Below are positions 1-64,000 of a DNA stretch of 64,000 bases, one piece after another (within the stretch, counting starts at the first letter, position 1; every line of letters starts with the position of its first letter). The position numbers and the translations under genes were made by a program. Origin of the DNA: a virus. A model generated the notes under the pieces. The model saw only the letters and a program-made list of their open reading frames with translations. It was not told where the DNA came from and made no database searches. The stretch spans positions 32,504-96,503 of the IMG/VR virus record IMGVR_UViG_3300040758_000047, one strand, 5' to 3'.

Positions 1-730
1 TGCCCAGATGAGTGACCCCCGGTTGTTTCATCTCCCGCATGGCCTCATCGTAAATCAGCTTCCACTGATTGGTCGGCGGGTTCGAGGCGATGATCTTCTC
101 CATGTTGTCGAACCCGTAGGCAATGACCAATTCAAGGTCATGCACCCACTGACGCGCTTTACGGAAGATCTTCAACAGGGGGAGGAGTCCGCGATCAGGA
201 GAACTGGCAAAGATGATCTTCCTTGGATTTCTCGTGGGCACGCCTTCGGCCTCGATCTCCCGTATCAAGTCGTTTCGGATGCCATTGAACCCCTGGCACA
301 CCTTCTTGGCGTATTTGGGGTACTCTTTCATCGTGAAACTGGCATGAGTCGGGCAGAGAGCGATAAAGCGGTCTAATTTCTCCCACCGTTCCTCGGTAAG
401 GTGGGGGTAGAACACATCTTGGCTAACCAATGACAAGACCTGTCCGGGATGCTCAAGGGGGAAATTATCGAGGACCTCTGGGCACCGAGACACGAACCAC
501 CATCCAGGCCGGGTGTAATCGGCCTCAGAAAGGGGTAGCCAGCGCGTCCCTAGCCACTCAGGGGGCGTATCCTGCCGCAGGGGGGCGTAGACCACCACCT
601 CGTGCCCGCGCCTCGCCAAGCGCCTAGAAACCTCCACAACGGCGGTCTCCGAACCGCCTATTCCGGGGTCCTCAGGGTTGCGCATATCCCAAGGCTCGAA
701 AGTGACGGGGCTGATGATCGTTACCTGCAT
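1..730 (-). CDS. Glycosyltransferase family 4-like protein, 3' end beyond the window
   Basis: An open frame runs from an ATG at 730 to the left edge with no stop, so the C-terminus is missing. The first residues (MQVTIISPVTFEPWD, then GGSETAVVEVSRRLARRGHE) match the N-terminal donor-side fold of GT4 glycosyltransferases, where the glycine-rich GGSE loop precedes the first long helix. Further on, FASSPDRGLLPLLKIF fits the start of the second Rossmann domain. It probably transfers a sugar to a phage or host surface component; the substrate cannot be read from the sequence. The ATG directly follows the stop of the upstream gene (TAGATG), so the two are translationally coupled. I see about 243 residues; family members usually have 350-420. 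Confidence 0.8.
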   Translation of the reverse strand, partial: MQVTIISPVTFEPWDMRNPEDPGIGGSETAVVEVSRRLARRGHEVVVYAPLRQDTPPEWLGTRWLPLSEADYTRPGWWFVSRCPEVLDNFPLEHPGQVLSLVSQDVFYPHLTEERWEKLDRFIALCPTHASFTMKEYPKYAKKVCQGFNGIRNDLIREIEAEGVPTRNPRKIIFASSPDRGLLPLLKIFRKARQWVHDLELVIAYGFDNMEKIIASNPPTNQWKLIYDEAMREMKQPGVTHLG

Positions 731-1018
731 CTAAAGGTACTCCGCAGCGGTCGGCTGCACGGTTATCATTTTGACGGGCTGGAGTTTCTGGTGGAAAGTC
801 ATCTGCTGAAGCCAGAGGTTGCCGGAAAATAGAACATCGAAACGTTCTTTCCATGTGAACCTCCACCGGGTGGTCACTACCCCATCTGGCCTAGAACTGA
901 TGATCGACGGAAGGGGCAAGTACTCAGGTTGGTCCTTGGCGATGACTGTCTCGTTGTACATCTTGGCGTCTGCCATCGACGGGTGACGCAACAAAACTGG
1001 TGAACACGGGTATGGCAT
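731..1018 (-). CDS. Small conserved phage-type protein of unknown function
   Basis: A 95-residue protein starting at an ATG seven bases downstream of a perfect AGGAGG. It has no signal peptide or membrane span. The middle (ISSRPDGVVTTRWRFTWKER, then DVLFSGNLWLQQMTF) is rich in aromatic and basic residues and resembles short proteins often found beside glycosyltransferases in environmental phages; that resemblance is from memory, not a search. Its stop abuts the glycosyltransferase start, so they form one transcript. Confidence 0.7.
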   Translation of the reverse strand: MPYPCSPVLLRHPSMADAKMYNETVIAKDQPEYLPLPSIISSRPDGVVTTRWRFTWKERFDVLFSGNLWLQQMTFHQKLQPVKMITVQPTAAEYL

Positions 1019-1046
1019 CTAATTTCCTCCTGTGTGCCCCGAGAAT

Positions 1047-1062
1047 AAGCACTCGTGGGACT
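1047..1062 (-). promoter_or_regulatory. parS-like palindrome, half-site
   Basis: AAGCACTCGTGGGACT. Only the right half matches the family. It overlaps the TAG stop of the gene ending at 1061. Confidence 0.4.
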
Positions 1063-1399
1063 ACTTCTCCATTTGATTCGGCGTAGTGAGAGGTTTCACA
1101 ACCCCCTTGGGAGCTTCGGGTGGCCTGACCAACTCCAACTTGTCGGTCAGCGTGCAGTTCTCGCATTTAGCCGCTTTCCGTGCAGCGGTCGCCGCTTGAT
1201 CGAAGGCCGATTGCGCCACTTCGTGTTGCTTGTACAGGCCGTTGAACTGAATCTGGATTTGCGCCATCTGGTTCTCGATGGTCAATAAAGTGATCTTGGC
1301 GTCCTGAAGCTTCACTTTTTCCGCATCGGGAATCTTGGGCTGTTCTTGGGATTGAGCAAAAGCGAGGGAAGCCAGCAGAGAGAGAAGGACCGTTTTCAT
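1061..1399 (-). CDS. Secreted coiled-coil protein
   Basis: A 112-residue protein with a short Sec signal peptide (MKTVLLSLLASLAFAQ, likely cut after FAQ) followed by a long Gln/Ala-rich amphipathic region and a CENC motif near residue 80. Its architecture matches the gene at 7986-8300. A consensus promoter places the transcription start at about 1400, one base before the ATG, and there is no ribosome binding site, so this looks like a leaderless gene. It could be a spanin-like envelope protein, but neither a transmembrane anchor nor a lipobox is present. Function unknown. Confidence 0.7.
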   Translation of the reverse strand: MKTVLLSLLASLAFAQSQEQPKIPDAEKVKLQDAKITLLTIENQMAQIQIQFNGLYKQHEVAQSAFDQAATAARKAAKCENCTLTDKLELVRPPEAPKGVVKPLTTPNQMEK

Positions 1400-1406
1400 G
1401 ACTCTG

Positions 1407-1435
1407 AGTATAGGGATTTACGTTGGTAGAGTCAA
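1407..1435 (-). promoter_or_regulatory. Consensus promoter for the secreted coiled-coil gene
   Basis: On the minus strand: TTGACT at 1435-1430, a 17-bp spacer, and TATACT at 1412-1407. The predicted start is about 1400, next to the ATG at 1399. Confidence 0.75.
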
Positions 1436-1568
1436 GAGACTTTCTCCGGCATATCCCAGATCAAGCGTGTACTGCGGCAACCAGTAGCAGGCGCTTCCCG
1501 GCTCAATCACTCGATAACCTTATGGCGGATCGCGGTGGCCACCGCCGGATGCGCCGGGTGAGCAGTAC

Positions 1569-1694
1569 GTGCTGCTGCGAATCGGTGACCAATTATTCCG
1601 CGTGTGCGTCAGCGTAACTGCCGAGGAAATTGAGGGGGACGCCCGCCTTCTTGCAATCCGCCAACCCGCCCCCGGACCCGACAGAAAAGCCTAG
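1569..1694 (+). CDS. Possible small plus-strand gene in the 1436-1701 gap
   Basis: The 302-bp gap between the 1399 start and the 3303 gene holds no clear gene. One frame from a GTG at 1569 reads as ordinary protein (41 residues, containing RIGDQLFRVCVSVTAEEIEG) and ends convergent to the neighbouring gene. No ribosome binding site or promoter is visible. It could be a decayed gene fragment. Confidence 0.28.
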   Translation: MLLRIGDQLFRVCVSVTAEEIEGDARLLAIRQPAPGPDRKA

Positions 1695-1701
1695 TTCTGT
1701 C

Positions 1702-3303
1702 TTAGTGAAACGCCGTAATCAGCATACCTAGCGATTGACTCGGATTGACAACAAAATTGAAGCTTAGTTGTGTCTGCGCTGTGTCAAAGAAGTGGAGGCC
1801 GACATCGCCATTTGTGAGTCCACTCGAATCACCGCCGCAAACCCCGGCAGTCGTGACGGAACAAGCGTTGATGGCGGTTGGGCACGGGAAATCGTCCACT
1901 ACACCGGTCGGACCTGAGACAGACAGAACAGGCCCCGTTCCCATTGTGCCAGTACCAATCAATAAATCATTGGTTTCGCCTGGAGTTATCAGTGGCACCC
2001 CGGATATCGAGGCACCCGTGGATGGAGTGCTGCCCGCTGTCGTGTCCTTAAAGACAGATGAGGATGTGATTTGAGTACTGCCAGAGCCAGCCGTTGCTGC
2101 CGTGTCGAGAGAGGTAGCTGTGGTGCAGTAATAAGTCAGAAGGTCGTTGCCTCCGCCAGCGCTGACGGCACTAATCGTATAGGTATTGGGGTTTGAGATC
2201 GTGACGCTGTGGTACCAGACCGTCCCACTTCCACCACCATTTGACACGCTGGAAAAATTATTACTGAGACTATCCGAGACACTTGTCACGTAAGAAGCAT
2301 CGTCGGTGACAACCACCATGGTTGTATTTGTGGGACACGGAATGTTTTGCACATATGTAGCCGCCACATTAGACATATTCTGCGAGGATGCGAGCACCTG
2401 TGCCCCAGATCCAGTCGGGGCCGACCCTCCCGAACCGGGCTTGAACGCAGCAGCCATGATAGTGAATGAATCATGGGTTGTTTGAGAGATTGTGACCGCG
2501 GGAGTAAAGCTCGTCGCCGTGGCTATGCAATACATCTCCAGATGACCGGCAAATGTATTCTCATCCAATAGAGTGCAGCCGGAGGGTATCGTGATCGCGC
2601 CCCAGGCGTTGCCCTGCTGTATCGTGTTGTTTTCGCTCTCATCATCCACTTCGATATAGACAAGATCGCCCACCACCACGGTGATCCCTGTGCCGGAAAT
2701 GTTCGGAGCCGTGTTATTGGTTGGAACTACAGCAGTCTTGCAGGAACTAGTTCGCAGGGCACCCGTCGTAGCAATATTATAGAAACTTCCAAGGCCGAAA
2801 TAAAAATCTCCTGTTTTATGCCCCCACGTCACGGTTACTTGTGTTGGGGTGGTGGTTGCAGGGGGGACAAAATTCATCGCGTAGTAGATGTTATGATCTG
2901 CTCCATTTGGAATCGCAATCCCAGCGTCCTTGCAACCTGAACCGACCGTGAAAGTTGAGTTCCACGTATTCCCGCTTCCGCTGTTGCCATTGTCCGTCAG
3001 AGTTGGCGTGCAGGGTGACGCGCACGTTTGGACATATCCATTGCCGGTAGTGGGATTGTTGGGCCATTCCCCCGAGACGATTACGAGGGAGCCGGTGGTC
3101 ACGCCGTTGGGCCAAGCGGTCGGGTCTAGCGTAAAAATAGGAGCGTTCATACCAGTGGTTGTTGAACGCGTGATTACATTCTTGCCGAAAAATTGGGTCA
3201 ACGACGGAGTACCACCTGAAGCATGGGAGCCCATCGTCCCTGGACCCGGCATTGGAATCTGATGCCAGGACAGCGAGAGGAGAACAAGAGAAAGTAAAAT
3301 CAT
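1702..3303 (-). CDS. Secreted Ser/Thr/Gly-rich structural or receptor-binding-like protein
   Basis: A 533-residue protein with a hydrophobic N-terminus (MILLSLVLLSLSWHQ) that looks like a signal peptide. The rest is low-charge, rich in Ser, Thr, Gly and Asn with scattered Cys pairs, as in beta-rich fibre or adhesin proteins. Segments at about residues 150-290 and 310-400 have similar spacing, suggesting two related beta-sandwich units. It overlaps the preceding tail-fibre-like gene by four bases (ATGA), so the two are coupled. The Cys pairs would suit an oxidising compartment, which fits export. Confidence 0.7.
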   Translation of the reverse strand: MILLSLVLLSLSWHQIPMPGPGTMGSHASGGTPSLTQFFGKNVITRSTTTGMNAPIFTLDPTAWPNGVTTGSLVIVSGEWPNNPTTGNGYVQTCASPCTPTLTDNGNSGSGNTWNSTFTVGSGCKDAGIAIPNGADHNIYYAMNFVPPATTTPTQVTVTWGHKTGDFYFGLGSFYNIATTGALRTSSCKTAVVPTNNTAPNISGTGITVVVGDLVYIEVDDESENNTIQQGNAWGAITIPSGCTLLDENTFAGHLEMYCIATATSFTPAVTISQTTHDSFTIMAAAFKPGSGGSAPTGSGAQVLASSQNMSNVAATYVQNIPCPTNTTMVVVTDDASYVTSVSDSLSNNFSSVSNGGGSGTVWYHSVTISNPNTYTISAVSAGGGNDLLTYYCTTATSLDTAATAGSGSTQITSSSVFKDTTAGSTPSTGASISGVPLITPGETNDLLIGTGTMGTGPVLSVSGPTGVVDDFPCPTAINACSVTTAGVCGGDSSGLTNGDVGLHFFDTAQTQLSFNFVVNPSQSLGMLITAFH

Positions 3304-6300
3304 CGCTCCACCCTCCAGTTTACCTCAGCCCCGCTTGCCACGGTTAAAGATCCAGTGGACCAGTTGCAGACTTGGAAGTTCACGTTGTTTGTCGTTGGAT
3401 AAGCAGTGATTGCTAAGCCACCCGTAGTAGCTGGAGTGAATCCGGTGACCGCTCCCCACGCCGCATTCGGGGTGAACGAGATAACATCAGTTGAGGCCAC
3501 TCCAGATGCCGAGATGGTCAAAGTAGCACAACTTGTGCTAGTAATCGCCCCTAGACTATTCAATGATCCAGTCGAGGATGATGCAGTCGTACCCGTGGCA
3601 ATAGTTTGGGGAATGTTGTACGCAGTACCACCTGCAAGGGCGAGGGTAGCGGCTCCAGATACTCCTGCCGTTCCCGAGCCACTCTTGGCACCGCCCGCTC
3701 CAGTGACCAACGCGATATTCCCTCCCGCGCCACCAGAATCATTACCCGCCCCGCCTGCCCCGCCAGTGCCCGAGGTGATAGTGATTGTCCCACCAGCACC
3801 TCCCACTGTGGAGGTGGTGCCCGAGCCGGTCGCTGCACCTCCTGTACCGCCTGCGATGGCCGGAGAACTACCAACGCCTCCAGTGTTGGTCCCAGTTGAC
3901 GAGGTAGCACCGCCCGCCACGCCACTGATATTGAAGAGGGTTGTGGCTGTCGTACCGTTGCCGCCTGCGCTGGCTGGAGCTGTTCCTGCTAGTGTCAACC
4001 CAGAACTGGAAGTAATAGGATACGTGAAGGTAGCGTCGGCGGTGGGGTTGGCCAAGCCAGATGTTGACTTATCGAGCGTGATTGCAGGTAGATCACCGGA
4101 GGCAATGGTTCCCCATACTGGCGCTGCACTGACCGTCCCGTTGCCCGTCTGGACTAGGAAGTTTTTAGTACTGGTGGTGTTGCCCGCCAGACGGGTGGGC
4201 GCTGGAGTAGAGTTCTCATAAATCAAATCTCCGAGGGTGTTCATCGGGTTAGTGAGAATGTTCGACCATGAGGTTGTGCCTGATCCATTGGTGGTGAGGG
4301 AGTACCCATTTGTGCCCCCGGTGGGCGGCAGGGTGAAAGTGTAGTTGGCTGTTGCCGCGCTAGCTAGGATTGTGTGGAAGGCGGCACTGGGGTTAGCCAG
4401 TTGGAGAGTGCCGCCCACGCTGTTGTCCACGCCCAGAGTTACAGCCGCCGTCCAGGAGGATGCGGAGGTGCTGGAAGCGTTGGGAACAGTTCCCGCCGCA
4501 GCGGAGGTGGCGTTCGTGCCACCCTGAGCGATGGTCACATTCGCTTCACTACCAACCGCGTAAGTCGAACCGGCAAAGGTCGCTATTCCAGCACTAGGTT
4601 GGCTAGTAGCATACACCAATCCACTAGCAACGATTGGACCTATTACAGTAATACTGCTAGCAGGAGCGGCAAAGTTTAGCGTAGTAGTGTTAGTCGTGCC
4701 CAACACTAACTGGTTTGTAGCAGCCGTAATAGTCTGAGCAGCAGTAAACGTATTAGCTCCCAGCGTGGCAAGAGTACTTGTAACGTTAGGAGCAGTAACA
4801 GTCACTGCTCCAGAACTAGTGGGGAACGACAAAGTGGTCAGATTAGAACCAGCACCAAATATCAACTGGTTAGACGTAGGGGAGAAAGTCTGTGCGGTAC
4901 TCCAGGTATTTGCTTGCCCGATACCAGGAATAGTTTGAGAAGTCGTTGGCATGGTAAAGGTTGCTGTACCACCCAACGCAAACGTAGCGGTATAGGCTCC
5001 TGTCTCTGTTATACCGCCGCCACTTGCGATAGACAATCCAGTAACCGTAGTAGCCGCAATCGCTCCAGTACCAATCACTGCCAACGCACCAGCGGAACTC
5101 ATTTGTACCCCGTTACCGTTGCTGTCGAACCGGACGGGGTGTGCCGCTGATCCAGACGCCGTACTAACTCGAAAGATATTACCAGTACCTGTGTTACTGG
5201 CCGTATCCGTCAACTCAAATAAATCTATAGCAGATCCAGTCGTAGAATTGTAGGTAAGAGTGGTAGTGTCGGCCGCCATTGTAAGCGATAGATTGCCAGT
5301 TGGATTTCCAATAGAACTCCAGCCTGGACTACCTCCCGATGGACAGGTCTGGAAAGATGGGGTAGTAGTCCCATAGCTAGTTGCACCAGACATCAAACAT
5401 TGTCCATTACCTGTGGGAGTTACCCATGTTGGATTTGTTGCACCAGACATCAACGCACTATACGCGGTCGTTGCTAACCCGGCAAGTGCTGTTGGGGATG
5501 ATCCATATACAAGATATCCTGCGGTCATTGACGTTGGGTAGGCAATGGTTGAGAAGATTGGATTCGCCGCTCCCTGTCCAATGAGAGGCATATTAGATGC
5601 CCCCTGTGCCGTGGACACCGGGGATGACCCAGAAGCTCCGGCAAGCACCACCCCGTATTGCGTGAGGAGACTTCCGCAAGATATAGCTGTCGAGGTCGAT
5701 CCGTAAAGAATGCCGCCCTGCGTACAGGAGCTTGGGTGAGAAACCGTAGAGTACGCCGGAGTTGCAGATGCCCCTTGGCCGACCAACGGCATATTTAGCG
5801 CTCCTGCTGCAAGCCTTGCCGCCGCTCCCGACGAACCACCAACAAATAAGTCCCCGGTCGTCGTTAAGGGGTAATTCGTGAGTGATGCGATGGCTGGAAC
5901 GTAGGAAGCCGTAAGCGCTGTCCCATTCCATACTCCAGAGCTAATCGTACCAACCGATGTCAAGCTTGATCCAGTGCCACAAATCCCAGTCTGCGGGTTT
6001 AATAGTTCCCAGTAAGTTCCATCATAAGTGGCAATGGCGACAGCGGTTGTCAATATATCGTTGGCAACCAAAGCGCTCTGCCCGCACTTGGTAATCGTCG
6101 GAGAGCTAAGGCCGTTGACCGTTAAGGTGGGAGCGGCGGCGGTATTAGCTGCCGTAGCCTTCCACATCACCGTTAATCCAGCGACCATTAATGTAGCTGG
6201 CGGAGCCAACGTCACGGTTTGCGCCTGAGCGGTCCCGCCACCCGCAGCGTACTCTGTTGAATCCAAGTCAGCCCAGCTTTTATATGAACCAACCGCTGAA

Positions 6301-7373
6301 GATCCGCCACTCGCCAACATCTGGTTAGCCGTGCCCGCCGTGCCTGATTGCACTGCCCCAGTCGAAGTCGTGCCTCCGAACAGAGGCGCATAGGCCGTCA
6401 GGGATGTCGCTCCCGTACCTCCACCAGCGACAAGAGCCGTACCAAAAGAAGGGGTCGTTGAAGACCCGCCAGAGACTAAAGGAACTCCGCTGGTTCCGCT
6501 GGTAGCAATCCAAGTAGGGTTCGTCGCTCCAGCCCCAAGAACCCCATAGGCCGTAGTGGCTAAGTTGGCGAGTGCTGTAGCGCTCGACCCATAAACGAGT
6601 CCCCCTGCGGTCATTGCAGTTGGATACGCGATCGAAGAAAAGACCGGATTCGCCGCGCCTTGGCCTATTAGCGGCATGTTAGATGCCCCCTGTGCACTAG
6701 CTGTGGGAGATGACCCAGCACCACCACCAAATAACACCCCGTATTGAGTTAATGCCGCTGAACTAGCCCAGGAAGATGCACTGCTGAAATAAGGGATACC
6801 TCCGTTGTTGCCTGCTACAGTCAACGCAGGAGTGGTCGTTGCTGAACCAACCGAGATCAATCCGCCCGTAAAGCTTACACTAGTGACGGTCCCGTTTATT
6901 GCCGAGGTCGTTAATAGATCCCCGTTCACATCATGAAATTGCCAGCCCGCTGCCGTGCTCATAATCGCCGAGGTGTTCGCAGCCATCGTCATTGGCGCTA
7001 GAATCTCGTATGCGGCGGTTGTGCCATTTACGTAGAGCGTGACAGATGACACTGAAGAACCACTCGCATTTACCAACTCGATTGAAGTTATATAGGTGTT
7101 CACGGTGGATGTGCCCGTATAAAGAGCGCTCCCGGTAGATGTCGGCAGTTGGCCTTGGGCTAACACGCCGGGAGTTGTTATGTATGGGGCCGACGTGCTC
7201 ACAGTGGTGCCAAAGATGGTGTAGGTGACCGCACTTGCGGTCCCCGCAGATCCATAGATTGTGCCGCTAGGTGCCAGCGTGAATAGTTCATTGTATGGCA
7301 CGCCGACCGTCGAGATTGGCTGTTGCGCCAACGCTGGCAAGCACAATACGAGGATAGGCAGGAACTTCCTCAT
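3300..7373 (-). CDS. Giant repetitive tail-fibre-like protein with signal peptide
   Basis: A 1357-residue protein with a clear signal peptide (MRKFLPILVLCLPALAQQ). The body is built of imperfect repeats of roughly 90 residues; GASNMPLIGQGAANP recurs, each time followed by a TAGxLVYGSS-type strand. Later come NTWSTAQTF-type and GTNGYSLTTNGSGTTSW segments, typical of phage tail fibres. A glycine-rich stretch (about residues 1150-1250) precedes a compact C-terminal domain ending NWSTGSLTVASGAEVNWRVE. This fits a trimeric side or tail fibre, but a signal peptide on a fibre is unusual. Internal repeats make recombination within the gene likely. Confidence 0.8.
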   Translation of the reverse strand: MRKFLPILVLCLPALAQQPISTVGVPYNELFTLAPSGTIYGSAGTASAVTYTIFGTTVSTSAPYITTPGVLAQGQLPTSTGSALYTGTSTVNTYITSIELVNASGSSVSSVTLYVNGTTAAYEILAPMTMAANTSAIMSTAAGWQFHDVNGDLLTTSAINGTVTSVSFTGGLISVGSATTTPALTVAGNNGGIPYFSSASSWASSAALTQYGVLFGGGAGSSPTASAQGASNMPLIGQGAANPVFSSIAYPTAMTAGGLVYGSSATALANLATTAYGVLGAGATNPTWIATSGTSGVPLVSGGSSTTPSFGTALVAGGGTGATSLTAYAPLFGGTTSTGAVQSGTAGTANQMLASGGSSAVGSYKSWADLDSTEYAAGGGTAQAQTVTLAPPATLMVAGLTVMWKATAANTAAAPTLTVNGLSSPTITKCGQSALVANDILTTAVAIATYDGTYWELLNPQTGICGTGSSLTSVGTISSGVWNGTALTASYVPAIASLTNYPLTTTGDLFVGGSSGAAARLAAGALNMPLVGQGASATPAYSTVSHPSSCTQGGILYGSTSTAISCGSLLTQYGVVLAGASGSSPVSTAQGASNMPLIGQGAANPIFSTIAYPTSMTAGYLVYGSSPTALAGLATTAYSALMSGATNPTWVTPTGNGQCLMSGATSYGTTTPSFQTCPSGGSPGWSSIGNPTGNLSLTMAADTTTLTYNSTTGSAIDLFELTDTASNTGTGNIFRVSTASGSAAHPVRFDSNGNGVQMSSAGALAVIGTGAIAATTVTGLSIASGGGITETGAYTATFALGGTATFTMPTTSQTIPGIGQANTWSTAQTFSPTSNQLIFGAGSNLTTLSFPTSSGAVTVTAPNVTSTLATLGANTFTAAQTITAATNQLVLGTTNTTTLNFAAPASSITVIGPIVASGLVYATSQPSAGIATFAGSTYAVGSEANVTIAQGGTNATSAAAGTVPNASSTSASSWTAAVTLGVDNSVGGTLQLANPSAAFHTILASAATANYTFTLPPTGGTNGYSLTTNGSGTTSWSNILTNPMNTLGDLIYENSTPAPTRLAGNTTSTKNFLVQTGNGTVSAAPVWGTIASGDLPAITLDKSTSGLANPTADATFTYPITSSSGLTLAGTAPASAGGNGTTATTLFNISGVAGGATSSTGTNTGGVGSSPAIAGGTGGAATGSGTTSTVGGAGGTITITSGTGGAGGAGNDSGGAGGNIALVTGAGGAKSGSGTAGVSGAATLALAGGTAYNIPQTIATGTTASSSTGSLNSLGAITSTSCATLTISASGVASTDVISFTPNAAWGAVTGFTPATTGGLAITAYPTTNNVNFQVCNWSTGSLTVASGAEVNWRVER

Positions 7374-7374
7374 A

Positions 7375-7989
7375 TTACTGGTAGTACGCCGTCAAAGACA
7401 TTGTAGTGCAACCAGTTGTGGTTGACCCAGCATCCGCAGTAGCCGCCGCAAAGCCAATGCCGCTAGTAAAATTCTCCAGCGCAAGCTGTCCAGGCGCAAT
7501 GGTAAGCCCAAGTCCAGCCTGTACCATATAGGAATCCACTACTCCCGTTCCAATGCTCGGCACGCCAGAGTTGTTATAAAACTGAAGGAAACACGTCACG
7601 GTGCCATAGTTGCTTGCGGAAAATCCGTAGAGGTTCCCGGCACTGCCCTTAATGTTTAAGGCCGTTCCCGTGTAGGTATGGTGATACATAGTGAAAGCAT
7701 ACGTGGCCGAGGTGCTGGGAGTAGTCGGTGAAACCGACAGGGCATTCGTCACGTAGGCATTCACCCCGATGACATTACCTGACGGGGCCGACCCATAAGC
7801 GGTAGGAGTGGCTGTAATTGAAGAGCCTCCTTCTTGTGATAAATTGACGCTCACGGGAATCATACTGGAGATGCCTTGCACGGTGATTACTCCAGGCGCA
7901 GCAGTGCCCGCCGTCCCAGATCCAGTTACGGGTTGCTGCGCCAAGGAGACACCGGCACAGAGAGTGAGTGCCGCGAATAATTTTCTCAT
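7375..7989 (-). CDS. Secreted beta-rich decoration-like protein
   Basis: A 204-residue protein starting MRKLFAALTLCAGVSLAQQ, a signal peptide very like that of its downstream neighbour (MRKF...LAQQ). The remainder is Gly/Ser/Thr-rich with only two Cys in the mature part. It ends two bases before the giant fibre gene starts, so the pair is co-transcribed. It probably works with the fibre. No family recognised. Confidence 0.7.
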   Translation of the reverse strand: MRKLFAALTLCAGVSLAQQPVTGSGTAGTAAPGVITVQGISSMIPVSVNLSQEGGSSITATPTAYGSAPSGNVIGVNAYVTNALSVSPTTPSTSATYAFTMYHHTYTGTALNIKGSAGNLYGFSASNYGTVTCFLQFYNNSGVPSIGTGVVDSYMVQAGLGLTIAPGQLALENFTSGIGFAAATADAGSTTTGCTTMSLTAYYQ

Positions 7990-8300
7990 TTCTGTTTCCT
8001 TTCAATCCATTCGAAGTCGTCGTTAATGTCCCAGTGCTTTTCATCGGCGCGGCAGAGTTCACGTACTTGTTTTCGCCAAACCTCAATCTTTTCGTTAAGC
8101 TCCTTCAGTTCTTTTTCGGCTTCCTTTTGGTCTATCTGGGCTTGGAGGATTTGATTCCTGTCCGTCATGACACGCTGGAGGGCTACGTAAGCCTTCCTAG
8201 TAAGTTGTAGCACTTCCACTTTTTGCGCGTCCGTCACGGGGGCTGGCTTCTCATCGGAGAATGCCACCAGCGAGGCGAGCAGGAGGATAAGCGTTCTCAT
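7986..8300 (-). CDS. Secreted coiled-coil protein, paralogue-like to 1061-1399
   Basis: A 104-residue protein: short signal peptide (MRTLILLLASLVAFS), then a highly charged heptad-rich helix (QIDQKEAEKELKELNEKIE). It overlaps the next gene by ATGA. The order of signal peptide, short Pro-rich linker and coiled coil is shared with the gene at 1061-1399. A soluble spanin or chaperone-like role is possible but unproven. Confidence 0.7.
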   Translation of the reverse strand: MRTLILLLASLVAFSDEKPAPVTDAQKVEVLQLTRKAYVALQRVMTDRNQILQAQIDQKEAEKELKELNEKIEVWRKQVRELCRADEKHWDINDDFEWIERKQK

Positions 8301-8428
8301 AGGCTATCTAGATGCCTCTTGTGGATACGGCGGCGGTCGGCGTAATTACGTATCGCCCGAGTCCACCGGCCAATCGGCTCTAACGCAATCAAGATCGCGC
8401 AAGCCATAATGACATCTACCTGCCACAT
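8297..8428 (-). CDS. 43-residue membrane microprotein
   Basis: An ATG directly follows the stop of the upstream gene (TAAATG) and its own stop overlaps the next start (ATGA), so it is locked into the translational chain. The peptide has one N-terminal hydrophobic helix (MWQVDVIMACAILIALE) and a strongly basic tail (RNYADRRRIHKRHLDSL), predicting an inner-membrane peptide with a cytoplasmic tail. Small holin-like or accessory membrane peptides look like this. Confidence 0.6.
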   Translation of the reverse strand: MWQVDVIMACAILIALEPIGRWTRAIRNYADRRRIHKRHLDSL

Positions 8429-8785
8429 TTACGTAAACTCCGTTACCGAGAGAAGGCCACCGATGGCACTACTGACCGCAGCAATCGATCCCTTCCAGCA
8501 CGCATCCTGGTAGATTCGGCTACTACCGTCTCCAACGGTTCCGCCAGCAGGGAGTGATATATGAAATGCGCTCGATGTAGGATTTGCCCCTAGCCCGATG
8601 TAGATCACGGTTGTCCCTAAGTTCTGGAGCATGAAACTCAGTCGGGCTGGGTTGGCTGGTAGGACTGTCGCGGCCCCAAGTCCAACCGTGGTTTGACTCG
8701 GGGCGCTGGCTGTCGTAGAAATAGGCCCTTGCGTTATCGAAATCCCGTTGAGGGGGTTGACGCGAGGTGCCGGACAATAACCCAT
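8429..8785 (-). CDS. Small virion-type protein
   Basis: A 118-residue protein, low in charge and rich in Ala, Gly, Ser and Thr. LQNLGTTVIYIGLGANPTSS resembles small beta-rich head or tail decoration proteins of phages. It is the first gene of a transcript: a promoter lies at 8824-8852 and a parS-like palindrome covers the predicted start site. Function inferred from context only. Confidence 0.7.
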   Translation of the reverse strand: MGYCPAPRVNPLNGISITQGPISTTASAPSQTTVGLGAATVLPANPARLSFMLQNLGTTVIYIGLGANPTSSAFHISLPAGGTVGDGSSRIYQDACWKGSIAAVSSAIGGLLSVTEFT

Positions 8786-8801
8786 ACTGCCCTTCCTAAG
8801 C

Positions 8802-8817
8802 CGTCCAACGTTGGACT
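8802..8817. promoter_or_regulatory. parS-like palindrome on a transcription start
   Basis: CGTCCAACGTTGGACT. Lies six bases downstream of the minus-strand -10 box, covering the predicted +1 of the fibre operon. Confidence 0.75.
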
Positions 8818-8823
8818 AATTTA

Positions 8824-8852
8824 ATGGTATTGCCTTGCACAATCACGGTCAA
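8824..8852 (-). promoter_or_regulatory. Promoter of the fibre operon
   Basis: Minus strand TTGACC, 17-bp spacer, TACCAT. The predicted +1 is about 8817, the edge of the palindrome. Confidence 0.65.
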
Positions 8853-8860
8853 GCAATACC

Positions 8861-8907
8861 AAAAATAACGCCGCGCCCATCGGATCATTGACCCGACAGA
8901 CGCGGCG
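8861..8907 (-). terminator. Intrinsic terminator-like hairpin
   Basis: On the minus strand, arms CGCCGCG and CGCGGCG enclose an inner TCGG/CCGA stem and are followed by TTATTTTT. It lies just downstream of the gene ending at 8932, so it probably ends the capsid transcript before the fibre promoter. Confidence 0.6.
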
Positions 8908-8931
8908 CTTTCCCTCTGCCGTGAGAGCCTG

Positions 8932-9390
8932 TTAGATGTATTCAAGCGTGACCGTGACGCCGCCTACCGGAGGCAACGCACCGGGAATTGACCAGCGCCA
9001 GCCGAGGCCGTCACCGACCGCCAATACAGTCAATACGGTCGAGTTGAACAGCGTGCCCTGCTGATAAACGTCCACCGCCGAGAAGTGAGATATGGTGGAA
9101 GCCAACACGTTCGCCGAAGACCCGAGTGGCGTTGAGCCAACCGCGTGAACCAGCATACCGGCGGTCGAACCCAGAACGCTGTGGCGCTCCGTCACCGCCA
9201 CCACTTGACACGGCGCATCGGCGGTAAAGATGTGATTGGTGATTGAGGTCTGGTAGGACGATCCAGCCGGGGAGCTTCCCGTCAATTGCCCCTGCCATGC
9301 GATTGTGTACGAGACCTGCGACGGAGTGACTGGGTTGTATGCTCCAGCCGGGTTGAACTGCGATCCGCTTTGATAAACGTTGGTAATCAT
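8932..9390 (-). CDS. Virion-type protein
   Basis: A 152-residue protein; I start it at the ATG at 9390, which follows AGAGAGGATT. An upstream in-frame extension is Arg/Ser-rich and lies over the neighbouring gene, so it is unlikely to be translated. The sequence (MITNVYQSGSQFNPAGAYNP) is beta-rich and low in charge. It belongs to a run of four small genes downstream of the capsid gene, where decoration, head-completion or tail proteins are usually found. Confidence 0.7.
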   Translation of the reverse strand: MITNVYQSGSQFNPAGAYNPVTPSQVSYTIAWQGQLTGSSPAGSSYQTSITNHIFTADAPCQVVAVTERHSVLGSTAGMLVHAVGSTPLGSSANVLASTISHFSAVDVYQQGTLFNSTVLTVLAVGDGLGWRWSIPGALPPVGGVTVTLEYI

Positions 9391-9409
9391 AATCCTCTCT
9401 TGACCTCCA

Positions 9410-9958
9410 TTAACTGCTCGTCGGGGCCGGGCTTGAGCTAGTACTGGTGCTGGCATCTTCCACTTGCCACTGCGTTCCGTCCGACAGCAGCGTGACTGCC
9501 GATTCGTCCGAGTGGAAGGTGATCGTGGTGTGGGCGTTCCCGAGATTCTGCCCCGACTGGCAGACCACAGTTCCGTTGCCAGCACCCACTCTAGCGATCG
9601 TGATGGACTTGCCGACGAAAACCGTGGCATCGCACAGCGTTACTGCAAACGCGCTGGTTCCAGTCATGACGACATAATCGTCGGTGGCTCCGTTGACGGT
9701 GTACGCCGCCGAAACCGAGGTAGGCTTGGACACCCACGCAGCTATCTTCTGCCAAGCCCCGCCAGGGTAGGTCGTGCTGGGAGCGCTCACCAACTTGTAA
9801 ATAAGCGGCTGGCCAGCGGAGGCGGACGTGATCCAGATCAGGTCCCCGAGTTTGAGGTTCATCCCGGTCACGTCCGACGAAGCCGTAGGCAGCGTATTGG
9901 CGTAGAACATCTGCTGTTCGCTGGGAAGATAAGCCGGAGTCGCAATGAAAGACGGCAT
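9410..9958 (-). CDS. Virion-type protein
   Basis: A 182-residue protein. After an N-terminal part (MPSFIATPAYLPSEQQMFYA), the region from about residue 85 (VVMTGTSAFAVTLCDA, later NAHTTITFHSDESAVTLLSD) resembles the beta-helical repeats of fibre and decoration proteins that predict ordered parallel strands. It ends with a Ser/Thr-rich tail. Co-transcribed with the capsid gene. Confidence 0.7.
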   Translation of the reverse strand: MPSFIATPAYLPSEQQMFYANTLPTASSDVTGMNLKLGDLIWITSASAGQPLIYKLVSAPSTTYPGGAWQKIAAWVSKPTSVSAAYTVNGATDDYVVMTGTSAFAVTLCDATVFVGKSITIARVGAGNGTVVCQSGQNLGNAHTTITFHSDESAVTLLSDGTQWQVEDASTSTSSSPAPTSS

Positions 9959-9967
9959 GAATCCTCC

Positions 9968-10492
9968 TTAGAGCACGCTCGAATTGAGCACGATGTTGTT
10001 GGCAACGTACTGTGACGGAGTCGTCACACGGAACATGGCGACGTCGATATTCAACACGCCAGCCGTGCAGTGAGCCAAGGTGTCACCTGTTGGCGTAAAG
10101 GTCACCTGGGGGGTGACCGCCGACAACTGACCCATCGGCTGTGCGAACGTCTCCTGGATGGTCGTGTCGGCCACCGCCTGGAACACATTGAACGGCTGAG
10201 TGAAGAAGTTGGTTGTCCCGCCCGACTTCCCTACACTGACCGTCATCCCAGTGAGCGAACCGCCGGTGAACGATGTCGAGTGCTTGACCCGCATGTAGAG
10301 CAGAAAACTGCCCTGCGGGAACGTCATCGCAGTGCTCGTGTTATACGGCGGCCCGCTCAGCGTGTTGTAGAGATTGAACGTGTACGCCACGCCGGAGCTG
10401 GTGCTCGTAGTCTGGAGGTCCAGATAGGTGAACTGGAAACTCCAAAACTGGATTGTGCCGCCGAGATTGCCTGCTAATCCTTGTTGTGTCAT
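9968..10492 (-). CDS. Virion-type protein immediately downstream of the capsid gene
   Basis: A 174-residue protein (MTQQGLAGNLGGTIQFWSFQ), Thr/Ser/Phe-rich and low in lysine, with alternating hydrophobic pattern typical of beta-sandwich head or tail proteins. It follows the major capsid gene by about 50 bases. Function inferred from position only. Confidence 0.65.
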   Translation of the reverse strand: MTQQGLAGNLGGTIQFWSFQFTYLDLQTTSTSSGVAYTFNLYNTLSGPPYNTSTAMTFPQGSFLLYMRVKHSTSFTGGSLTGMTVSVGKSGGTTNFFTQPFNVFQAVADTTIQETFAQPMGQLSAVTPQVTFTPTGDTLAHCTAGVLNIDVAMFRVTTPSQYVANNIVLNSSVL

Positions 10493-10543
10493 TTACATGA
10501 TCCTCACTTCTTTTTCCTCTGCCACGCAACTCATTGAAAACAC

Positions 10544-12013
10544 TCAGAAAAGCGTCGAGGCGAGTTTGAAACAGGTCCGGGGGCTTGGCACCATTAGATT
10601 TGAGCCGCTAAGGAACTGGCCGCTCACATCGATCGAGTTGTTCACGCCCTTGAATCCGGTAAACCCGAATTGAAACAGGTCTACCTGGGAGAAGTACCAC
10701 TCCACGTAGGCCGTGTTCAATCCGAACATCTTGCCGATCGGCGAGCTACCCGAAGGAAGATACCGCGAAATGACCACATCGGCGGCATTGAACCTGAAGT
10801 TCTGGAATCCCACGTTGGCCAGATCGTTGTCTTTATTCTCATACCGCATTGCAGGCTGCGTGCCCTGCCAGATCAAGTTCCAGCCGTTCTGTGTGACCAC
10901 TATCAGGTCCGGGTGATCCGAGCCCCAACAGGCGTTTCCATAGGCCGTGTTGAGTTGTGCCAAGGTGAACGTGGTCACCGTGGCCTGATAGGCATTCAGC
11001 CCGCCAACGGTGCCAGTCGTCAAACCATTGATATCGGTTCGGTTCTGGCCGCCGACTTGGGAGTAATTTGTTCCGTCGTCGATCCACTCATCAAATCCGT
11101 TCAGGTATTTAGCCCGCGCACCCTGCCCGTTCTGGTACATATTGACGGCCAGGATCTTCGCCATCTTCAATGAGGCGTTGAGGAACTTCATCTCTACCTG
11201 ATTGAAAATCGCCTCTTGGCCATCGTCGTTCATCGCGTCCCATCCGTATAGCGTGATGTTTACCCACGCTACCTTCAGGTCCACCGTGATCGCCGCGTCG
11301 GTCGTAACGAAGTTGATGTCCATCGTTTCGCCCTTGCCCATAAAATCGCCGAGGAGTTCCCCAACAATCACGGGCCTCCTTACGCGGCTGTTGCCCGCGA
11401 ATCGTTCTGCTCTCTGCTGACTGAGCCTAGTAAATGCAGGATCTGCACCGTAGATGATCGTTCGTGTTGCGACCGGGTTCGCTATTCCCGGCCTTCTCAC
11501 ACTTTCATGTGAGACCAGACCATATCATCACCCCGAAGGGTGCCGCGCGCTTCCGAGCACTTGCCCGTACTCCCCGAAGGGATGGCCGTTGAACGTTCCC
11601 ATTTCTGGGCTTCGCTGCTGATTACCCCGAAGGGCTTCCCAGCAATTCACGCGGTTTTCGAGGCGGCTTTCACCGCCAAGGGACTATCAGTTAATCCGTT
11701 GTCTTCTCTACGATGTAATCGTACACATCCTTGATGTTGCGACCGGGTTCGCTATTCCCGGCCTTCTGCAAGTTTCCCAGCAGAGCAGATCATCTCATCG
11801 GCCCGCTTCGGGTCGCCTCGCGCTTCGGGCCGCTTGGCCCTACTCCCTCTCGGGATGATCGTTGAACCTTCCGACTCTCGTCGGCTTGGCTGCTGATTGC
11901 CTTGCCCGCCAATTCGGGTTTAGGTGTCCCAGCAATTCACGAGGTTTGCATAACCGATCTCTCGGCTAAGGCCCTATGTCTAAGGCGTCCAGCTCCGTTA
12001 GCTGCAAGGCCAT
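10544..12013 (-). CDS. Major capsid protein, three exons split by two group I introns
   Basis: I read a spliced gene: exon 1 12013-11983, exon 2 11728-11694, exon 3 11458-10544, giving 326 residues. Exon 1 starts at an ATG after AGGAGG and reads MALQLTELDA; exon 2 adds YVYDYIVEKTTD; exon 3 continues IIYGADPAFTRLSQQ. The frame is maintained through both joins. The splice sites come from matching P1 and P10 pairings in both introns. Without splicing the 5' reading frame meets a stop after about 15 codons. The long third exon (about 304 residues), its place after the scaffold-like gene and portal, and its WNITLYGWDAMNDDGQEAIF region fit a major capsid protein. A parS-like site lies in exon 3. 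Confidence 0.75.
10806..10821. promoter_or_regulatory. parS-like palindrome inside the capsid gene
   Basis: AATCCCACGTTGGCCA; read in the gene as ANVG. A weaker member of the family. Confidence 0.45.
11459..11693 (-). ncRNA. Group I intron 2 of the capsid gene
   Basis: 235 nt. P1 pairs the exon end GGAT plus the first intron base T with AGTCC, giving the canonical U.G pair at the splice site. P10 pairs exon 3 ATCA with TGAT just upstream of AGTCC. The last intron base is G. Core motifs are present: AATTGCTGGGA, GTTCAACG and a GATATGGTC-like P7 strand. Its 3' 42 nt match intron 1 almost perfectly, including the CCGGG/CCCGG P9-type hairpin. No ORF inside. Confidence 0.8.
11729..11982 (-). ncRNA. 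Group I intron 1 of the capsid gene
   Basis: 254 nt. P1 pairs exon end GCCT plus intron T with AGGGC, again with U.G at the cut. P10 pairs exon 2 ATGT with ACAT directly 5' of AGGGC. It ends in G. It shares AATTGCTGGGA, GTTCAACG and the terminal AGAAGGCCGGGAATAGCGAA block with intron 2, so the two are related by duplication or by spread of one intron type to a second site. No ORF inside. Confidence 0.8.
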
Positions 12014-12033
12014 TCTACGTACCTCCTATTTCA

Positions 12034-12062
12034 TTGACATTGAGTAGGGGTTGGCGTACACT
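12034..12062 (+). promoter_or_regulatory. Promoter of the endonuclease VII-like gene
   Basis: TTGACA, 17 bp, TACACT. Predicted start 12069 coincides with the A of the ATG, so the mRNA appears leaderless. Confidence 0.7.
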
Positions 12063-12068
12063 AAACGT

Positions 12069-12776
12069 ATGGAACAACCCCAGCAAACAAAGATCAGACT
12101 GAGTACTCGCGTGTACAAGGCCTGTCCTCACTGCGGAGAACAACATTCCGCCAGAGAAATATGGCCGCACCGAAAACGGTGCGAGCTTAACCCTAAGAAC
12201 CTGCCGAAGACGATAAAAGAGGCCCCAAAGAAAGGTCCGGGAATGCCTGTGTCTTGCAACTACTGCGGACACAAGACCGTGCAGTTGCTTCTTCAGAGAC
12301 ATTTCGCAACCTGCCCGAATATCACGATCCTCGAAGGACAGAAGGTCTGTACTATCTGCCAATCCATCCTGTCGATAGATGACTTTTCGGCTCATTGCAG
12401 ATCTCCGGGCGGAAGAAGCAACATCTGCAAGAAGTGCGCCTGCGCGAGATCTACGACTTGGTATCACACGCCGAAGAATCACATGTCCCGTAGAGAACGT
12501 ATGGAATACAAACTCTACGGCCTCAGTCCAGAAGGACGAAAGTCCCTTGAGACTGCGCAGAACGGTCTGTGCGCCATTTGCGGTAAGCCGCCCAGCGGAG
12601 GACCGAAGAACGAGAGGCTGGCCGTCGATCACAATCACAATTTCCCCGGCACTCACCGAGCACTCCTTTGCGAGAAGTGCAATACAGGCCTCGGTGGGTT
12701 TTTGGACGACCCGGCCTTGCTCGTCAAGGCAATCGCTTACCTTGCGAGTCACCGAAAGATCGCCGCTGTTTCCTAG
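12069..12776 (+). CDS. Endonuclease VII / HNH-type nuclease with zinc knuckles
   Basis: A 235-residue protein. Its C-terminal third (VDHNHNFPGTHRALLC, then CNTGLGGFLDDPALLVKAI) is the recombination endonuclease VII fold, a beta-beta-alpha-metal nuclease; the DH and N residues are present. Before it lie three Cys/His clusters: CPHC at about 21, CNYC at about 67, and CTIC...CKKC at about 100-127. It is encoded opposite to all its neighbours, between the capsid exon 1 and the scaffold gene, and has its own promoter. T4 gp49-type resolvases and free-standing homing nucleases share this domain. Its position next to two group I introns favours a homing role (inference). An upstream TTG start is unlikely because it lies in the promoter. 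Confidence 0.8.
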   Translation: MEQPQQTKIRLSTRVYKACPHCGEQHSAREIWPHRKRCELNPKNLPKTIKEAPKKGPGMPVSCNYCGHKTVQLLLQRHFATCPNITILEGQKVCTICQSILSIDDFSAHCRSPGGRSNICKKCACARSTTWYHTPKNHMSRRERMEYKLYGLSPEGRKSLETAQNGLCAICGKPPSGGPKNERLAVDHNHNFPGTHRALLCEKCNTGLGGFLDDPALLVKAIAYLASHRKIAAVS

Positions 12777-12799
12777 CCTCATCTTGCCTTTCGGGAGCG

Positions 12800-13723
12800 C
12801 TATACTGCGCTCCCGCTCATTTCCTTCTCTAACTTCTTCTGGACGTACTGCTGCGAGATGATCCCTTTACCTAAAGGCGCTTCAATGGCGTCGCCTTCCT
12901 TGGGCTTCAACCGTTCCAGTTGGCGCCGCTGCAAAGGTCCCAGCTTCCTTCCGCCACCGCCGCCGTCCACAATCGTCGGACTGTGCCCGCTCAACGCCGC
13001 TGCTTGCTTGCGGCCCTCCGCAATGCCTTCTTCGCGAGCCGCCTTCTTCTCCGCTTCACGGGTCGCCGTATCGCGTGCTGCGAACTTATCCTTGTAGAAG
13101 TCGTTGTAGGCTTCGTCTGGGTCGATGTTCGCCATCGATGTTTTCTTAGCTTCGGCCAACTTCTTCATGTGCTCGAAGACGGCGGGCGCATCCAAGGCCT
13201 CTCCGAAGGTCTTCTCGTGCGCCCCGAATTTCGGCGTCAATTTCTGGTAGACCTCCTGGAAGCGATTGCCCCAACCGTTGATAGTCGAGTTCAGTTCGGG
13301 GCGGATTTCCTTGTCCCGAAATTCCGTCAGCTTCGAGGTCAGCGTGTTCACATCCACCACGCCCTTCGCGGTCAGCGATTCATCGATCAACTTCTTTACG
13401 TCTTCGGCGGTCATATCAAGTTCTCCACGCGCCCGCAACTTCTCCACCTCTGCGGTGGCTTCGGCTAGTGATGTCCGAACGCGGCTGTGTTCTTGTTCCC
13501 ACATAGGCCAATCTGTTTCCTTGAAGTGCCGCCATTTCTCCAACTCCTCGACTACCGGAGGCAGAGTTTCGTATTGAAGTGCTTTGACCCTGGGAAGTAA
13601 TGGTTCCACTTGCTCCCCAAGTTCGGCATATCGTTTCACGGCAGGATACTTCTCGGAGATGGCCTTGAGACTGTTGCGTTCGCCGTCATCGGCGATCGCG
13701 GCTAATAGGTTCTCAAAGGGCAT
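12800..13723 (-). CDS. Probable capsid scaffold protein
   Basis: A 307-residue, highly charged, mostly helical protein with predicted coiled coil (SLAEATAEVEKLRARGELDM) and a Gly-rich hinge (VDGGGGGRKLG) before a basic C-terminal helix. Size, charge, helix content and location between portal and capsid genes match phage scaffolding proteins, whose basic C-terminal helix binds the coat. No catalytic motif is seen, so it is not a protease-scaffold fusion. Named from position and composition. Confidence 0.6.
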   Translation of the reverse strand: MPFENLLAAIADDGERNSLKAISEKYPAVKRYAELGEQVEPLLPRVKALQYETLPPVVEELEKWRHFKETDWPMWEQEHSRVRTSLAEATAEVEKLRARGELDMTAEDVKKLIDESLTAKGVVDVNTLTSKLTEFRDKEIRPELNSTINGWGNRFQEVYQKLTPKFGAHEKTFGEALDAPAVFEHMKKLAEAKKTSMANIDPDEAYNDFYKDKFAARDTATREAEKKAAREEGIAEGRKQAAALSGHSPTIVDGGGGGRKLGPLQRRQLERLKPKEGDAIEAPLGKGIISQQYVQKKLEKEMSGSAV

Positions 13724-13735
13724 CTTTATTCTCTC

Positions 13736-14104
13736 TTACATCACCGGACTGGGAGGTCCGGCTGATGGGTTAGACGGCGGTTGCGGCGGCACTACCGGGC
13801 TACCCTTGGCCATTCCGCTCCGCTGTGCTTTCTTCTGGATCTCTTCGGCGAGTTTCATGCCCGCTTCGGCGATCGGTTTGAACAGTGGAACCAATGAGGG
13901 GTCGAAGGATTCCAATAGGGTTTTCGTCTCACCCACCCACTGGTCGAGCTTTTGAATCTGCCCCATCACCTGTTGCACGACCTGCATCCCATCCTGGGGC
14001 TGATTGACGCCTTGCGCTGAGAATACCGATTGCTGCTGCTCTGGAGGGGCCTGCTGTTGCTGGATAATGTCAGGAGGCAGCGGAGGTGTGGTGCCCGTGG
14101 CCAT
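13736..14104 (-). CDS. Pro/Gln-rich head-region protein
   Basis: A 122-residue protein: Pro/Gln-rich disordered N-terminus (PPDIIQQQQAPPEQQQSVF), a central amphipathic helix (MQVVQQVMGQIQKLDQWVGE) and a Pro-rich tail. Small proteins of this layout often lie between portal and scaffold genes. Function unknown. Confidence 0.6.
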   Translation of the reverse strand: MATGTTPPLPPDIIQQQQAPPEQQQSVFSAQGVNQPQDGMQVVQQVMGQIQKLDQWVGETKTLLESFDPSLVPLFKPIAEAGMKLAEEIQKKAQRSGMAKGSPVVPPQPPSNPSAGPPSPVM

Positions 14105-14413
14105 TTACGCCTTCTTGGTCCGATTCTTCCCTTCGAACGAGTGCTGCATAGTTGTCTCGCTCATCCCGTCCTTGTCGTATGGGCTGCTTGCCTTCCTCGA
14201 CAAATTGACAAGCGTGGCCCCGTCGTGCGAGTGCTCGCCATGACTCTGCCTATCGCCGAAGGCGGCGACTGGATTCGGTTTACGGCTGAGGGAAACCTGG
14301 GTTGCCGTGATATGGGCGTTCGGTTTGGGACCGCCTCGATCCGGCATATCTTTCGGGCCTTGGGCTAACTTCTCCTTGCTCGAAGTTGCGTGAAAGTTTT
14401 GAGGGTATTTCAT
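14105..14413 (-). CDS. Small basic hydrophilic protein
   Basis: A 102-residue protein with no hydrophobic segment and many His, Lys and Ser (KPNPVAAFGDRQSHGEHSHD). Its stop abuts the next start. Likely unstructured. Function unknown. Confidence 0.5.
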   Translation of the reverse strand: MKYPQNFHATSSKEKLAQGPKDMPDRGGPKPNAHITATQVSLSRKPNPVAAFGDRQSHGEHSHDGATLVNLSRKASSPYDKDGMSETTMQHSFEGKNRTKKA

Positions 14414-14416
14414 AGA

Positions 14417-14479
14417 CTATCTCCGGTACACGCGCTTGTTACGGCGCGATGCCTTCTTCCTGCCCTTCTTTCTGGCCAT
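14417..14479 (-). CDS. 20-residue Lys/Arg-rich microprotein
   Basis: Reads MARKKGRKKASRRNKRVYRR: 13 of 20 residues are Lys or Arg. It ends just before the next gene starts (TAGTCTATG). A short GGAAA precedes the ATG. It shares the KKGRK core with two other tiny genes nearby, which argues against chance. It may bind nucleic acid or coat protein. Confidence 0.45.
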   Translation of the reverse strand: MARKKGRKKASRRNKRVYRR

Positions 14480-14571
14480 AAATTTTTTCCGTGGTCATGC
14501 TGGAATAAAGGGTGGCCTATTTTCTTGACTTAGGCACGCCACCGGGCCACCCCAGCGGGAGGCGTGTTGGG

Positions 14572-14616
14572 TTACTTGCGACCGTGCTTGCGGCCTTTCT
14601 TTCCCCGACGTGCCAT
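14572..14616 (-). CDS. 14-residue Lys/Arg-rich microprotein
   Basis: Reads MARRGKKGRKHGRK, preceded by GGGAGG at good spacing. Similar to the microproteins at 14417 and 17059. Confidence 0.4.
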   Translation of the reverse strand: MARRGKKGRKHGRK

Positions 14617-14709
14617 GGTGGGCCTCCCTTCGTAAAAGTCCTCAAACGGAACCTGAGGCTGTAATAAACGTACTACAAGTCAATGAAAGGGGATGCTTCC
14701 CAACGTGTC

Positions 14710-14738
14710 TAGACAGTTGCTCACTTTCTGGCTATTCT
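14710..14738 (+). promoter_or_regulatory. Promoter of the Phd-like gene
   Basis: TAGACA, 17 bp, TATTCT; the predicted start falls on the GTG at 14746. Confidence 0.55.
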
Positions 14739-14745
14739 TGGATCA

Positions 14746-14985
14746 GTGGCTACCCCTAAAGACTTGAAACTATGGACTTCCGAGATTCCTCACTTCCCAT
14801 TCGTAGACCCTAATCTTGAGTACATCGGAACTAGCAAACTGAGGCTTCTAAATGCTAAGGCGCTGCGCCAACTAAGACGACCAATAGTTGTTCAGGACCA
14901 GATCACCAACAAGCCATTGGTAGTGATCGTCAAGTACGAGCACTACCTCCAGGTTCAAAGGATTCTCTTGGAGGGATACGAGTGA
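14746..14985 (+). CDS. Phd/YefM-like antitoxin-type protein, no partner toxin
   Basis: A 79-residue protein with a GTG start. The pattern (YIGTSKLRLLNAKALRQL, then RPIVVQDQITNKPLVVIVKY and EHYLQVQRILLEG) resembles Phd/YefM antitoxins: a strand-helix DNA-binding part, a beta turn 'KPLVVIV', and a 'YEHYL' helix. It stands alone on the plus strand inside a minus-strand head operon and has its own leaderless promoter, as phage morons do. No toxin is adjacent, so it may counter a host toxin or act as a regulator. Family assignment is tentative. Confidence 0.5.
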   Translation: MATPKDLKLWTSEIPHFPFVDPNLEYIGTSKLRLLNAKALRQLRRPIVVQDQITNKPLVVIVKYEHYLQVQRILLEGYE

Positions 14986-14992
14986 TGGCGGT

Positions 14993-15008
14993 AGTCCCAC
15001 GTGGGACT
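14993..15008. promoter_or_regulatory. Perfect parS-like palindrome
   Basis: AGTCCCACGTGGGACT, a 16-bp perfect palindrome between two convergent gene ends. Confidence 0.85.
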
Positions 15009-15133
15009 CAACTCAGCGATAGTTCGAGCATCGTGCCACCGCGCTCTCCGTTCGGATGCTTCCACTGACCAAGATCGCGTACCACAACCATGTACCCCCA
15101 ACCCCCTCTTTGTACGTGAAGGTAGAGAGACAT
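15008..15133 (-). CDS. Possible 41-residue protein downstream of portal
   Basis: The frame from an ATG at 15133 (MSLYLHVQRGGWGYMVVVRD) overlaps nothing important after 15156 and ends TGA exactly where the palindrome begins, as several other genes here do. The ribosome binding site is weak. Confidence 0.35.
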   Translation of the reverse strand: MSLYLHVQRGGWGYMVVVRDLGQWKHPNGERGGTMLELSLS

Positions 15134-15155
15134 CAAGGTGAACGGGGTCCAGGCG

Positions 15156-17024
15156 CTATACGGGTGAGCCCTGTCGCTGACTTCTCGTTTGACGCGGCGT
15201 TCTTCCTGCACCCTTCGGCCCTCCACCAATACCCGCCTCGTGTTCTTTCTGCATTTCCTGTATGACAAGGTCTGCGTTCTCCGGGAATTCCGCTTGCCGA
15301 TAAAGACCGTGAAGTGACAGAGCGCCCATCTTGAAATACGTGGCCGCCCTCACCTCCTTCTGCATTCTACTCGTTCCGTGAGTCGATCCAGGAGCGATCT
15401 TCATACTGAATGCCCGCCAGAAATCCTCCTTCGGTGCCGAGGAAGGAACCATGGTCCCAGCGTCGTAATCGAAGTCTTCCGGCGTCATCCCGTCTGCCCC
15501 CAGCACTCTCATACGTCCGCTTAAAGTGGCGTACTGGAAGACGTTCGATACCATCTGTGACCCAGCTTCTTCTAATGCGATCTCAAGGTAGCGGCTTTCC
15601 AATTGGAATGGACCGCTCAACGTCTCCCTCATCTGTTCGATGGCTTCACCTCCCGGCACTTGCTTTTTCTTGGCGATGCCGGAGATGTCCAATGATCCAG
15701 AACGTTTCTTGATCGTCTCGACGAGATACCGGAGAAACTCTCCGATGTACGGAGGCAGATTCGGCGGGTCCATGTAGCGGAAGTCACCGGGTTGGGCGAT
15801 TGGGTTCATCAGAATTTTTTGCGCCGGTTTAGCGGGTTGGAAGGCATCCCACACCACTTCGGCCATCGCACCACGCTTGCCCACTACGTTCAGGTTCAAC
15901 GCTCTCTTTACGGCTTCCTCTACTCCGGCACCGATGCTATTCGTGGCTTGGCACTGTGGGATCAATCTTCGGTACTTCGAGATTCCACCGGGGCTCCACA
16001 CGCAGGGATTCAACTGAAGCATCGTGAAAGGATACAGTCCGTGCCAGAAGGGGCTTGGACCGTCGTACATGATCCGATCCCCGGCGAAAATCACCAGCCT
16101 CTTACGCGGGAATAATCTTGCTCCTGGGGGCACAAGATAGTGGTAATTGTACTGACTGGGATGAAGGTCCTGATTCTGAACGAACACTTCATTGCCAGAT
16201 TCATTGATCGACCAATCGTCGAAATAGACCTCCTTCAACTCGATCACTGGGAACGGTACGTAGGTCCCTTCGGATTCTCGAACTGGACCGCCGCGCTGCG
16301 ACATCTTGTGCTTCATGGCGGGACTCATCGCATTCCACGTGTACTCAGGCACGCTAGAAGGTCGAACGTACTTGTCCTGAGAAAGTGACCGGCTCAGGTT
16401 GACCGTGTACTTTTCCAGCCCTTGGCATTTCTCTTTGCCGAACTTGGCGTAGAAGTACGGGAGTGGTTTGTAGTTCTGATAGATGACCGCTGCCGATTCC
16501 TGTATCTTTCCGTTACAGAGAACCGGAATCACCTGATCGGCCCCGTGCGCTGAAAACTGGAATTGGTTTTCTCCGGCTACGTGCTTCAGGAATCCTGTCC
16601 CAAATAGCGCATGGTCCAGCCACTCCACCACAATCGCATCCAGGTTCATGTTGAACCACAGCGACCGGATGTACTTGTGAACCGTCTCGGCTTGCTTTTT
16701 GTACGCCTCGACCGATGACGTGATGTCGATAGTAGGGCGGATCTGACTCAATGACGACAGGGCTTCTAAACGCATATCACCCATGTAATCGTCATAGTAC
16801 TTTGACCTGTAGTCTGGACGTGTCGAGGGATACCAGTTGCCGTCCAAGTAGTCCAGGATTCTTTCGATCTCTTGCAGGTCCCGCCAAGAGCGCATTTCCT
16901 CCATCCCCTGGCGGAGAAGGGCGTCGCGCCAACCTAGAAGTTTTCTAGAGTATTGGTCAGGGAAATCGCGCGAGCCAGAATTGCGTTCGACGGATGCGCG
17001 AGGAACGATCGCTAACGAAGCCAT
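15156..17024 (-). CDS. Portal protein
   Basis: A 622-residue protein. The N-terminal part (residues 35-110) is helical with RSWRDLQEIERILDYLDGN and YYDDYMGDMRLEALSSL, typical of P22-like and related portals. A central beta-rich clip/wing region contains WLDHALFGTGFLKH, and the long C-terminal helices (SRYLEIALEEAGSQMVSNVF) fit the stem and crown. It sits between terminase and scaffold genes, as portals do. It forms the dodecameric DNA channel at one capsid vertex. 123 bp of this gene are copied at 25703-25825. Confidence 0.8.
   Translation of the reverse strand: MASLAIVPRASVERNSGSRDFPDQYSRKLLGWRDALLRQGMEEMRSWRDLQEIERILDYLDGNWYPSTRPDYRSKYYDDYMGDMRLEALSSLSQIRPTIDITSSVEAYKKQAETVHKYIRSLWFNMNLDAIVVEWLDHALFGTGFLKHVAGENQFQFSAHGADQVIPVLCNGKIQESAAVIYQNYKPLPYFYAKFGKEKCQGLEKYTVNLSRSLSQDKYVRPSSVPEYTWNAMSPAMKHKMSQRGGPVRESEGTYVPFPVIELKEVYFDDWSINESGNEVFVQNQDLHPSQYNYHYLVPPGARLFPRKRLVIFAGDRIMYDGPSPFWHGLYPFTMLQLNPCVWSPGGISKYRRLIPQCQATNSIGAGVEEAVKRALNLNVVGKRGAMAEVVWDAFQPAKPAQKILMNPIAQPGDFRYMDPPNLPPYIGEFLRYLVETIKKRSGSLDISGIAKKKQVPGGEAIEQMRETLSGPFQLESRYLEIALEEAGSQMVSNVFQYATLSGRMRVLGADGMTPEDFDYDAGTMVPSSAPKEDFWRAFSMKIAPGSTHGTSRMQKEVRAATYFKMGALSLHGLYRQAEFPENADLVIQEMQKEHEAGIGGGPKGAGRTPRQTRSQRQGSPV
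15714..15836. repeat. 123-bp portal segment duplicated at 25703-25825
   Basis: Identical over 123 bp in the same orientation, with weaker similarity for about 40 bp further. Confidence 0.9.
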
Positions 17025-17058
17025 AGGTGCCTCAAATCGTCCTCACGGCAGGGGAGAT

Positions 17059-17160
17059 TCAGCGCCGCGCCTTTAGTTTGCGTTCGGCGCGATGAGGGGC
17101 ATTTGGCTGGCGAGGGCTGTTGCCTCCCTTCACCTTCCGGCCTTTGTGGCCTCGTTTCAT
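17059..17160 (-). CDS. 33-residue Lys/Arg-rich microprotein
   Basis: Starts MKRGHKGRKVKGGNSPRQPN after a perfect AGGAGG and ends in RKLKARR. It precedes the portal gene. It shares a (K/R)KGRK-like core with the 14- and 20-residue peptides at 14572 and 14417. A DNA-condensing or packaging helper is conceivable. Confidence 0.5.
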   Translation of the reverse strand: MKRGHKGRKVKGGNSPRQPNAPHRAERKLKARR

Positions 17161-17236
17161 AGAGGAGCCTCCTGCGCTTATCCTAAGCTATTTCTTTGGA
17201 TTCGGCAACGTTACCTACACTGTTCAGCCTACATCA

Positions 17237-17252
17237 AGTCCCACGTTGGGCC
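17237..17252. promoter_or_regulatory. parS-like palindrome
   Basis: AGTCCCACGTTGGGCC, intergenic between the ClpC-N gene and the 33-residue gene. Confidence 0.65.
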
Positions 17253-17298
17253 CATGTTCGCTTAAGGAGCATTCCATAATCTACCACCAAATGGCTAA

Positions 17299-17850
17299 TC
17301 ACGGTTTGCGCCACGTCAAACCGGCGTGCGAGCGGCGGATGGCGCGGGCCAGCGCGGAGATCACTTTCTCGCTGAATTCCGACAGTAGGGAGCTTTCCTT
17401 GGGCCGGGTGGGAGCTTTCTCGCTCTGCGAACGTTGCAATTCTTCGCGGATGGTGGCAAGGCGCAGGCCGCGCTCATGCAGGATTCCGGCGGCGAAACAC
17501 TTCTCCTCGCGCAGCAGGCCGAGCAGCAGGTGCTCGGTGCCGATGTGCTTGTGGTTGAGGCGCTCGACTTCCTCGGCCCCGTAAGCGAGCACGCGCTTGC
17601 ATTCGTGGCTGAGTGGCAGCTCGACGGAAGTGGAGACCTTTTCCCGGGGCGCGGTATGCCCCTCGATCTGTTTGCGGATCGATTCCACCGCGCTGTCCGA
17701 GCGCAGAAAGCGGTTCGCCAGCGCCTTGTCCTCGCGCAGCAGGCCCAGCAGCAGATGCTCCGTCTCGATATAGGGACTGCCGAACTTCCTGGACTCATAG
17801 CGGGCGACGAAGATCACCCGCCTCGCTTTTTCCGTGTATCGCTCAAACAT
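17299..17850 (-). CDS. Stand-alone ClpC N-domain protein
   Basis: About 183 residues from MFERYTEKARRVIFVARYES; a GTG 33 bases upstream is an alternative start. It contains two Clp N-terminal repeats: YIETEHLLLGLLREDKAL and HIGTEHLLLGLLREEKCF, separated by KVSTSVELPLS. This is the substrate- and adaptor-binding domain of ClpC/ClpA. No AAA+ ATPase follows: the protein ends after an Arg-rich tail. The DNA is GC-richer than its neighbours, suggesting recent capture from the host. As an isolated N domain it could compete for or redirect ClpC adaptors, or recruit ClpC to a phage partner. It lies directly downstream of a proteasome-like hydrolase gene. Confidence 0.85.
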   Translation of the reverse strand: MFERYTEKARRVIFVARYESRKFGSPYIETEHLLLGLLREDKALANRFLRSDSAVESIRKQIEGHTAPREKVSTSVELPLSHECKRVLAYGAEEVERLNHKHIGTEHLLLGLLREEKCFAAGILHERGLRLATIREELQRSQSEKAPTRPKESSLLSEFSEKVISALARAIRRSHAGLTWRKP

Positions 17851-17888
17851 AGGATTTGCGAAGCCCCCGGTAGATCGTTTCACTGTCG

Positions 17889-18824
17889 TCAGGATACATC
17901 ATTATCGACGTTTGGTTCTGGCTTTGCGGGGATGTCCTCTTCGAGAAAATCTTCAGCAAAGGTGATCTTTGGAATTTTGTATGGTCGCAATTTATTTTCG
18001 AAATACTTAAAGCCTTTATCGCTGATGCTGTACTTTTGGGCACCGCCAACAATAATGTCAACGCTAGTTCCGGTTCCAACATCACGACTCCGCTCCGCCG
18101 CAAACTTGGCGCGTAGTAGTTCATAAATGCAGGCCCCAAGCGTTATAGTGTCGGGATCGTACATCTCATTCTGACAAAGAAACGCCTGAGCAATGTCTGA
18201 CCCAGTGCCGATTGTTGAATAGTCGTTTTCCCAATGTACTTCGCCGGAAAGATCAACACGAACGATCTGTCCGTATTGTTCCGCATCGAATAACGCAATC
18301 AACAACTCTGCGCCAAGGTTCAAATGGCGTATCTCGTGCCACACATCGTCGTAGTGAGATTCTCGGAGCCATTCCCGCCCGTGTTTAGAGAATTCCTCAA
18401 AGTCCATGTTAAGGGTCATACTAACGAAGTGATTTACTAATTTACGCTTCACATTGCGGCACGCCGCTCTCAATCCCTCAAGTAAGGCGTCGATATGCAA
18501 ATCGGTATCTGCCGGATTAGACTCTCGCATGTATCCACGTATCGCTGGATCACAAGCGTTAAGTAATTGATCGGCGCGTGTCGGTTGTCCAGAAATCAAG
18601 ATCGAGCAGTGCGATTCTCCTTCTTCGATTTCTCGTAGCTTGTCTGCATCGTCCGAAGTTATTAGCGTGCCTTTGTTAACCTGCCAGTCACGGCACAAAA
18701 CTAGCGTTGACTTTGCTTGGTAGGTGCAGGTTGCGGCAATACACAGCGTCATGGCCTCAGGCTCCTCTGTGTATTGATCCTCACAGATTTCCTGTGGGTG
18801 TGTCGAGTATATTTGTGCCGTCAC
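17889..18824 (-). CDS. Proteasome/HslV-like Ntn hydrolase
   Basis: 311 residues from a GTG that overlaps the upstream stop (GTGA). A better-spaced GAGGAG precedes an internal ATG at 18752 that would give MTLCIAATCTYQ, leaving Thr as the N-terminal residue after Met removal. From that Thr, Asp 21 (LVLCRDWQ) and Lys 37 (DDADKLREI) keep the same 16-residue spacing as Asp17 and Lys33 of proteasome beta subunits and HslV. ILISGQPTRADQLLNA fits the following SG.xADA segment. The remaining 200 residues extend the fold. A self-compartmentalised or free peptidase is possible. It pairs with the ClpC-N gene downstream. Activity is inferred. Confidence 0.65.
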   Translation of the reverse strand: MTAQIYSTHPQEICEDQYTEEPEAMTLCIAATCTYQAKSTLVLCRDWQVNKGTLITSDDADKLREIEEGESHCSILISGQPTRADQLLNACDPAIRGYMRESNPADTDLHIDALLEGLRAACRNVKRKLVNHFVSMTLNMDFEEFSKHGREWLRESHYDDVWHEIRHLNLGAELLIALFDAEQYGQIVRVDLSGEVHWENDYSTIGTGSDIAQAFLCQNEMYDPDTITLGACIYELLRAKFAAERSRDVGTGTSVDIIVGGAQKYSISDKGFKYFENKLRPYKIPKITFAEDFLEEDIPAKPEPNVDNDVS

Positions 18825-19279
18825 GACGCCTCTTTGGCTTCGGCAACCTGTTGTTTCTTTTCGGCTTCCTTGAGGTCACGTAATGTGGCGGTAGCTTTCT
18901 GCAATTTCCTCCCATCTTCGGAGGCTTCACAATTGCTTGGGAGTTCGGATGGGAGGGCCACACCATTGCTGCGGCACCACTCTTTTTGCTGTTGGAAGGT
19001 TTCTATGTAGCGGGGCTTAGGTTTGCCGTCCGGGGTATTCCTGTCCCAGACCCAGTGGTGAAGGTCCTGGCGGTCGCCATCGTCTAGGGATCTGTCCACG
19101 TATTTCCGTCCCATATCTCCCATGAAGGGACTGGCGAACGAACTGGGTATCTTCTCCGTTCTTTCCCCGCACTCTTCGCAGGGCTCAGTCGGATCGTCCC
19201 AGTGTTTATAGAAGTGCTCCACAATCAGACCACGGTTGCCGCAGGTCTTGGAGACGCACACTGACTCAAAAACTGGCAC
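18821..19279 (-). CDS. FmdB-like zinc-ribbon protein
   Basis: A 152-residue protein starting GTG after AGGAG. N-terminal CVSKTCGNRG and CEECGERTEKIPSSFASPF form a Cys4 ribbon as in the FmdB family; the C-terminus is a charged coiled coil. Such ribbons are common in phage head-gene regions. A parS-like palindrome lies just upstream of its ribosome binding site. Exact role unknown. Confidence 0.65.
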   Translation of the reverse strand: MPVFESVCVSKTCGNRGLIVEHFYKHWDDPTEPCEECGERTEKIPSSFASPFMGDMGRKYVDRSLDDGDRQDLHHWVWDRNTPDGKPKPRYIETFQQQKEWCRSNGVALPSELPSNCEASEDGRKLQKATATLRDLKEAEKKQQVAEAKEAS

Positions 19280-19282
19280 AAT

Positions 19283-19777
19283 CTACTCCTGTCCCACGTG
19301 GGACTCCTGAACTGGCCGTAAGGCCATCTCCAAGCTTTCTATTGCCGCCTTAGTTGCTGCGGCTACCTCGCACAGATCAGCAAGGCTTTCTCGTGGTATA
19401 TTAATTGATCGGAACTCAGCCAAACGGATGGCTGGATATATCTGACCAGTAAACGGTCCTTCGTGACCTCTCTTGAAGCCAGTGAACCCGTATTTAACAG
19501 TCCTGCCAAGGGTTCTATTGGCGATCATGCGCCTTACCAATTCATTAGCCGCTGGGATCAGGATAGAGTCTTCTTGTTTCCGACGAGCAGCCTCATTTTT
19601 ATCAATGAGGTAGAACTCAACGTCTATGGTCTTGCAGGAGGCTACCGCCTCAATATCCGCTCCTTCAAGGTTTTCAGTCGCACAGTCTGATCCGTACAAC
19701 GTTATGTGGCCTTCGTTCCTGCGAAGAAATTCAAGTGCGAGTAACCTGTATTTGTCCTTGTCGAGTTCGAACATCAC
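19283..19777 (-). CDS. Unknown protein upstream of the zinc-ribbon gene
   Basis: A 164-residue soluble protein of mixed alpha/beta character. Its last codons read ESHVGQE because a palindrome lies in them. It overlaps the preceding gene by ATGA. No family recognised. Confidence 0.65.
   Translation of the reverse strand: MMFELDKDKYRLLALEFLRRNEGHITLYGSDCATENLEGADIEAVASCKTIDVEFYLIDKNEAARRKQEDSILIPAANELVRRMIANRTLGRTVKYGFTGFKRGHEGPFTGQIYPAIRLAEFRSINIPRESLADLCEVAAATKAAIESLEMALRPVQESHVGQE
19290..19305. promoter_or_regulatory. parS-like palindrome
   Basis: TGTCCCACGTGGGACT. In the 3' end of one gene and just upstream of the next ribosome binding site. Confidence 0.8.
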
Positions 19778-20349
19778 ACCGCCTCCGTATGGCTCTCTGC
19801 GATGTCCTGGAACAGCCCGCCGCCCAGAGACTCCTGAATCAGTTTGACCAGATCGGTGCCTGTCTCGAACTTACCGCCCAGAAGTGTTTCTAGGGCCTGC
19901 TTGTCTTTGGGCATCATGCGGACCAAGTGAGGATAGCCGGAGTTTCCCATATTGTATTGCATCGGGTCTCCGTCTATGAAGATGTCCCAGATGTCCTGGA
20001 TCAGCTCTTTCACGGTTCGCCCTTGAGATGTTGCGGCCTCCTGGTAATAGTCTTCGTATACCGGGTCCACGGAGCACCGGAACGTCAACTTGCCCTCTTC
20101 GCGGCCCGCCGCCTCCGCCAATAGCGGCAAGAGTTCTTCGCCGGAAGTCGGTTCTAAGCCGGTGGACTCCGTGATGCGCGCCATCTCGTTCGGGGTGAGC
20201 ATCAGCCCGCCGCCTGAAACGTCCTTTAAGAGTGTCTGGATGATCTGGGTGAGCTTCTGAACTTCGTTCTCATCCCCCTCGACCATGGTCATTAGGGGTC
20301 CGATGTCGTTCTCGGATAGCTCAAGTTGAATGTTGTACTTAACGCTCAC
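19774..20349 (-). CDS. Unknown acidic protein
   Basis: A 191-residue acidic protein (LSENDIGPLMTMVEGDENEV at the N-terminus). The central TFRCSVDPVYEDYYQEAATS and the C-terminal helices suggest a soluble alpha/beta fold. It lies directly downstream of the large terminase gene. No family recognised. Confidence 0.6.
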   Translation of the reverse strand: MSVKYNIQLELSENDIGPLMTMVEGDENEVQKLTQIIQTLLKDVSGGGLMLTPNEMARITESTGLEPTSGEELLPLLAEAAGREEGKLTFRCSVDPVYEDYYQEAATSQGRTVKELIQDIWDIFIDGDPMQYNMGNSGYPHLVRMMPKDKQALETLLGGKFETGTDLVKLIQESLGGGLFQDIAESHTEAV

Positions 20350-20368
20350 GGCTTTCTCCTTGGGTTTT

Positions 20369-20397
20369 ATAGTACTCCCGTTTCCCCTTGACTACAA
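20369..20397 (-). promoter_or_regulatory. Possible promoter behind the terminase gene
   Basis: Minus strand TTGTAG, 17 bp, TACTAT. Weaker than the other promoters. Confidence 0.35.
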
Positions 20398-22638
20398 GTC
20401 CTCAATCCTCGGTTCATAAGGCTGGCCTTCCGGCTTCTTCCCCATCAACGTCATCAGTCCTTCAAAACCCAACGAGTTGGGCAGTTGGATTTCCAGCGAA
20501 ATAGCCTTCAGTTGGATCGAGCCGCATTGCGGACAACGGTATTCTCGTTCCGGGTTATCGCAGACCCACGGCCATTTGCCTTCCGAGTCCACCGTCTCCC
20601 CGTACCGGCAAGTCTGACAGTAACACCGATACCGCGCGGGCTTCTGGACTTCCACTACGCCTGGAACGCGAACGCGGCCTCCTTCGTCACAGTCCATTTC
20701 ATGGGCGCAGTAAAGAGAGATGAGACCGGCAAGGAGTTCGTCGTCGTGAAACGTTTCCTCAGCCCCGAAGGTCCGCGAGTCAGCCTCTTCTTTCCGGTAA
20801 GTGGTCATTTCCTCTGCAAAGTTTGCTGACCTAATTACCCAAGTGTGAGACAAGAGCCAGTCCACTCCCGTCTGATGAAGGTACGCCTTCGTATTCACTT
20901 TGGTGTACCAATGCCATTTCCCGGACAAAGGGTGCAGGGAGTCCAGATGTTTCCACCGGAAGACATTTGGGTACTGATAAAAAATCAGCACATCGTCACC
21001 AACAGTCTGATAGACGTTGTACTCGATGCACATCAAGGCGTCGTTGTACCACCTTCCAATGACGTTACAGTAGAAGGCCAATTCCTTGGGCTTGGTGTGG
21101 TTATCCCTCCAGACCGCCACTTGCTCATCGGGCTGGCCAAACTTACCGATCTTGTTGACGAAGATCACACTGTAGTCTTGGCCGATTCCTTCGCTCGGGT
21201 CCACTCCAACTGAGTACTCAACGCCCAGTAGCGGCTCCTCCCAGACCCAAAAAGGGGTCTCGTCTTGGCGATGATCGACATTGCACCCCTTGATGTAACA
21301 CCGGCCATCTTCTCCGCCCGCCCCGTGGATTTCGCCGGTTTCCCGATAAATCTTTCCCTTCCTGACTGGATTCCGATCTACGGTCGAATTCACCCACTCG
21401 CGGCAGGCATCGTTGAACATCACGAAACCACTTACCTGCCAAGCGTCCTCGGCGGTGACGGCCATTTCCTGAAGCCACTGTTTCTTGGCCTTCTCCCCCT
21501 GTTCTTCAGCTTGCTCGCGGTTGTCCTGATGCCAATAGCATTGCTCGTCCGTCAGCACCATCGGTTGCAAGGTTCCCGTGTCACAGTCGGGGCACTTTGC
21601 TCCACTGACCGATTCTCCGAATAACGCGGCTTTGCGCCACTTCCGACAATTCGCGCACGTCAGCCATTCCTTCTTGGCCCGCTCCCGCATCAGTCTCTCT
21701 GGTTCTTGAATGCACCAACCGTTCGGAGGAGCCAGAACTCTGGTTGTCTCGAAGAAGCTCGGAAGAAACAGTGGATACCAACGTGGCCATTTGCCTTGAT
21801 CCATACGCCGCTCACACGCTCTCCAGATTCGATGCGCAGCGGTTCCGGCTCCTTCACCCGTCCCTTCGATGAATCCGAAGACTTGCGGTTTATCAGCCAT
21901 CGAGTTGCCTAAATCGGCGTTGACAATGCGCTCTAAGTCGTCCTCAAGGTAGCCACAAAACTCTGAGACGTGGGCCGCGTCTACAGCGATCCCTTGTCCT
22001 ACTCCAGAGTATTGGTTCGACCATTGCACCATTACACGAGAGTTCATGCCAGGATGTCTTAAACGGAGTAGCGGGTCCTCATTCTCGAAGAATAAGCCCG
22101 TCTCTTCTTTACGGCTGGACTGCATCGGCTTCAACCACCACGGCATGTTGTCGTAGATGTACAGCATATAGCCGAATAAGTAAGAAGAGTGCGCCCGATC
22201 AACCGAGACTACGATGGCTCTCGTATTTGGAAAGAACATCGCCCGCCAAGCGATCATCGCTTCAATCAAAGTCGAGCAGCCCAATTGGCGAGCTTTCAAA
22301 ATCAAAATCTTCTGTGCTCTGCCCTTGGCCTTCAGTTCGTAGTACTTATCGAGAATGATGAACTGGCTTTCCCAGAGTGATAGGAGTTGTCGCTTCAGTT
22401 CCTTCGTAGTGATCCAGAAGTAATTTCTCGCGGCGTAGCTGAAATCGTTTCGGCAGGCACGGGCTTGTTCGACGATGGCCGCTTTGAGCTTCTTCCCGTC
22501 AGCCAACCCCTCAATCAGTTCAAATCTTTCGATAGAGGGGATCAGGTCCCAGTCTTCTTCCCTAATCTTCAGTTTTAAGGGGAGGTCCCGATCCAAGTAC
22601 TCGATCATGGCGGATACGCCAGGGTCGCGTCGCCACAT
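20392..22638 (-). CDS. terL: Terminase large subunit
   Basis: A 748-residue packaging motor with ATPase and nuclease domains. The Walker A is KARQLGCST (residues 115-123), the R/K-xxRQxGxS/T form typical of terminases. VDAAHVSEF follows as the Walker B region. The nuclease domain begins at VGVDPSEGIGQDYSVIF with the first catalytic Asp. Two zinc ribbons are visible: CANC...CPDC in the linker and CYCQTC...CPQC near the C-terminus, making it longer than the usual 500-650. It cuts and translocates DNA into the prohead through the portal. The gene starts two bases after the small-subunit stop. Confidence 0.88.
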   Translation of the reverse strand: MWRRDPGVSAMIEYLDRDLPLKLKIREEDWDLIPSIERFELIEGLADGKKLKAAIVEQARACRNDFSYAARNYFWITTKELKRQLLSLWESQFIILDKYYELKAKGRAQKILILKARQLGCSTLIEAMIAWRAMFFPNTRAIVVSVDRAHSSYLFGYMLYIYDNMPWWLKPMQSSRKEETGLFFENEDPLLRLRHPGMNSRVMVQWSNQYSGVGQGIAVDAAHVSEFCGYLEDDLERIVNADLGNSMADKPQVFGFIEGTGEGAGTAAHRIWRACERRMDQGKWPRWYPLFLPSFFETTRVLAPPNGWCIQEPERLMRERAKKEWLTCANCRKWRKAALFGESVSGAKCPDCDTGTLQPMVLTDEQCYWHQDNREQAEEQGEKAKKQWLQEMAVTAEDAWQVSGFVMFNDACREWVNSTVDRNPVRKGKIYRETGEIHGAGGEDGRCYIKGCNVDHRQDETPFWVWEEPLLGVEYSVGVDPSEGIGQDYSVIFVNKIGKFGQPDEQVAVWRDNHTKPKELAFYCNVIGRWYNDALMCIEYNVYQTVGDDVLIFYQYPNVFRWKHLDSLHPLSGKWHWYTKVNTKAYLHQTGVDWLLSHTWVIRSANFAEEMTTYRKEEADSRTFGAEETFHDDELLAGLISLYCAHEMDCDEGGRVRVPGVVEVQKPARYRCYCQTCRYGETVDSEGKWPWVCDNPEREYRCPQCGSIQLKAISLEIQLPNSLGFEGLMTLMGKKPEGQPYEPRIEDL

Positions 22639-22640
22639 GA

Positions 22641-23144
22641 CTATTCCTCGACCGGCTTGGTCTTCTCGTACTCCACGGGGGTGGCAACCAGATCCACCAC
22701 TCTGCGAGCTGGTCCTAACTGGCGGGTTTCCTGTTCGTCAGCCAACATGCGGAAGATAGCGTCCGGTGTAGCCAGCCCCTTGGAACCTGAGGCGCTGATA
22801 TTGGCTGTCTGATTATTGTTGTTCTGTTGGACGTTGACAACCGTGCCCGCCTTGCCACCTTCTACTAAGCCGTACATCTGGGCCACAAGTCTCATCGCCG
22901 CCACATCTCCCGCTTCTACGCTAATCTCCAAGTTATGGAATAACTTAAATAGGTGCTTGATGGCGTGAAAGGCCTGGATTTTCCCTTGAATGGAACGGCT
23001 GGAGAGGTTCTTGGCGGTGACCTTGATGCCAGCGAATTTCTCGGGAATAACCAGTGGGGGAGCGGGGTTCAACGTGGGACTGCTGGCAACCTGCTTGATC
23101 TGGGTTGCGATGGGGGTCACTTTCGGCTTCTTTTTGTCCGCCAC
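22641..23144 (-). CDS. Probable small terminase subunit
   Basis: A 167-residue protein with a basic N-terminus (MADKKKPKVTPIATQIKQVA) and a helical middle (KIQAFHAIKHLFKLFHNLEI). It lies directly upstream of terL, where small subunits are normally found; size also fits. A clear HTH is not obvious. A promoter places the transcript start on its GTG, so it may be leaderless. A parS-like site lies in codons 22-26. Confidence 0.5.
   Translation of the reverse strand: MADKKKPKVTPIATQIKQVASSPTLNPAPPLVIPEKFAGIKVTAKNLSSRSIQGKIQAFHAIKHLFKLFHNLEISVEAGDVAAMRLVAQMYGLVEGGKAGTVVNVQQNNNNQTANISASGSKGLATPDAIFRMLADEQETRQLGPARRVVDLVATPVEYEKTKPVEE
23066..23081. promoter_or_regulatory. parS-like palindrome inside the small-terminase gene
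   Basis: GGTTCAACGTGGGACT; read as SPTLN in the gene. Confidence 0.6.
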
Positions 23145-23150
23145 GACCCC

Positions 23151-23178
23151 AATATAGCAGACTTACTTTAAGAGTCAA
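23151..23178 (-). promoter_or_regulatory. Promoter of the terminase operon
   Basis: Minus strand TTGACT, 16 bp, TATATT; predicted +1 at about 23144, the first base of the gene. Confidence 0.65.
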
Positions 23179-23251
23179 TCTGAACAAAAAAATCGGCTGT
23201 GGCCGCAACGGAGGATGCAGCCACAGCCAGATCCAGACGCGGATTGAAAGT

Positions 23252-23506
23252 TTAGGTGGCCGATGTTGGTAATTCCGCTACGGCTGCGTCGGCGGCGGTC
23301 TTTGCGGTTGCCGCCTGCGTGACCAGATTCGTCAGGATCGTCTGCGTCGCGGGACTCAATACGTCCCCTTGGTTGGCGATCGACTGCTGAAGCTGTGTAA
23401 TGGTGGCCTCCAGGCCGGTGATGCCGGTTGCAAGCGTGGCTACATCCCCTTGCAAGGCTGTGATGGAACCTTGAATTGCCGTCAGTTGCGTTGCGATTGC
23501 GCTCAT
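23252..23506 (-). CDS. Short coiled-coil protein
   Basis: 84 residues from the ATG at 23506, which follows GGAGAG; an upstream in-frame ATG at 23593 lacks a ribosome binding site. The protein is one Ile/Leu/Gln heptad array (TQLTAIQGSITALQGDVATL) with an Ala-rich tail. Likely trimeric or tetrameric coiled coil, as in small tail or head-accessory proteins. Confidence 0.6.
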   Translation of the reverse strand: MSAIATQLTAIQGSITALQGDVATLATGITGLEATITQLQQSIANQGDVLSPATQTILTNLVTQAATAKTAADAAVAELPTSAT

Positions 23507-23688
23507 TTGTCTCTCCAGAAACGATTGGCCTGCTAGTATAGCAGCGAGTTGAATCCCGATGCCTGCCAGCGGATTTTGAATAGGCCAGTTCATAGAACGA
23601 TGGTACTACACCTTGGGACTTATACTATATAATTCCCTTCGTTTTCGTCGGTTTCTACTCTCATTTCCTAACCTCTCTGCCTGACCCT

Positions 23689-23973
23689 CTACTGCGTAAT
23701 CTCTTTGACTCTAAGGAAGCGGTAATCGTCATACGCTCCTTCCTTAAAATACTTGTCATGGTTATGACCGGCGTTATCTACCGCCGATAGATATTGCTCT
23801 TTCGTGGCAGTCCCAGTGACCTTAAAGGTATGACTGGCGATCGTCACCAAATCATCAATTTCGGGGGCCAGCCCTGCCTTGAATGCTATGATCCCTATTC
23901 GGGAAAGCTCTTCAGCAATACGATCCGTTGGCTCACGTAACCGGGGATCATAGCATTCAGGGCGCTGTCCCAT
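23689..23973 (-). CDS. Small unknown protein
   Basis: A 94-residue soluble protein (RIAEELSRIGIIAFKAGLAP), mixed charge, no signal peptide. Stands between coiled-coil and repeat genes. No family recognised. Confidence 0.5.
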   Translation of the reverse strand: MGQRPECYDPRLREPTDRIAEELSRIGIIAFKAGLAPEIDDLVTIASHTFKVTGTATKEQYLSAVDNAGHNHDKYFKEGAYDDYRFLRVKEITQ

Positions 23974-23984
23974 CTATTTGCCCT

Positions 23985-24356
23985 TCACTCTGGCAACGCC
24001 TGGACCATTTCGCGCACGTCGCGCATACTAACGCCAGCAGCCAAGAGGTCGCGCGCACTGACGCCAGCAGCCAAGAGGGCGCGCGTACTGACGCCAGCGG
24101 CCAAGAGGTAGCGCGCACTAAAGCCAGCGACCCAGAGGGCGCGCGCACTGACGCCAGCGACCCAGAGGTCGCGCGTACTGACGCCAGCGGCCAAGAGGTC
24201 GCGCGCACTGACGCCAGCAGCCAAGAGGTCGCGCGCGATAACGCCAGCAGCCACGAGGTCGCGCGTACTAACGCCAGCAGCCCACTTTTCTTTGATGGCT
24301 GATATATCAGCTTCCAGTCGATCCAGTTCCTTCAATAACTCAGATTTCGTTTGCAT
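23985..24356 (-). CDS. Decapeptide-repeat protein, copy A
   Basis: A 123-residue protein. The first 24 residues (MQTKSELLKELDRLEADISA) form a charged helix; then about nine tandem 10-residue units follow the pattern xAAGVSxRDL, ending REMVQALPE. The same head, repeats and tail occur at 36929-37330 in inverted orientation. Variation is concentrated at repeat positions 1, 5, 6, 7 and 9. The repeats look like a short solenoid. Function unknown; a helix-capped binding surface is possible. Confidence 0.75.
   Translation of the reverse strand: MQTKSELLKELDRLEADISAIKEKWAAGVSTRDLVAAGVIARDLLAAGVSARDLLAAGVSTRDLWVAGVSARALWVAGFSARYLLAAGVSTRALLAAGVSARDLLAAGVSMRDVREMVQALPE
24007..24285. repeat. 30-bp coding repeats
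   Basis: About nine imperfect tandem copies of a 30-bp unit (core cgcgcactgacgccagcagc) inside the decapeptide-repeat gene. Confidence 0.85.
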
Positions 24357-24422
24357 CGTCTCTCTCTCCTAAACATGTGGCGTCCGTCCATTCGATCTTG
24401 CTGTGGCTGTCCCATCTACTTC

Positions 24423-25391
24423 CTAACCTCCTGGCCTGGGGGGAACCAGCCGTGAATTGGCCACACTCTGATCCCTCAAGGATGACTGCAAAATCGAATC
24501 CTCATGCTTAGAAGCTCTAGGGTCGGATATGGACCGAAAACCTTTTTGCATCTGCCCTTCTTGCTTTGTAAGCCGGTCGCCCATCGGAAGGTTGTCAGTG
24601 TCGAAATTTCCAATCTCCCTTAATGGAGGGGAATCACCGATCTCCGCCGGAGACATGTACTTCGGGCGGGGCTTGTACATTGCCTTCAATTGCTCCAGGA
24701 TTTCATCGAGCGCCGCGCTAATGTCCTGCTTTTCGTCGTAGACGCTGAAGGTCTTGCGAGCTACCAATAGGCCAAGAGATGTAGGCTGTCCTTCAACAGC
24801 TCCCCCGCCAGCACTATCCGACACGGCATCGTGCTTGTAGGTCAAATGAACCAGTCCCATCCCGGCCTGGTTGAGGACATTCTTGCGCGCCCGTAAAGTC
24901 AACTTTCCTTCCAGCCCCCTCGGCTCGAATTCGATGTAGTCCGGTGAATTATCGTTAATAAGAGCAATCAGATCCGACACGTCCCACTTAGGGTTTTCCG
25001 TTAGGTTTGATGGCCTTTTTCCTGTGACTGCCCGCCTGCGGACGGTTCCCGCCGTGAATACCTTACGCTTTATATCGGCGGGCTTATGCTCGTCGAATCC
25101 CGGATCTCCCGGCATTAAAATTACGCTCTTGGCCTCTCCGGGGTCCGTAGCAACGTCTTTATGGAGCACCACGGCTCCCAGTGGCGGGGGAGGGTGAACG
25201 TCCAACGTGGGACTCGGCACGCCCGGTGGAACCGTGGCAATACCGGATTCCTCCGTGTTCATGTCATAGAGCATTTCCACCGTGTCCACCACGTCCTCGG
25301 TGAGTAGAATAGAGTCCTGGGTCTTCTTCAGCCCACGGTCGAGGGTCTTCTGAATGTAGCGGGCGAACTTATCCTTGAGTGCTTGGTCCAT
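24423..25391 (-). CDS. Unknown 322-residue protein upstream of the repeat gene
   Basis: I use the ATG at 25391 (MDQALKDKFARYIQKTLDRG); the in-frame extension to 25481 crosses a structured leader. The first 45 residues are helical and the middle (SDLIALINDNSPDYIEFEPR, then GLEGKLTLRARKNVLNQAGM) looks like an alpha/beta domain. It contains a parS-like site read as SPTLDV. No family recognised. Confidence 0.6.
   Translation of the reverse strand: MDQALKDKFARYIQKTLDRGLKKTQDSILLTEDVVDTVEMLYDMNTEESGIATVPPGVPSPTLDVHPPPPLGAVVLHKDVATDPGEAKSVILMPGDPGFDEHKPADIKRKVFTAGTVRRRAVTGKRPSNLTENPKWDVSDLIALINDNSPDYIEFEPRGLEGKLTLRARKNVLNQAGMGLVHLTYKHDAVSDSAGGGAVEGQPTSLGLLVARKTFSVYDEKQDISAALDEILEQLKAMYKPRPKYMSPAEIGDSPPLREIGNFDTDNLPMGDRLTKQEGQMQKGFRSISDPRASKHEDSILQSSLRDQSVANSRLVPPRPGG
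25199..25214. promoter_or_regulatory. parS-like palindrome inside a gene
   Basis: CGTCCAACGTGGGACT; read as SPTLDV. Confidence 0.65.
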
Positions 25392-25413
25392 GCTTCCTGG
25401 CGTCTCTTTCCTT

Positions 25414-25502
25414 GCAGAGCCTTGAAATTCAGCGCACCCACCTCCCCAGAAATTAGTCCGCCTCACTCCAAGGCTCTGCACGGCCCTCTATCCGCTAGAG
25501 GG
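25414..25502 (-). other. Structured leader with two inverted repeats
   Basis: GCAGAGCCTTG at 25414 pairs with CAAGGCTCTGC at 25469, and next to it CCCTCTA/TAGAGGG (25484-25502) forms a short hairpin with a 5-nt loop. Both lie in the 5' leader of the gene starting at 25391. Confidence 0.4.
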
Positions 25503-25567
25503 TTGCGTTTGTACTCCAACCGGCTGCGGTGTATTGTGTTTTAGACTGTCGGGTGTTTTCTCCTTTC

Positions 25568-25891
25568 TTACTGGTTCAGATTACTCGTCGTCGTTTGCGA
25601 CATATTGGACAGGGTTGCAACGTTGTACGACATGGCCCCGACCGGAGCTTTCCCGTAGAAAACGGTGGCTCCACTAGTGGTCGTGGGGAATAGACCGCCT
25701 TGCGTCTCGACGAGATACCGGAGAAACTCTCCGATGTACGGAGGCAGATTCGGCGGGTCCATGTAGCGGAAGTCACCGGGTTGGGCGATTGGGTTCATCA
25801 GAATTTTTTGCGCCGGTTTAGCGGGGTGTAAAGCATCCCACACCGCTTCGGCCACCACAGCACTCTTGCCCCAGGGGCTATCTTGCTCCAC
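25568..25891 (-). CDS. Chimeric protein containing a copied portal segment
   Basis: 107 residues from a GTG. Residues about 20-62 repeat the portal sequence almost exactly (AKPAQKILMNPIAQPGDFRY, then MDPPNLPPYIGEFLRYLVET). The rest (GGLFPTTTSGATVFYGKAPV) is unrelated to portal and resembles a small tail- or head-type protein. The DNA is identical to the portal gene for 123 bp. This looks like a recent duplication or gene conversion into another gene. Whether it still has a function is unclear. Confidence 0.55.
   Translation of the reverse strand: MEQDSPWGKSAVVAEAVWDALHPAKPAQKILMNPIAQPGDFRYMDPPNLPPYIGEFLRYLVETQGGLFPTTTSGATVFYGKAPVGAMSYNVATLSNMSQTTTSNLNQ
25703..25825. repeat. Copy of portal gene segment
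   Basis: Identical to 15714-15836, same strand; the flanking 40 bp to the right are about 80% alike. Confidence 0.9.
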
Positions 25892-25908
25892 CGCCTTCTG
25901 GACGGTGG

Positions 25909-26109
25909 CTAGGCGAAAGGGCGGACCAGTACCTCCGCCTTCTGCATATCCACTTTGGGTGCTTCACCACCCATCACGGCAGCAAGGGCGGCGGACTGTC
26001 CATCTCGGGCAATCACAGCCTTGGGGCCAAAGACCAACTTCTCGACGGCCCCTTCTTCGGCTTCTTTCTTGCTCGGCTTCTCGATGATCGCTACTTCAAA
26101 CAACGGCAT
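25909..26109 (-). CDS. 66-residue conserved phage-type protein
   Basis: Begins MPLFEVAIIEKPSKKEAEEG and ends AEVLVRPF, a layout I associate with small proteins common in environmental phages; an upstream extension in the same frame lacks a ribosome binding site. Soluble, beta-rich, one domain. Function unknown. Confidence 0.6.
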   Translation of the reverse strand: MPLFEVAIIEKPSKKEAEEGAVEKLVFGPKAVIARDGQSAALAAVMGGEAPKVDMQKAEVLVRPFA

Positions 26110-26123
26110 TGCACTTCTCCTTT

Positions 26124-26666
26124 TCAGACTTGATCCTTCATTCTTGCGTTTGGCTCGTATACTAAAGTCTTCTTGGCCCGGTCCATGGCTTCTGCCCAAT
26201 CTACCCCGTAACGTCGCCGGATTCCTTCCGCCCGTTCGCGGAGTTCCGCCTCCTGATCGGTCATGTCCGTGTAGCCGCTTCCATCTCCACCCAGAATCTT
26301 AGTCAACCAGTTGGTCTGGCTCCTGGTGAACTTCTCGAAGGAGAGGGACAGGGAATCCAGGGCGGCGAGTTGCTTGGATGCTTGATCTGTCCGCTCGACA
26401 CGCCCGCCAACAAGACCATCACGAACTAAAGCGAGATTGTCGTTGATCGTTGAAAGATGCGTTCGGGTTATGCCCGCCTGCTCCTGGATGGCTGCGTTCA
26501 CTTTGCAAATCTGGTCGCGGATCTCGGTGAACTCCAGCGATGGCTGGTACACCGTGGGACTGCGCATGACCCTCACGGTGGAGAGTACCATCTTGTAGAC
26601 GGCCACTACCACCGCGATCGCCACGATCCCGTAGCCAATCCACGACATCAAGACTTGCAGCGTCAT
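26124..26666 (-). CDS. Membrane-anchored coiled-coil protein
   Basis: 180 residues from the ATG at 26666, which overlaps the upstream stop. One N-terminal transmembrane helix (WIGYGIVAIAVVVAVYKMVL) then a long helical region. The topology (short N-terminus, single span, coiled coil) is that of holin accessory or inner-membrane spanin-like proteins, but it lies far from the lysis-like block. It carries a parS-like half-site. Confidence 0.6.
   Translation of the reverse strand: MTLQVLMSWIGYGIVAIAVVVAVYKMVLSTVRVMRSPTVYQPSLEFTEIRDQICKVNAAIQEQAGITRTHLSTINDNLALVRDGLVGGRVERTDQASKQLAALDSLSLSFEKFTRSQTNWLTKILGGDGSGYTDMTDQEAELRERAEGIRRRYGVDWAEAMDRAKKTLVYEPNARMKDQV
26546..26561. promoter_or_regulatory. 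parS-like half-site
   Basis: GGTACACCGTGGGACT; only the right half is consensus. Read as SPTVYQ. Confidence 0.45.
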
Positions 26667-26995
26667 TTCGCAACCTTCTTTTTGTGGCTTTTCCTGACCT
26701 CGACGAAGTAACCTTGGCTCAATAGAAAGTCCGTGCCCGACTTCACATACTGTTGTACGCGGGCCTTGGAGATATCCAGCGCTTGAGTGTACTTCATCCC
26801 GATTAAATAAGCCTTGGTTTCCGGCCACTCCGAACCCTGCAAGAACATAATGGCGGCATTGATCGCAACCTTCAATCGAGTCCGTTTACGATGTGACCAG
26901 TCTTCGGGAGGTTCCGGCGCGCGTTTATAGATACGCGGGTCCGATGCCGTCATACGGCCTTCGCGGATCGCCTTCCTCAGGTCGCGAGGGGTCAT
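26663..26995 (-). CDS. Small basic protein
   Basis: About 110 residues from the ATG at 26995 (MTPRDLRKAIREGRMTASDP), which overlaps the previous stop (ATGA). A central helix-rich region with LDISKARVQQYVKSGTDFLL could be a helix-turn-helix-like segment, but confidence in that is low. Ends KKKVAK. Confidence 0.6.
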   Translation of the reverse strand: MTPRDLRKAIREGRMTASDPRIYKRAPEPPEDWSHRKRTRLKVAINAAIMFLQGSEWPETKAYLIGMKYTQALDISKARVQQYVKSGTDFLLSQGYFVEVRKSHKKKVAK

Positions 26996-27240
26996 TCCAG
27001 GATGTCCTCGGCTCTTTCCAGCCATTCGGGAATCGGTTTGCCGTGGTAGATGAACTCCAAGAAACGAACCGCCATTTCATTGCACGACAGTTCGCTTTGG
27101 ATGTGGACAACGTCGAACACGCTCTCGATGGAGGCGAACCGCTCGATGGCGATGCCGATCTTGTTTGGTCCTTGGCATCCTACTTCATAGCAGAGCCCCA
27201 AGGTTTTGATGATCTCAAGGGTGAGTTGGAATTTGGTCAT
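26992..27240 (-). CDS. Small unknown protein
   Basis: 82 residues from the ATG at 27240 (MTKFQLTLEIIKTLGLCYEV), overlapping the 27237 stop by ATGA. Single alpha/beta domain with two Cys near the N-terminus. Part of a tightly coupled chain downstream of the ParB-like gene. Confidence 0.6.
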   Translation of the reverse strand: MTKFQLTLEIIKTLGLCYEVGCQGPNKIGIAIERFASIESVFDVVHIQSELSCNEMAVRFLEFIYHGKPIPEWLERAEDILE

Positions 27241-27404
27241 TGCTTTGGATGCTCCTTCCAATACTTCGCCGTTGCTATAATGGTGTACCCATCTTGGTCT
27301 TCGACATTTTCCCAGCGCCCTGTCGAGATCAAGAACTTCTTCGCCTCATCGTAGGTCATCCCCATTGCTATTTCGAAATCGCTGGGCCTTTGCTCGGGCT
27401 TCAT
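27237..27404 (-). CDS. 55-residue protein in the ParB operon
   Basis: Reads MKPEQRPSDFEIAMGMTYDE and ends TAKYWKEHPKQ. It is coupled on both sides by ATGA overlaps (with the ParB-like stop and the next start), which supports it although it is short. No family recognised. Confidence 0.6.
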   Translation of the reverse strand: MKPEQRPSDFEIAMGMTYDEAKKFLISTGRWENVEDQDGYTIIATAKYWKEHPKQ

Positions 27405-28219
27405 CCCAACACCCCTACCTTCCCATCGCCTTCATACTTTAAGATGATCTCGTCTTCACTGATTTCCTTGACCACCACATTTGTTTCCAGTTGTACCCTG
27501 CCCGACTTCCCTACGACTTTAAGAGCGGCAATCATCCCCGGTTTTGCTGACCACTGCCACGCTGCCTTCGGCCCCTCCATCAACTTCACAACTTCGGCTT
27601 CGTCAACCACGTCGTTGGTCAAGTAGTCCTGAATTTGGCGCAAAATCATGGCTTTGGTGGGCCGATCGTCGGGCTCCTCGCGTTCGCGGGCCGTCACTCC
27701 CCTAGTCGAGGCTTCCCGCTTGGCCTTCCGTTCCGCCACTTTCTTTTTCTTGGCTTGCTTGGTTTCGCCTCTTCGAATCTCGCCGACCAACGATAAGGAG
27801 ACGCCAATGTACTTGGCGATCTGGGTGTCTTTCCACTCCCCAATCTTCTCGTCGGTTACCGCCAATTCAACGGCGCGTCTTTTGTCGGCATTGGTCAGCC
27901 GTGCGCCGTGATGGGAGTTTTCCAATAGGGCGTACTTCAGTGCATCGGAGGCGTCCCCATCGTGTATGACGGCGGGGATTTCCAGCTTGTTTTCCTGCCG
28001 GTAGGCTTCGATGCGATGGAAGCCGTCCGCGACACGGTAGGAGTTGTCTCCGTTACGGAAGATATGAATGGGGTCCATATTCCCGTGCTCCTGAATTAAG
28101 GAGCGGTACTGATGGACCAATCTGGCGTCGAGGGTGATGCGAATTTGGACGGAATTAGTTTCGTCAATTTGCTCGATGGGAACCAGCTTAACGGTTTTCT
28201 TGGTGGCAGAGGGTGTCAT
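27401..28219 (-). CDS. ParB-like DNA-binding protein
   Basis: A 272-residue protein. Residues 11-75 form the ParB/sulfiredoxin-like domain ending YRVADGFHRIEAY, where canonical ParB has GERRxRA; the CTP-binding signature is therefore altered. Residues about 107-150 contain a helix-turn-helix region (DTQIAKYIGVSLSLVGEIRR) in the position of the parS-reading domain. A basic linker and a C-terminal domain follow. A copy of the 16-bp palindrome lies on its own promoter. It is the best candidate in the window to bind the dispersed sites. No ParA is seen. It may regulate transcription, condense or segregate DNA; this needs binding data. Confidence 0.65.
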   Translation of the reverse strand: MTPSATKKTVKLVPIEQIDETNSVQIRITLDARLVHQYRSLIQEHGNMDPIHIFRNGDNSYRVADGFHRIEAYRQENKLEIPAVIHDGDASDALKYALLENSHHGARLTNADKRRAVELAVTDEKIGEWKDTQIAKYIGVSLSLVGEIRRGETKQAKKKKVAERKAKREASTRGVTAREREEPDDRPTKAMILRQIQDYLTNDVVDEAEVVKLMEGPKAAWQWSAKPGMIAALKVVGKSGRVQLETNVVVKEISEDEIILKYEGDGKVGVLG

Positions 28220-28225
28220 TGTCTT

Positions 28226-28241
28226 TGTCCCACGTTGTACT
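28226..28241. promoter_or_regulatory. parS-like palindrome at the ParB-like gene
   Basis: TGTCCCACGTTGTACT between the -10 and the start codon, a classic autoregulatory position. Confidence 0.75.
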
Positions 28242-28249
28242 CGATCTAT

Positions 28250-28278
28250 AGGGTACGCGGAGTCAAGAGTGAAGTCAA
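28250..28278 (-). promoter_or_regulatory. Promoter of the ParB-like gene
   Basis: Minus strand TTGACT, 17 bp, TACCCT; a second TTGACT lies in the spacer. Predicted +1 at about 28243 touches the palindrome. Confidence 0.55.
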
Positions 28279-28286
28279 GAGGTGTT

Positions 28287-28499
28287 TTAATACCTTCTCA
28301 AGACGTTTCCCTGGATCATCAGTTCAGCCTCCCGTAACACCACGAACCCATGGATTTGCTGAACTTCTTTTTTGGAGTATCCAGAAAGCAGCATGATCTT
28401 AGCCGCACGCACCCTGGACTCATAGACGGGGTTCGCAGGCTTCGGTCGGCGGTCCTCCACATCATCTTCAATTTGGTGGATCATATAAATGTCGGACAT
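28287..28499 (-). CDS. Small unknown protein, possibly DNA-binding
   Basis: A 70-residue protein (MSDIYMIHQIEDDVEDRRPK). The stretch AAKIMLLSGYSKKEVQQIHG has the spacing of a helix-turn-helix, which would suit a small regulator. A 90-bp low-complexity stretch (gccatcgc/gccatggc) precedes it and holds no clear gene. Confidence 0.5.
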   Translation of the reverse strand: MSDIYMIHQIEDDVEDRRPKPANPVYESRVRAAKIMLLSGYSKKEVQQIHGFVVLREAELMIQGNVLRRY

Positions 28500-28591
28500 A
28501 GGATAAGATCGTTATCCAGAGCCAGAGCCATCGCAATAGCCATGGCCACCGCCATCGCCAGAGCCGTAATCCGGGTCGGAGTTTCACGGCC

Positions 28592-28924
28592 TCAGTCCTT
28601 CAGCGCCTCGCGGAGCTTGTCAAGTTCCACTGTGTAGGTCGGTTCTGTGTATTCCCCGCCGTGAATCTTGTACAGAATCCAGACCGACTGGTAGCGCTCA
28701 TCGGCGTGAACCGCATCCAATCTGTTCTTCAAGTCTTCCGCCGCCCGCGCGACGGCGAGCAGGCCTTGCCGCTCTCGTTGGAGTTTCAGGATCTCATCCC
28801 GCAGTAGGGGATAGCTGCGAAATGCTGCAATGGACCACTTTAAGTCAGCCGATGGCCATTCCTGTGCCACCGCAGCCAGACGCAGTCGGTCCAACTCCGC
28901 GATGATCTCGTTGATGTCAGCCAC
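28592..28924 (-). CDS. Phage-type helical protein
   Basis: A 110-residue protein with two predicted helices (NEIIAELDRLRLAAVAQEW, then RERQGLLAVARAAEDLKNRL). Proteins with this LLAVARAAEDLK pattern are common accessory genes in phages. Soluble. Role unknown. Confidence 0.6.
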   Translation of the reverse strand: MADINEIIAELDRLRLAAVAQEWPSADLKWSIAAFRSYPLLRDEILKLQRERQGLLAVARAAEDLKNRLDAVHADERYQSVWILYKIHGGEYTEPTYTVELDKLREALKD

Positions 28925-28960
28925 GTTCTACCTCCTGCCTCAGCACTTGCGCCAACGCTG

Positions 28961-30137
28961 GGACTTATATACATGATATAGATTGAGATTCAGGGAGTGT
29001 TTCAACATCAACTTGTAGCCCGCTGTTCTGAGGGGCATAGCCCCGCAAGGCTCATCCCGAGCCTTTTGATGTTTAGTGCCGCGTTGTGATCCCGCCCCAA
29101 AGTCAACCCGCATGAACAGGAATGCACCCGCTCGCTAAGTTCCTTTCGGATGATGACACCACAGCCGCTGCACTTCTGAGATGTCCCCTTCGGGTTGACC
29201 GGCACCATCCACTTACCAGCGTATTCTGCTTTGTAAGTTACCTGCCAGATCAACAGCCCCCAGGCTGCATCCATGATTGACTTTGCTAACTTGGATCGCA
29301 CCATATTTCGGATCTTCAGATCCTCGTGAGCAATTAAATCGTAGTTCGCTACCAGCCACTTGCTGACGTGGTGGATGTAGTTCAACCGCGCACTTGCGGC
29401 CCGTTGATGAGCGCGGCGCAACGCCTCACGCGCACGGAGGCGGTTATGTGACCCGCGCGTCTTGGTTGCTAACGAGCGATTGGCGGAGGCGATCCGATTT
29501 TCGTGCTGACGTATCCAACGCGGATTCTCAATCTCGGTTCCGTCACTCAGTGTCGCCAGGGTAGTCAGGCCAACATCAATCCCTACCGGGTGCATTACCA
29601 CGCACTTCTCTGGGGCGGGGCCGATATCACAGACTACGTTAGCCGTCCATCTCTTGCCATCACGCTTTACCGTGCAGTATTTTGCGCGGCCCCAAATAGG
29701 ACGCCCACCACGCGCCCGAATATCCCCCACGTTCGGTATTTTGATCGAACGCTCGCGGACTACGGGCAAACTGAACCCGAAGGAATCGTACCTGAAACGT
29801 GAACGATAACGCGGGAACCCCGGCTTCTCGCCAGCCTTGCAACGGCGGTAGAACGCCTTGAATGCCCGGTCAACCCGACGCAACGGGTCACGCTGGATAT
29901 CACAGGCGATCCACTGGAATGCCAGGTCTTTGCGGAGTTCCGTCAACTCCTTCTGCTGGTCATAGTACGTGATCGACTTGTGCTGGAGTTTCCATGCCTC
30001 TTTTCGCTCCTGAATACAGGCGTTCGCAGTCTCGCAGTTATCCTCAAGAATCCGATTCAACTCCGCAACCTGCGTAGCGTTTGGACGAAGACGAAACTGA
30101 AAGGTTCTCAGCATGTTTCAGCGCACAGGGGAGTCAA
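28961..30137 (-). mobile_element. IS200/IS605-type element with tnpB only
   Basis: The element probably spans the tnpB gene plus flanks between the 28924 and 30138 genes. Exact ends are not clear. It interrupts an otherwise tightly packed minus-strand operon. Confidence 0.55.
29008..30114 (-). CDS. tnpB: TnpB RNA-guided nuclease
   Basis: A 368-residue TnpB with all three RuvC residues: GIDVGLTTLA (Asp), IAHEDLKIRNM (Glu) and GRDHNAALNI (Asp). The zinc ribbon reads CSGC...CSCG. Length matches TnpB (350-420). The gene looks intact. There is no tnpA transposase nearby, so it cannot move by itself unless TnpA is supplied in trans. The end of the gene contains short hairpins (GGGGC/GCCCC; AAGGCTC/GAGCCTT), as expected for overlap with an omega RNA. 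TnpB uses that RNA to cut DNA next to a short motif and helps retain the element. Confidence 0.88.
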   Translation of the reverse strand: MLRTFQFRLRPNATQVAELNRILEDNCETANACIQERKEAWKLQHKSITYYDQQKELTELRKDLAFQWIACDIQRDPLRRVDRAFKAFYRRCKAGEKPGFPRYRSRFRYDSFGFSLPVVRERSIKIPNVGDIRARGGRPIWGRAKYCTVKRDGKRWTANVVCDIGPAPEKCVVMHPVGIDVGLTTLATLSDGTEIENPRWIRQHENRIASANRSLATKTRGSHNRLRAREALRRAHQRAASARLNYIHHVSKWLVANYDLIAHEDLKIRNMVRSKLAKSIMDAAWGLLIWQVTYKAEYAGKWMVPVNPKGTSQKCSGCGVIIRKELSERVHSCSCGLTLGRDHNAALNIKRLGMSLAGLCPSEQRATS

Positions 30138-30545
30138 CTATATAATTCCCTTGACTTTCCTGGGGACCACCCGTCTGACCGGCTTGGATGGATCGGAGAT
30201 CGGGCCGGAGACCATGCGATTGTCGATCTCGGCATTCCCCAGTTTCGGCAGTTCCCCCGTGACTTTCTCGATCGTCTCCGCGATATGCGCCTGAGCTTCG
30301 GTTACGGCCACCGGAAGGTCCGGTGCCGGGATGTCCCACGGCATCTCCAGATCTTCACCGTCGAATGCCGTCGATTCCACCGGGGTCTCGGCAGGGGAAC
30401 TCTCCGCAGACTTGATTGGCCTTCCGGCTCCCCTCTTCCTTTTTCTGGGGACGTCCCACAGAGGCGACCCGCACTCCGCACAACGTTTCGGAGTTTCCAG
30501 GGTAGAGTCGAAGTCCTCTTCGCAACGAATACAGTGGTAGGTCAT
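30138..30545 (-). CDS. Zinc-ribbon protein
   Basis: A 135-residue protein with N-terminal CIRCEEDFDS and CAECGSPLWDVP (one Cys4 ribbon), a basic linker KRKRGAGRPIK and an acidic C-terminal half. Could bind nucleic acid. Partner unknown. Confidence 0.6.
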   Translation of the reverse strand: MTYHCIRCEEDFDSTLETPKRCAECGSPLWDVPRKRKRGAGRPIKSAESSPAETPVESTAFDGEDLEMPWDIPAPDLPVAVTEAQAHIAETIEKVTGELPKLGNAEIDNRMVSGPISDPSKPVRRVVPRKVKGII

Positions 30546-30549
30546 TTAC

Positions 30550-31035
30550 TTATGTACCCTCCCTGATTCGCTTGGCGGCTTCCTTCAAGACGTCCCGCCA
30601 CCCAATGCAGGAATCTGGTTTATTCCCGGAGACCATCGTGTCTAGAATCTTTGCGCAGCGCTCGGAGATCACTTCACGACCATCAAGCAAAGTGATCCTC
30701 TTTTCCGTAACCTTCTTAATCATGCGTTTCCTCTTGTTTCCATTGTTCCGCCTCGCCTTCCCGGACGCCCTCTCCACGGTGAGCAACTCGAACTCCTCGG
30801 GGGATATGACCTTATCGATCTCGACAAATTCGATCGGGCCATCCTCATTATTAATCGACGCTACAAATGGCCAATCGTCAGTGAGTGAGTCCGTCCGAAG
30901 TCGATCTCGGAACCAACAGCAGCCGTCTTCTACTGCGATCTCCAAGTTGAGTTTCGCACCTTCCTCTTGGATTAGATTCCAAAAACGCGCCACGCGCTTA
31001 GCGCATTCATCAGTCGCTATTCTGATCGATTTCAT
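30550..31035 (-). CDS. Unknown protein with basic linker
   Basis: A 161-residue protein: N-terminal helix-strand domain, then RRNNGNKRKRMIKKV, then a small C-terminal domain (SERCAKILDTMVSGNKPDS). Overlaps the upstream gene by 26 bases. No family recognised. Confidence 0.6.
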   Translation of the reverse strand: MKSIRIATDECAKRVARFWNLIQEEGAKLNLEIAVEDGCCWFRDRLRTDSLTDDWPFVASINNEDGPIEFVEIDKVISPEEFELLTVERASGKARRNNGNKRKRMIKKVTEKRITLLDGREVISERCAKILDTMVSGNKPDSCIGWRDVLKEAAKRIREGT

Positions 31036-31492
31036 GATTGGTCCTCCTAGGAGCCTCGATCATCTTGAACTTGGTCTCGGTCAGCCATTGGTACAACGTG
31101 GTACCGGAAGCGTTGACCACACGGTAGGGCAAATACACCTCAGCGGCGGAAACCATCGAGGTTTGGATCATGGCGTTCTGCGCCTGCACCCACCTCAATA
31201 ATTGCCTCCAGGCAATTCGCTCGGCGTCGCGCATGGCTTTCTCGCGGAAGTCCGCACGGGGCCGCTTGGCTCTGGCTTCGAGCAGCCGGAAGACCGGCTC
31301 GATCCTGACCGGCATGTCGAACAGAACATCCTTCTCGCCGATGCGCATCACCCACCGCAGGCCGGAAACCCTGCCGTCTTTGTAATCCGTGTTGACCGCC
31401 GTTGCCCCGGAACTCACCAGTTCGCCCACAATCTCACTGACTGTCCGCTGAACGGAGACGCCGGTGGTTTCCATGAAAATCGCTTTGCTCAT
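31010..31492 (-). CDS. Unknown protein
   Basis: A 160-residue protein (VSEIVGELVSSGATAVNTDY, then WVMRIGEKDVLFDMPVRIEP), soluble alpha/beta, with helical ARAKRPRADFREKAMRDAER. Resembles uncharacterised proteins frequent in environmental phages. Contains a weak parS-like site. Confidence 0.6.
   Translation of the reverse strand: MSKAIFMETTGVSVQRTVSEIVGELVSSGATAVNTDYKDGRVSGLRWVMRIGEKDVLFDMPVRIEPVFRLLEARAKRPRADFREKAMRDAERIAWRQLLRWVQAQNAMIQTSMVSAAEVYLPYRVVNASGTTLYQWLTETKFKMIEAPRRTNHEIDQNSD
31090..31105. promoter_or_regulatory. parS-like palindrome, weak
   Basis: GGTACAACGTGGTACC, inside a gene. Confidence 0.4.
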
Positions 31493-31628
31493 TTGGGGTC
31501 TTCCACTGGGCCGTAGACGACGCTCTTACCTGTTGCCGCATACCGGCAAAACTCCACCAGGTTGTCGTAAGATCCAACGTACTGCAAGCGGACGGCTTGC
31601 CCAGAAAGAGCCGCAGCGTTTACTAAGA
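31489..31628 (-). pseudogene. Truncated gene, C-terminal remnant
   Basis: A frame without any ATG, GTG or TTG start reads ALSGQAVRLQYVGSYDNLVE and ends VYGPVEDPK before an ATGA overlap with the next gene. The sequence looks like real protein. Its 5' part appears to have been replaced by the segment at 31629-31960. Confidence 0.45.
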
Positions 31629-32042
31629 TTACTGAGAGACATTCATGCCTCGAATCAGGAGAGCGCTCAAGCTATACGCGCAAACACAGATGCTCACAAC
31701 AAGAAGCAGGAACCATCCCCATCCGTAGTGGCCCCACTGAAGCCGCCAGAAGCTATAGCCGCCTATTATGATGCTGAGCAAAATGAAAGAAAACGGAACA
31801 ACTTCTGGAAGTCGAGTGAGAGACTTGCAAAAGCAATCGTAAGTGGACAAGCTTCCCCTATAGGTTGGAGAAGCCAGAACTTTATGAAGAATGTCGGAAG
31901 GACGGCTGCTTTCAATATTGCGGTACGAGCGCCACGTGGCGCAACTATGCAGATCTAACTTCTTGTAGGGGGATGGGGACGTAACTATTTGAATCACTAC
32001 CCCAACCCAACAACCGAGAACGAACGCGACAGCCAGCTTCAT
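31629..32042 (-). CDS. Membrane protein, possibly chimeric
   Basis: 137 residues from an ATG after AGGAGG. N-terminal span MKLAVAFVLGCWVGVVIQIV, polar middle, and two C-terminal spans (FSFILLSIIIGGYSFW, then WFLLLVVSICVCAYSLSALL). The middle lies over a plus-strand fragment that resembles the gene at 33484, so only the N-terminus may be original. Confidence 0.45.
   Translation of the reverse strand: MKLAVAFVLGCWVGVVIQIVTSPSPYKKLDLHSCATWRSYRNIESSRPSDILHKVLASPTYRGSLSTYDCFCKSLTRLPEVVPFSFILLSIIIGGYSFWRLQWGHYGWGWFLLLVVSICVCAYSLSALLIRGMNVSQ
31650..31958 (+). pseudogene. Fragment resembling the 33484-34464 gene
   Basis: In the plus frame it reads NFMKNVGRTAAFNIAVRA, close to YPKNMGRTAAFDVTVKA of the gene at 33484; the DNA shares ggaaggacggctgc. 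The rest is charged and helical. It lacks a convincing start and the membrane part, so it is a fragment inserted in reverse into the minus-strand operon. Confidence 0.45.
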
Positions 32043-32053
32043 AATTGGTCCTC

Positions 32054-32233
32054 CTACTCGGGTAGATAGTCGAGAATCTGTTGTGCGAACTGCCGGAGCG
32101 CTTCGATAGTGGGACCGTGCAGGTACAACAGGAGCCCGGAGTTCAGGAAATTGATGTACAGCGTGTTGTCGCCATGTCCTGGCGGGGACCCCCACGCATT
32201 GATGTCGGCAACGTTCAGGTGAATTGAAACCAT
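32054..32233 (-). CDS. 59-residue unknown protein
   Basis: Begins MVSIHLNVADINAWGSPPGH; its ATG overlaps the upstream stop (TAATG). Soluble beta-rich domain with a C-terminal helix. No family recognised. Confidence 0.6.
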   Translation of the reverse strand: MVSIHLNVADINAWGSPPGHGDNTLYINFLNSGLLLYLHGPTIEALRQFAQQILDYLPE

Positions 32234-32577
32234 TAGTGAGCCTCCGCTTCGGGATAACACAATTTGCAAACCCTGCCCTCCGGCACATCCCCTACGTGAA
32301 ATTCCGTCCGCCCCGGATGTAAGTCCACACGCCCGCACACCGCCTTACCATTCACCCTGATCTTGTGCCATGGCCGGTTGTGCCCTCCGTATTTCTGCCG
32401 TGCCCAAGTGGCTAGCATTCTGAACCAAATCGCTACTTTGACCACAATCCCGAACACGATCCTAAGCGCGAAGGCGATCCCGACCACGACCATGCCGAAG
32501 ACCACGATCCCGACCGTGACCACAGTGCCAACCACAACTGCCCAGACGATCCCGACCACGACTGCGACCACGACCAT
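32233..32577 (-). CDS. Membrane protein with Val-rich repeats and a C-terminal Cys pair
   Basis: 114 residues from an ATG at 32577. The first 65 residues are a Val/Ile/Gly-rich hydrophobic array encoded by a GTGGTCGGGATC-type DNA repeat (two or three spans). The tail reads RVNGKAVCGRVDLHPG and ends VCKLCYPEAEAH. Repeat-encoded membrane spans suggest slippage-driven length variation. Confidence 0.55.
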   Translation of the reverse strand: MVVVAVVVGIVWAVVVGTVVTVGIVVFGMVVVGIAFALRIVFGIVVKVAIWFRMLATWARQKYGGHNRPWHKIRVNGKAVCGRVDLHPGRTEFHVGDVPEGRVCKLCYPEAEAH

Positions 32578-32596
32578 CTTGACCGTCTTCCGCGCA

Positions 32597-32848
32597 TCAT
32601 TTGCCGACTCCGAACGACTCGATAGCCCCTCGTTGCACATATAACTTCTCGCAGTGGAGGCGCTGTGCGTCTTTCCACGTCGCGGCCGACCACTCGCCAG
32701 TCTCATACACAATCGAAGGCTCGGCCAGTAGCACGCAATCCGTGTCCACGCCTTCGAGCACGCCAACATAGATGTAGTTTAGGCAGAGCAACACTACGCG
32801 CTCGCCAAGTAGAGATTTCAGGGCCTCACCTGAAACAACCTTCTTCAT
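32597..32848 (-). CDS. Phage-type protein of unknown function
   Basis: 83 residues from the ATG at 32848 (MKKVVSGEALKSLLGERVVL), preceded by GAGG at good spacing. VCLLAEP- and YETGEW-like patterns resemble a small family seen in environmental phages. An 11-bp inverted repeat lies just upstream. Role unknown. Confidence 0.6.
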   Translation of the reverse strand: MKKVVSGEALKSLLGERVVLLCLNYIYVGVLEGVDTDCVLLAEPSIVYETGEWSAATWKDAQRLHCEKLYVQRGAIESFGVGK

Positions 32849-32866
32849 GCTCATCCTCACTTCCTC

Positions 32867-32893
32867 GTATTTGGTTCGGGTCGAACCAAATAC
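32867..32893. promoter_or_regulatory. Perfect 11-bp inverted repeat
   Basis: GTATTTGGTTC and GAACCAAATAC separated by GGGTC, 18 bases upstream of the start at 32848. Could be an operator or a leader hairpin. Confidence 0.55.
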
Positions 32894-32911
32894 TTCACTC
32901 CCTTTTCCCTT

Positions 32912-33451
32912 TCATTTCGTCGCAGTACGCTCTGATGAACGCCGCCGCGACTTGCGCGACGATTCCATCGCCGTAACCCCGCAATCGTCCCACACGCCCG
33001 GAAGTCCCATGAGCCAGCGGGAATGCGCCGCGTTCAACTGGCCGCAAGCCGGGACGATCTCCCACCCGTTGGGGCCGAGTAAGTACCCAATCGGCCGATC
33101 GCCAAAAGCCGTTAACCGGGCCTCGCCCAGCAGGGTCAGGTTGCCTCGCATCATCATTTCGCTGCCCTGCTCGCCGTCTGCCTTCTTTGGCGTTGCCCAG
33201 CCGCTCAGTTGCGCCTGCTCGTTCAGTGGCCACTGGCACATCTCTACTGTCTTGCGCCCGCTGTCCGTGTTCCCCGCTTCGTTGTTCCCGTTCTGCGCCG
33301 GAGTGCCCGCCATTGGCGTCGGCCAGCCAGCCAGCACAGCCGCTCCATCCAGATCGATCCCGCCCGTGTGTGTAGACCGCAGGGTGAGAATCGCGAAACA
33401 AACATCGCCGCGCTCTGGTAATCCAAACGCGCCGGGACGTAAGTCAAAGGG
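32912..33451 (-). pseudogene. C-terminal remnant of a DNA cytosine methyltransferase-like gene
   Basis: The open frame to 33451 reads FGLPERGDVCFAILTLRS, later AAHSRWLMGLPGVWDDCG and ESSRKSRRRS, typical of the C-terminal part of phage C5-methyltransferase-like proteins. The N-terminal catalytic motifs (PC motif, ENV) are missing: the next sequence belongs to an opposite-strand gene. The only starts are internal (GTG at 33337). A second frame over the end reads GRLRGYGDGIVAQVAAAFIR, also typical of such proteins, so a frameshift may have occurred. Confidence 0.45.
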
Positions 33452-33483
33452 TCAATGACGTCCAAGAGGTCTCGGATACATCT

Positions 33484-34464
33484 TTGAGCACAGAAGAAAA
33501 GCAGCAGCCCGAAAACTCCAACCACCAAGGACCGCAGGATGGTGGGCTGGACCGGCAGAACGACACGGAGCATGAACAGACCGGAGAGGATACAAAGAAT
33601 CCCGCCGAGCAAAAACCCAGCCGCTTTTATAAGGTGGCCACTCTGCCTATTCAATTCACTCGGCGAATTGTCAGATACATGTGGGGAATGGCCACTAGCT
33701 ATGAAGCTAAAAAGTTTTATATAAGTCCCATGGTGTGGCTGGAAGTCGGCGCTCTGAGCGTTCTGATCGTCTATACCGTCTTCACTGGTAGATTGGTGAG
33801 GATTACCAACAATACTCTTTCCGAGGTCAAAAAACAGAGCACCTCTTCTGAGCTTGCAGCTAAGGCGGCCATGAGCGCGGCTGAAACTTCCCTTGACGCT
33901 CTTAATCGTAACATTGATCAGTTTAGGATCGATGAACGCGCTTGGGTAGAGATTGATCCCATCAAGCCAATTCTTGTTGCACCACCATCGCCGCCATTCG
34001 GATACGTCTACAGGTATGAAGTATACCCTAAAAACATGGGAAGGACGGCTGCCTTCGACGTAACGGTCAAGGCGCAATCTAGCCAGAGCGACATCAGTAT
34101 GGGCACTCACGCAGACTGGATGCATAACTGGCAAGACAAGATGTTGCTCGACAAGTTTACGTACATGGGGACCGGAAAACCCGTCATTGTCCCACGCAAT
34201 CCCGTCACTCGGACTCTTGCTCCAAACACTATCTCTGCTGTTCCGTTCATCCTTACAGGACAAGAACCGACCATCTACCCAACCTCCGAAATGGTCTCTT
34301 TTCTGGTTGGTAGAATCGATTACCTTGACCAGTTCAAGGTTCCGCATTGGCTGAAGTTCTGCTTCTTTGTGGCCAATGCTCGCGGGGAGCTTTGGAATTG
34401 TCAAGAAGGTAATGACGAAGATCGCAATCCAGAGACGCCGCCTACTCCAGAGAAGAAGCGCTAG
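33484..34464 (+). CDS. Membrane protein of unknown function
   Basis: 326 residues, TTG start after AAGAGG. Acidic/Gln-rich first 45 residues, one transmembrane helix (VWLEVGALSVLIVYTVFTG), a coiled coil, then a soluble beta-rich domain with YPKNMGRTAAFDVTVKAQ. The only plus-strand gene in the left half apart from two morons. A fragment of a relative lies at 31650-31958. Possible cargo or defence-related gene; no proof. Confidence 0.6.
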   Translation: MSTEEKQQPENSNHQGPQDGGLDRQNDTEHEQTGEDTKNPAEQKPSRFYKVATLPIQFTRRIVRYMWGMATSYEAKKFYISPMVWLEVGALSVLIVYTVFTGRLVRITNNTLSEVKKQSTSSELAAKAAMSAAETSLDALNRNIDQFRIDERAWVEIDPIKPILVAPPSPPFGYVYRYEVYPKNMGRTAAFDVTVKAQSSQSDISMGTHADWMHNWQDKMLLDKFTYMGTGKPVIVPRNPVTRTLAPNTISAVPFILTGQEPTIYPTSEMVSFLVGRIDYLDQFKVPHWLKFCFFVANARGELWNCQEGNDEDRNPETPPTPEKKR

Positions 34465-34659
34465 CCTGTCACGCCACCCCCAAGCGTAACCGGTGAAAGC
34501 CAGGAAAGTCAAGTATATTATTACCCTTATTTCTCCCGCCCCTGGCCCCCTGTAATTTCTCCCCGCCATCGCTGGCTCCTGCATCTCGGACATCGCTTCG
34601 GCTCACCTTTCCCCACCCTCGGCGTCCAAACCCATGTGCAAATTACACACCTCAACACT

Positions 34660-34998
34660 TCTCTCTTATTTCTGTCACTTATTTCGGTATCCATAATCTG
34701 GATATACTCTGCGCTATTTCTGCCCTAAAGTCAAGAGTTTTTTTGCCCCTCATTTTTTCCCTGGGATTTTTTTTCCGCCGCGCCCGCAGAGGTCCAATGC
34801 TCTTCCCGGCCGCCGCCGCGCGCGACCCCTACCCCCTGGGCCTCCGGCCCGAGGTCCCAAATCTCGCGCGCGCCCGGCCTTGGAAATAAGCCAGAAATAG
34901 GACAGAAATAAGCACTAGGCCGCAAGGTGTTGATAACACAAGGACAGTGCTCTAGAGGCTCGGCGCAGTTTGACAGCAAACCGAAATAAGTGCAGTAT
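34660..34998. promoter_or_regulatory. Divergent control region with inverted iterons
   Basis: The 567-bp gap 34465-35031 separates minus and plus blocks. CTTATTTCTGT (34665), CTTATTTCGGT (34678) and CTATTTCTG (34714) face GGAAATAAG (34882), CAGAAATAG (34892), ACAGAAATAAG (34902) and ACCGAAATAAG (34980). Between them lie A/T tracts and a GC-rich core. TTGACT at 34734-34729 (minus) and TTGACA at 34970-34975 (plus) each have an iteron in their spacer. Could be a control switch or an origin. Confidence 0.6.
34970..34998 (+). promoter_or_regulatory. Candidate promoter of the rightward early operon
   Basis: TTGACA, 17 bp, CAGTAT. The -10 is poor; an iteron occupies the spacer, so it may need an activator or be repressed there. 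Confidence 0.4.
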
Positions 34999-35031
34999 CA
35001 AGAGGCCGAGCGGGAGAAAGGATGAAACACC

Positions 35032-35331
35032 ATGAAGGCAACTGAAGAACTCTACGAATTGAGGAACTACTACACGGCAGAGAACCTCATCTACCGCGAG
35101 TTGGGGCCAGCATGTGACGCCCTACAAAGACGCATGATCGCCGATAAAGCCAAGCGAGATCCACACTTTCATTGCTGGTGCGTGAGCCGCGTATCGGATG
35201 GCGCATTTTGGCAAGGTGCTGGTTGCACGCAATCGGCTCCGCATCCTACGGCGACGTTCGGACGCCGCATCTACACGGTTACAGGAGACGCCTTACGGCT
35301 GGAATTGGCCGCTAAGAGGATCCGGGGCTGA
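35032..35331 (+). CDS. First gene of the rightward operon, unknown
   Basis: A 99-residue protein (MKATEELYELRNYYTAENLI), alpha/beta, with HFHCWC near residue 46. Starts after GGATG... with a weak ribosome binding site (AAAGGA). Early genes of unknown function usually fill this position. Confidence 0.6.
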   Translation: MKATEELYELRNYYTAENLIYRELGPACDALQRRMIADKAKRDPHFHCWCVSRVSDGAFWQGAGCTQSAPHPTATFGRRIYTVTGDALRLELAAKRIRG

Positions 35332-35333
35332 GT

Positions 35334-35349
35334 AGTCCCACGTTGGACC
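35334..35349. promoter_or_regulatory. parS-like palindrome
   Basis: AGTCCCACGTTGGACC, three bases after a stop codon. Confidence 0.75.
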
Positions 35350-35404
35350 TGAGGAGCCACCTATACGGCGCGCTCCGATTGGCCTAACGGCTAGAAAGGG
35401 AAAT

Positions 35405-35620
35405 ATGGACTTTATCAATCTGAGAGTAGTCAAGTACGTTCGCGGCATTCCGCCCTATGTGGCTGGCTCTTGGTTTTGCCCGGACGAAAAGCACCCCAAC
35501 CTGAAAGCAGCCATGCGACTGTTAGCTGACGCCCGCGAAGAGGAGCCGGGAGACTGGCGCATTGAGACACGCGGGACGGAGGTTGGTTGGCACAGCATCA
35601 CAGAACAGGCGACGGCGTAG
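35405..35620 (+). CDS. Small unknown protein
   Basis: 71 residues (MDFINLRVVKYVRGIPPYVA), soluble, Trp-containing; start after AAAGGGAAAT. No family recognised. Confidence 0.55.
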   Translation: MDFINLRVVKYVRGIPPYVAGSWFCPDEKHPNLKAAMRLLADAREEEPGDWRIETRGTEVGWHSITEQATA

Positions 35621-35668
35621 CGTTTCTTCTCTCTTCCGCTCACAAGAGTAGAAGAGAGTGGAGGCACT

Positions 35669-35866
35669 ATGAACAAACGCACGGTTCGCTTTACCGAAGA
35701 GGCAATCAGACAGCACGATTACACCGACGAAGACGCGAAAATCTGGACCATAGACGCTGAGCGTGAGGTGCGCCGAGACGCACGCGGCGACTGGTACGTG
35801 GACACCTCGCGCGGCGACTCCAGTATGATAGAGTCCGCCGAAGCGGCGGAATTGATCGGTCAGTGA
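35669..35866 (+). CDS. Small acidic protein
   Basis: 65 residues (MNKRTVRFTEEAIRQHDYTD). Ends in a GTGA overlap with the next gene. No family recognised. Confidence 0.55.
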   Translation: MNKRTVRFTEEAIRQHDYTDEDAKIWTIDAEREVRRDARGDWYVDTSRGDSSMIESAEAAELIGQ

Positions 35867-36108
35867 GATCTCACATCGAGCGGGTACTGCGCAAGTACGG
35901 GTTACCCAGGGGCGCTACGGCCACACGTATATTCCGCCTCGCTTGCGCGGGCGATCACACCGTGCCCGAAATCAGCGACATAACGGGTGCGGCGCAAGCG
36001 CTCGTGAGGCACTATATTTATCGCTGGCGAGCGGCTGGCCACAGGCTGATTTTACCTGATGGCCGAGAGCATAATGGTTTCCGGGGTGGCAAGAGGACAG
36101 CTAAATGA
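35863..36108 (+). CDS. Helix-turn-helix-type protein
   Basis: 81 residues, GTG start overlapping the upstream stop. VPEISDITGAAQALVRHYIY has helix-turn-helix spacing, and the flanks are basic. A small transcription regulator is plausible. Tentative. Confidence 0.5.
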   Translation: MRSHIERVLRKYGLPRGATATRIFRLACAGDHTVPEISDITGAAQALVRHYIYRWRAAGHRLILPDGREHNGFRGGKRTAK

Positions 36109-36255
36109 CGCGCGGCCGATGGCTTTGTAATGCTTCTGCCATTCCGACAGCGGCGCCGAGGTCCAGCTCAGGTTCTGCTGGCTCAGGTTCGCCGCCGCAA
36201 GGGCTAGGAATTTGCGGAACGAATCTAAACGCGCGTGGCGCGACTTGGGGATTAC

Positions 36256-36275
36256 ACGGCCTCGCTTGAGGCCGT
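36256..36275 (+). other. Hairpin between genes
   Basis: ACGGCCTC and GAGGCCGT with a GCTT loop; no T-tract follows. The 206-bp gap 36109-36314 otherwise holds only the palindrome at 36280. Confidence 0.5.
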
Positions 36276-36279
36276 AAGC

Positions 36280-36295
36280 AATCCAACGTGGGACT
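36280..36295. promoter_or_regulatory. parS-like palindrome
   Basis: AATCCAACGTGGGACT, 20 bases upstream of the start at 36315. Confidence 0.65.
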
Positions 36296-36314
36296 CAACA
36301 GGGAGAGGAACGTC

Positions 36315-36905
36315 ATGAAGACAGAATCAACAGAGGTGAATGCACCCTTGCACGTTGACGAAGTGTTTCGCGCGCTGGAAGCGTGGATTAAACAACGTCC
36401 CGGCCTGGACTGGCGCAATTACTATGACCGGGCTTACACGCGCAACGAATGGGGCAAGCTGGCCCCGTCCGACGGGTTGCGGGCGTACCGGACGGAGATT
36501 CGCGAGATAGGGAAGCATCGCCATCGGGCGCTATCAGCGTTGGATGAAGCCCGCGGGTTGACGCCTGCCAGGCCGGACCTGCTAGCGGACGCGTTCCGGG
36601 CGTTTAGCGGTAGACTGCAATGGCTGGTTGGGGAATCAGACTGGGCCGTTACGCCCGACTACACCTGTCCCTGCGGTATGTACGTGCATCCGTCAAAACG
36701 CAGTGACATTCAATGGCACATAAAAGATTGCCAGTATTACAACCACGGCCAGATTCACTACACTACGGGGCAGTACTGGCCGACAGAATACCGCAAGGCT
36801 GCAACGGCGGTACTTGAGGCTTACATTGCGGGCTGGAAACAAGCGGAAGCCGCGGAACATCCGCCCACATTCACCTATCGCACAATGGACGATGTGATGT
36901 ACTAG
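36315..36905 (+). CDS. Unknown protein with a zinc-finger-like motif
   Basis: 196 residues from an ATG after GAGAGGAA. Mostly helical; contains CPCGMYVHPSKRSDIQWHIK followed by DC, a C2HC-type finger at about 125-150. An upstream in-frame ATG (36288) lies in the palindrome. Role unknown. Confidence 0.6.
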   Translation: MKTESTEVNAPLHVDEVFRALEAWIKQRPGLDWRNYYDRAYTRNEWGKLAPSDGLRAYRTEIREIGKHRHRALSALDEARGLTPARPDLLADAFRAFSGRLQWLVGESDWAVTPDYTCPCGMYVHPSKRSDIQWHIKDCQYYNHGQIHYTTGQYWPTEYRKAATAVLEAYIAGWKQAEAAEHPPTFTYRTMDDVMY

Positions 36906-36928
36906 CCGAACGAAAGGACGTTTAGACG

Positions 36929-37330
36929 ATGCAAACGAAATCTGAGTTATTGAAGGAACTGGATCAGCTGGAAGCTGATATATCAGCCATCAAAAAAAAG
37001 TGGGCTGCTGGCTTTAGTGCGCGCTACCTCTGGGCTGCTGGCGTTAGTATGCGCTACCTCTGGGCTGCTGGCGCTAATGTGCGCAACCTCTGGGCTGCTG
37101 GCGTTAGTACGCGCGACCTCTTGGCCGCTGGCGCTAATGTGCGCAACCTCTGGGCTGCTGGCGCTAGTACGCGCGACCTCTGGGCTGCTGGCGCTAGTAC
37201 GCGCGACCTCTTGGCTGCTGGCGTTAGTACGCGCGACCTCTGGGCTGCTGGCGTTAGTGCGCGCGACCTCTTGGCTGCTGGCGTTAGTACGCGCGCCCTG
37301 CGCAAAATGGTCGAGGCGTTGCCAGAGTGA
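36929..37330 (+). CDS. Decapeptide-repeat protein, copy B
   Basis: 133 residues: the same head as copy A (MQTKSELLKELDQLEADISA), ten 10-residue units of the xAAGVSxRDL type and tail RKMVEALPE. Differences from copy A lie at the variable positions (AAGANVRNL, AAGFSARYL). Inverted relative to 23985-24356, so recombination between the copies would invert the 12.5 kb between them, including the divergent control region. Function unknown. Confidence 0.75.
   Translation: MQTKSELLKELDQLEADISAIKKKWAAGFSARYLWAAGVSMRYLWAAGANVRNLWAAGVSTRDLLAAGANVRNLWAAGASTRDLWAAGASTRDLLAAGVSTRDLWAAGVSARDLLAAGVSTRALRKMVEALPE
37001..37300. repeat. 30-bp coding repeats
   Basis: Ten imperfect tandem copies of a 30-bp unit inside the decapeptide-repeat gene. 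Confidence 0.85.
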
Positions 37331-37390
37331 AGGGCAAACTTGTACAATCAACTGTTTTTACCACACAGAAATAAAGTCGGTTTAACGGGT

Positions 37391-37406
37391 AGTCCCACGT
37401 GGGACT
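37391..37406. promoter_or_regulatory. Perfect parS-like palindrome
   Basis: AGTCCCACGTGGGACT, intergenic. Confidence 0.85.
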
Positions 37407-37418
37407 CTTGGCGAATCG

Positions 37419-37523
37419 GCCCGCCGCTAACCTTCAACCAGTGCGCGGCGGGCTAACCTAGGGGCTCGGGAGGCCCCGAAAAGGATGTTTAATGGGGTCT
37501 TTCTCCTTCCCCGAAGGGGAAGG
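37419..37523 (+). other. Three successive hairpins in a leader
   Basis: GCCCGCCGC/GCGGCGGGC (37419-37453), GGGGC/GCCCC (37461-37477) and CCTTCCCC/GGGGAAGG (37505-37523). They fill the leader of the gene at 37574. No T-tract. Confidence 0.5.
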
Positions 37524-37573
37524 ACCTCAACCACAGAAACAAGTTCGTAGAAATTAGACTATTAGGAGAACTT

Positions 37574-37909
37574 ATGAAACGCTTACTGTTGGTTTTCGCA
37601 ACGCTCTGCGGCGCAGCCGTAGGGCAAGTAATTTCGGTTGACTCAAACCTGACGCTGACCTTTATCCCCATCCCTCGGTTGCTTGGGACAATGCTCGTCA
37701 CGGCCTGCTTTACCCAGCCGGACGTTCACACGGCGGTGATTACCACATACTCGAGCTCACTAGTCACTTCGGGGCTTCACCCAATCCAGAGCTTCACCCT
37801 GTCTTATCCTTCAAACGGGTGCTTTTCAACCTTCTGGCACTGGGGAGACCCAGCGAACATCAAAACCGTGGTCTACGCGGTCAACCCCGTGGAGGTCAAG
37901 ATCGAATGA
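37574..37909 (+). CDS. Small secreted protein
   Basis: A 111-residue protein with signal peptide (MKRLLLVFATLCGAAVGQ) and a beta-rich mature part with two Cys. It starts nine bases after AGGAG. It overlaps the next ATG by four bases. Secreted early proteins of phages can act at the envelope, for example in superinfection control; no direct evidence here. Confidence 0.6.
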   Translation: MKRLLLVFATLCGAAVGQVISVDSNLTLTFIPIPRLLGTMLVTACFTQPDVHTAVITTYSSSLVTSGLHPIQSFTLSYPSNGCFSTFWHWGDPANIKTVVYAVNPVEVKIE

Positions 37910-37998
37910 AGCGGATTCAATCGCACTTCACAGTACTCTTGGTTCTGATTTTGTTCGGGATCATTGGGTACTTCGTTGGGGTTCATCTGTTCGAGTGA
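37906..37998 (+). CDS. 30-residue membrane peptide
   Basis: Reads MKRIQSHFTVLLVLILFGII and continues GYFVGVHLFE: one transmembrane helix with a basic N-terminus. Coupled to the secreted protein by ATGA. Confidence 0.5.
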   Translation: MKRIQSHFTVLLVLILFGIIGYFVGVHLFE

Positions 37999-38048
37999 TT
38001 CCACCGGCCCCGGTGACAGCGGGGCCTTAGGATGGAGGCACTAAGGAC

Positions 38049-38132
38049 GTGGGCTATACACACTACTGGTATCGAAACGTGACCATCCCCACTGCGGTGT
38101 GGTCAAAGATCATCGCGGAAGTACCGGCCTAA
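38049..38132 (+). CDS. 27-residue MGYTHYW-type peptide
   Basis: GTG start after AAGGAC; reads MGYTHYWYRNVTIPTAVWSK. Longer phage proteins often begin MGYTHYW; here it stops after 27 residues, so it is a small version or a truncated gene. Confidence 0.4.
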   Translation: MGYTHYWYRNVTIPTAVWSKIIAEVPA

Positions 38133-38156
38133 ACAACGAAAGGAAGAGAGAAATCC

Positions 38157-38831
38157 ATGAGCCACGCATGTGTGTTGGTAGCGGTCGATGTGGTGAACCC
38201 CAACGACCGCGCGGAAGTGGAAGCCGCCGTACAGTTCCAGATGGAACCTTACGACGCAAACGGCATTTTGTTTCGGGATGGCTCCCGTTGGGACTGGTAT
38301 CAGATCGGCGGGCGCTGTACCGGGATGTTATTCCCAGACTACAAGGCCAGCGAGGATCCTCGTAATAGCGAGGTCTGCGAGTTGTGTGCCGGAACCGGAA
38401 TCAGGCCGGAAGGACTCGCTCAGTTTGGACAAGCGTGGTACGACAGGTGCAACGGGTGCAACGGCTGCCACGGAACCGGCAAGGCACTAAAGCACCCTGG
38501 CTTCTGGGTGCCCTTCGATGGAGACATAATCCAGTTGAAGGAACTGAAGGGGAAGCCAGTACCGGCAGCGTATGCTTTCCTGCGGAATCGCCACTGGCAT
38601 GAACCTGAGCGTCTGGGCTGGTTCGGCTGCGCCACGGCGACTGAGTGCGAACTCAAAGACCCCGACAATCTTGATGTGGCGGCAAATAAGTGCGTCACGA
38701 CAGGCGACGAAAACGCCATTATTGTGGTGTGGAATGAGCCTTGGGAACTCTGGAAACAAAAGTTTCTCCATCGCTTCATTGAACCTCTGCCGCCCGAAAC
38801 TGTTTTGGTTGTGGTGGACTATCACGTATAG
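38157..38831 (+). CDS. Zinc-finger protein with DnaJ-like CxxCxGxG motifs
   Basis: A 224-residue protein. CELCAGTGIRPEG and CNGCHGTGKA resemble the CxxCxGxG zinc motif of DnaJ. The N-terminus (FRDGSRWDWYQIGGRCTGML) matches a group of uncharacterised phage proteins. Soluble, acidic C-terminus. Might act on protein folding or nucleic acid; not known. Confidence 0.6.
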   Translation: MSHACVLVAVDVVNPNDRAEVEAAVQFQMEPYDANGILFRDGSRWDWYQIGGRCTGMLFPDYKASEDPRNSEVCELCAGTGIRPEGLAQFGQAWYDRCNGCNGCHGTGKALKHPGFWVPFDGDIIQLKELKGKPVPAAYAFLRNRHWHEPERLGWFGCATATECELKDPDNLDVAANKCVTTGDENAIIVVWNEPWELWKQKFLHRFIEPLPPETVLVVVDYHV

Positions 38832-38881
38832 CGCCCGTCAGACCACGCAGCCCCTAACCGGGCTGCGTTCCTGGAGGCACT

Positions 38882-39145
38882 ATGTATCCAATTTCAGACG
38901 CGACAGTACGAGGATGGCTTTACTTGAGTGATAGCTTTTGGGGCTCACTCACAGCCGAACAGCGCAAACAACTCAGGGATGAAGTGACAAACTGCCCGGA
39001 GTATTGCCCAAACACGAAAACTCACATCCACATCCCAGACAAACGGTCGCTCCGTATCGACGATGCTTTCGTTAACGTAGACTGCTCCGCGTGTGGCCGG
39101 ACGGGATGCGCGGGAAAATTCGATCCTGAAAAGATCGACTGGTAG
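38882..39145 (+). CDS. Small protein with Cys motifs
   Basis: 87 residues; CPEYCPN and VDCSACGRTGCAGK could bind zinc. Its TAG stop is formed by the palindrome that follows. Good AGGCAC... is weak; start chosen by frame. Role unknown. Confidence 0.55.
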   Translation: MYPISDATVRGWLYLSDSFWGSLTAEQRKQLRDEVTNCPEYCPNTKTHIHIPDKRSLRIDDAFVNVDCSACGRTGCAGKFDPEKIDW

Positions 39146-39159
39146 TCCCACGTTGTACT
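39144..39159. promoter_or_regulatory. parS-like palindrome over a stop codon
   Basis: AGTCCCACGTTGTACT; its first bases form the TAG stop. Confidence 0.75.
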
Positions 39160-39183
39160 ATTTATCCAGACGGTGAAAAGGGG

Positions 39184-39282
39184 ATGTTCCATTGTCCCAA
39201 GTGCTCCCCGTTCTGGTTGGAGAAATTTCTCATTTGGCGCATGAATGAACTTCGCGCCGATAACAAACTGGAGGCGATATGA
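39184..39282 (+). CDS. 32-residue peptide with CxxC
   Basis: Reads MFHCPKCSPFWLEKFLIWRM; coupled by ATGA to the next short frame. Preceded by AAAAGGGG. Confidence 0.4.
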   Translation: MFHCPKCSPFWLEKFLIWRMNELRADNKLEAI

Positions 39283-39335
39283 AACTGGAGGTGGAGTACC
39301 TCACCGAAATGGTGCGGCTCGCATCGAAGGTATGA
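39279..39335 (+). CDS. 18-residue leader-type peptide
   Basis: MKLEVEYLTEMVRLASKV, ATGA-coupled on both sides. It may only serve to couple translation. Confidence 0.35.
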   Translation: MKLEVEYLTEMVRLASKV

Positions 39336-39736
39336 AACGCCCCCCGAGCGATGGCTGGACCTATTGGGATGAGGATGGCACACCTCACCGCCGCCGCCGT
39401 AACCCCTTGGACGCTCCGATCTATGACGTGGATCACATGAGCCGTCAAGAGATGCGGGCGATTATGAGCTGCTACGAGCAGGCTAAACGGCGTTGCGATC
39501 ATCTGAATCGCCGGGCGTTCCCAGGAGTTCTCACCGTCTCGCACATGCTCTACCCCATGCGGCCAGCCTATGCCCTGAAAGCAACGGCGGGCCTGCTACG
39601 GATGATCGAGCTGAGGTTGCACTATCACGTCGGAAAGGAGTATGAGAGGATTTATGCGAAGCTCCCTGTTTACGCGCAGTTCAGACGGTTCTTTAACGTC
39701 AAAGCCGCCGTGGAGAGTCAAGATAAAAAGTCTTGA
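39332..39736 (+). CDS. Small unknown protein
   Basis: 134 residues from the ATG at 39332 (MKRPPSDGWTYWDEDGTPHR) overlapping the previous stop. Basic helical C-terminal half. The in-frame ATG at 39245 lies in upstream peptides and is unlikely. Ends close to the next promoter. Confidence 0.55.
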   Translation: MKRPPSDGWTYWDEDGTPHRRRRNPLDAPIYDVDHMSRQEMRAIMSCYEQAKRRCDHLNRRAFPGVLTVSHMLYPMRPAYALKATAGLLRMIELRLHYHVGKEYERIYAKLPVYAQFRRFFNVKAAVESQDKKS

Positions 39737-39761
39737 CTCTAGGTTGGAATGGCTTTATACT
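39733..39761 (+). promoter_or_regulatory. Consensus promoter
   Basis: TTGACT, 17 bp, TATACT; predicted +1 about 39768. Confidence 0.75.
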
Positions 39762-39781
39762 CACCGAGGAGAAACAGATTT

Positions 39782-39997
39782 GTGACTCTTATCAAGACTC
39801 CTGTTCGCCGGGAGACGTGTAGCCTTTACCGGCGACGGCCACTTGTGATTGTGGCCCACCCGAGACATCTGGAGATCAAGGAGAAGAAACGCCGAGACTC
39901 GGTGAACGTGTCGTATGAAGCTATTTACGAGTTTGCGCTCGCCATTCGCTACCGGCAACAACAGGCGGAGAAACGCGCCAAACGGAGACGGCTATGA
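39782..39997 (+). CDS. Small basic protein
   Basis: 71 residues from a GTG ten bases after GAGGAG; an ATG at 39749 lies between the -35 and -10 and cannot be the start. Basic (HLEIKEKKRRDSVNVSYEAI, ends RRRL). Overlaps the next gene by ATGA. Confidence 0.55.
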   Translation: MTLIKTPVRRETCSLYRRRPLVIVAHPRHLEIKEKKRRDSVNVSYEAIYEFALAIRYRQQQAEKRAKRRRL

Positions 39998-40773
39998 GTT
40001 ATTGGAAAGTTCTGACGAGTGAGTTCCGGCCACCACTACAAGGCGGGAAGCCGCTTTGCGATGGCAAAACGTGGCCTGTGGAGCTACCGACAGTGCCGCT
40101 GGACCGCGGCTGGCACTTCTGCCGCGACATTCAGACCGCATTAAAAAGCGCTGGTTTTTGGCGAACTGGGCACCCAAACGCAGTTATACTCGTTGAGCCT
40201 CACGGCGACATTATCGAACGGGTCGATAAATTGCGAGCGGCGAGCCTCACACTGAAACGGCTGGCAACGGACAAAGAAATCTACAGCGCCCTAACCGCGT
40301 TCTCAACGCTTTTCGGAGAACATCGGGCAGCGATGGCTGAAGAACAATGGCTCTGGTGGCAGGCCCTTGCCCATCCCACATGGGATCGTGAGGCCGTTAT
40401 TGAAGGGTTGACCATTGCGCTTCGTGCCCGGTCGCTGCATTGGACAATCAAAGAATACCCTTCAGAAAAGGCTGCGTGGGATGCGTGGGCGTGGACTGCG
40501 TGGGCTGCGCGGGATGCGTGGGATGCGTGGGATGAGCGGTGGGCGTGGGATGCGGCGCGGGCTTTGCGGGATGCGGTGGCTACGCGGGATGCGTGGGGTG
40601 CTGGGGATGCGTGGGCTGCGCTCACACTTCAATTCGCAGCACGCAGTGGTTGGATCAGTCATAGCCACGATCTTCTGACAGTTGGTATTCGGGATGCCTA
40701 CCGTCACGGGCTTTTCGTTGCATTACCAACCGGCCCAAATGAACTTGGTTTTGTAATGGAGCCGCCAAAATGA
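39994..40773 (+). CDS. Protein with Trp-Asp-Ala repeats
   Basis: 259 residues. An N-terminal globular domain (about 1-160), a repeat region with AWDAW-type units (residues about 163-210, [19 protein letters not shown]) coded by 9-bp GGGATGCGT repeats, and a short C-terminal domain. WDA-type helices may form a charged coiled surface. Function unknown. Confidence 0.65.
40483..40622. repeat. 9-bp imperfect coding repeats
   Basis: GGGATGCGT-type units in the Trp-rich gene. Confidence 0.7.
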
Positions 40774-40946
40774 CCCACCACGACATCGACCTTGCCATCA
40801 AACGGCTACGCCGACGATTAGACAAGATCATGGCCTGTACTTCGGGGATGCCGAACTACCCCAGCATCGCCAAACGAGTGAGCCTGATTCGAGAGGCCAT
40901 TGAGTCAGTCGAAGGACGAGAACAGCGGTTGCGGAGGGTGTCGTGA
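40770..40946 (+). CDS. 58-residue protein
   Basis: Reads [24 protein letters not shown]-coupled to the upstream gene and GTGA-coupled to the next. Basic, helical. Confidence 0.55.
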   Translation: MTHHDIDLAIKRLRRRLDKIMACTSGMPNYPSIAKRVSLIREAIESVEGREQRLRRVS

Positions 40947-41152
40947 CCCGATGGTGGACCCGCTTTGTCCGCAACCTGTTCCCCTACTCCACCCTGGCTG
41001 AAGTCGAAGACAGCGTGACCTCGCACCTCAGACGGTTGATTCCACCTACTGGATCGCGTTTGGATCTGTTAGCCCGACAAGAACGCGGAGAGACTTTAAC
41101 TAAACCACAACCAAGACCTGTCTTGGTTAAAAGAAAGAAGGCTTCCAAATGA
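40943..41152 (+). CDS. Small basic protein
   Basis: 69 residues (MTRWWTRFVRNLFPYSTLAE). GTG start overlaps the upstream stop; ends ATGA with the next. Basic tail VLVKRKKASK. Confidence 0.55.
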   Translation: MTRWWTRFVRNLFPYSTLAEVEDSVTSHLRRLIPPTGSRLDLLARQERGETLTKPQPRPVLVKRKKASK

Positions 41153-41754
41153 AGCAAAATAAGGGGCAGAAGAGAGGGAAAGTTCGACAAGCGATGACCA
41201 TCGTTCAGAAAGCCGTCCTGAAGCATCCCGATCAGCGCACCCAGAACCTCTCGCTGTTCCGCTTGGAGCCCTCGGTTTACCGTTGGATTATTGACGGACC
41301 CGGCAGGCCGTTTGACTGCGTAGACTATCTGAGCCTTCACGACGGAGTGAAGCAACTGCGCGTTTTGGTCGAGACCGATCCAGCCTATGTCGGTGTGGAC
41401 CTCACGATTGTTCCAGTGGAACTACCGCCAGAGGAAAGAGCGGCGCGACGTGTGAGTCCGCTTTGCAAGGATAGAGATCTAGAAGCAATCGCCACAATTA
41501 TCCGGGAAGAGACCGCGATAGATAAGCTCATCGAGGCTACCAACCTTCTCTTAGCATACGAGTATCCGAGACGCCTGCAACCAAAACGCCCAGGCCTTGA
41601 CCTTACATGGGCAGGTTTGGTGCTCTCAATCATCGAGGCTTTGGAAATAGCCCAAAGGCAGGACCTCTCTAACCTCAAGAAACAGCTTACGGAAGGCATC
41701 AAGGACATCAAGATTTACTCTGCCTTGCCTCCCCAGATGGAGAAACCGCAATGA
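41149..41754 (+). CDS. Unknown protein
   Basis: 201 residues with basic N-terminus (MKQNKGQKRGKVRQAMTIVQ) and a helical C-terminal half. ATGA-coupled both sides. Domain not recognised. Confidence 0.6.
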   Translation: MKQNKGQKRGKVRQAMTIVQKAVLKHPDQRTQNLSLFRLEPSVYRWIIDGPGRPFDCVDYLSLHDGVKQLRVLVETDPAYVGVDLTIVPVELPPEERAARRVSPLCKDRDLEAIATIIREETAIDKLIEATNLLLAYEYPRRLQPKRPGLDLTWAGLVLSIIEALEIAQRQDLSNLKKQLTEGIKDIKIYSALPPQMEKPQ

Positions 41755-41966
41755 GCATCGACATCACTACGTTTGTGGACCCCACAGACCCCGATTTCGC
41801 AGAAATCCGAGGGATGGCTATCGCTGGTTTCTCCTTGGACGAAATGAGGGCAATGTGGAGGCTGAAACATAGCAAGAGAAAGGTAGTGTCCCAAAACGGG
41901 GCTGATCCCAAGACTTTTTCTCTTGACCAAACCAAACAAGAAAGGAATAGTCGTGAGAACGATTAA
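41751..41966 (+). CDS. Small unknown protein
   Basis: 71 residues (MSIDITTFVDPTDPDFAEIR). ATGA-coupled upstream, and the next gene starts inside its end. Confidence 0.55.
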   Translation: MSIDITTFVDPTDPDFAEIRGMAIAGFSLDEMRAMWRLKHSKRKVVSQNGADPKTFSLDQTKQERNSREND

Positions 41967-42219
41967 TACCACAACACTACACGAAGCTCAGGAACCGCGT
42001 CACGCCCCGTTCGAGCGGGGGCGCATGTATAGCATGCTGGATTTGCTAGGAGGGGGCACCGCTACCTGCGATGACTGCCACCGCTGGCAGCGATTTTCAT
42101 CGCTTGACCCCCGACGTTCGCTCGCACAAACAGGATGGACATTCGAAGGCGGTAAAGATCTTTGTCCTGTATGCTCACCCAAGCGTAACCAAACCGAAAG
42201 GGAGAAAGGAGCGCCTTAA
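41953..42219 (+). CDS. Small zinc-ribbon-like protein
   Basis: 88 residues from a GTG after AAAGGA. CDDCHRW and CPVCSPKR could form one ribbon. Its TAA stop is followed by a well-coding frame at +1 (see the next entry). Confidence 0.5.
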   Translation: MRTINTTTLHEAQEPRHAPFERGRMYSMLDLLGGGTATCDDCHRWQRFSSLDPRRSLAQTGWTFEGGKDLCPVCSPKRNQTEREKGAP

Positions 42220-42388
42220 ATGCAACACAACATCGATTGCTCTCCAGCGGTTGCTGGAGAGGCAGCCGGATCTCGCCGGAGAGTTTCAGGCGATACGCCA
42301 AGGTTTAAAGACCGGAGAAGTAGCGCGGCAACACGAGATCCAACTCGGTTTGCTTGATGGGATAATCGCGCAACTTCGCGGTACTTAG
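42218..42388 (+). CDS. Well-coding frame without a proper start; possible +1 frameshift product
   Basis: The frame reads LQRLLERQPDLAGEFQAIRQ and ends DGIIAQLRGT, clearly protein-like, but no ATG, GTG or TTG lies near its start. The ATG at 42220 opens a different, unlikely frame. The upstream gene stops CCT TAA, with AAAGGAG two bases upstream of CCT, an arrangement resembling the RF2 frameshift site. CTCTCCAGC/GCTGGAGAG forms a 9-bp hairpin just after. It may be reached by +1 shift, use a rare start, or carry a mutation. Confidence 0.4.
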   Translation, partial: KCNTTSIALQRLLERQPDLAGEFQAIRQGLKTGEVARQHEIQLGLLDGIIAQLRGT

Positions 42389-42449
42389 ATGCGTCTTGCA
42401 TTTTGGCACACTCCAATGCATTATTGAATTGCGCCAAGATTCTAGTGAG

Positions 42450-42473
42450 GCCCCGGTGCCAGCCGGGGCTTTT
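42450..42473 (+). terminator. Intrinsic terminator
   Basis: GCCCCGG, TGCCAG loop, CCGGGGC, then TTTT. Ends the operon that starts at about 39768. Confidence 0.8.
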
Positions 42474-42516
42474 GCATTTATGCTATCTTAACCTCGGTTG
42501 TGAAGAAAGGGCCGAA

Positions 42517-43008
42517 ATGGAATTATCCCCATCAATGAGAGATTTGGTTGACCGCCTAGTGGAGCAGCAGCGGGCGTCCAATGCCGATTTGTCGCTTCAG
42601 AATCGGGTCATGCTGGAGCACGCAAGAATCGCCGAAGAGAACAACGATTTCCTGTGGCGTGCGATCATTGCCGAGATGCGCGCTCTCATCACGAAGTACA
42701 ACGGGACGTTTCGGAACCAATTCTACCTCACGCCCGAAGATCCAGAGGGCGAGAAGTCCGTTATGGTAAGCTGCTCGGTATTCCCGCTGGCGAGCCTCAC
42801 CCTTTCCCGGCCATCCCCACATTTCTTCGAGTTCTCTATTGACCGAACTCAGGGGTCTTTTGCTCCCCGCAAGGGCACGAATGGTCGTATTGACGTTAAG
42901 CCGGACTCTAACCGCAACGTCCCCATGGTGGCCCAAGACGGGACCCCGCTCCCAACACCCCTCGACGTAGCCGAATACCTGCTTGAGCCTCTTTTCCGTC
43001 CCCGCTAA
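42517..43008 (+). CDS. Unknown protein
   Basis: 163 residues from the ATG after GAAAGGG (MELSPSMRDLVDRLVEQQRA). Helical N-terminal half, beta-rich C-terminal half. No family recognised. Confidence 0.6.
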   Translation: MELSPSMRDLVDRLVEQQRASNADLSLQNRVMLEHARIAEENNDFLWRAIIAEMRALITKYNGTFRNQFYLTPEDPEGEKSVMVSCSVFPLASLTLSRPSPHFFEFSIDRTQGSFAPRKGTNGRIDVKPDSNRNVPMVAQDGTPLPTPLDVAEYLLEPLFRPR

Positions 43009-43062
43009 ACGATCAACGGCAGATTTAGGACACTACCACTCATGCGGTAGAAGAAAAAACTC

Positions 43063-43091
43063 TTGACTTGAGTCAAGAGAAGAACTATACT
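43063..43091 (+). promoter_or_regulatory. Consensus promoter of the recombination operon
   Basis: TTGACT, 17 bp, TATACT; a palindrome follows at +8 to +23. Confidence 0.85.
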
Positions 43092-43104
43092 CACAAACGG
43101 AAGA

Positions 43105-43120
43105 AGTCCCACGTGGGACA
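43105..43120. promoter_or_regulatory. parS-like palindrome downstream of a promoter
   Basis: AGTCCCACGTGGGACA between the -10 and AAGGAG, in a repressor-like position. Confidence 0.85.
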
Positions 43121-43137
43121 AGAAGGAGAAAACACAA

Positions 43138-43332
43138 ATGAACTGGCCCAGTAAGCTGTTTGCGGTTCGCCGCCGATTCAAGGGGTTGGGACCGTCTCCC
43201 ACGGTCGTGTTCTGCGAAGAAAGCGCCTTGCGGCGCGGTGATATCGCCGTCGAGTATACATTGAACACCGATCCATTCTTGGTGGATTTAACGGTCGTCA
43301 GAAACGACATCCCGGAAGGAGAAGAGAAGTGA
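43138..43332 (+). CDS. Small unknown protein, first in the recombination operon
   Basis: 64 residues (MNWPSKLFAVRRRFKGLGPS) after AAGGAG. ATGA-like overlap with the RecT gene start (GTGA). Its position suggests an early factor. Confidence 0.6.
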   Translation: MNWPSKLFAVRRRFKGLGPSPTVVFCEESALRRGDIAVEYTLNTDPFLVDLTVVRNDIPEGEEK

Positions 43333-45137
43333 ACGACGAACTGCAACCGGCCAAGGCCGTGCCCGAAACCATGAAAGCGGTGACCAAGTTTACCGCAGAA
43401 CATGCCCGCGAAGTCGGATTGCCCAGCCCCGAAGCCGTGAACTACATGATGAGCATTGCGAACATGCTGTTAAGCAGCGCCCTCATTACTCAGGACATGG
43501 CATTGCCAGATTCGGAGATTGGCAGACTCAGAGGCATGGGCTACACCCCAGAACAGATCACGGAATTTCGCGACAAGTACGTCCGCTCGAACGCAATGGC
43601 GAAAATGCTAGTGGGCCACGAAATGAGCATTGACCCGATGGCCGCTCTCCAAGACATCGACATCGTGAAGGGCAAGATTTTCGTCCGCTACCCTCAACTG
43701 ATCGACCAGATGATCCGCAAGGGCTTCACCGTCAAATGGGTAGAGCGGACCAACGAACGAGCCGCTATCGAGGTCGCTCGGCCCGGTATTGACGCGGAAA
43801 CCTTCGAGTTTACCATTCAGGACGCCAAGCAGGCCGGTCTCACCGAAACCAAAGAAGGCAAAGAGGGTATGTACCAGAAGCGTCCACGAGTGATGCTCTC
43901 TGCCCGTGCTGCGTCGGAAGCCTACCGAATGACTGGTGGACGTGGGAACGTCTACACTCCAGAGGAAAAGGATGAGATATTCAACTCCACGACAGCCGAA
44001 CCTTCCGAATCGGACAAAAAACGGGCGGAAGTAATTGCGGCCCGCGACGATATGAAGGTGGCGCTCAAACCCAAGCCCGAACCGTCGCCGGTTGTGGAAA
44101 TTACCAAAGATCCTCAACCTGCTCAAACCGAGCCGATTACTGCCCAATACGCGATTCACAGGGTTTTCCACACCGGGGGTGGCGGCGAACGGGTGATCCC
44201 GACCGACGAAATTCGGCCGAAACGCGAGGAGGATGCCAACCTTAGAGCACAAGCCCTTGCGAATGAGACCAATAGCCCATACGAAGTGGTTGAGGTCAGC
44301 GCATCGGGCGAAGTTCAAACCAAACAAAGATTCAACCCGCCAACTAGGATGCCCGAGAAACCGCAGGAGAAGCCGCAGGTTGAGCCGGAGCACTCCAAGC
44401 CAGTCATAGAGCCCTCCGAAGCATCGGACGCCAAGAAGGCCCTCATGGCCCGTCTAAATGCCCTTGCAAAAACCCTGGCGCTTCCCATCAAGACGGCGGG
44501 TTCCCGATTCAACGCTTTTTTCGCGGGATGGTTCGGTTGCGGGCTGAAAGAGCTTCCCAAGGACCCGGCTGAGTATCAGGTGGCTGTGGAAGAACTCGAA
44601 AGCTGTATCAATGCCGACGTAAACGAGTTCAACTCGGGACCGGAAGAGGCCGGGAAGAGGCGCGCACGGTGGGCCAAGGAAGTGCGCAATTTCCTTGACG
44701 GTCAATGGCCCAAGAACCCCGAAACCGTGGCTTTGGGATGCACCCTTTGCCGACGCTGGAGATTAACCCCTCCCCAGTTCAAGACTTGGTTTGAATCGGG
44801 GGTCATCGCTCTCGACTTCACTCCCCAAGAGGACGGCCACGCTTACATTCGGCTGATGCTGGCTACTCCCAATCTGCGGTCTGGAGCCGATCTGTTGGAT
44901 TGGTACAACAAAAATAAACTCGAATCTGGGGTCTTGGCGGCAGCAGTGCAGCAGATCGAGCAACGGGCCTTGAAGTGTTCTTTGGAACAAGCCAAGGAAC
45001 AAGACATCGACAAAGCAGTGAAGGCTTGGTTATTGGCGGCGGGTGAACAGACTCCCAAGACCGCGCCGCCGCCCAAACAGGAGCCCCCAGCATCCACTGA
45101 GGACGATGGGGGCGGAATCTTTGACGAACTGTTATAA
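43329..45137 (+). CDS. recT: RecT-family single-strand annealing protein
   Basis: 602 residues, GTG start. The core (residues about 80-215) has the RecT pattern: MLVGHEMSIDPMAALQDIDI, KIFVRYPQLIDQMIRKG, and YQKRPRVMLSARAASEAYRM. A long C-terminal part, Pro/Glu-rich then globular (FFAGWFGCGLKELPKDPAEY), is unusual for RecT (about 270-350 residues). It anneals single strands for phage recombination. A PD-(D/E)XK nuclease follows at 45329, but a TnpB relic lies between them. Confidence 0.75.
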   Translation: MNDELQPAKAVPETMKAVTKFTAEHAREVGLPSPEAVNYMMSIANMLLSSALITQDMALPDSEIGRLRGMGYTPEQITEFRDKYVRSNAMAKMLVGHEMSIDPMAALQDIDIVKGKIFVRYPQLIDQMIRKGFTVKWVERTNERAAIEVARPGIDAETFEFTIQDAKQAGLTETKEGKEGMYQKRPRVMLSARAASEAYRMTGGRGNVYTPEEKDEIFNSTTAEPSESDKKRAEVIAARDDMKVALKPKPEPSPVVEITKDPQPAQTEPITAQYAIHRVFHTGGGGERVIPTDEIRPKREEDANLRAQALANETNSPYEVVEVSASGEVQTKQRFNPPTRMPEKPQEKPQVEPEHSKPVIEPSEASDAKKALMARLNALAKTLALPIKTAGSRFNAFFAGWFGCGLKELPKDPAEYQVAVEELESCINADVNEFNSGPEEAGKRRARWAKEVRNFLDGQWPKNPETVALGCTLCRRWRLTPPQFKTWFESGVIALDFTPQEDGHAYIRLMLATPNLRSGADLLDWYNKNKLESGVLAAAVQQIEQRALKCSLEQAKEQDIDKAVKAWLLAAGEQTPKTAPPPKQEPPASTEDDGGGIFDELL

Positions 45138-45138
45138 C

Positions 45139-45325
45139 TCGTAAGCAACCGCGCGGCTGAAGCCGGCGGCTTTGTAACTAAGCCATGCTAAACAGCAGCA
45201 CAACTCGCTACGTTCGGCCCGCTTACAGTGGCCCTGCCAGCTATTACCCTGGCAGCGTTGGTATCCGCGTGCGCCGCGCTATCCCTCCGCATGGCTGAAG
45301 CCAGCGGTTTCTCGCGCAAAGGAGT
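45139..45325 (-). mobile_element. Minimal TnpB-derived relic
   Basis: Contains the C-terminal tail of a TnpB on the minus strand: HADTNAARVIAGRATVSGPN ending ASCAAV (45188-45277), with the RuvC-III Asp but no upstream body. Both ends carry GGCTGAAGCC(G/A)GCGG. The first 127 bp are identical to 63874-64000. It lies between recT and its nuclease partner without breaking either. It may be a deletion derivative or a solo 3' end. Confidence 0.65.
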
Positions 45326-45328
45326 TTT

Positions 45329-46000
45329 ATGAACGGCCTCACTTATCTCGACGACAGACACGAGTACCGGCTGAATGGAATCTGGAAGCCGGGAGTCACA
45401 CGAGTGCTTGCCGACTGCGGTTTTAACAAGGGGTCCGACTTCTTCGATGAAGAGTCTCGGGTGCGTGGGCAATTAGTCCATAAGGCTCGTTTCCTAGTGG
45501 ACGAGCACGCACCCGAGGCCGAAACACTGGAGGACGTGCTTGAAGTGATGGACCTCGGCGAGACTATCCAGCCTTACGTAGCGGGGTGGGTATGGTTCAA
45601 GAGGGAAACGGGATTCAAACCGATCGGCCACGAGCAGCCGATGTGTCTACCGGACCTGAATGTTTGCGGGACTCCAGACGTTTGGGGCCTGTACCCAAGC
45701 GGCAAGCTGGTCCTGATCGATACCAAGGGTTGGAAAAGTCAGGGGAGTAGGCCCAAGCGGGCGGCAGAGATCCAAACAGCGGGCTACAAGTTGATGTTGA
45801 AACACTCCCTGAATCTCACCGCCGATTTACGGGATATTGTGGCGTTGCCTGGGGATGGCACCTTTCGAGTGTATCGGTGCTCCAACCCCATGGATGAAGC
45901 AATCTTTCGGGCGTGCTGTATGATCTGGCACGACCGTGCCAATAACAAATTGATTGATGGTCTGGAAGGACCATCGGACAGGAGTAACTCTAATGGATAA
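45329..46000 (+). CDS. PD-(D/E)XK nuclease, RecT partner
   Basis: 223 residues after AAAGGAG. GTPDVWGLYPSGKLVLIDTK gives the D...(D)xK signature of the restriction-like fold, and the helix before it (TIQPYVAGWVWFKRET) fits RecB/Cas4/RecE-type phage exonucleases. The gene follows recT, so the two form a recombination pair: it resects DNA ends for RecT. Overlaps the next start by eight bases. Confidence 0.7.
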   Translation: MNGLTYLDDRHEYRLNGIWKPGVTRVLADCGFNKGSDFFDEESRVRGQLVHKARFLVDEHAPEAETLEDVLEVMDLGETIQPYVAGWVWFKRETGFKPIGHEQPMCLPDLNVCGTPDVWGLYPSGKLVLIDTKGWKSQGSRPKRAAEIQTAGYKLMLKHSLNLTADLRDIVALPGDGTFRVYRCSNPMDEAIFRACCMIWHDRANNKLIDGLEGPSDRSNSNG

Positions 46001-46784
46001 ATCCACAGCGTTAGTGCCGTTCAATGCCCAGACCTTAAAGACGCAAGCCAGCCAATTGTCGGTGGTCTTGGATATCAACGTCCCGGCGTTACAGATGGAG
46101 GTTGAGGCCCATCTTCAAGGGCTCGCCTCTTTACAGGTTCAGGCGAAAACCCTGAACATCCAAGATGACTCCACTTACGGCGAAGCGATGGAGTTACGGA
46201 AGAACGTGGCCACCCGCGCCGATGGACTGACGCGGATCTGGTCGAGGTTCAAGGGGCCTTTGAACGGCGCTCGCGCTACCGTGCTGGAGTTAGAACACGC
46301 GACAGTGGACCCCTTGACCGCTATCAAGGACATACTCACCAAGAAGGGCGAGAAGTACCTGAACGACATGCGGCGTGCCAAGGCGGAAAGCGAAGCGGCC
46401 TTCGCTCGCGTAGCTGAAGAACAGCGCCTCAAACTGGAACGCGAAGCCGCCGCACTGATGGCCCGTGGGCGGGTGGCAGAAGCCGAAGCCAAGACTCAGG
46501 AGGCCCAGATCACCATTACGCCGACCTTGGCTAACGCTATCCCTGTAGTCGCCGATGCCAAGGTGGGCACGCAGTTCAAAGGCTCCTGTACGGATATCAT
46601 TGCTTTCGCCAAGGCGATTGCAACGGGCAAGGTCAATCTGATGCAGGAAGTCAAGCCGGGAGACATGCGGCCTATCCTGGTCGTCGATCAGGTAGTGTTG
46701 AATGCCGTTGTCTTTCATCATCAGGATTCCCTCAACTGGCCCGGTATCACGGTTACGAGCGGGGCCAAGATATCCACGAGGTAA
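45993..46784 (+). CDS. Coiled-coil protein in the recombination operon
   Basis: 263 residues from the ATG at 45993 (MDKSTALVPFNAQTLKTQAS). Residues about 115-165 form a charged coiled coil (RRAKAESEAAFARVAEEQRL). The C-terminal third is globular. Similar proteins lie next to recT in other phages. Role unknown. Confidence 0.6.
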   Translation: MDKSTALVPFNAQTLKTQASQLSVVLDINVPALQMEVEAHLQGLASLQVQAKTLNIQDDSTYGEAMELRKNVATRADGLTRIWSRFKGPLNGARATVLELEHATVDPLTAIKDILTKKGEKYLNDMRRAKAESEAAFARVAEEQRLKLEREAAALMARGRVAEAEAKTQEAQITITPTLANAIPVVADAKVGTQFKGSCTDIIAFAKAIATGKVNLMQEVKPGDMRPILVVDQVVLNAVVFHHQDSLNWPGITVTSGAKISTR

Positions 46785-46788
46785 ACTT

Positions 46789-47043
46789 ATGCGAGAAGCC
46801 ATCTCGTTCATCTTATGGTGCGCGTTATTTGCTCTTGCCTCTATAGGAGGGTTCGCTTGGGGCTCCTGGGTGGGGCAAGCAATCGTGCACGCGAAACAGC
46901 GGAAGACTCAACCTCCTGTCTGCCGATTCTGCGGTGAGTCAGATGTTATTTTAGTCTCAGATGAGGACGGCACAGCCTGTCTGCCATGCTTTCGATTCAG
47001 GGAAGCTTTGGCCGAGTTAGAGAGGATGTGGAACTTGAGATAG
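46789..47043 (+). CDS. Membrane-anchored Cys4 protein
   Basis: 84 residues from MREAISFILWCALFALAS. N-terminal transmembrane helix, then CRFCGESDVILVSDEDGTAC-type and CLPC for one zinc site, and a helical end. Role unknown. Confidence 0.6.
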   Translation: MREAISFILWCALFALASIGGFAWGSWVGQAIVHAKQRKTQPPVCRFCGESDVILVSDEDGTACLPCFRFREALAELERMWNLR

Positions 47044-47079
47044 GGGACGTGAAATGAACGTCAATATAGGAGCAAGTCT

Positions 47080-47316
47080 ATGAAAACGTATACGAATTTT
47101 GTGTCGAGCAACGTAAAATCTCTCGCTTACGATGAGGCGGCTAAGGAGGTTTTTGTGACCTTCAAGGATAAGGCTGGTAATGCAACGTCAACCCACGCCT
47201 ATCGACCTATCCCCGAAGACACCTTCACCGACCGAATCCTGAACGCCCCCTCCGTGGGAAGCGCCGTCCACCAGTTCCTTGTCAAGGGAACCTGTGAGCG
47301 GAGGAAGATAAGCTAA
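47080..47316 (+). CDS. KTSC-domain protein
   Basis: 78 residues with the KTSC-type pattern: SSNVKSLAYDEAAKEVFVTF, then Y-R/P-P-x-F and LNAPSVGSAVHQFL. KTSC domains often accompany lysyl-tRNA synthetase-like or nucleic-acid enzymes in bacteria and occur alone in phages. Function not known. Confidence 0.65.
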   Translation: MKTYTNFVSSNVKSLAYDEAAKEVFVTFKDKAGNATSTHAYRPIPEDTFTDRILNAPSVGSAVHQFLVKGTCERRKIS

Positions 47317-47501
47317 TGGAATACTCACGCGAGGGGAGCCTGCCCGAAAATACAGGTGCCCGCTGCCGGTACTGCCATGGCGACCACAACAAGGAGACCA
47401 TTCTGTGCGACCGCGAGGCTTATCTGCGTCTGCGTGCGGTGGAGGCGCTCGAAGATATCGCAGAATACCTCCGTTCACTTTTCGAGTCCCACGTGGGATA
47501 A
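47316..47501 (+). CDS. Small zinc-knuckle protein
   Basis: 61 residues (MEYSREGSLPENTGARCRYC). CRYCHGDHNKETILC could coordinate one zinc. TAATG overlap upstream. Its last codons (ESHVG) are a parS-like palindrome. Confidence 0.55.
   Translation: MEYSREGSLPENTGARCRYCHGDHNKETILCDREAYLRLRAVEALEDIAEYLRSLFESHVG
47485..47500. promoter_or_regulatory. parS-like palindrome at a gene end
   Basis: AGTCCCACGTGGGATA; read as ESHVG then stop. Confidence 0.75.
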
Positions 47502-47504
47502 CCC

Positions 47505-47621
47505 ATGCCCTACCTCTACTACCGGCTCCTTTTCGGGCTCGCGGTGTTCGGTGAAGCTCGGGCTGTCATTGTTAGGGGAATTGATATAATTCCCATTGTT
47601 AGGCTGCGGGGGATCGGGTAG
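47505..47621 (+). CDS. 38-residue peptide before the helicase
   Basis: MPYLYYRLLFGLAVFGEARA; stop directly abuts the helicase ATG (TAGATG). The DNA also holds a perfect TATAAT at 47586-47591, so it may instead be promoter sequence. Confidence 0.4.
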   Translation: MPYLYYRLLFGLAVFGEARAVIVRGIDIIPIVRLRGIG

Positions 47622-49424
47622 ATGCCTCTCCGCCCCTACCAGACTCAGTGCCTAGCCGACATCCAAGAGAACCTTCACCAGGGGATCTCCAGACAATTAG
47701 TCGTGATGGCAACGGGGCTGGGCAAGACCGTGGTCGCGGCCCATATTCCCGAAATGGTTGAACTACGCAGGCAGAGAAAGCGCGGCCTCTTCCTTGTCCA
47801 TCGCAATGAACTTTGTGAGCAGGCCGCGCGCAAATTCCATCAGTACAATCCCCATCTGAAGGTCGCTATTGAACGTGCCGACTATCGGGCTGAAGATGCC
47901 GACATCGTAGTGGCTTCTGTTCAGACACTCGGTAAGGCCGAGTATGAAGGGGCGGAAAACGAAGGCTACTGGAAGTATGGTGACCGGCTGACTCAGTTCG
48001 ATCCCGACCAGTTCAGCTTTCTGATAGTTGACGAGTGCCATCATGCCAGTGCCGTGAGTTACCAGTCTGTCTTCCGTTACTTCCGTGTGCTGAAAGGCGA
48101 GGCTGACTGCGACCCATCGAAGCTATTCATTGGGATCACCGCCACACCAAACAGAAGCGACAACATCGGCTTGGAAGTCCTATTCGACCGCATAAGTTAC
48201 AACTACGGAATCGCGGAGGGGATCACGGATGGATGGCTGACGCGGATCATCGCTCATCGAATCGAGACAGAGCATGACATCAGCCAGGTCCACATAACGC
48301 ATGGAGACTTCAACCAAGCCGAGTTAGAGGCGGCAGTCAACACCCCCGCACGAAATGAACTCATCGCTCGTGAATACTGCAAACATAAGCCAGAAGGGCC
48401 AGCTTTCTTCTTCACCGTGGACATAAAACATGCTGTTGACTTAGCAGAGGTTATGCGGGCACACGGCGTTAAAGTCTACCCGATCAGCGGTCACACTCCA
48501 GAATTAGAGTGTAAGCGGTTCATGCGGCTAATTAACGAAGGCGAGATCGACGGCCTAGCTTCTGCGGGGAAACTCATTGAGGGCATCGACGCCCCGCGTG
48601 TGATGACGGCGGCTATGTGTGTGCCGACGAAATCCAAACTCCGTTTCCAGCAGATGGCCGGGAGAGTTGTCAGGCCCTTCCCGGCACCCGAGGACAAAGA
48701 GTCCCACGTGGGATGGGTTAAGCCACATGCTTTGATCCTTGACTTTTGCGATCTGAGCGGCAGACATTCTCTGGTCACGATCGCTTCTCTCTTCGGTCTA
48801 CGGGCTAAGTTCGATGCCAAGGGCGGCGACGTTCTTCAGCAGGCCCGCGCTATTGAAGAACTCGAAGCCCAAAACCCCGGTTTAGACTTCCGTGACGAAC
48901 CGGATCTGGAGTCCGCCAGAGCCAAAGCTGACAAGTTCAAGACCTCTCGTCACCTGGTAGACCTTTTGAAGCCTCCCGAGTGCCCCGAGGAACTCCGCAA
49001 ACTAAGCCGATTTACATGGCTGAAAGAGACTGAGGGATCTTACCACCTTGGCCTGATGAACAACAGTATGCTTTCGATCCGCGAGAACGGATTAGGGCAT
49101 TGTGAAGTTTACCGCCATGTTCGGGGGATCAGAACCAAACTGTACGTAGCCAAAGACCTAAAAGAAGCAGTGGAAATGGCCGAACATGAGGTTCCAGGAG
49201 AAGATCGAAAAATTATGGCGGCGACAGCCGCCTGGAGAAAAGAACCGCCAACTGGAGCCCAAGCGAGGCTGCTGTTTGTGTTGGACCGGAAGCTCAAACG
49301 GGAGTTCCGGGACCCTGGTCAATTACATACCTTCCTTCTACAGCGCTTCACGGCTGGAGATATCTCCCAGAGCCGAGGAGGTGTGAGCGCTAGAATCGAT
49401 TCTCTCCGTGCCGCTCGCTCCTAA
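47622..49424 (+). CDS. Superfamily 2 DEAD/DEAH-type helicase
   Basis: 600 residues. Motif Q/I at the start (LRPYQTQCLADI), Walker A ATGLGKT (30-36), motif II DECH (IVDECHHAS), motif III TATP (GITATPNRSD), motif V-like SAGKLIEGIDAP and VI RxQQMAGRVVRPF. An about 130-residue C-terminal domain follows. It resembles phage and bacterial helicases of the UvsW/RecG-like/HsdR-type class; the exact role (branch migration, replication restart) is unknown. A parS-like site lies in the coding sequence at ESHVG. Confidence 0.8.
   Translation: MPLRPYQTQCLADIQENLHQGISRQLVVMATGLGKTVVAAHIPEMVELRRQRKRGLFLVHRNELCEQAARKFHQYNPHLKVAIERADYRAEDADIVVASVQTLGKAEYEGAENEGYWKYGDRLTQFDPDQFSFLIVDECHHASAVSYQSVFRYFRVLKGEADCDPSKLFIGITATPNRSDNIGLEVLFDRISYNYGIAEGITDGWLTRIIAHRIETEHDISQVHITHGDFNQAELEAAVNTPARNELIAREYCKHKPEGPAFFFTVDIKHAVDLAEVMRAHGVKVYPISGHTPELECKRFMRLINEGEIDGLASAGKLIEGIDAPRVMTAAMCVPTKSKLRFQQMAGRVVRPFPAPEDKESHVGWVKPHALILDFCDLSGRHSLVTIASLFGLRAKFDAKGGDVLQQARAIEELEAQNPGLDFRDEPDLESARAKADKFKTSRHLVDLLKPPECPEELRKLSRFTWLKETEGSYHLGLMNNSMLSIRENGLGHCEVYRHVRGIRTKLYVAKDLKEAVEMAEHEVPGEDRKIMAATAAWRKEPPTGAQARLLFVLDRKLKREFRDPGQLHTFLLQRFTAGDISQSRGGVSARIDSLRAARS
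48700..48715. promoter_or_regulatory. parS-like palindrome inside the helicase gene
   Basis: AGTCCCACGTGGGATG. Confidence 0.75.
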
Positions 49425-49425
49425 A

Positions 49426-49459
49426 CAGAGAGTGCTGTGTTCTTTGGTAGTGTCCTAAA
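49426..49459. repeat. Left direct repeat of the HicB cassette
   Basis: CAGAGAGTGCTGTGTTCTTT followed by GGTAGTGTCCTAAA. Both parts recur to the right of hicB (49903-49916 and 49953-49972, two mismatches in the latter), in the opposite order. Confidence 0.6.
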
Positions 49460-49502
49460 CACCAGCGCGCGCAGCGCTTCGGTGGCAAGGGGCGTGAATT
49501 TG

Positions 49503-49522
49503 TGATACTATCCGTAGTATCA
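49503..49522. promoter_or_regulatory. Inverted repeat upstream of hicB
   Basis: TGATACTA tccg TAGTATCA, a perfect 8-bp repeat, likely the HicB operator. Confidence 0.6.
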
Positions 49523-49538
49523 AGCTGGAATACGCCGT

Positions 49539-49907
49539 ATGAACACTGAAAAACACGATCTTGCACACTACATGGCGCTGCCATATACGAAACTACTTCG
49601 TCCCGATACGGACGGCGACATCGTTGCAAGAATTGTAGAACTGCCTGGGTGCTCTGCTCATGGAGAGAACGCAGAAGAGGCGCTAGAGAATCTTCAGGAG
49701 GCACAGCGCCTGTGGCTGGAGGACTGCATCGAGGCAGGCGATCCTGTACCTGAGCCAGAAAAGGAGGATCCCCTTCCGAGCGGAAAGTGGGTTCAGCGTG
49801 TACCGCGCAGTTTGCATCAGCGTCTCGTCAGGGCAGCAAACTCTGAGCGCGTCAGTCTCAATCAGCTTGTGACATCAATGCTGTCCGAGAGGATCAGCTT
49901 ACGGTAG
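49539..49907 (+). CDS. hicB: HicB-type antitoxin, orphan
   Basis: 122 residues. The first 65 residues (DIVARIVELPGCSAHGENAE, then EALENLQEAQRLWLEDCIEA) form the partial-RNase H-like HicB fold, and SLHQRLVRAANSERVSLNQL near the C-terminus is a ribbon-helix-helix DNA-binding domain. No HicA toxin is next to it. Flanking direct repeats mark it as an inserted cassette. It may act as an anti-toxin against a host HicA or as a repressor; the inverted repeat upstream fits autoregulation. Confidence 0.75.
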   Translation: MNTEKHDLAHYMALPYTKLLRPDTDGDIVARIVELPGCSAHGENAEEALENLQEAQRLWLEDCIEAGDPVPEPEKEDPLPSGKWVQRVPRSLHQRLVRAANSERVSLNQLVTSMLSERISLR

Positions 49908-49972
49908 TGTCCTAAATCTGAAAACGGGATTTTTAAAGTAGCCCACTACCAGCAGAGAGTCCTGTATTCTTT
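49903..49972. repeat. Right repeats of the HicB cassette
   Basis: GGTAGTGTCCTAAA (49903-49916) and CAGAGAGTCCTGTATTCTTT (49953-49972), matching the left copies. Confidence 0.6.
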
Positions 49973-50002
49973 ATTACACAAGAGTAGGTATACTAGTGCC
50001 AT

Positions 50003-50623
50003 ATGGCTAGTGATGCCATCATGACGGCTGGCTACGCCCTAGTGTTTCTCGTCATTCTCCATCATCCCTTACGCCAAAAGCTACATTTGATGTTGTTCTC
50101 TTGCGCGTTTGCAGCCATCTACAACGTCGCTTACAGAACCGCAGTATGGTATATCCCTTTGGATGGGATCGCGCTGTTTGTGAGGCTCCTAGCCCCCTTG
50201 GAGGCCGTTTGGAACGTCATCGAGGTGAGGAAGGATTGTCGGTTCGGATTCGCTGGACTTTGCGCAGCCCTATCGTTGGGGATCTACAACCCGAACGTGC
50301 TGGCTTGGGGATATTTACCGATCAGGAACCTAAGTACCTTATCCGTGGCTGGAGTCTGCCTGATGGTTAGCTTAGGGAACCACTTCGAGCCATTCACTAA
50401 GAACCGGCTGCTCTCAGTCCACATTGAACTTCAGACCGCTTGGATGATCTTGCACGCCCTTACTTCGGCGTCTTACCACTTCTTAACCACAGCCCAGAGA
50501 TGGGACACAGCCCGGTGGTTTTACGTGGCCGGATCTGTGGTGATCTTCGGCCTATATCACCACTTCTTTTTTAAGAGTCCGGTGGGACAGGTGGCGGGCC
50601 AGGTGGGTCGCTTAACGCTTTGA
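50003..50623 (+). CDS. Multi-spanning membrane protein
   Basis: 206 residues with five to six predicted transmembrane helices (AGYALVFLVILHHPLRQKL, then FGLYHHFFF at the end). TATACT at 49989-49994 predicts a start at about 50001, two bases before the ATG, so the mRNA appears leaderless. Its 3' end is overlapped by an opposite-strand gene. Not recognised as a holin. Confidence 0.6.
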   Translation: MASDAIMTAGYALVFLVILHHPLRQKLHLMLFSCAFAAIYNVAYRTAVWYIPLDGIALFVRLLAPLEAVWNVIEVRKDCRFGFAGLCAALSLGIYNPNVLAWGYLPIRNLSTLSVAGVCLMVSLGNHFEPFTKNRLLSVHIELQTAWMILHALTSASYHFLTTAQRWDTARWFYVAGSVVIFGLYHHFFFKSPVGQVAGQVGRLTL

Positions 50624-50732
50624 CGAGATCCTGGAGTAATTTTTCTGCTTCTGCGGTGGTTGGGGTGCCAATGGCCTTTAGGATCGCCAGCACCTTGTTG
50701 AGAACAACAATTATTAGCTGCTCGTACTTCAT
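50571..50732 (-). CDS. 53-residue protein overlapping the membrane gene
   Basis: Reads MKYEQLIIVVLNKVLAILKA and ends PPGPPPVPPDS. ATG after no strong ribosome binding site. Antiparallel overlap of 53 bp with the gene ending at 50623. Helix plus Pro-rich tail. Confidence 0.5.
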   Translation of the reverse strand: MKYEQLIIVVLNKVLAILKAIGTPTTAEAEKLLQDLVKALSDPPGPPPVPPDS

Positions 50733-50744
50733 GGTCTAATCCCC

Positions 50745-51011
50745 TTACCGATCATGGCTAGACCGCCATGCCGCATCGTCTTTGTCGTGCTGTTCCAAAA
50801 TACCTCGAACTCGGGCCTGTTCCTCGCGGACTGAATTTAAGTCACTCATGACCTTTTGTTGGTTGTTTTGGACCATGTTGATCCGTTCGGCCTGTGCGTC
50901 TATCTTGGCCCCAAGGTTTCCCCAAGAGACCGCGAGCCCCATAAGAACCAATAGGATGGTGAGGACTTGTCCAGCGTCTACTTTCCAGGTCAACTGCGGC
51001 ATTTGCGTCAT
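50745..51011 (-). CDS. Membrane-anchored coiled coil, spanin- or XhlA-like
   Basis: 88 residues. One transmembrane helix (VLTILLVLMGLAVSWGNLGA) and then a helical coiled coil (IDAQAERINMVQNNQQKVMS). Same topology as inner-membrane spanins and XhlA-type lysis accessory proteins. It sits in the lysis-like block. Confidence 0.5.
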   Translation of the reverse strand: MTQMPQLTWKVDAGQVLTILLVLMGLAVSWGNLGAKIDAQAERINMVQNNQQKVMSDLNSVREEQARVRGILEQHDKDDAAWRSSHDR

Positions 51012-51075
51012 CTCCTAAAGCCCACGGCAGAGATGCGCGCCCTACAACTTCAATCTTATCATGGGTCTCTTACCC

Positions 51076-51091
51076 AGTACAACGTGGGACT
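51076..51091. promoter_or_regulatory. parS-like palindrome over a stop codon
   Basis: AGTACAACGTGGGACT; on the minus strand its AGT follows the T of the TAG stop. Confidence 0.75.
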
Positions 51092-51446
51092 AGAGTACCA
51101 CAAACTCCCAATCAATTTGCCCGTTGTCCACCATTCCCAACAGACTCCAGACCTTCTCCCCGAGGTCGATCCCGGCTCCATTGGTCGGACGCCCCGTCAT
51201 GTCAGTTCCACTCTCTGCTTGCGGGCGCTGGCCATCAAAGACATAGGCGTCATCGTTGATATTCCATGGACCGACATCAAGGACAATCGCCAGGGAGGAC
51301 TTGGTGTTTAGGGGATTAGTCAACTGGATGAAGCAACCGAGGGCTTTGGTGGATGGAAGTGCCACGAAGGGGACAACAGTGTCGATCACGTAGCCGCTGG
51401 CTGTGCGCTGTCCCACTAACCCTTCGCGGGTAGCTTTGACAATCAC
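51090..51446 (-). CDS. RlpA-like double-psi beta-barrel protein
   Basis: 118 residues. LDVGPWNINDDAYVFDG and GRPTNGAGIDLGEKVWSLLG match the DPBB/RlpA-3D fold, with the conserved Asp in GAGIDLG. These act as murein hydrolases or wall-binding proteins, so it may be the lysin or a tail-lysis part. Its stop TAG is made by a parS-like site. Confidence 0.6.
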   Translation of the reverse strand: MIVKATREGLVGQRTASGYVIDTVVPFVALPSTKALGCFIQLTNPLNTKSSLAIVLDVGPWNINDDAYVFDGQRPQAESGTDMTGRPTNGAGIDLGEKVWSLLGMVDNGQIDWEFVVL

Positions 51447-51649
51447 GGCGTCTTTATGCCGTTCTTGGCCCCGACCAAGGCTTTATTAGCGCCGATGATT
51501 TGCAGCACGTTGTAGAGCCAAGTATAGAACGGGTTACCCATCGGCTGCGGGGTGGGCATCGAGTGGATTACCCACGAGTAGATCCACAGCGCGACAGGCC
51601 CAGAGAACCAACCCCAGTGCTGCTGGAAGAATTGAACTATCTGCGTCAT
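51443..51649 (-). CDS. Small membrane protein, holin candidate
   Basis: 68 residues with one or two spans (GWFSGPVALWIYSWVIHSM) and a basic end. It is coupled to the DPBB gene (ATGA). Position and size suit a holin. Not proven. Confidence 0.45.
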   Translation of the reverse strand: MTQIVQFFQQHWGWFSGPVALWIYSWVIHSMPTPQPMGNPFYTWLYNVLQIIGANKALVGAKNGIKTP

Positions 51650-51825
51650 TGCTTTGCTCCTAACTTGATGGTTGAGGTCACTGTGGCCCCATCCAGGCGG
51701 TCCACAAGTGCCACAAGCTGCGACACGACCGCTTCCAGCCGCGTCATGAAGTCGCCTTCGATCTTCTCGCCAGCCGTAGCCACTGTCTGCGCCGCCTGCT
51801 CGCCCGCCGATTCGCCGAATGCCAT
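51646..51825 (-). CDS. 59-residue helical protein
   Basis: ATG at 51825 after AGGAGG; MAFGESAGEQAAQTVATAGE then a helix (VSQLVALVDRLDGAT). ATGA overlap with the next gene. Role unknown. Confidence 0.6.
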   Translation of the reverse strand: MAFGESAGEQAAQTVATAGEKIEGDFMTRLEAVVSQLVALVDRLDGATVTSTIKLGAKQ

Positions 51826-51833
51826 GCCGCCTC

Positions 51834-53648
51834 CTAGGACACCTGAGAGATCAGCCAGACATCCGTACATAGATTTGCGTCGAGGATGTAGGCGTAGGGA
51901 ATCGAGGCGTACCCTCGCTTGCCCCAAGCCGTTCCCCACGAGTTCTGCATGATGAAGCTCTGCGGCGGAATGTCGGCCAAGCCATTGTCCGTGTAGCCTA
52001 CCAGACGCACGCAATGCCCCCCTAATTGGTTCTCGCTCGCTCCTGGCATAGGTACGTCGCCGCTCGCCGCCACGGCATCCGACTCGAACGAATCGTACAC
52101 TAAGATACCGATCACCAGCCCGTGCGCTGGATCGGTTCGCACCGCGCGGGCTAGTGATGTAGTCGAGTTGCCATAGGCCAGAGCCGTCTTCAGATCCGTC
52201 AAGTCCTGATTGACACTCTGCGCGCCCAACGCAAGGAACTGCAAGGCGTCGGCATAGCACTTGTCCGGCGGCTGGACGGCAAACTGCGAAATGTCGTAAG
52301 GCCACTCCGTCTCAGAGCAAGCGCCTTGAGTTTGTACGGCAGCGATACCGTCTGGGATTGTAGCCCCAGCGTCTTGCGGGACGGTCCCCTCGATCACGCG
52401 GCTGCAATAATACACAAAAAGACGACTCCGCATTGTGAGCGGTTCTCCTTGAGCCAAAGCCTGAGCCTCCAGTTCTTCGCAGGTTCCATTGGCAGTGCAA
52501 GAGTTCCCGGAGATCAGTATAGAACCACTGCGCCTAGTAATCAGTATGGAATTGGGGACGGAGGCGCAGAACACTTCGCCCTTGTAATAATCGGGTTTGA
52601 ACGTCTCCCGCGGTTTTAGGTTGAGATGATCGGTTTCCCATTGAGTCAGGTATCGTTCAGACGAACGAGAAACAATCGGAACACCGTCATTCCGCACGGC
52701 TGGCGCCCTAAGTTCAGCCCTATAAATTGAGGATCGATTACCACATTTGAGCAGCAGTTCCTGCAAGTCATCGATCATCCCATCGCTCGTGCTAAAAAAC
52801 TGATGCGGGCGCTTCCCGGTGTGGGTTTGGTCACCAAAAAATGATAGAAACAGTTTGATTTGGCGTTGTGATGCAAAGCGGATAATCCCCGGCACTCTTT
52901 TGGCTGATGCCGATCTGCCATTGCATCCACACGACTCACGGAACCAGTTAGCCAACTCAGCACTGAAGAACGTCCATTTACGCGGAGCGCTCTCGTAAAT
53001 GCCCAATCGCTGCGCCAACGAAGCGATGATGTTATACCGCCCGTCGTTGAAGCAGCAGAATCCGCCAACCCTATTCTCTTTGGCTTCGGAATCGGAAATC
53101 CATCCATCTGAGATAACCAGCGCGGCAAGGGATATCAGATCATCCCCACTCAGTTCGTATTTGCCGATCCGAAGGCCCCTCAAGTCTATTCCGGTCCATC
53201 CTCGCGGAGCAGCCAAAAGGCCCGCGATGGAAGGGATGCTATCGGCAGTCTCAAATCCGAAACCTGCACTTTTGCGAGGGCGAATGTACATGCGGTGATT
53301 CGGCGTTACCGCGCAATCGAGTGAACGATGGTCGGCAAAATACATCGGGCCTTCATAGACGTACCGAAAAAGGGCGGTCGGGTGCTGATACTCAAATGCA
53401 TGGGTTAACGGATTTACTGTGGCAAGAGAATCGTGCCCATCGTATGCGTTCCACGGCTTCCATCCGCTCTCTGTGAGCACTTCGGTTTTATCATCATGGC
53501 ATCCAAGCGAGCCCTGATCGACTACCGGAGGTTGCAAATTCCGCATGTCGAGGTCTTGAGGCAGCGTGAAGTGCGGAGCGTCGAAGACTCGGTACCGCGC
53601 CTTTTTAGCGCTCGGTGTGGGGATGCAGCCGTAAATGTGCTTTGACAT
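51834..53648 (-). CDS. Papain-family cysteine protease interrupted by an intein
   Basis: 604 residues, ATG at 53648. The extein halves join as QPPVVDQGSLG / SCTANGTCEELEAQ, rebuilding the QGxxGSCxA motif with the catalytic Cys as the second residue after the splice junction. The His is in GGHCVRLVGY and the Asn in MQNSWGTAWGKRGY. The spliced protein is about 271 residues, a typical C1A peptidase domain. No clear pro-region or signal peptide is seen. The protease cannot be active until splicing, because the intein splits the active site. Confidence 0.88.
   Translation of the reverse strand: MSKHIYGCIPTPSAKKARYRVFDAPHFTLPQDLDMRNLQPPVVDQGSLGCHDDKTEVLTESGWKPWNAYDGHDSLATVNPLTHAFEYQHPTALFRYVYEGPMYFADHRSLDCAVTPNHRMYIRPRKSAGFGFETADSIPSIAGLLAAPRGWTGIDLRGLRIGKYELSGDDLISLAALVISDGWISDSEAKENRVGGFCCFNDGRYNIIASLAQRLGIYESAPRKWTFFSAELANWFRESCGCNGRSASAKRVPGIIRFASQRQIKLFLSFFGDQTHTGKRPHQFFSTSDGMIDDLQELLLKCGNRSSIYRAELRAPAVRNDGVPIVSRSSERYLTQWETDHLNLKPRETFKPDYYKGEVFCASVPNSILITRRSGSILISGNSCTANGTCEELEAQALAQGEPLTMRSRLFVYYCSRVIEGTVPQDAGATIPDGIAAVQTQGACSETEWPYDISQFAVQPPDKCYADALQFLALGAQSVNQDLTDLKTALAYGNSTTSLARAVRTDPAHGLVIGILVYDSFESDAVAASGDVPMPGASENQLGGHCVRLVGYTDNGLADIPPQSFIMQNSWGTAWGKRGYASIPYAYILDANLCTDVWLISQVS
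52503..53501 (-). mobile_element. Intein with a degenerate LAGLIDADG region
   Basis: 333 residues (codons 50-382). It begins Cys-His-Asp-Asp and ends SILISGN followed by Ser. Block B contains AVTPNHRMYI (TxxH). SLAALVISDGWISD resembles a LAGLIDADG motif. Block F is VFCASVPNSILITRRSGS. The penultimate residue is Gly rather than His, as in many phage inteins. The insertion lies one residue before the catalytic Cys. Confidence 0.85.
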
Positions 53649-53649
53649 T

Positions 53650-54405
53650 TCAGGACTTCTCCGTCCTTGCATGAGGCAGGAAGTACCGTATGCCAGGCGT
53701 ATCGGGGATCGGAATCGACGACGTTAGCTGCAAAGTGTTGATCGCTATCGGTTTCGCTGGCAATAACATCCTGAGCTTCGCCGCTTTCTTCGCAGCCCGG
53801 CTACCGGGTCTTGGCTGGCGGTCGGTGTACTCATACGTGGTCACGCCAGCGCCCGGCATTACGGTCACGGTTGGGAATGGAACCGATGTGGTAGGAGCGA
53901 ACACGGACTGGAGCGTAATCGCCGGGTTAGGCGCTTGCTTCTGAAATACTGCGCTTATCGCAGGTAGTTCCTGGGCCACGCCAGCGGATGCGTCTGCGAC
54001 GATAAGACCGGCTCTCTCCGATATGGTGCCAATCAATCCGGCGCTCGCGCCTACGGGGATGGCGAGGTTTGCGGCAAACACGGTAATGGTGGCCACTTTA
54101 GCCAACAGCGACTTATTAGCCGCGCCCTGTAGGTTGAGTTGCGCGGCATTGGGCGCGATCAGGTGCAGGTTATCGGGAGCCGGAAGAGCCCTGACCGCGT
54201 GCGACATTTGAATGAAGGACGTCGTGCAGGGGACGGTTGACCAAATATCCACCTCTACGGGCGTCATATTATGGGCGGCAGGGATGAAGTCCGTCACCGT
54301 CCCCTGCGGGAGCACGGTCACTTGCACGGAAATACTAGCGCAGGGCGGCGGCACTTGCGCGATAGCGACCGCCGCCAACGTTAGGATAACCAGAAAGACT
54401 TTCAT
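53650..54405 (-). CDS. Secreted protein of unknown function
   Basis: 251 residues with a signal peptide (MKVFLVILTLAAVAIAQ). Mature part is Ala/Val-rich with PFPTVTVMPGAGVTTYEYTD and a basic KKAAKLRMLLP. The ribosome binding site GAGGAG is part of the 44-bp repeat shared with 54995-55038. It may be a decoration protein. Confidence 0.6.
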   Translation of the reverse strand: MKVFLVILTLAAVAIAQVPPPCASISVQVTVLPQGTVTDFIPAAHNMTPVEVDIWSTVPCTTSFIQMSHAVRALPAPDNLHLIAPNAAQLNLQGAANKSLLAKVATITVFAANLAIPVGASAGLIGTISERAGLIVADASAGVAQELPAISAVFQKQAPNPAITLQSVFAPTTSVPFPTVTVMPGAGVTTYEYTDRQPRPGSRAAKKAAKLRMLLPAKPIAINTLQLTSSIPIPDTPGIRYFLPHARTEKS

Positions 54406-54409
54406 ATAT

Positions 54410-54453
54410 CTCCTCTACGAGATCTTTCCCAGCGCTGCCTCGATCTCCAGTTC
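54410..54453. repeat. Left 44-bp direct repeat
   Basis: Copy of the 3' end of the gene at 55000 (coding for ELEIEAALGKIS and stop, plus GAGGAG); one mismatch with 54995-55038. Confidence 0.85.
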
Positions 54454-54505
54454 GAAGTTTCGGCGGCTAGCATTTCGGTTCTCCCTCCCGATGTTTGGGG
54501 AATTT

Positions 54506-54986
54506 ACTTGAGTACAGCAGTTCATTCTCCGACTGCCCTTAAAACGTTGATAATAAGCGTGTCACGAACAACCTGCAAGTCATCCGTTATCAAATGGGCC
54601 ATCTTCACCATCAGGTCAGGCTCGCGTAATCCTGGCACATAAACGATGACAAGTTTGCCCGCGCCACAGGCCCAACCAGCTTCCAAGCTGGCAGACACAC
54701 CGCATGGCATCACGTATACACACGCGTCGCAGGCTTTCAGTGCTCCCATATCTCGATTGAATCCACGTTCAGCGCATGGATGATCCAACCCAGCCAAGTA
54801 CTTGGGAACATCACTAGGCCAATCCAGCCATGCTGGATCGACCTCAGACCAATGAAAACCATCGGAGTCCATGAAGTCATAGACGGTATGACCATCTTCG
54901 CGAAGTGCCGCCACAACAGACGGCTGAAACTTGTTCCGCCAAGAACTAGCCACGTAAACGTTCATATGTCTCCGCTGTACTCAAGT
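54506..54986 (-). mobile_element. Deoxyribosyltransferase cassette with inverted ends
   Basis: ACTTGAGTACAGC (54506-54518) and GCTGTACTCAAGT (54974-54986) are perfect 13-bp inverted repeats closely flanking one gene, inside the 44-bp direct repeats. Confidence 0.55.
54522..54965 (-). CDS. Nucleoside 2-deoxyribosyltransferase-like protein
   Basis: 147 residues. The pattern MNVYVASSWRNKFQPSVVAA, DGHTVYDFMDSDGFHWSEVD, and CGVSASLEAGWACGAGKLVI matches the nucleoside 2-deoxyribosyltransferase/YtoQ-like Rossmann-type fold, with the ASLEAGWA helix carrying the usual Glu. It would exchange or hydrolyse bases on deoxyribonucleosides, useful for nucleotide salvage or DNA base modification. It is a cassette inserted downstream of the dockerin-like gene. 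Confidence 0.65.
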   Translation of the reverse strand: MNVYVASSWRNKFQPSVVAALREDGHTVYDFMDSDGFHWSEVDPAWLDWPSDVPKYLAGLDHPCAERGFNRDMGALKACDACVYVMPCGVSASLEAGWACGAGKLVIVYVPGLREPDLMVKMAHLITDDLQVVRDTLIINVLRAVGE

Positions 54987-54994
54987 CGCGGACA

Positions 54995-55038
54995 CTCCTC
55001 TACGAGATCTTTCCGAGCGCTGCCTCGATCTCCAGTTC
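54995..55038. repeat. Right 44-bp direct repeat
   Basis: The original 3' end of the dockerin-like gene and its following AGGAG. Confidence 0.85.
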
Positions 55039-55629
55039 CACATCGTCGAGGCCGCATTTACCGTCGCCGACGTTGGCCGCTTGGCCGGTACATGTGCCGT
55101 GTAGCGCGTCCGAGATCATGGCAAGGACATCGGCTATTGCTGCCGTGCAATCTCCGGTGATGGCATACACCGAGCAGATGTTGAAAGCCCCAGAGGTGGC
55201 CGTCAACGTTACCGGGCCTCCGGCGCTGGTAGCTGCGGCGGGGCTGGATACCGATACCGTTGCCGATTGCGGCTTGGTGCTGGCCGGGATAGCGATTGGC
55301 ACGGTCAGCAACGCGCCGCTACCGATCACCGTGTCGTTCAGCGTGCTGGAGCCAGCCAGAATAAAAGCGGCACCGTTGACCGTGACCGCCTTGACCGCAG
55401 CGGTGGCCGCCGCGCCAAGCGCGAGCGTACCAGGTGTCAGCGTGGTCGGCGTGGTGGCAACTGTTCCACCGAATGCCGCGATACCGGACGATGGGGAGGA
55501 GTCGCTGAACGCAATGGTGGCAGTAACGGACTGTCCGGGCCATACCTGCGTCGGGGCCACGGTGACAGAGAGAGATTGCGCACCGGCCAGTGCTCCAGCC
55601 AGCGCGAAGAGAATCGTTAGTCGTTTCAT
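55000..55629 (-). CDS. Secreted cohesin-like plus dockerin-like protein
   Basis: 209 residues. Signal peptide (MKRLTILFALAGALAGAQ). Residues about 20-130 (SLSVTVAPTQVWPGQSVTAT) resemble a cohesin-type or Ig-like beta-sandwich. The C-terminus (ITGDCTAAIADVLAMISDAL and VGDGKCGLDDVELEIEAAL) has two dockerin-like calcium/helix units. Exported and possibly attached to a partner. Virion or anti-host roles are possible. Confidence 0.6.
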   Translation of the reverse strand: MKRLTILFALAGALAGAQSLSVTVAPTQVWPGQSVTATIAFSDSSPSSGIAAFGGTVATTPTTLTPGTLALGAAATAAVKAVTVNGAAFILAGSSTLNDTVIGSGALLTVPIAIPASTKPQSATVSVSSPAAATSAGGPVTLTATSGAFNICSVYAITGDCTAAIADVLAMISDALHGTCTGQAANVGDGKCGLDDVELEIEAALGKIS

Positions 55630-55631
55630 AG

Positions 55632-55829
55632 TTACTCCGTTGTTCCTCGGGCGGCGTTGCCGTCTGCCGCCTGCTTGCGTAACCGCTGGTTCTCCACGAG
55701 TTCATCCGCCAGTTGGGATGCGAGAGATTGAACACGGGCGCGAAGGCGCTCGATCTCCCGCTCGGCGTCTTGAAGCTCAGGCGGGGGCGGCTTTACGGTG
55801 AGTCCTTCATTCTGATTAATTACTCCCAT
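55632..55829 (-). CDS. Short coiled-coil protein, downstream duplicate
   Basis: 65 residues (MGVINQNEGLTVKPPPPELQ then EREIERLRARVQSLASQLAD). The coil and its DNA are 90% identical over 142 bp to the gene at 56227-56652. It overlaps the methyltransferase stop by ten bases. Confidence 0.5.
   Translation of the reverse strand: MGVINQNEGLTVKPPPPELQDAEREIERLRARVQSLASQLADELVENQRLRKQAADGNAARGTTE
55654..55795. repeat. 142-bp repeat, left copy
   Basis: About 90% identical to 56402-56543, same strand. Confidence 0.85.
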
Positions 55830-56230
55830 GGTTGGGGAATTATATACCCTTCAATATCTGGAAAGTTTGGGACTGCTATAACATCGTTAGACAGGCTTCG
55901 CAGTCCATAAAGCAATATCGGCTCCCAGTTGTTGAAGCCGCGAAGTTTCCCGTTACGCTGCACCGATCCCAAGCGAACCCAAGCCATCACCCAATCTGGG
56001 CGCGGATAATCGTACATTGCTTTCACTCCTGAAAATAGCGCAACCGGGGCGATACTGCGGGCAATAGGCAACCATGATTCCCACGGTACGATAGACATAT
56101 CCCACGGGGCCTTGTGCATCCCATATGGCGGGTCTGTCAACGTCAGATTCACATTCGTCAACGTCGGCAGAATGTCGCGGCAGTCTCCGTGGTAGATTGT
56201 GATCCTATTTTCTTCGTAATAGGGCTTCAC
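55820..56230 (-). CDS. N4/N6 DNA methyltransferase, short
   Basis: 136 residues. HGDCRDILPTLTNVNLTLTD and DPPYGMHK contain motif IV DPPY of an N6-adenine or N4-cytosine methyltransferase. KLRGFNNWEPILLYGLR fits the next strands. The FxGxG AdoMet motif is not evident, and the protein is shorter than usual (about 230-300), so it may be partial or use a compact fold. It lies between two copies of a coiled-coil gene. Confidence 0.6.
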   Translation of the reverse strand: MKPYYEENRITIYHGDCRDILPTLTNVNLTLTDPPYGMHKAPWDMSIVPWESWLPIARSIAPVALFSGVKAMYDYPRPDWVMAWVRLGSVQRNGKLRGFNNWEPILLYGLRSLSNDVIAVPNFPDIEGYIIPQPWE

Positions 56231-56652
56231 TTGTTACCCTCGTGCGGTCCCGCCTTCAACACATTTTCAGCTCTATCTACGTTTTCCAAATACTGTTTGA
56301 TTCTCTTCCTTATTCTCCGGCGAAGCCCAGGAACCAATGGATTACCTTGACCAAACTCGGCACAAACGATGTTTGTTAACCTTCTAACTAGTACGTCATT
56401 CGCGTTGCCGTCTGCCGCCTGCTTGCGTAACCGCTGGTTCTCCACGCGTTCATCCGCTAGTTGGGATGCGAGAGATGCGACGTGGGCACGAAGACGTTCA
56501 ATCTCCCGCTCGGCCTCTTGAAGCTCAGGCGCGGGCGCCTTTATGGTATCATCTTCAGGTAATCTACGAAGAGACTCATAATACCCATGACAAATGCACC
56601 TACACTTTAATGATCCTTCTTCAGTAATACAATTACACAAAGCACAATTCAT
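56227..56652 (-). CDS. Coiled-coil protein with an N-terminal zinc motif
   Basis: 141 residues; ATG after GGAGAG. CALCNCITEEGSLKCRCIC may bind zinc. A coiled coil follows (EREIERLRAHVASLASQLAD), then a basic end. ATGA overlap with the methyltransferase. Confidence 0.55.
   Translation of the reverse strand: MNCALCNCITEEGSLKCRCICHGYYESLRRLPEDDTIKAPAPELQEAEREIERLRAHVASLASQLADERVENQRLRKQAADGNANDVLVRRLTNIVCAEFGQGNPLVPGLRRRIRKRIKQYLENVDRAENVLKAGPHEGNK
56402..56543. repeat. 142-bp repeat, right copy
   Basis: Matches 55654-55795. Confidence 0.85.
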
Positions 56653-56718
56653 GATCTCTCCATTGCTTAGAGGCGGCTTAAGTCAGAGTCAGCCGCCACG
56701 GAGACAGCGGCTAACTCG

Positions 56719-57456
56719 CTACAAAGGATCGGAGTAATAGTAGCTCGCTCCGAACTCCCCAAACTGCTTTGTCACATTCAGAATGGTCGGACCCTGCACC
56801 GATCCGAGAACCCCCGTATACGTGTACAGACCGTAGGTTTCCCCGATAATCAGGGAGGTCTCAGGATCGGCCTGGGTTACCGTGTCTAGCCCCGCTACCA
56901 ACGAAAATACTGCGAACTGCCCATTCCTGCTCTTGGCCAGCCCCAAAAATCCATTGATATACGGAACACCGGCAGGGGGGGCAGGAGGCACGAACGGAGG
57001 GCATACACCAGCCAATGGCCCTGTGGTGGCGGGGTATACCCATCCTGAGCCGTCTCCGCTTGGGTCCATGATTACCGTGCAGGGGCCGACTGGCACGGGA
57101 CTTGCCACGGGCGGCGCGGCGGTAGGTGTAAATATCGGGGGATCACCGGCAGCATCCCAAGCGGCCTTCTGCTGCGCCTGATAATTTAGCGCTGCCTGAT
57201 TGAAAGTGTCGATTGCAACTTGATTGGCCTCCGCACCGCCCGTACCCGTCGTCGCTGGGACAGTGGCTTGCCCCTGATAGGCAGCGATGAACTGGGTAAC
57301 CAGTTGATTTGTCGGTTGCACGGGTTGACCTTGGAAATTCGGCCACGCAGGGATGTGTGCCCCGCCCGAAGGCAGTGGCGACGGCGCTTCATTGGCTGGC
57401 ACGACCGTCACTATCGGAGTGGCCGATGGCGGGTTCGTGATATACGTTGTGCTCAT
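56719..57456 (-). CDS. Pro-rich tail-type protein
   Basis: 245 residues; MSTTYITNPPSATPIVTVVP and a long Pro/Ala/Gln-rich middle, then a beta-rich C-terminal domain (GETYGLYTYTGVLGSVQGPT). Own consensus promoter. Probably a virion structural protein. Confidence 0.6.
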   Translation of the reverse strand: MSTTYITNPPSATPIVTVVPANEAPSPLPSGGAHIPAWPNFQGQPVQPTNQLVTQFIAAYQGQATVPATTGTGGAEANQVAIDTFNQAALNYQAQQKAAWDAAGDPPIFTPTAAPPVASPVPVGPCTVIMDPSGDGSGWVYPATTGPLAGVCPPFVPPAPPAGVPYINGFLGLAKSRNGQFAVFSLVAGLDTVTQADPETSLIIGETYGLYTYTGVLGSVQGPTILNVTKQFGEFGASYYYSDPL

Positions 57457-57496
57457 AATTTCCTCTCGATTTTTTGTAAGGGTTCCTTCGGCTACA

Positions 57497-57525
57497 AAGG
57501 TATCCCTTTACTTGGATGAAGTCAA
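57497..57525 (-). promoter_or_regulatory. Promoter of the 56719-57456 gene
   Basis: Minus strand TTGACT, 17 bp, TACCTT; +1 at about 57490. Confidence 0.65.
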
Positions 57526-57531
57526 GAGGTT

Positions 57532-57675
57532 TTAGGGGGCGAATGAATACGTTACGTTCACGCGCACCAGACACACCCGTTTAATTCCGCTACAAAATTC
57601 TATAGGCCCAACTATAAGTTCCTGCCGGAAGAACTGGGTTTGCGGACAACCCCCATCCGTAAACACACTTGGCAT
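57532..57675 (-). CDS. 47-residue relative of the secreted decoration proteins
   Basis: MPSVFTDGGCPQTQFFRQEL after AAGGAG, ending RVNVTYSFAP. The ending matches its two upstream neighbours (VTVTYFFAP, VNVAYSSAP). It has no signal peptide. Confidence 0.5.
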   Translation of the reverse strand: MPSVFTDGGCPQTQFFRQELIVGPIEFCSGIKRVCLVRVNVTYSFAP

Positions 57676-57689
57676 TGAAGTTCTCCTTT

Positions 57690-58148
57690 TTACGGTGCAA
57701 AGAAATACGTAACAGTGACTCGGATGGTTTGGTGGCTGGCAAAAGCTGGCTCAATTATTGTAACGGGAGTTCCTGGCTGCAAAGCCTTCAACCCTGTCGG
57801 ATAGGTTACGCTGAACGTCTGCACGCAAGAGCCGACTCCAGCATTTACGCCGCTCGCCATCATCCAAGACAAACTAGCAGCCGCCAGAATACCGCCTAAA
57901 TTGGTACTAGTCACGAAGGTAGGTACCGCGACAGCGACTCCCGTAGCGTCTTGGCAATTTGAAAAATCAATTTGCGTAACATAGACGCTTTGGCCTGCTG
58001 GCGGAGTCAAGGTTATCGTGGTTCCAGTACTTGCGACGGTCTGAGTGAATAAGCCGACATCCAATCGACTAGCTGACTGCTGAACCGACGCGGGAAGCTG
58101 GGCAAACGCCGCAGCAGAGAGTGCGAAAAATACAAGAAGTCTTTTCAC
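57690..58148 (-). CDS. Secreted decoration-type protein
   Basis: 152 residues from a GTG after AAGGAG; signal peptide KRLLVFFALSAAAFAQ. Paralogue of the gene at 58159 (shared ITLTPPAGQSVYVTQIDF and TYPTGLK motifs; each ends VxVxYxxAP). Confidence 0.6.
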   Translation of the reverse strand: MKRLLVFFALSAAAFAQLPASVQQSASRLDVGLFTQTVASTGTTITLTPPAGQSVYVTQIDFSNCQDATGVAVAVPTFVTSTNLGGILAAASLSWMMASGVNAGVGSCVQTFSVTYPTGLKALQPGTPVTIIEPAFASHQTIRVTVTYFFAP

Positions 58149-58158
58149 GTTATTCTCC

Positions 58159-58605
58159 TTACGGGGCCGATGAGTACGCCACATTTACGCCAATAGTTTG
58201 GTTCGTAGCGAAAGTTGGCAGTACAATCGTCACTACGGTTCCAGGAACCGTTGACTTTAGTCCGGTCGGATAGCTAATAACTAGATTTTGCACACAAGCC
58301 CCCGCAGTTGTTCCGCTCCCCATTTGCCATTGCGGAGACCCAGTCAAATTTGTCGTGGTGACCGCTGTCTGAGCAGCAGCGGAAACCGCCGAGGACCCGG
58401 CGCAGTTGAGAATATCGATCTCATATACATAGATCGACTGTGAGCCGAGCGGCGTCAATGTAATGGTGGCCCCGGTGGCATGGCTTGAAGCTGCCATCAA
58501 TGCGGCGTCGGCCCGCGTGTTTGTCTGTTGGATGTTTGTGGGGCCTTGAGCAAATGCCGATACCGCCAAGAGCAGCCCGAGCGCCACAAGAAGCAATTTC
58601 TTCAT
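58159..58605 (-). CDS. Secreted decoration-type protein
   Basis: 148 residues; signal peptide MKKLLLVALGLLLAVSAFAQ; beta-rich, two Cys. Paralogue of 57690-58148 with SQSIYVYEIDILNCAG and SYPTGLK. Separated by ten bases from it. Confidence 0.6.
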   Translation of the reverse strand: MKKLLLVALGLLLAVSAFAQGPTNIQQTNTRADAALMAASSHATGATITLTPLGSQSIYVYEIDILNCAGSSAVSAAAQTAVTTTNLTGSPQWQMGSGTTAGACVQNLVISYPTGLKSTVPGTVVTIVLPTFATNQTIGVNVAYSSAP

Positions 58606-58618
58606 CGTAATTCTCCTT

Positions 58619-58951
58619 CTAGTTACAAAATGTAGTCCTCACCGGGGGCGCACACTTCGGGTACAGCGGCGAAGTGATTGTTAACGTCCCGTCGATTCTA
58701 GCCGTGATCGAGTTCCAGTTGATGTTGTCCTTCGTAAAACAGATTGCCGTGTTTGAGCCGCCGCTCCCGCTCGCTCCCGCCGTGGGACAGACATTGGAAG
58801 TGCTTGCCCCTGTCCAAACATAGAGTACGTTCGGCAAAGCTTCGGTGGCAGTCGGAAGAGTGCTTCCGACAATAGGCTGGTTTGGTGCGGGAAAGAGTTG
58901 GGCGTATCCCAATGCGGCCAACCCGAATAAGAGCACAAGTAGCTTCTTCAT
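58619..58951 (-). CDS. Small secreted protein
   Basis: 110 residues; signal peptide MKKLLVLLFGLAALGYAQ; two or more Cys (NVCPTAGAS, AICFTKDNIN, PKCAPPVRTTFCN). Could be disulphide-linked. Function unknown. Confidence 0.6.
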   Translation of the reverse strand: MKKLLVLLFGLAALGYAQLFPAPNQPIVGSTLPTATEALPNVLYVWTGASTSNVCPTAGASGSGGSNTAICFTKDNINWNSITARIDGTLTITSPLYPKCAPPVRTTFCN

Positions 58952-58958
58952 GGCGTCC

Positions 58959-59369
58959 TCACATGATGACGATCATGACGTTCACATAGCACGTCGCCGC
59001 GCTGGCCTGGACGTACACTGCGCTTAGCGGGATTGCCATCCCTTCCCGATACAGGTATTGCGCTTGTCCAGCGCTCATCTTCAGGCCGTACCTTGTTAGG
59101 CTGAGATTTGAGTCGCCGACCATAACGTAGTTCCCTGCATTATTCTGGTCGGCTTGGATTTGGAGGGTGGCAACGTTTTGAAGGATCCCCCCACCCGTCG
59201 TAGTTGGGCTCAGCGTGGAATCTACGGCGATCAGCAATGGTAGAAGCTGGTGAGGGTTTGTGTCGCTGAGGGTGACCTGGATTCCGTAAAAAGCATTAAG
59301 CGCCACGAGGGTAGCCCCTTCTCCCTCACGGCAGTTCAGGAGTCCCACGTTGGACTGTTGTCGGGCCAC
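58959..59369 (-). CDS. Virion-type protein
   Basis: 136 residues from a GTG that lies inside a leader hairpin. The N-terminus is coded by a parS-like site (QQSNVGLLN). The body (TLSDTNPHQLLPLLIAVDST) is typical of small structural proteins. Confidence 0.55.
   Translation of the reverse strand: MARQQSNVGLLNCREGEGATLVALNAFYGIQVTLSDTNPHQLLPLLIAVDSTLSPTTTGGGILQNVATLQIQADQNNAGNYVMVGDSNLSLTRYGLKMSAGQAQYLYREGMAIPLSAVYVQASAATCYVNVMIVIM
59341..59356. promoter_or_regulatory. parS-like palindrome in the first codons of a gene
   Basis: AGTCCCACGTTGGACT. Confidence 0.8.
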
Positions 59370-59397
59370 CCGCCACTCCCGACTAGGCTGGTGGCCC
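59363..59397 (-). other. Hairpin over a start codon
   Basis: GGGCCACC (59363-59370) and GGTGGCCC (59390-59397). The GTG start at 59369 is inside the stem. Confidence 0.45.
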
Positions 59398-59426
59398 TTG
59401 CCTTATGGGTGCCTTACATCAAGTTT

Positions 59427-59455
59427 ATCCTATCTCGTTCAAAGCAGGGAGTCAA
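59427..59455 (-). promoter_or_regulatory. Promoter of the secreted-protein operon
   Basis: Minus strand TTGACT, 17 bp, TAGGAT. Confidence 0.65.
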
Positions 59456-59487
59456 GGGTCTTTAGTCTGGGCGCTTAATCGCTAAGC

Positions 59488-59503
59488 TGTCCCACGTGGG
59501 ACT
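59488..59503. promoter_or_regulatory. parS-like palindrome over a stop codon
   Basis: TGTCCCACGTGGGACT. Confidence 0.8.
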
Positions 59504-59660
59504 ATGCAGCCTGCCGAAGCCGCTCATCCGATTGGATAACCGGAAAGACTTTATTGCATAGTGGACAAACCACTTCAGTGGACACACCGAGAATTTGCTC
59601 TTTGAGGATTATGACTTCCTCGGCATCGAACCCGGCTTTCCAGAACAATTGGTCGTCCAT
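59502..59660 (-). CDS. Small CxxC protein
   Basis: 52 residues from the ATG at 59660 (MDDQLFWKAGFDAEEVIILK); a TTG start ten codons upstream is possible. Has one CxxC (VVCPLCNKVFPVI). Its TAG stop is made by the palindrome. Possibly a small regulator: it is transcribed from a promoter that overlaps the replication promoter. Confidence 0.5.
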   Translation of the reverse strand: MDDQLFWKAGFDAEEVIILKEQILGVSTEVVCPLCNKVFPVIQSDERLRQAA

Positions 59661-59699
59661 GGGTGACCCACACTTTTGAGTGTACACCAAAAACGGCTA

Positions 59700-59728
59700 T
59701 TGACATAAAGAAAAGATGGGGCTACCGT
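59700..59728 (+). promoter_or_regulatory. Promoter of the replication operon
   Basis: TTGACA, 17 bp, TACCGT. Confidence 0.65.
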
Positions 59729-59731
59729 CAA
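59703..59731 (-). promoter_or_regulatory. Opposing promoter on the same DNA
   Basis: Minus strand TTGACG, 17 bp, TTATGT; its -35 lies on the plus -10 and its -10 on the plus -35. Confidence 0.5.
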
Positions 59732-59774
59732 ACTGTTCACGTTTCTCCGGCCAGAGAACGTGATCGCGGCAAAG

Positions 59775-59843
59775 ACAAACGGGCAGGGAGTTCGGGCTAA
59801 TCCTCAGTCTAGCCTGAAAACCACGCCCGGCTCCCTCGTTTGT
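59775..59843 (+). other. Long leader hairpin, attenuator-like
   Basis: ACAAACG/CGTTTGT, AGGGAG/CTCCCT and CGGGC/GCCCG stack into one stem, then TTTTG. It lies about 40 nt into the 230-nt leader of the O-like gene. Confidence 0.5.
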
Positions 59844-59967
59844 TTTGAGGGCTAGACGAAAGTCAACAGCGTCTTTAGTAGGGGCGGAAGAAAGTAGAGG
59901 ATCAGTGTGCCCAAAATAGGCGAGCGATTTAACCCGCCGGAGAATTTAGATCCTAACTGAGATTTGT

Positions 59968-61203
59968 ATGCCTAGATTCAAGAAACCAGGGTACACACAG
60001 ATCCCAAATGAAATCTTGGATGATCTAATGCCTTCTCTCACGGGCGCTCAACTGAAAGTTCTCTTGCTTATTTCCCGAAAGACTCTCGGTTTCCATCGCG
60101 ATTGCCATGCGATGAGTTTATCCGCGATCCGCTCTGGCACCGGACTATCGGAAAACGGCGTTCTGGAATCAGTTAGATCACTTGAGGATTCTGGTTTTAT
60201 TGTGGCGGAAAAGAGATTTATGGGGGACGGGATGCGACCCAGAGCTACCGAGTACTACCTAGGCATTGAGGATGATGACCAACACCTCACTGAGTGCGGT
60301 GTTGCCAATACTTCACAGGTAGATTCAATACCTCAACCAGTGAGGGATTCAATACCTCAACCAGTGAGGGATTCAATACCTCAACCAGTGAGGGATGTTA
60401 ATAAGGAGTCTAAAGAAACAAGTAAAGAAAATAGCAAGACAACCACTCTGGAACTTCTTGATCCGGTAGACCTCTCTGACCCCGTAGAGGACTTCGTCAA
60501 AAATGCGTACTCCCGAGAAAACAGGGCGGCGAAAATCGACAATCTAAGATCCAAGGCGTCGGCTTCCTTACGGGAACAGTTACATTCAGCCGAATCCAAC
60601 GTTGGGCCTGAGGAATTTCGCCAGTCGCTGGTCAAATATCTTCATTCTGAGTCTCCTTGGCTTCGTGAGCACAGATGGCCGCTATACGCATTCCTTAAGA
60701 CACAGGACACATCGCGTAATAACGGGCGATCCAAGGTCAGGACACCCCAAACTACCACCCCGACCCCACCGAAGCAGCCAGCGGTCTGTAATGCGCAGGA
60801 AACGGCATTTCCTGACGAGGCCAAAACGTGGAATCGGATCGTAGAGCACGGCACTAAAGTCGAGTTGTTTGATTGGAACATGGAGGAAGGGGAATTTCTT
60901 AACAGATGCCGTTCCTATGAAGATTTCGGACCTTCATGGGAGAAAATTTGCGGGAAGATCGAGGCCATCCTGCAATCAGAGAATCCAAAAGCGCAGTTTT
61001 TATCGACGTTTCACTGGATTATCAAAGAGCGCAAGAATTGGTGGAAGGTACTGAACGGGACCTACGATACTTTGATCCAAAGGCCGAACGGAAAGTCCCA
61101 CGTGGGACACGACCCGAACGCGGTAGTCGATGAGGCCCTAAGGATCATACGAGGTAAGCGCCGTGAGACTGGAACGCCGCGAGAAGACCAAACCCCTGGA
61201 TAA
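59968..61203 (+). CDS. O-like replication initiator
   Basis: 411 residues. The first 100 residues are a winged-helix domain of the lambda O/phage replisome organiser type (KKPGYTQIPNEILDDLMPSL, then GLSENGVLESVRSLEDSGFI). Three copies of SIPQPVRD follow, coded by perfect 24-bp DNA iterons. The C-terminal region is helical and should bind the helicase loader or helicase. As in lambda, the origin seems to lie within the gene. The gene starts after GATTTGTATG with a poor ribosome binding site. Two parS-like sites lie near the 3' end. Confidence 0.75.
   Translation: MPRFKKPGYTQIPNEILDDLMPSLTGAQLKVLLLISRKTLGFHRDCHAMSLSAIRSGTGLSENGVLESVRSLEDSGFIVAEKRFMGDGMRPRATEYYLGIEDDDQHLTECGVANTSQVDSIPQPVRDSIPQPVRDSIPQPVRDVNKESKETSKENSKTTTLELLDPVDLSDPVEDFVKNAYSRENRAAKIDNLRSKASASLREQLHSAESNVGPEEFRQSLVKYLHSESPWLREHRWPLYAFLKTQDTSRNNGRSKVRTPQTTTPTPPKQPAVCNAQETAFPDEAKTWNRIVEHGTKVELFDWNMEEGEFLNRCRSYEDFGPSWEKICGKIEAILQSENPKAQFLSTFHWIIKERKNWWKVLNGTYDTLIQRPNGKSHVGHDPNAVVDEALRIIRGKRRETGTPREDQTPG
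60322..60393 (+). repeat. Three tandem 24-bp iterons, probable origin
   Basis: Three perfect 24-bp repeats, each with the inverted repeat CCTCA...TGAGG, followed by an AT-rich stretch (60394-60440). Confidence 0.75.
60593..60608. promoter_or_regulatory. parS-like palindrome inside the O-like gene
   Basis: AATCCAACGTTGGGCC; read as ESNVG. Confidence 0.55.
61094..61109. promoter_or_regulatory. parS-like palindrome inside the O-like gene
   Basis: AGTCCCACGTGGGACA; read as KSHVG. Confidence 0.8.
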
Positions 61204-61531
61204 ACGAACCGAGGATGTCGCAACGGCCCTACGGAAACTTCGGTTCATGCCGAGATTCCCCGAGGACCCCGACCAGTTGGCATTCGTTGCCGAGTTGATC
61301 GCCCGGTTTTGCGAAACACAGGATGTGAACGACGTAAAAGAGCCGGATGAGCCCGATGGCTTGAAGCATCGCGGCTGGTTCAATCCACTGGAGTGGCTCA
61401 TCAAAGAAGTCGGTTCAACGTACACCTTCTTCCCAACCCCAATCCAATTCAGGCGGGTTTACGATAAGGGGATTGTGAGCCCATTAGACGGCAAATCGGC
61501 CTTGGATCTTGAAAACGCGGTGGAGGATTGA
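61163..61531 (+). CDS. Replication-linked protein of unknown function
   Basis: 122 residues, GTG start inside the O-like gene (overlap 41 bp). Helical; N-terminal MRLERREKTKPLDKRTEDVA. It lies between initiator and helicase, where a loader is expected, but it has no AAA+ motif. Confidence 0.55.
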   Translation: MRLERREKTKPLDKRTEDVATALRKLRFMPRFPEDPDQLAFVAELIARFCETQDVNDVKEPDEPDGLKHRGWFNPLEWLIKEVGSTYTFFPTPIQFRRVYDKGIVSPLDGKSALDLENAVED

Positions 61532-62907
61532 GGTCGGTGGGCATCCCCAATCTAAGGATTCCGAGCAGCCCGGATAGTGAGCGATTTGTTCTTGGCTCTG
61601 TTCTCCTGGACCCATCCCATCTTGCGAAACACACTTTATCCCCAGAACTGTTTCATCTGGAGTCCAACCGCAGGATTCTTCGCCGAATACTCGAATTGAA
61701 AGAAGCGGGCCAAGAGATCGACCGCGTTACTGTTGCTGAGAGACTCTCGGCTTTTGGTGAACTTGAGTCCATCGGCGGGCTAAGTTACCTCGTCTCACTA
61801 GATGACGGTCTCCCCCAACTTCCAAATATCGGTGCATACATTAACACTTTACGGGAGAAGTCCGCCCTCCGAAAATTGCTGAGCGTCGGCCAAAAGCTCA
61901 TGACCCAGGCCAGCGCGGAGACGGAGCCCCCATCGAGATTGCTGCATGGTCTTGGCTCCTACGTTTCCAAAATGCAGATGGCCTACGATCCTGAGCCGCC
62001 ATCGAGAACGCCGCTGGAAATCATGCAGGCCCATCCTGGTGGAGTCACAGGGTTCTTGTCTGAAGGCATCAAGATGGGGCTCTCTACTGGGTTCCCACAA
62101 CTGGACGAGAGGATCATGGGCCTCCAGAAGGGAGGGTATTACGTTTTCGCCGGGGTCCCCAAGTCCGGCAAATCCAGTCTGGTTGAGAATATCGGCATCA
62201 ACTTGGCATCCTCGGGCCATCCCGGCGTGGTCTTCTCGGTTGAGATGTCCGAGAAACAGTGGGTGGCCAGAGCGCTATGCTCGATCGCGGAGGTCCCTTT
62301 GCGAATGTACGTCAAGAACGAACTTGACCGGGACCAGAGAAAGAACATCAACACCGCAGTGGCGACTATCGAGGAATTAAGTAATAACAAGCTGCTCTTT
62401 GTAGATGAGACGCCGGACCTCATGATTTCTGATTTTGAGCAACGAGTCGCCAGGGCGGTCCAGGAGAAGAAAATTGAATGGTTCGCTTTGGACTATCTGC
62501 AAATCCTGGATACTCACGCCGATAAGCACTTGAAGTTCTACAACGCCACCGAAGCGGTGACCTATGCGAGTAGCGTGTGCCGAAGGGTCTGCCGAAAGTA
62601 TGGGGTAATTGGGCTGGTAGTATCGTCACTAGCCAAGCCTGACCGCAAAAAACAATGCGAGAGGCCTACATACAATGACCTGAAACAATCGGGGCAGATC
62701 GCCTTTGACGCTTACGCGGTCATCATGATTCACCGGCCTGAAATGTTCAAACCGGGAGATTCGGCCTTACGCGGGAAAGCCGAAGCAATTGTTGGGTTGA
62801 CCCGCATGGGAGAAGCCGGAACGTGTCATCTGGAGTTCCGGTCTAGGTACACAAAGTTCATTGACAACGGGCCACCACCGGATGAATACCAAGAGGAGGA
62901 CGCATGA
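61528..62907 (+). CDS. dnaB: DnaB-like replicative helicase
   Basis: 459 residues. N-terminal DnaB domain (SERFVLGSVLLDPSHLAKHT, then RILRRILELKEAGQEIDRV) and RecA-like C-terminal domain: Walker A GVPKSGKSS, VVFSVEMSEKQW (DnaB motif 1a), FALDYLQIL (Walker B), and the SLAKPDRKK/NDLKQSGQI region. It is a RecA-fold hexameric helicase. Start TTG overlaps the upstream stop; a GTG nine bases on is an alternative. Confidence 0.82.
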   Translation: MRSVGIPNLRIPSSPDSERFVLGSVLLDPSHLAKHTLSPELFHLESNRRILRRILELKEAGQEIDRVTVAERLSAFGELESIGGLSYLVSLDDGLPQLPNIGAYINTLREKSALRKLLSVGQKLMTQASAETEPPSRLLHGLGSYVSKMQMAYDPEPPSRTPLEIMQAHPGGVTGFLSEGIKMGLSTGFPQLDERIMGLQKGGYYVFAGVPKSGKSSLVENIGINLASSGHPGVVFSVEMSEKQWVARALCSIAEVPLRMYVKNELDRDQRKNINTAVATIEELSNNKLLFVDETPDLMISDFEQRVARAVQEKKIEWFALDYLQILDTHADKHLKFYNATEAVTYASSVCRRVCRKYGVIGLVVSSLAKPDRKKQCERPTYNDLKQSGQIAFDAYAVIMIHRPEMFKPGDSALRGKAEAIVGLTRMGEAGTCHLEFRSRYTKFIDNGPPPDEYQEEDA

Positions 62908-62941
62908 TCTGCTGGTGCGGTGGCCGCCCCCAACAAAAATC

Positions 62942-62970
62942 TTGACTTTGCCCTTGACTCGCGTTATCGT
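62942..62970 (+). promoter_or_regulatory. Promoter of the last gene
   Basis: TTGACT, 17 bp, TATCGT; +1 at about 62977. Confidence 0.65.
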
Positions 62971-63017
62971 CATAAGCGAATGAAGTTTTCCCCATCAACC
63001 ACAAGGAGCTTTTCCCA

Positions 63018-63809
63018 ATGCCAAGTACGGCTTTAGCAATTGCCAAGAAGAAATTAACCGACGAAGAACAGCAGATGATTACCGCCATGACGAAGCCGGG
63101 GGCGGTAATCGACGTTGTAGTACCCGCCGAAATCGATCCCAAGCAGTGGAAGTCCAACACCAGCCTCGTCTGCCGCGTCCTGATTCGGGCGCAAATGCAG
63201 GAACAAGTCATGATGCCCGTTCTGGGGCGGCTGTTAGTGATCGCCAAAAACACGCCGACCATCATCGAGGGGCACGAGTCCTTTGAAGCCTTCCTGAAGT
63301 CGGAGATTTACGAGAAGTACGGGGTCAGCCGGACAACCTGTTTTGAGTCCATCCAGATGTGCCGCTGGGAAGGGTTGACCATCAGCCAGTTCGAGGCCAT
63401 CGGGCGACGTAACTTCCGGTTGCTCAACCAGGCCGTCCCGAAGGGCGACGAGAAAGAGAAGTGGGCCAAAGCCTTGCTGGCCAAAGCCTCCGAACTAACG
63501 GAAGAGGAACTCGAAGAGTATTGCGAGGAAAAGGGCTACTTCGCGAAGGGTGAGGCCCAAGGGGCGCATTTCAAGTTCGCCTGCAACAAGCGCCAACTCA
63601 AGGACGCAAAGAAATGGTACGACGATCCCCGCGTCCATGCGGCGGTTGGCAGCGAGAGCCCAGCGGACATCCATGACGCGATGATCGCGGAGTGTTCGGC
63701 AGAATGGTTCAACCGGGGGCAGAAGATCCTCGATGAGCGTAAAGCAGCCGAAGAGGCCGACGAGAAACGCACAGCTGACGCCGAGGAGGCCGAGGGAGTC
63801 GAGGCGTGA
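63018..63809 (+). CDS. Unknown protein, possibly a DNA-binding factor
   Basis: 263 residues from an ATG after AAGGAG. A helical N-terminal and central part (SFEAFLKSEIYEKYGVSRTT) with a possible helix-turn-helix and a charged C-terminal tail (EADEKRTADAEEAEGVEA). Own promoter. Not recognised. Confidence 0.6.
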   Translation: MPSTALAIAKKKLTDEEQQMITAMTKPGAVIDVVVPAEIDPKQWKSNTSLVCRVLIRAQMQEQVMMPVLGRLLVIAKNTPTIIEGHESFEAFLKSEIYEKYGVSRTTCFESIQMCRWEGLTISQFEAIGRRNFRLLNQAVPKGDEKEKWAKALLAKASELTEEELEEYCEEKGYFAKGEAQGAHFKFACNKRQLKDAKKWYDDPRVHAAVGSESPADIHDAMIAECSAEWFNRGQKILDERKAAEEADEKRTADAEEAEGVEA

Positions 63810-63873
63810 CGACGTTCGCGGAGTTTCAGCAGGGGTGTGCTATAGCCCCTCTGGTCGTCATTCGGTCACACAG

Positions 63874-64000
63874 TCGTAAGCAACCGCGCGGCTGAAGCCG
63901 GCGGCTTTGTAACTAAGCCATGCTAAACAGCAGCACAACTCGCTACGTTCGGCCCGCTTACAGTGGCCCTGCCAGCTATTACCCTGGCAGCGTTGGTATC
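63874..64000. repeat. Copy of the TnpB 3' end, cut by the window edge
   Basis: Identical over 127 bp to 45139-45265. Confidence 0.9.
63923..64000 (-). CDS. TnpB C-terminal end, partial
   Basis: On the minus strand the frame reads DTNAARVIAGRATVSGPNVA and ends SCAAV with a stop at 63923, starting at the window edge in the RuvC-III motif. The rest of the gene may lie beyond the window; or this is another relic. Confidence 0.6.
   Translation of the reverse strand, partial: DTNAARVIAGRATVSGPNVASCAAV

Follow-up and report, generated by a model that had tools for sequence, protein, structure and literature searches.

A minus-strand gene in the window analysed here (the final 64,000 nucleotides of a virus record of 96.5 kb) encodes a papain-family protease that is interrupted by an intein one residue ahead of its catalytic Cys. 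We consider it very likely that the gene encodes a C1A protease with a class 1-like LAGLIDADG intein that was formerly a homing element, and that splicing is needed for protease activity and is probably fast. This position had been proposed from the letters of the DNA, and comparison with homologues and solved structures supported the exact junction.

In our reading of the window, the minus-strand frame 53672-51834 was open across 612 codons. The first ATG of the frame is probably not the start. The ATG at 53648 was preferred: its Met aligns with the first residue of the intein-free phage relative L005, a protein of 271 aa. The gene thus defined (51834-53648, minus strand) has 604 codons, and its predicted spliced protein of 271 aa has exactly the length of L005, the closest intein-free phage relative among the matches listed. 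Within the 612-codon frame the intein corresponds to residues 58-390, exactly 333 codons starting with Cys and ending in Gly-Asn. Gly(-1) and Ser(+1) flank the intein and the catalytic Cys is at +2. Joining the flanks gave the papain motif DQGSLG-SCTANG, as predicted for the excision of 333 residues, and the predicted His in GGHC and Asn in QNSWG were both present in the C-extein. The third-position GC content of the intein was 0.55 versus 0.67 in both exteins, which weakly fits an ancestry separate from the exteins. Three further contigs, 99.99-100% identical to the window, all carry the identical gene, and therefore it is not an assembly error. The features of the gene are as follows.

53502..53648, minus strand: N-extein, 49 residues counted from the probable start codon, from alignment with the intein-free relatives L005, L006, L010 and others
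53502-53519, minus strand: DQGSLG, the C-terminal end of the N-extein, with the oxyanion Gln
52503..53501, minus strand: intein, 333 residues, Cys1 to Asn333, from the Sebata alignment, profile matches and sharp ends against homologues
53463..53501, minus strand: block A, CHDDKTEVLTESG, from alignment with intein relatives
53283..53351, minus strand: block B, with TPNH and invariant Thr66 and His69, from the same alignment
53097..53138, minus strand: first LAGLIDADG motif, LISLAALVISDGWI, near-intact, from the same alignment
52815..52859, minus strand: second LAGLIDADG motif, IKLFLSFFGDQTHTG, degenerate, from the same alignment
52503..52580, minus strand: blocks F and G, GEVFCASVPNSILITRRSG...LISGN, from the same alignment
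51834..52502, minus strand: C-extein, the protease domain, beginning with Ser(+1) and the catalytic Cys(+2) and ending at the stop codon, from Peptidase_C1, 3OIS and the structure model
52011-52022, minus strand: GGHC with the protease His, within the C-extein
51933-51947, minus strand: QNSWG with the protease Asn, within the C-extein

Sequence comparison and structure models confirmed the insert as an intein. Insert residues 1-333 aligned end to end with the intein of the mycobacteriophage Sebata nucleotidyltransferase (full-sequence E 5e-21 in a small database), and residues 4-333 with the intein of the Bobi DNA methylase; genes for these two enzymes are described intein carriers in mycobacteriophages (PMC5050341). 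With the complete protein as tblastn query, phage inteins were matched among 50,697 phage records, at E values down to 9e-22. At the sequence level, the intein resemblance of the insert is far beyond chance. A profile built from the intein relatives found the solved inteins PI-PkoII, AceL NrdHF, V-ATPase inteins, and MJ0781. The structure model of the intein was of low confidence (mean pLDDT 52), and its 34 best structural matches were all inteins or related Hint domains. In viral contigs, relatives of the intein sit in other host proteins (named by eye), among which are a beta-like RNA polymerase subunit and, with two inteins, a portal-like protein. A portal-like phage protein from IMG/VR (L048:3986-5494) contained two inteins just four residues apart, one full-length with Ile as its first residue (class 3-like) and the other a 145-aa mini-intein.

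Alignment with these relatives made blocks A, B, F, and G all identifiable, including blocks A and F, for which the original prediction had proposed such a check. T6, L9, G13, T66, H69, R323, G332, and N333 were invariant. All splicing residues are there: the nucleophile Cys1 of CHDDKTEVLTESG, aligned with that of the relatives; the Thr-x-x-His of block B, as TPNH; and the predicted GN-Ser end, found as Gly332-Asn333 followed by Ser+1. With class definitions following PMC5050341, the intein is class 1-like by its residues, and the insertion is in frame, with 181 uninterrupted homologues that match at the junction as intein-free alleles. Class 3 was ruled out, as Cys1 is present and the Trp-Cys-Thr triplet of blocks B/F/G is absent, with Ser instead of Thr ahead of the penultimate residue and no Trp at the block B position. 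A His is usual at the penultimate position of class 1 inteins but can be replaced, in phage inteins for example by Gly. The penultimate Gly is, by analogy, no defect: in the phage RDF intein a penultimate Gly gives essentially complete splicing, and its change to His slows splicing strongly (PMC5050341). Because the RDF intein splices completely with this residue, fast splicing is the default expectation, and splicing of the protease intein is probably fast and constitutive.

Sequence and model confirmed the exteins, which come from a tailed phage, as a cysteine protease of the xylellain type within the C1A (papain) family. The C-extein, which forms the C-terminal 222 residues, matched Pfam Peptidase_C1 (1.2e-8) and the structurally solved Xylella fastidiosa protease xylellain (3OIS; by sequence, E 7e-25), and 3OIS was also the best structural match of the protease-domain model (fold, 3.3e-19). 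DQGSLG/SCTANG, GGHC, and QNSWG lined up with 30 relatives, with the catalytic Gln, Cys, His, and Asn all kept. Relatives of the protease are very common, with at least 449 confirmed in viral contigs and at least 548 in bacterial and archaeal genomes. Xylellain-type C1A peptidases have been reported as transferred into tailed phages, in an account that does not mention inteins (PMC10380794). The nearest cellular relatives among the matches listed were in two Bryobacterales (Acidobacteriota) genomes, isolates bog_406 and fen_298, with protease identities of 62% and 57%, respectively, and one of them is adjoined by a small protein related to window positions 51443-51649. A phage host among the Bryobacterales is a reasonable guess. 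Some of the relatives' protease genes lie near tail or lysis-like genes, with an amidase-like gene near one locus and a patatin-like gene near another (all read by eye). The gene in the window had itself been placed near a lysis-like block; its neighbours are indeed small and membrane-protein-like, but they had no family match above the cut-off.

We compared 186 distinct homologous frames from phages and bacteria. A pattern search scored 180 of them as uninterrupted, and inspection by eye added L125; of the other five, three were copies or fragments of the same intein-bearing gene and two were truncated. The site was empty in 181 of 181 distinct homologues with an intact junction, against which the ends of the intein are sharp. 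Across the 186 frames and a junction scan, the occupied site was found only in one virus lineage, represented by four near-identical contigs. The scan, which took Ser as TCN codons, found no diverged occupied sites in the viral collection by the junction patterns GN/HN-SCTAN and GN/HN-SCWAF, the remaining hits being chance matches. Eighteen further matches in 150 genomes of the order, some at loci already counted among the 186 frames, lay in frames too short for a 333-residue intein. The intein was also used to search 396 genomes from the phylum to which a Bryobacterales relative belongs, and gave two remote matches, both in unrelated proteins. The same query found no further copy in the whole virus record, only its own. 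The large terminase (748 aa, with a gapped family match) was considered as a second intein carrier and rejected, as inspection revealed no intein motifs.

We infer that the intein splices, and the proposed steps would run as follows. Once translation is done, the intein would fold, Cys1 would attack the carbonyl of Gly(-1), and Ser(+1) would take the N-extein through transesterification. Asn333 would then cyclise, and Gly and Ser would be left joined by an ordinary peptide bond, which would restore DQGSLGSC and let the central helix begin with the catalytic Cys. The model of the precursor was confident in the protease part alone, and there the central helix starts at the catalytic Cys, two residues past the intein. 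Before splicing, the precursor should be inactive because the intein would hold the N-extein with its oxyanion Gln apart from the catalytic Cys; that protease activity depends on splicing can soundly be inferred. The intein would have arrived at this site as a homing element, its endonuclease later decaying.

The LAGLIDADG-like segment of the original prediction comprises two motifs rather than one, the first recognisable and near-intact, the second degenerate. The second motif, IKLFLSFFGDQTHTG, has two residues fewer in its helix than the relatives, and GDQ replaces GDG; the Pfam match of the intein to LAGLIDADG_3 was below the cut-off. With these two residues and the Gly gone, homing is probably impaired, its activity weakened or lost and the endonuclease in decay. 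Splicing, by contrast, would have been kept, since its loss would disable the protease.

The degenerate second motif would also suit a splicing-dead pseudo-intein, that is, an intein by descent that no longer splices or only cleaves and leaves the protease gene broken. The intein-bearing copies form one near-identical lineage, too little diverged to show selection on splicing, and one annotated intein, Arth_1007, is reported as splicing-defective under a title that calls it a pseudogene (PMC3196547). The splicing residues are nevertheless complete, the frame is open, and the protease His, Asn, and Cys are intact, so that we regard loss of splicing as unlikely. Still less probable is a regulated zymogen, in which conditional splicing (redox, metal, or temperature) times protease activation during infection. 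The intein does lie directly before the catalytic Cys, and its Cys1 and a Cys of block F may be near Cys+2; bacterial DnaB inteins are described as conditional splicers (PMC6195587, PMC7360933, PMC8557812). However, the sequence carries no sign of regulation, every other homologue examined manages without an intein, and rapid splicing was seen for the phage inteins that one published study tested (PMC5050341), which leaves the earlier suggestion that splicing could delay proteolysis unsupported. We give equally little credence to a natural intein-based zymogen in which conditional splicing, for instance under redox control, engages the protease's catalytic Cys(+2) beside Ser+1 and turns the protease on at a fixed point of the infection. 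A free-standing endonuclease gene inserted here, or a self-splicing RNA intron with a fortuitous read-through, can be practically dismissed despite the LAGLIDADG-like motifs within the insert, as both insert ends match inteins exactly, the frame is continuous over both junctions, the end-to-end intein alignment contradicts it, and no RNA intron was seen in the insert, where no Rfam family matched.

The preferred reading, a C1A protease with a splicing class 1-like intein, combines features of known systems. The intein resembles the mycobacteriophage LAGLIDADG inteins (Sebata, Bobi) in length class, blocks, Cys1, and Gly-Asn end, at about 27% identity, and like mycobacteriophage inteins it is sited at a conserved active-site motif; its penultimate Gly is shared with the RDF intein of Bethlehem (PMC5050341). 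Placement in active-site motifs is the rule for inteins, phages included (PMC5050341), in agreement with the view that the conserved-motif position is typical. The mycobacteriophage inteins differ in that their hosts are DNA- or nucleotide-related enzymes, whereas here the host is a C1A protease and the second LAGLIDADG motif is degenerate. In sequence, fold, and catalytic residues the exteins agree with C1A peptidases of the xylellain type (3OIS), among them those that tailed phages carry (PMC10380794). Unlike these peptidases, the protease is intein-interrupted here, which was the case in none of the 181 homologues examined.

ClpP and Lon are ATP-dependent proteases of cells and organelles. 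Chloroplast ClpP is an intein host, and Lon is given as one in the abbreviation list of the same paper (PMC5784728); protease hosts are rare, as had been stated, but have precedents. The present gene is like ClpP and Lon in having an intein in a proteolytic enzyme, and unlike them its host is a phage papain-fold cysteine protease with the catalytic Cys at +2. Within the open-access literature searched, no papain-family protease turned up as an intein host. This host family appears to be new, while the kind of element and the mechanism are already known, and the understanding of inteins is unchanged. Papain-family cysteine proteases are apparently added to the list of intein host proteins, with a clean natural case in which splicing would have to come before the catalytic Cys site forms. 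Splicing, protease activity, and the effect of a splicing block should all be readable on one small protein.

PHROGs matches in the window included a major head protein, portal, large terminase, DnaB helicase, RecT-like annealing protein, and transposase, and the virus is therefore a tailed phage. An exact 127-nt repeat (45139-45265 / 63874-64000), with its second copy terminating the contig, is probably an assembler k-mer overlap, and therefore the join past 64000 is ambiguous. A nucleoside deoxyribosyltransferase-like gene at 54522-54965 lies between the arms of a perfect 12-bp inverted repeat (54507-54518 / 54974-54985) and also between the copies of a 44-bp direct repeat (54410-54453 / 54995-55038), and the region 54410-55038 looks like a small inserted cargo gene. 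A 146-bp duplication of 90% identity (55654-55799 / 56402-56547) lies in two small genes that adjoin a short methylase-like frame. A 30-nt tandem repeat array at 36941-37359, with about ten register shifts, was located within a coding frame, and a 9-nt repeat was present at 40479-40632.
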